5,256 nucleotides of DNA, taken from the NCBI GenBank assembly GCA_022360105.1, contig JAKSDL010000148.1:1-5256 (forward strand), in the 5' to 3' direction. Below are positions 1 to 5,256 of the stretch, one piece after another. The stretch comes from Pseudomonadota bacterium. GTDB lineage: Bacteria; SAR324; XYD2-FULL-50-16; JAHJRI01. The translations under genes and the position numbers were made by a program. Below the pieces are notes generated by a model. The model saw only the letters and a list, made by a program, of their open reading frames with translations. It was not told the origin of the DNA and did no database searches. Within the stretch, counting starts at the first letter, position 1. Each line of letters opens with the position of its first letter.

Positions 1-815
1 AAACTAAGTTTAAACAGATCCCTATCCGTATTTCTTTCAATGATGCCGGTATGCCGGTTTACATCGATTTCACCGTTCTCCAGCATAGCCGAGGTAAAAG
101 GGGTCGCTGTCAAATAAGTATCCCCATGATCATCTGTTTTATACCCGATTGCATTTCGTTCAACCGAGGAGATGATTTCCAAGGGCTCCCGTTGCAGGTC
201 TCCGAAATCACTGGGCATACATTCACTTTTGCTCCATTGTACAAGGCTGTCATTGCGGCCTCCCCCCGTCATGGATTCCCAGAAAACCTCATTTCTATCA
301 CTGCAGTGACTATGATGCATACGAAAACTATGCTCCAGTTCATGTCCTGCCTTACCAGCTATATGGTGTGGCTCGCTACCTTCGGCAGTAACAAATCCCC
401 CACCTGAAGCAGAAAAATACGAACCGGAAGTACCCCCTATCCCTGGAGTTTTGATATAGACGCTGGTTCTTGGCGTATCGGTTAATGTCGCATCCTCATA
501 CCTCTGTGGATCTGTTGTCACATTAACCGGAAAGGGACGGAATTTTTCCGCCACTCTTTCCCAAATATATTTAATCTCTTCCAGTTCCTGTTGATTAAAG
601 GCATTTGGATCATCGTCACCACCAACCATGGAGTAGGGCACTTCGCCGTCAAACATCAAATAGATGGTTTCAGAGGCTTCAGGATAACTGTTGTAAACGG
701 GAACACATAAATCTCCACAATCCTGTGCCGAGAGGGGATTTGAATAAAAACAGAGGATTATAGAAAAAATGAAGATAACTTTGAGTGTTGACCTGTCGAT
801 GATCGCTCGTACCAT
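1..815 (-). CDS. Secreted metzincin-like zinc metallopeptidase homologue, 3' end cut by window edge
   Basis: This frame stays open for 271 codons from ATG at 815 to the window edge, so the C-terminus is missing. Residues 1-30 form a signal peptide: basic start, hydrophobic stretch about 13-24, and a likely cleavage after LSA at residue 30, so the product is exported. The central part carries HELEHSFRMHH at residues 158-168, fitting HExxHxxxxxH with H158, H162 and H168 as zinc ligands and E159 as the catalytic base. The glycine normal at position 8 of the metzincin motif is Arg165. M182, within ESMTGGG, is a candidate Met-turn, followed by VQWSKSE (192-198). The upstream FRPFPVNVTT and downstream DDHGDT (228-233) and ERNTDRDLF segments match my memory of large secreted bacterial proteins with this core. 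Cysteines at 33 and 37 may form a disulfide. Substrate is unknown. The start is supported by a good ribosome binding site. The gene is divergent from the regulator gene. Coding status is confident; proteolytic activity is inferred. Confidence 0.85.
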   Translation of the reverse strand, partial: MVRAIIDRSTLKVIFIFSIILCFYSNPLSAQDCGDLCVPVYNSYPEASETIYLMFDGEVPYSMVGGDDDPNAFNQQELEEIKYIWERVAEKFRPFPVNVTTDPQRYEDATLTDTPRTSVYIKTPGIGGTSGSYFSASGGGFVTAEGSEPHHIAGKAGHELEHSFRMHHSHCSDRNEVFWESMTGGGRNDSLVQWSKSECMPSDFGDLQREPLEIISSVERNAIGYKTDDHGDTYLTATPFTSAMLENGEIDVNRHTGIIERNTDRDLFKLS

Positions 816-820
816 TTTTT

Positions 821-826
821 GCTCCT
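821..826 (-). promoter_or_regulatory. Ribosome binding site of the metallopeptidase-like gene
   Basis: On the minus strand the sequence reads AGGAGC, then five A residues, then ATG. This is a strong Shine-Dalgarno match at good spacing. It fixes the start at 815, which also places the signal peptide exactly at the N-terminus. Confidence 0.8.
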
Positions 827-875
827 GATAATATTCAAAAAAAATCATGTATCAGATAGGTTAATGTTTTGCTAA

Positions 876-895
876 ATTGCTAATTTTACTGCAAT
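876..895. promoter_or_regulatory. Inverted repeat ATTGC-N10-GCAAT, possible operator
   Basis: Perfect 5-bp arms, 876-880 and 891-895, are separated by ten AT-rich bases, 61-80 bases upstream of the metallopeptidase-like start codon. The right arm plus flank, GCAATAAG, is the same as the right half of the palindrome at 3435-3450. The spacer is ten rather than six, so it is not the same site geometry. It may be an operator for the divergent gene, or chance. Confidence 0.25.
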
Positions 896-1267
896 AAGAC
901 CTGATCTCACAGTTATTTAAAAAGCGCTCGAAAAACTGCTGGTCCTGGATTGAGTACTGCGGTCTCAATTTCAGCTTGTTCCGATGAAGAAACAGAACAA
1001 ACAAAAGCTTGACACTGCGTTATCAGATCAATCCTAAACATACGATTAACAGGCTCTCAAGGGTTTTATAAATGGCAACTGAGGAATAGTAGAAATTCTT
1101 TTTGGAAATTGGAAGGAAGATTTTTGAAAAAGTTAAACGTTTTAAATAATACTTTGTAATTATAGTAATTTATTTATACGCTTTCAGGATTTGACTCAGA
1201 TTCAATGGTATAACCAACTGAAATATTAATTAAATCTCAGGTAAGTTCCAAGGTGATAAATGAAGTA

Positions 1268-1312
1268 GGGAACGTAGGAATTTGGGAATTGAGGAAGGAT
1301 CGGGGGGCGGAA
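1268..1312 (+). repeat. GGAA repeat with 8-bp period
   Basis: GGAA occurs at 1269, 1277, 1285 and 1293, exactly eight bases apart, and again at 1309, two periods later; the 1301 position is CGGG. The units approximate RGGAATTK. The strand is purine-rich. It looks like a degenerate short tandem repeat of the kind found between bacterial genes; function unknown. Confidence 0.55.
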
Positions 1313-1395
1313 TTCGGTTTGGGGTCATCGTCATCTTACGAAAATCCAAAGATGCAAGGCTGACCTCTTCACCTTCACACGACCTCATCGCCCCC
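1303..1395. other. Nested complementary arms, possible structured RNA or imperfect hairpin
   Basis: Three sets of arms nest in order. The outer pair is GGGGGCG (1303-1309) with CGCCCCC (1389-1395). The middle pair is GGTCA (1323-1327) with TGACC (1361-1365), extendable by a G-U pair. The inner pair is CATCTT (1332-1337) with AAGATG (1349-1354), closing an 11-base loop. The nesting and the local rise in GC would suit a folded RNA of about 93 bases, but the internal loops are large and no known RNA family is recognised. Strand is undetermined. Confidence 0.25.
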
Positions 1396-1434
1396 TAAGA
1401 ACTGTACAGGACGGTTTCCCTTCATAAAGCTCAA

Positions 1435-1449
1435 GACTTTCCGAAAGTC
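1435..1449. promoter_or_regulatory. Perfect dyad GACTTTC-C-GAAAGTC
   Basis: Seven-base arms flank one central C. As DNA this resembles an operator for a dimeric regulator. As RNA it would be a small stem with a short loop. It lies about 250 bases before the regulator gene and has no following T-run, so it is not a terminator on the plus strand. Confidence 0.3.
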
Positions 1450-1481
1450 AAGTCGAATTTGGAATCTGGCAGCTGGCATAA

Positions 1482-1493
1482 CTGTATTTACAG
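1482..1493. promoter_or_regulatory. Perfect dyad CTGTATTTACAG
   Basis: Arms CTGTA and TACAG flank TT. It is followed by a looser dyad, AGGT-N5-ACCT, at 1506-1518, which shares the TATTTAC core on the same strand. The pair may be operator-like elements upstream of the regulator gene. The binding protein is unknown. Confidence 0.25.
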
Positions 1494-1528
1494 AACCCCA
1501 AATTGAGGTTATTTACCTAAAACAGTAC

Positions 1529-1559
1529 TTGAACGTTAAGGCTGTCAATTGACGATAAT
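1529..1559 (+). promoter_or_regulatory. Weak candidate sigma-70 promoter for the regulator gene
   Basis: TTGAAC (1529-1534, 4 of 6 consensus) is followed by a 19-base spacer and GATAAT (1554-1559, 5 of 6). The spacer is longer than the ideal 17. The perfect palindrome GTCAATTGAC (1544-1553) fills the right side of the spacer and abuts the -10, where a bound repressor would block polymerase. Initiation would fall near 1566, giving a leader of about 130 bases. It is the best sigma-70-like pair I found before the gene, but still weak. Confidence 0.25.
1544..1553. promoter_or_regulatory. Perfect palindrome GTCAATTGAC
   Basis: A 10-bp self-complementary sequence lies directly against the candidate -10 element. 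Its position suggests an operator if the promoter is real. Ten-base palindromes do occur by chance, so support is modest. Confidence 0.25.
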
Positions 1560-1562
1560 CAC

Positions 1563-1590
1563 ACGAACCGAATCACCTATCCGGTTTCGT
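1563..1590. other. Small bulged hairpin before the regulator gene
   Basis: ACGAA plus CCG (1563-1570) can pair with CGG (1582-1584) and TTCGT (1586-1590), leaving T1585 bulged and an 11-base loop. It would lie at the start of the regulator's leader if transcription begins near 1566. There is no T-tract after it, so it is not an intrinsic terminator. Confidence 0.25.
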
Positions 1591-1666
1591 CCTAAAGGCT
1601 GACGTAACTGGCGCTCCTGTCAAACATATTGTTAATTTGTAAACAGTGCCTAATCCTGACCGGTTT

Positions 1667-1682
1667 TAGCATGAACCTTGCC
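1667..1682 (+). promoter_or_regulatory. Degenerate sigma-54 -24/-12-like element at the regulator start
   Basis: TAGCATGAACCTTGCC aligns with the consensus TGGCACGRNNNTTGCW at the correct spacing, but the -24 GG is AG. Initiation would be near 1693, only two bases before the start codon, which would leave almost no leader. It could be chance, a weak autoregulatory promoter, or a sigma-54 docking site without productive transcription. Confidence 0.2.
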
Positions 1683-1694
1683 TAAGAAAATCTC

Positions 1695-3452
1695 ATGGAT
1701 ATCCTTAAAAAGTTACCTGACTCTTGGCTCTCTATTCTTAATGCGATGCATAACGGAATGATCGTCATTGATCACCAGGGTACGATTGTCATTTGTAATC
1801 AAGCCGCCAAAAGGATTTTCGGCAACGAAAAAGGCCTGGAGCCAGGCCGTCACTTCTCAGAGGTACGCCCAACGACCTGGGTCGACTTGAAAACCATTCT
1901 CGAAACCGGGGAATCCCAAATCGGTAAAAAGATTGAACTACCCAAAGCCACCATTATCGTCAACCGCACGCCAATTATAGAAGATGGAAATGTTTGTGGT
2001 GTGATATCGGTTTTTCAGGATATATCCGAGTATGAGAACATTATCTCGGAGCTCCAGGGTTACAAAAAACTTCATCGCGATCTTGAAGCTATCATCGAAT
2101 CTTCCTATGACGGACTCTATATTACCGATGGCAAGGCGGACACCATCTTTGTCAACAACGCTTATGAGAGAATTACCGGGCTTTCCAGGGAAAACCTGGT
2201 GGGAAGAAATATGCGGGATTTGGTGAAAGAAAAAGTATTCGACCATTCAGTAACCCTAGATGTACTCAAAAGTAAAGAATCCGTTACCATCATGCAGCAA
2301 ATCATGAAGGACAAAACGGTTATCGTTACCGGAACCCCTGTATTTGAAGACTCTGGTGATATCGGTTTGGTAGTGACAAATGTCAGGGACATTACGGAAC
2401 TGAATTACTTGCGCTCCCAATTGCAGAAAAGCCGTCGTATTAGTTCCCGATATCAGGAAACCTTGGGCGAATGGCATAAGTTTGAGCATATTTTGGAAGA
2501 GATGGTGGTTAAAAGCACCTCCATGGTGCAAGTTATCCAGAAGGCAATAAAAGTAGCCAAAGTTGAAACGTCTGTTTTAATCACCGGCGAATCGGGGGTG
2601 GGAAAAAGCATGCTGGCTCGCATTATTCACCAAATGAGCTCCAGGAAGGAAAAACCGTTTGTTAAAATTAACTGCGGAGCTATCCCCGAATCCCTGGTCG
2701 AAAGCGAATTGTTCGGTTACGAGAAAGGTGCCTTTACCGGTGCCGCTGCAGAAGGAAAAGCAGGCTTGATAGAGATTGGTGATACCGGCACTGTTTTTCT
2801 GGATGAGATAGCAGAACTCTCCCCGGCGCTACAAGTCAAGCTGTTGGATATTATTGAAAACAAGTCGTTCGTTCATGTGGGAGGAATCAACCCGATCTCG
2901 GTTGATATTCGCATCATTGCCGCCACTAATAAAAACCTGGAAGAAATGATGGAAAAAGGTCGGTTCCGCAAAGATCTCTACTACCGCTTAAACGTGGTTC
3001 CCGTTCATGTGCCGCCTTTGCGTCAACGAACAGAGGATATACCGGCGCTGATCAGCAAAATGCTGATTAAGTTGAACAGCCAGGGTAATGAGACAAAAGA
3101 AATTGACCCCGATGTCGTGGAACGATTGCGATCCTATCAGTTTCCCGGAAACGTGCGGGAGCTGATTAATGTCATCGAGAGAATGTTCGTGATGAGTGAT
3201 GGCAAGCAAATCAGCTTTCTGGATCTGCCGGAAGATATCAAGGAATCTCCCAACCTTTTGACAAACCTGATAACGGAAGACAAATCCCTAAAAGAAGCGG
3301 TGAGCGCTCTGGAGATTCATATGATCAACGAAGCTTTTCGTCACCATCACAGCCTGGCTTCTGCAGCCAAATCGTTAAAAATCCATCCTACGACTTTATG
3401 GCGAAAAATGGATCGTTATGGGATCAAAATGAATATTGCAAAAACGCAATAA
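1695..3452 (+). CDS. Sigma-54-dependent transcriptional activator with two PAS domains (PAS-PAS-AAA+-HTH)
   Basis: This 585-residue cytoplasmic protein is a bacterial enhancer-binding protein that uses ATP to open sigma-54 RNA polymerase promoters. Two PAS domains, about residues 10-112 and 130-236, probably sense a small ligand, redox state or cofactor. No receiver domain is present, so it looks like a one-component sensor rather than a phosphorelay partner. A helical linker (about 237-265) leads to the AAA+ domain (about 270-505) with Walker A GESGVGKS (298-305), an intact sigma-54-contacting GAFTGA loop (345-350), Walker B VFLDE ending at D370-E371, sensor ATN (410-412) and the RFRKDLYYRLN segment (423-433) with the arginine fingers. 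The C-terminal helix-turn-helix (553-577) contains AAKSLKIHPTTLWRKMDRYGI. All catalytic motifs are intact. An in-frame stop at 1683-1685 rules out a longer start; ATG 1695 has only a weak ribosome binding site, AAGAAA. Gene position points to the downstream receptor gene as its target. The signal is unknown. Confidence 0.96.
   Translation: MDILKKLPDSWLSILNAMHNGMIVIDHQGTIVICNQAAKRIFGNEKGLEPGRHFSEVRPTTWVDLKTILETGESQIGKKIELPKATIIVNRTPIIEDGNVCGVISVFQDISEYENIISELQGYKKLHRDLEAIIESSYDGLYITDGKADTIFVNNAYERITGLSRENLVGRNMRDLVKEKVFDHSVTLDVLKSKESVTIMQQIMKDKTVIVTGTPVFEDSGDIGLVVTNVRDITELNYLRSQLQKSRRISSRYQETLGEWHKFEHILEEMVVKSTSMVQVIQKAIKVAKVETSVLITGESGVGKSMLARIIHQMSSRKEKPFVKINCGAIPESLVESELFGYEKGAFTGAAAEGKAGLIEIGDTGTVFLDEIAELSPALQVKLLDIIENKSFVHVGGINPISVDIRIIAATNKNLEEMMEKGRFRKDLYYRLNVVPVHVPPLRQRTEDIPALISKMLIKLNSQGNETKEIDPDVVERLRSYQFPGNVRELINVIERMFVMSDGKQISFLDLPEDIKESPNLLTNLITEDKSLKEAVSALEIHMINEAFRHHHSLASAAKSLKIHPTTLWRKMDRYGIKMNIAKTQ
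3435..3450. promoter_or_regulatory. Predicted activator-binding site 1 (ATTGC-N6-GCAAT)
   Basis: A perfect 5-bp dyad, ATTGC-AAAAAC-GCAAT, lies in the last codons of the activator gene and reaches the first base of its stop codon. It sits about 210 bases upstream of the predicted receptor transcription start, a normal distance for a sigma-54 upstream activating sequence. The six-base spacer is the same as in the known TyrR box, and the activator's helix-turn-helix is of a similar kind. Confidence 0.65.
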
Positions 3453-3455
3453 GTC

Positions 3456-3469
3456 TTGCAAAAATGCAA
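3456..3469. promoter_or_regulatory. Predicted activator-binding site 2 (TTGC-N6-GCAA)
   Basis: TTGCAAAAATGCAA repeats site 1 with the same arms, spacer length and A-rich spacer. The centres (3442.5 and 3462.5) are 20 bp apart, about two helical turns, so two activator dimers would bind the same face. It lies just after the activator's stop codon. Confidence 0.65.
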
Positions 3470-3527
3470 AATCGCTCTAATCTCCTATTTTTTAAAGTAA
3501 TTTACTAATCATCCCAGCCCAGCCCTC

Positions 3528-3540
3528 AATCAACTCCTTG
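3528..3540 (+). promoter_or_regulatory. IHF-like binding site
   Basis: AATCAACTCCTTG matches the IHF core consensus WATCAANNNNTTR at every defined position, with an AT-rich tract on its 5' side (about 3486-3510). It lies between the activator sites and the promoter, about 115-125 bases before the predicted start, where an IHF bend usually helps an activator touch sigma-54 polymerase. Whether this organism uses IHF or another bending protein cannot be seen here. Confidence 0.5.
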
Positions 3541-3551
3541 CATTTTTTCAA
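3538..3551 (-). promoter_or_regulatory. Predicted activator-binding site 3, degenerate
   Basis: On the minus strand this reads TTGAAAAAATGCAA, one base different from site 2 (TTGC to TTGA). Its centre is about 110 bases before the predicted transcription start. It overlaps the IHF-like core by three bases, so the two proteins might compete or cooperate. It is weaker than sites 1 and 2 and could be an A-tract coincidence. Confidence 0.4.
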
Positions 3552-3627
3552 TAACTTTTGGAGACAAAAAAGTCATCTCGCCAATAATATTTAAGTAAGA
3601 TCAGCATCTTACAGTATAAAAACCTAT

Positions 3628-3643
3628 CGGCATAACCATTGCA
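3628..3643 (+). promoter_or_regulatory. Sigma-54 (-24/-12) promoter of the receptor gene
   Basis: CGGCATAACCATTGCA aligns with TGGCACGRNNNTTGCW. GG (3629-3630) and GC (3641-3642) are separated by exactly ten bases, and both GGCA and TTGCA are intact. Transcription should start near 3654. The adjacent upstream gene encodes a sigma-54 activator with an intact GAFTGA motif, which strongly supports the call. Confidence 0.85.
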
Positions 3644-3653
3644 CTTAGGAAGC

Positions 3654-3919
3654 CACAATTTTTCACTTGCACTCTTACGCAGTTCAATTTTCCTGAACAG
3701 TTCAAAAATGTATTGCTTTTAAGAGATATTCTCCAATGGATTTGCTGTTTCCTGGCCAATCCGGTTGGTATTAGAGCAAGATTCCCAGTTGCGCATAGTC
3801 AGTTTGGTACCGGAAAATCTGCGTCTGCAAGCGATCTATTTTGCAGCACTGGCATGACTGACAAAAGCGAGCTGAAGGAAATTGATAGACCTGGTCCGGA
3901 ACTGAGATAGAGATATGAA
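3654..3919 (+). other. Long 5' leader of the receptor gene
   Basis: The predicted transcript has about 266 untranslated bases. I recognise no riboswitch class; the GGCAAACC and ACGCAAAGCC signatures of the c-di-GMP-I riboswitch are absent. Local pairing is possible at CCAA-N5-TTGG (about 3758-3770) and CTGCAA-N10-TTGCAG (3825-3846). An 18-codon frame, ATG 3854 to TAG 3910, ends nine bases before the receptor ATG in the same frame. It has no clear ribosome binding site and is not called as a gene. The same frame is open from 3620 to the TAG, but the protein it would encode does not look like a receptor N-terminus. Confidence 0.45.
3682..3704. repeat. Alternating half-sites GTTCA / TGAAC / GTTCA
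   Basis: GTTCA (3682-3686), TGAAC (3694-3698) and GTTCA (3700-3704) form two overlapping dyads that share the middle arm, with spacers of seven bases and one base. They lie about 30-50 bases into the predicted transcript. In RNA the 5' pair can form a hairpin; in DNA they could be a regulator site. Function unknown. Confidence 0.35.
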
Positions 3920-5256
3920 ATGATATTCAATAGGGTCAAAACGAAAATTACCATGGGTGCTTTGGGAATCATAATTTTTACCATGACCTTAACCACGATT
4001 ATTGTAGCGGTTATTATCATCAATCAAAACCGGGGAATTTCTTTCAAGTTGGTACAACAGTCCATGAATATCGTTCGTGACGATATTATCGGTGTTCAGG
4101 AAAAACTGCTGGAACAGTCACGACAGGCTGCAAAAGCCAATGAGATGGGAGCAAATCTGGAATTCATCTCTTCGATGAGCTACGAAATGGGTGCAGGCAT
4201 GGGTTTTGAGAGCATGCTCCAGGACATGGCTACCACCCTTTACCAAATCGAATTGACCGCCAATATTTGGAAAGCAGCATTTTATAAAAAAGACGGATCC
4301 CTGGGAGGATTTGCCTTGATTGACGAGAAAGCAAGTCTGATCGGGTTTCGACGTTCTACCGATTACCTGGTAGCCGAGTTAAAAGGCAATGAAAAAATCA
4401 CTTCGGAATCCTGGAAACCCAGGGAAACAATTTCCGGATTCAGCCAGACATATCCGGAAACGCTGCCCAACCAGGAATCGTTAGAGTTTTTCCCGGAAGG
4501 TGAGTTTCTCGCGCTTAAAGCTGCTGTTCCGATAACTGCTACTATTTTAGACAGCGAAACCCTGGAGGAGAAAATTCAGCAAGTCGGCGTTATGATCTGT
4601 TTTTATAAGTTTGAAACAGCTTTTGCGGAACGTATGTCCAGGATAACCGGCAACAAGATCGGTATTGTTCCGGTTGAAGGTCCCGTCATTGGAAATCTCG
4701 CAGGTTATGACAATCCGGAATCCGAACGATTCGATGAGGTCAAGCATCCGTGGAGCATTCACCAACAAAAGGTGATTCTTGATACGGTCGATCTAGAGGA
4801 GAGCAGCTTTTTCCAGGGCCTTCTACCCATATACTCCGGTAAGATGTACCTGGGATCGATCGTCGCGCTCTATTCCCAGGATGAAGCTTCGGCAAATGCC
4901 TGGTTCATTATCAAGGCTATGAGTCTGGTTTCTTTAGGCTGTATTATTATTTTGATTCCACTGGCCTATCTATTTTCAAAATCCTTTTCCGGCCCCCTGG
5001 AAAAGATGTCCCGCCTAATCTCCAACGTGGAACTCTCCGGCGATTTTTCACTCCGGGCCGATGTGTCCGGTAAGGATGAAATCGGTCAAACATCAGCGGC
5101 GTTTAACCATCTAATGGACTCCCTTCAGGAAGCAGTGAGCAAAATCAATACCGTGATGGGAGCTGTAGCCAGGGGGGACCTTTCCAACAAAGTTACGGGA
5201 GATTTTCAGGGAGACCTGCATGATCTCAAAACTAATGTCAATGAAACAATGGATGT
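3920..5256 (+). CDS. Transmembrane HAMP-containing receptor, probable methyl-accepting chemotaxis protein, 3' end cut by window edge
   Basis: The frame is open for 445 codons from ATG 3920 to the edge. TM1 spans about residues 12-34 and TM2 about 333-352. They enclose an extracytoplasmic segment of about 295 residues that starts helical (about 40-75) and is probably a Cache-type ligand domain, though I cannot assign the subtype. A HAMP domain follows (about 354-408) with the conserved Pro359 and the DEIG motif at 386-389. A second HAMP-like unit begins near 409 and includes ARGDLSNKVTGDFQGDL. This tandem arrangement is common in chemotaxis receptors, whose methylated signalling hairpin would lie beyond the edge. 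A histidine kinase or cyclase output cannot be excluded. The start is fixed by an in-frame TAG at 3908-3910; the ribosome binding site is weak (GAG at 3910-3912). It is probably transcribed from the -24/-12 promoter under control of the preceding activator. The ligand is unknown. Confidence 0.9.
   Translation, partial: MIFNRVKTKITMGALGIIIFTMTLTTIIVAVIIINQNRGISFKLVQQSMNIVRDDIIGVQEKLLEQSRQAAKANEMGANLEFISSMSYEMGAGMGFESMLQDMATTLYQIELTANIWKAAFYKKDGSLGGFALIDEKASLIGFRRSTDYLVAELKGNEKITSESWKPRETISGFSQTYPETLPNQESLEFFPEGEFLALKAAVPITATILDSETLEEKIQQVGVMICFYKFETAFAERMSRITGNKIGIVPVEGPVIGNLAGYDNPESERFDEVKHPWSIHQQKVILDTVDLEESSFFQGLLPIYSGKMYLGSIVALYSQDEASANAWFIIKAMSLVSLGCIIILIPLAYLFSKSFSGPLEKMSRLISNVELSGDFSLRADVSGKDEIGQTSAAFNHLMDSLQEAVSKINTVMGAVARGDLSNKVTGDFQGDLHDLKTNVNETMD

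Follow-up and report, generated by a model that had tools for sequence, protein, structure and literature searches.

Three palindromic sites at the 3' end of a sigma-54 activator gene form a probable enhancer for the encoded activator

We analysed a stretch of 5256 bp (the window), which carries on the plus strand a gene encoding a sigma-54 activator (bacterial enhancer-binding protein) of 585 aa (1695–3452), assigned from Pfam domains and translation motifs. The protein is of the PAS-AAA+-HTH type: PAS is present twice, the AAA+ domain is a sigma-54 interaction domain, and the helix-turn-helix (HTH) domain at the C-terminus is of the HTH_50/HTH_8 type. The AAA+ domain matched PF00158, as in enhancer-binding proteins, with E = 2.8e-68, and the HTH scored 33.4 bits with HTH_50 (cut-off 27) and 28.4 bits with HTH_8 (cut-off 22). 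GESGVGKS, GAFTGA and FLDE can be read directly in the translation, and the Walker, GAFTGA and HTH features are intact. Of 7999 scored candidates, 7201 were homologues of the activator with E ≤ 1e-60. Downstream, also on the plus strand, lies the 5' part of a predicted chemoreceptor gene that runs off the window (3920–5256; N-terminal 445 aa), identified by its HAMP domain, its methyl-accepting chemotaxis protein (MCP) homologues and its predicted structure. The ORF encodes a membrane helix, a Cache-like sensor domain and HAMP; its closest database homologues are 42–48% identical, and the homologues P0122–P0128, P0130 and P0131 have the MCP signalling domain PF00015. The predicted receptor model (mean pLDDT 75.6) matched Cache-type sensor domains in the PDB, with TM-scores of at most 0.37 by query length and up to 0.55 by target length among the matches listed; the sensor domain appears to resemble Cache domains, a likeness that assigns no ligand. 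On the other side of the activator, separated from it by 846 bp, a divergent gene (3–848, minus strand) encodes a protein that looks secreted by eye and contains HELEH, a metalloprotease-like HExxH motif; Pfam gave no match for it at E ≤ 0.001. A 9/12 sigma-54-like match, AGGCAAGGTTCATGCT (1668–1683, minus strand), lies just before the activator start and faces away from the activator.

The first-pass annotation had reported two TTGC-N6-GCAA palindromes with centres 20 bp apart, the first of them inside the activator coding sequence. Direct pattern matching found both as perfect, unstranded palindromes with that spacing; no other perfect match exists in the window. Site A1 (ATTGC-AAAAAC-GCAAT, 3435–3450, inner 14-mer 3436–3449) covers the last codons of the ORF, encoding the C-terminal I-A-K-T-Q, and its outer T is also the T of the stop codon, TAA (3450–3452). 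Site A2 (TTGC-AAAAAT-GCAA) lies at 3456–3469. When the window was shuffled 3000 times with dinucleotide composition kept, the mean was 0.098 sites; two or more sites anywhere occurred in 14 shuffles and a pair within 30 bp in none. When the local 500 bp were shuffled 5000 times, a pair within 30 bp appeared once. Matches with at most one mismatch were found four times in the window vs. 2.42 expected; a one-mismatch site at 869, which precedes the upstream divergent gene by 21 bp, was set aside as being at chance level. Scanning the window with a matrix built from 17 relatives, the window itself left out, gave 22.3 bits for A1, 19.6 bits for A2 and 13.6 bits for a third site, A3, the next match reaching 9.4 bits. 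A3 (TTGCATTTTTTCAA, 3538–3551, unstranded) has a single mismatch, which sits in its right arm, and its centre is 82 bp from that of A2; it is supported by the matrix and by conserved spacing. The two sites of the earlier operator proposal are thus real, but the array has three, and A3 had been missed. We also considered a hairpin or terminator reading of the region and discarded it: no terminator-like stem was found in 3200–4000 (0.7 expected in shuffles), and Rfam at the gathering threshold was empty across the window.

To follow the array in relatives of the activator, we seeded a search from the Desulfomonile tiedjei genome (G001, locus L028). Activator matches were obtained in 11 of 395 genomes of its phylum and, in searches of two orders, in 8 of 18 and 12 of 21 genomes; the sets overlap and together gave 23 loci. 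Relatives may have been missed, since three candidates were scored per genome. L096, L101 and L102 do not reach the stop codon and were left unscored. With spacings of 16–24 bp (A1–A2) and 74–87 bp (A2–A3) allowed, the three-site array recurred in 17 of the other 20 loci, whose activators are 52–63% identical to that of the window, as repeated palindromes in the manner of an upstream activating sequence (UAS). The relatives share kinship, and the 17 array loci are therefore not independent events. Counterparts of A1 were perfect in five relatives and had one mismatch in nine and two symmetric mismatches in three; those of A2 were perfect in 11 and those of A3 in 14, the remaining six and three having one mismatch. 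The array of L106 and L107 has no perfect site, with one-mismatch sites at all three positions. A1 and A2 are 19 bp apart in 15 of the 17 relatives (18 and 22 bp in the other two), and A2 and A3 are 78–82 bp apart. Relative to the stop codon, the A1 14-mer begins 6–19 bases upstream in 16 relatives and 30 bases downstream in the remaining one; A1 abuts the stop codon in 10 relatives, spans it in five and ends five bases short of it in one. Altogether, the 20 gene-end regions of 180 bp contained 31 perfect sites, spread over 15 loci, whereas 1000 shuffles gave 0.249 on average and never more than three. In 998 control tiles taken elsewhere in these loci, one perfect site was seen. The best site triple in each of the 18 loci including the window had 0–3 summed mismatches, compared with lowest values of 6–8 in 100 mononucleotide shuffles of each locus.

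The comparison also refined the motif. The arms noted at first as matching are kept in relatives and extend to about TTGCA-N4-TGCAA, but the A-rich spacer, which had been counted as part of the likeness, is not: the modal base reaches 37–61% at the four inner spacer positions in the relatives, and the A-rich spacer was rejected as a component of the signal. The array is absent in L114, L122 and L123, the only relatives at 52–53% identity. Their HTH reads HPATFWRKL, a stretch in which the array-bearing relatives have L or M at the position of F, and no importer follows them in their ORF lists, which were read without a family search. Class-level searches around G012 and G280 gave 1 of 22 and 1 of 55 genomes above threshold, in each case the centre itself. 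A scan based on the activator alignment covered at least 80 relatives with best segments 32–49% identical; these 772 kb contained 11 perfect sites and no pair 14–100 bp apart.

Downstream of the array, a GG-N10-GC element, CGGCATAACCATTGCA (3628–3643, plus strand), lies 77 bp from A3 and resembles a sigma-54 −24/−12 promoter. It matches 8 of the 12 scored consensus positions, vs. 9–12 in the 17 relatives, and it is one of five elements scoring at least 8 when both strands of the window are counted, the other four reaching 8 or 9. The label 'strong', given to this promoter in the first-pass annotation, is not supported on either count, because the score is below that of every relative and is equalled or exceeded at four other places in the window. 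Support for the element comes from its position and not from its score: the best GG-N10-GC element lies 64–78 bp from A3 in 16 of the 17 relatives and 147 bp from it in one. The distance from the promoter to the receptor start codon is 276 bp, above that in most relatives as judged by crude start calls. A possible integration host factor (IHF) site, GATCAGCATCTTA (3599–3611, plus strand; one mismatch to WATCARNNNNTTR), lies between A3 and the promoter. IHF-like sites with at most one mismatch were present in this interval in 6 of 18 loci vs. 1.95 expected by shuffling, and we did not retain this weak candidate.

All 17 arrays in the relatives precede genes of branched-chain-type ABC importers, with a Peripla_BP_6 substrate-binding protein in 16 loci and a BPD_transp_2 permease in L119; another gene comes first in two loci, encoding a metallo-beta-lactamase-superfamily protein (L105) and an AMP-binding enzyme (L115). 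Branched-chain-type importers are a likely target class. Orthologous receptor genes, which had been expected downstream, were not found: the best receptor relative in the 395 genomes, with at most four candidates scored per genome, was 32% identical, and an orthologous receptor could not serve as an anchor for footprinting. A chemoreceptor as the target of the array has so far been seen only in this window, and its control is therefore without comparative support. Since the same module precedes importer genes in the relatives, the window appears to hold the activator–enhancer module coupled to a receptor instead. We consider it likely that the receptor is the target of the activator in the source organism, a confidence that is lowered by a promoter score not above background.

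We then asked how specific the motif is. In 10 of the 19 genomes of the relatives, the pattern of two palindromes 52–80 bp apart has a single occurrence, which is at the activator locus; a reversed control pattern had no match in these 19 genomes. Of the nine genomes without the paired pattern, G286 and G413 have no array, and in the arrays of the other seven A2 or A3 is imperfect. In the 395-genome sample, the pattern was present in 5 of 11 genomes with a relative of the activator and in 18 of 384 without one, and its reversed control matched in six of the 395. The 18 relative-less genomes gave 18 loci, four of which have a distant activator, 34–48% identical in the matched stretch. Three of these (L146, L147 and L150, in G081, G045 and G098; L151 is the fourth) have the activator beside Nitro_FeMo-Co genes (assigned by Pfam for L147 and L150, and by a near-identical reading for L146) and carry arrays at the activators' own 3' ends, with three perfect sites each in L146 and L147 and two perfect sites and one imperfect site in L150. 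A close-pair pattern of the A1–A2 type was less specific, with matches in 17 of 395 genomes vs. 9 of 395 for its reversed control. Three of the 17 close-pair loci adjoin relatives of the activator and three adjoin distant activators (L175, L176 and L179); L178 has a 9/12 sigma-54 element 144 bp beyond the pair, and nothing was noticed by eye at four loci. Pfam was run for L178, L180, L186 and L187 among these loci. As similar pairs occur beside distant activators or with no activator within 1.5 kb, the code is not private to the activator family. It seems to be an operator code wider than the family and common to activators with quite different targets.

Two groups of close-pair loci are described here in their own right. 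L185–L188 (G152, G124, G059 and G021) have perfect pairs 21 bp apart before genes of NUBPL/Mrp-type ATPases. A sigma-54 element of 10–11/12 lies 107–108 bp beyond each pair and is followed, as seen by eye, by a G+C-rich hairpin and a T run, possibly a sigma-54-driven small RNA or leader. In L180 and L182 (G080 and G194), two perfect palindromes 21 bp apart are closely followed by a chemoreceptor gene, which Pfam identifies as dCache_1-HAMP in L180 and which looks similar by eye in L182; neither locus has a sigma-54 element scoring at least 9 or an adjoining activator match.

From these sequence comparisons we assign a probability of about 0.86 to the reading that A1–A3 are a three-dimer enhancer array of the adjacent PAS-AAA+-HTH sigma-54 activator. 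The original proposal of an operator for this activator is strongly supported by the comparison, in that the near-fixed array is present in 17 of 20 loci, absent in the group at 52–53% identity and unique in 10 of 19 genomes. Dimers of the C-terminal HTH would bind the TTGCA-N4-TGCAA-like sites, and three dimers on A1, A2 and A3 would suffice to seed one AAA+ hexamer. The hexamer would loop across roughly 77 bp from A3 to the −24 element and remodel sigma-54 polymerase at 3628–3643, leading to transcription of the downstream chemoreceptor gene, and the PAS domains may supply the signal input.

The array could instead be mainly autoregulatory, with bound activator blocking or attenuating elongation at the 3' end of its own gene, or with the array shaping the mRNA end. 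In favour of such a role, the stop codon is touched or spanned by A1 in the window and 15 of the 17 relatives, but A3 lies beyond the gene at a near-fixed distance from the −24/−12-like element, which suits an enhancer, and the search for a terminator-like stem in 3200–4000 was negative. We regard autoregulation as unlikely to be the main function; it could be an additional role beside that of enhancer. Less probable still is that a different regulator binds A1–A3 at these operons while the neighbouring activator uses other DNA. The pairs with no activator match in their 1.5-kb flanks (L185–L188, L180 and L182) would fit such a regulator; however, 17 of 20 loci have the array at the 3' end of the activator gene, the group at 52–53% identity lacks it, a −24/−12-like element follows it, and distant activators with a similar HTH have similar sites at the 3' ends of their genes. 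In A+T-rich DNA, chance would account for single one-mismatch palindromes, which are common, but not for the pair statistics, the conserved geometry and the uniqueness of the locus; conservation refutes this explanation, and we give it practically no weight.

The enhancer reading can be set beside known systems. As in the sigma-54 enhancer/UAS arrangement, described in PMC4641369, palindromes lie upstream of a −24/−12-like element, the activator is a GAFTGA-containing AAA+ protein and its gene is beside the predicted target; here, by contrast, the sites number three, keep a near-fixed spacing and begin at the stop codon of the activator gene itself. In the literature covered, the closest case is DVU2106 of Desulfovibrio vulgaris, a single-component sigma-54 activator with palindromes upstream of the neighbouring orp operons and IHF between the palindromic sites and the promoter (PMC3897727). 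The present system differs from it in its predicted target genes, which are the chemoreceptor ORF in the window and Peripla_BP_6 or BPD_transp_2 genes in the relatives rather than orp genes, and in the low identity of the activator. TTGC-N6-GCAA sites do occur beside the activators of L146, L147 and L150, which are 34–37% identical to that of the window and next to Nitro_FeMo-Co genes; we read these loci as orp-type. Activators with a TyrR-type HTH recognize palindromic boxes with half-sites 6 bp apart, and the window activator shares with them the HTH_50 domain and palindromic half-sites with 6-bp spacing; TyrR itself works with sigma-70, and its half-site sequence differs from the window operator. 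Sigma-54 activators of this kind are numerous in bacteria of this group, with 37 in D. vulgaris (PMC3897727), and many of them control processes still unknown (PMC4641369). For the present activator, the analysis yields a concrete and transferable binding motif and geometry.

The position of A1 leaves a mark on the protein. In frame, A1 reads [x]-Ala-x-x-Gln-stop, and we counted tails in the best 119 of the 7201 homologues, with the window's own protein left out. Tails ending in Gln were found in 68 of the 119, 67 of which end in A-x-x-Q; a further five end in A-x-x-H, eight have A-x-x-Q slightly inside the tail and 39 have neither. The background frequency of A-x-x-Q is 0.3% per position; because the homologues share kinship, these counts are support and not an independent test. 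The two spacer-encoded residues between A and Q vary, and 44 distinct ten-residue tails were present. In L111, L113 and L121, ATGCA-N4-TGCAT in the DNA corresponds to the A-x-x-H tail. We tentatively suggest, as an idea that is possible but not the likelier one, that selection on A1 fixes the Ala-x-x-Gln end of the activator and welds activator and enhancer into one module that can be re-coupled to a new gene, such as a chemoreceptor for an importer, possibly with roadblock-type autoregulation at the activator 3' end. Such a 3' end would exemplify cis-regulatory DNA that constrains the end of a coding sequence. The mechanism itself is classical; the operator motif, the array geometry and the C-terminal imprint were not found in the open literature searched, which included passages of PMC4641369, PMC3897727 and PMC6299228. 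Where only protein sequences exist, A-x-x-Q at the C-terminus may serve as a cheap protein-level marker of the operator. One homologue, P0114, for which the protein sequence was read, has a tail, ...IAKTQQLAKTQQ, that reads like two in-frame copies of the operator within the coding sequence.
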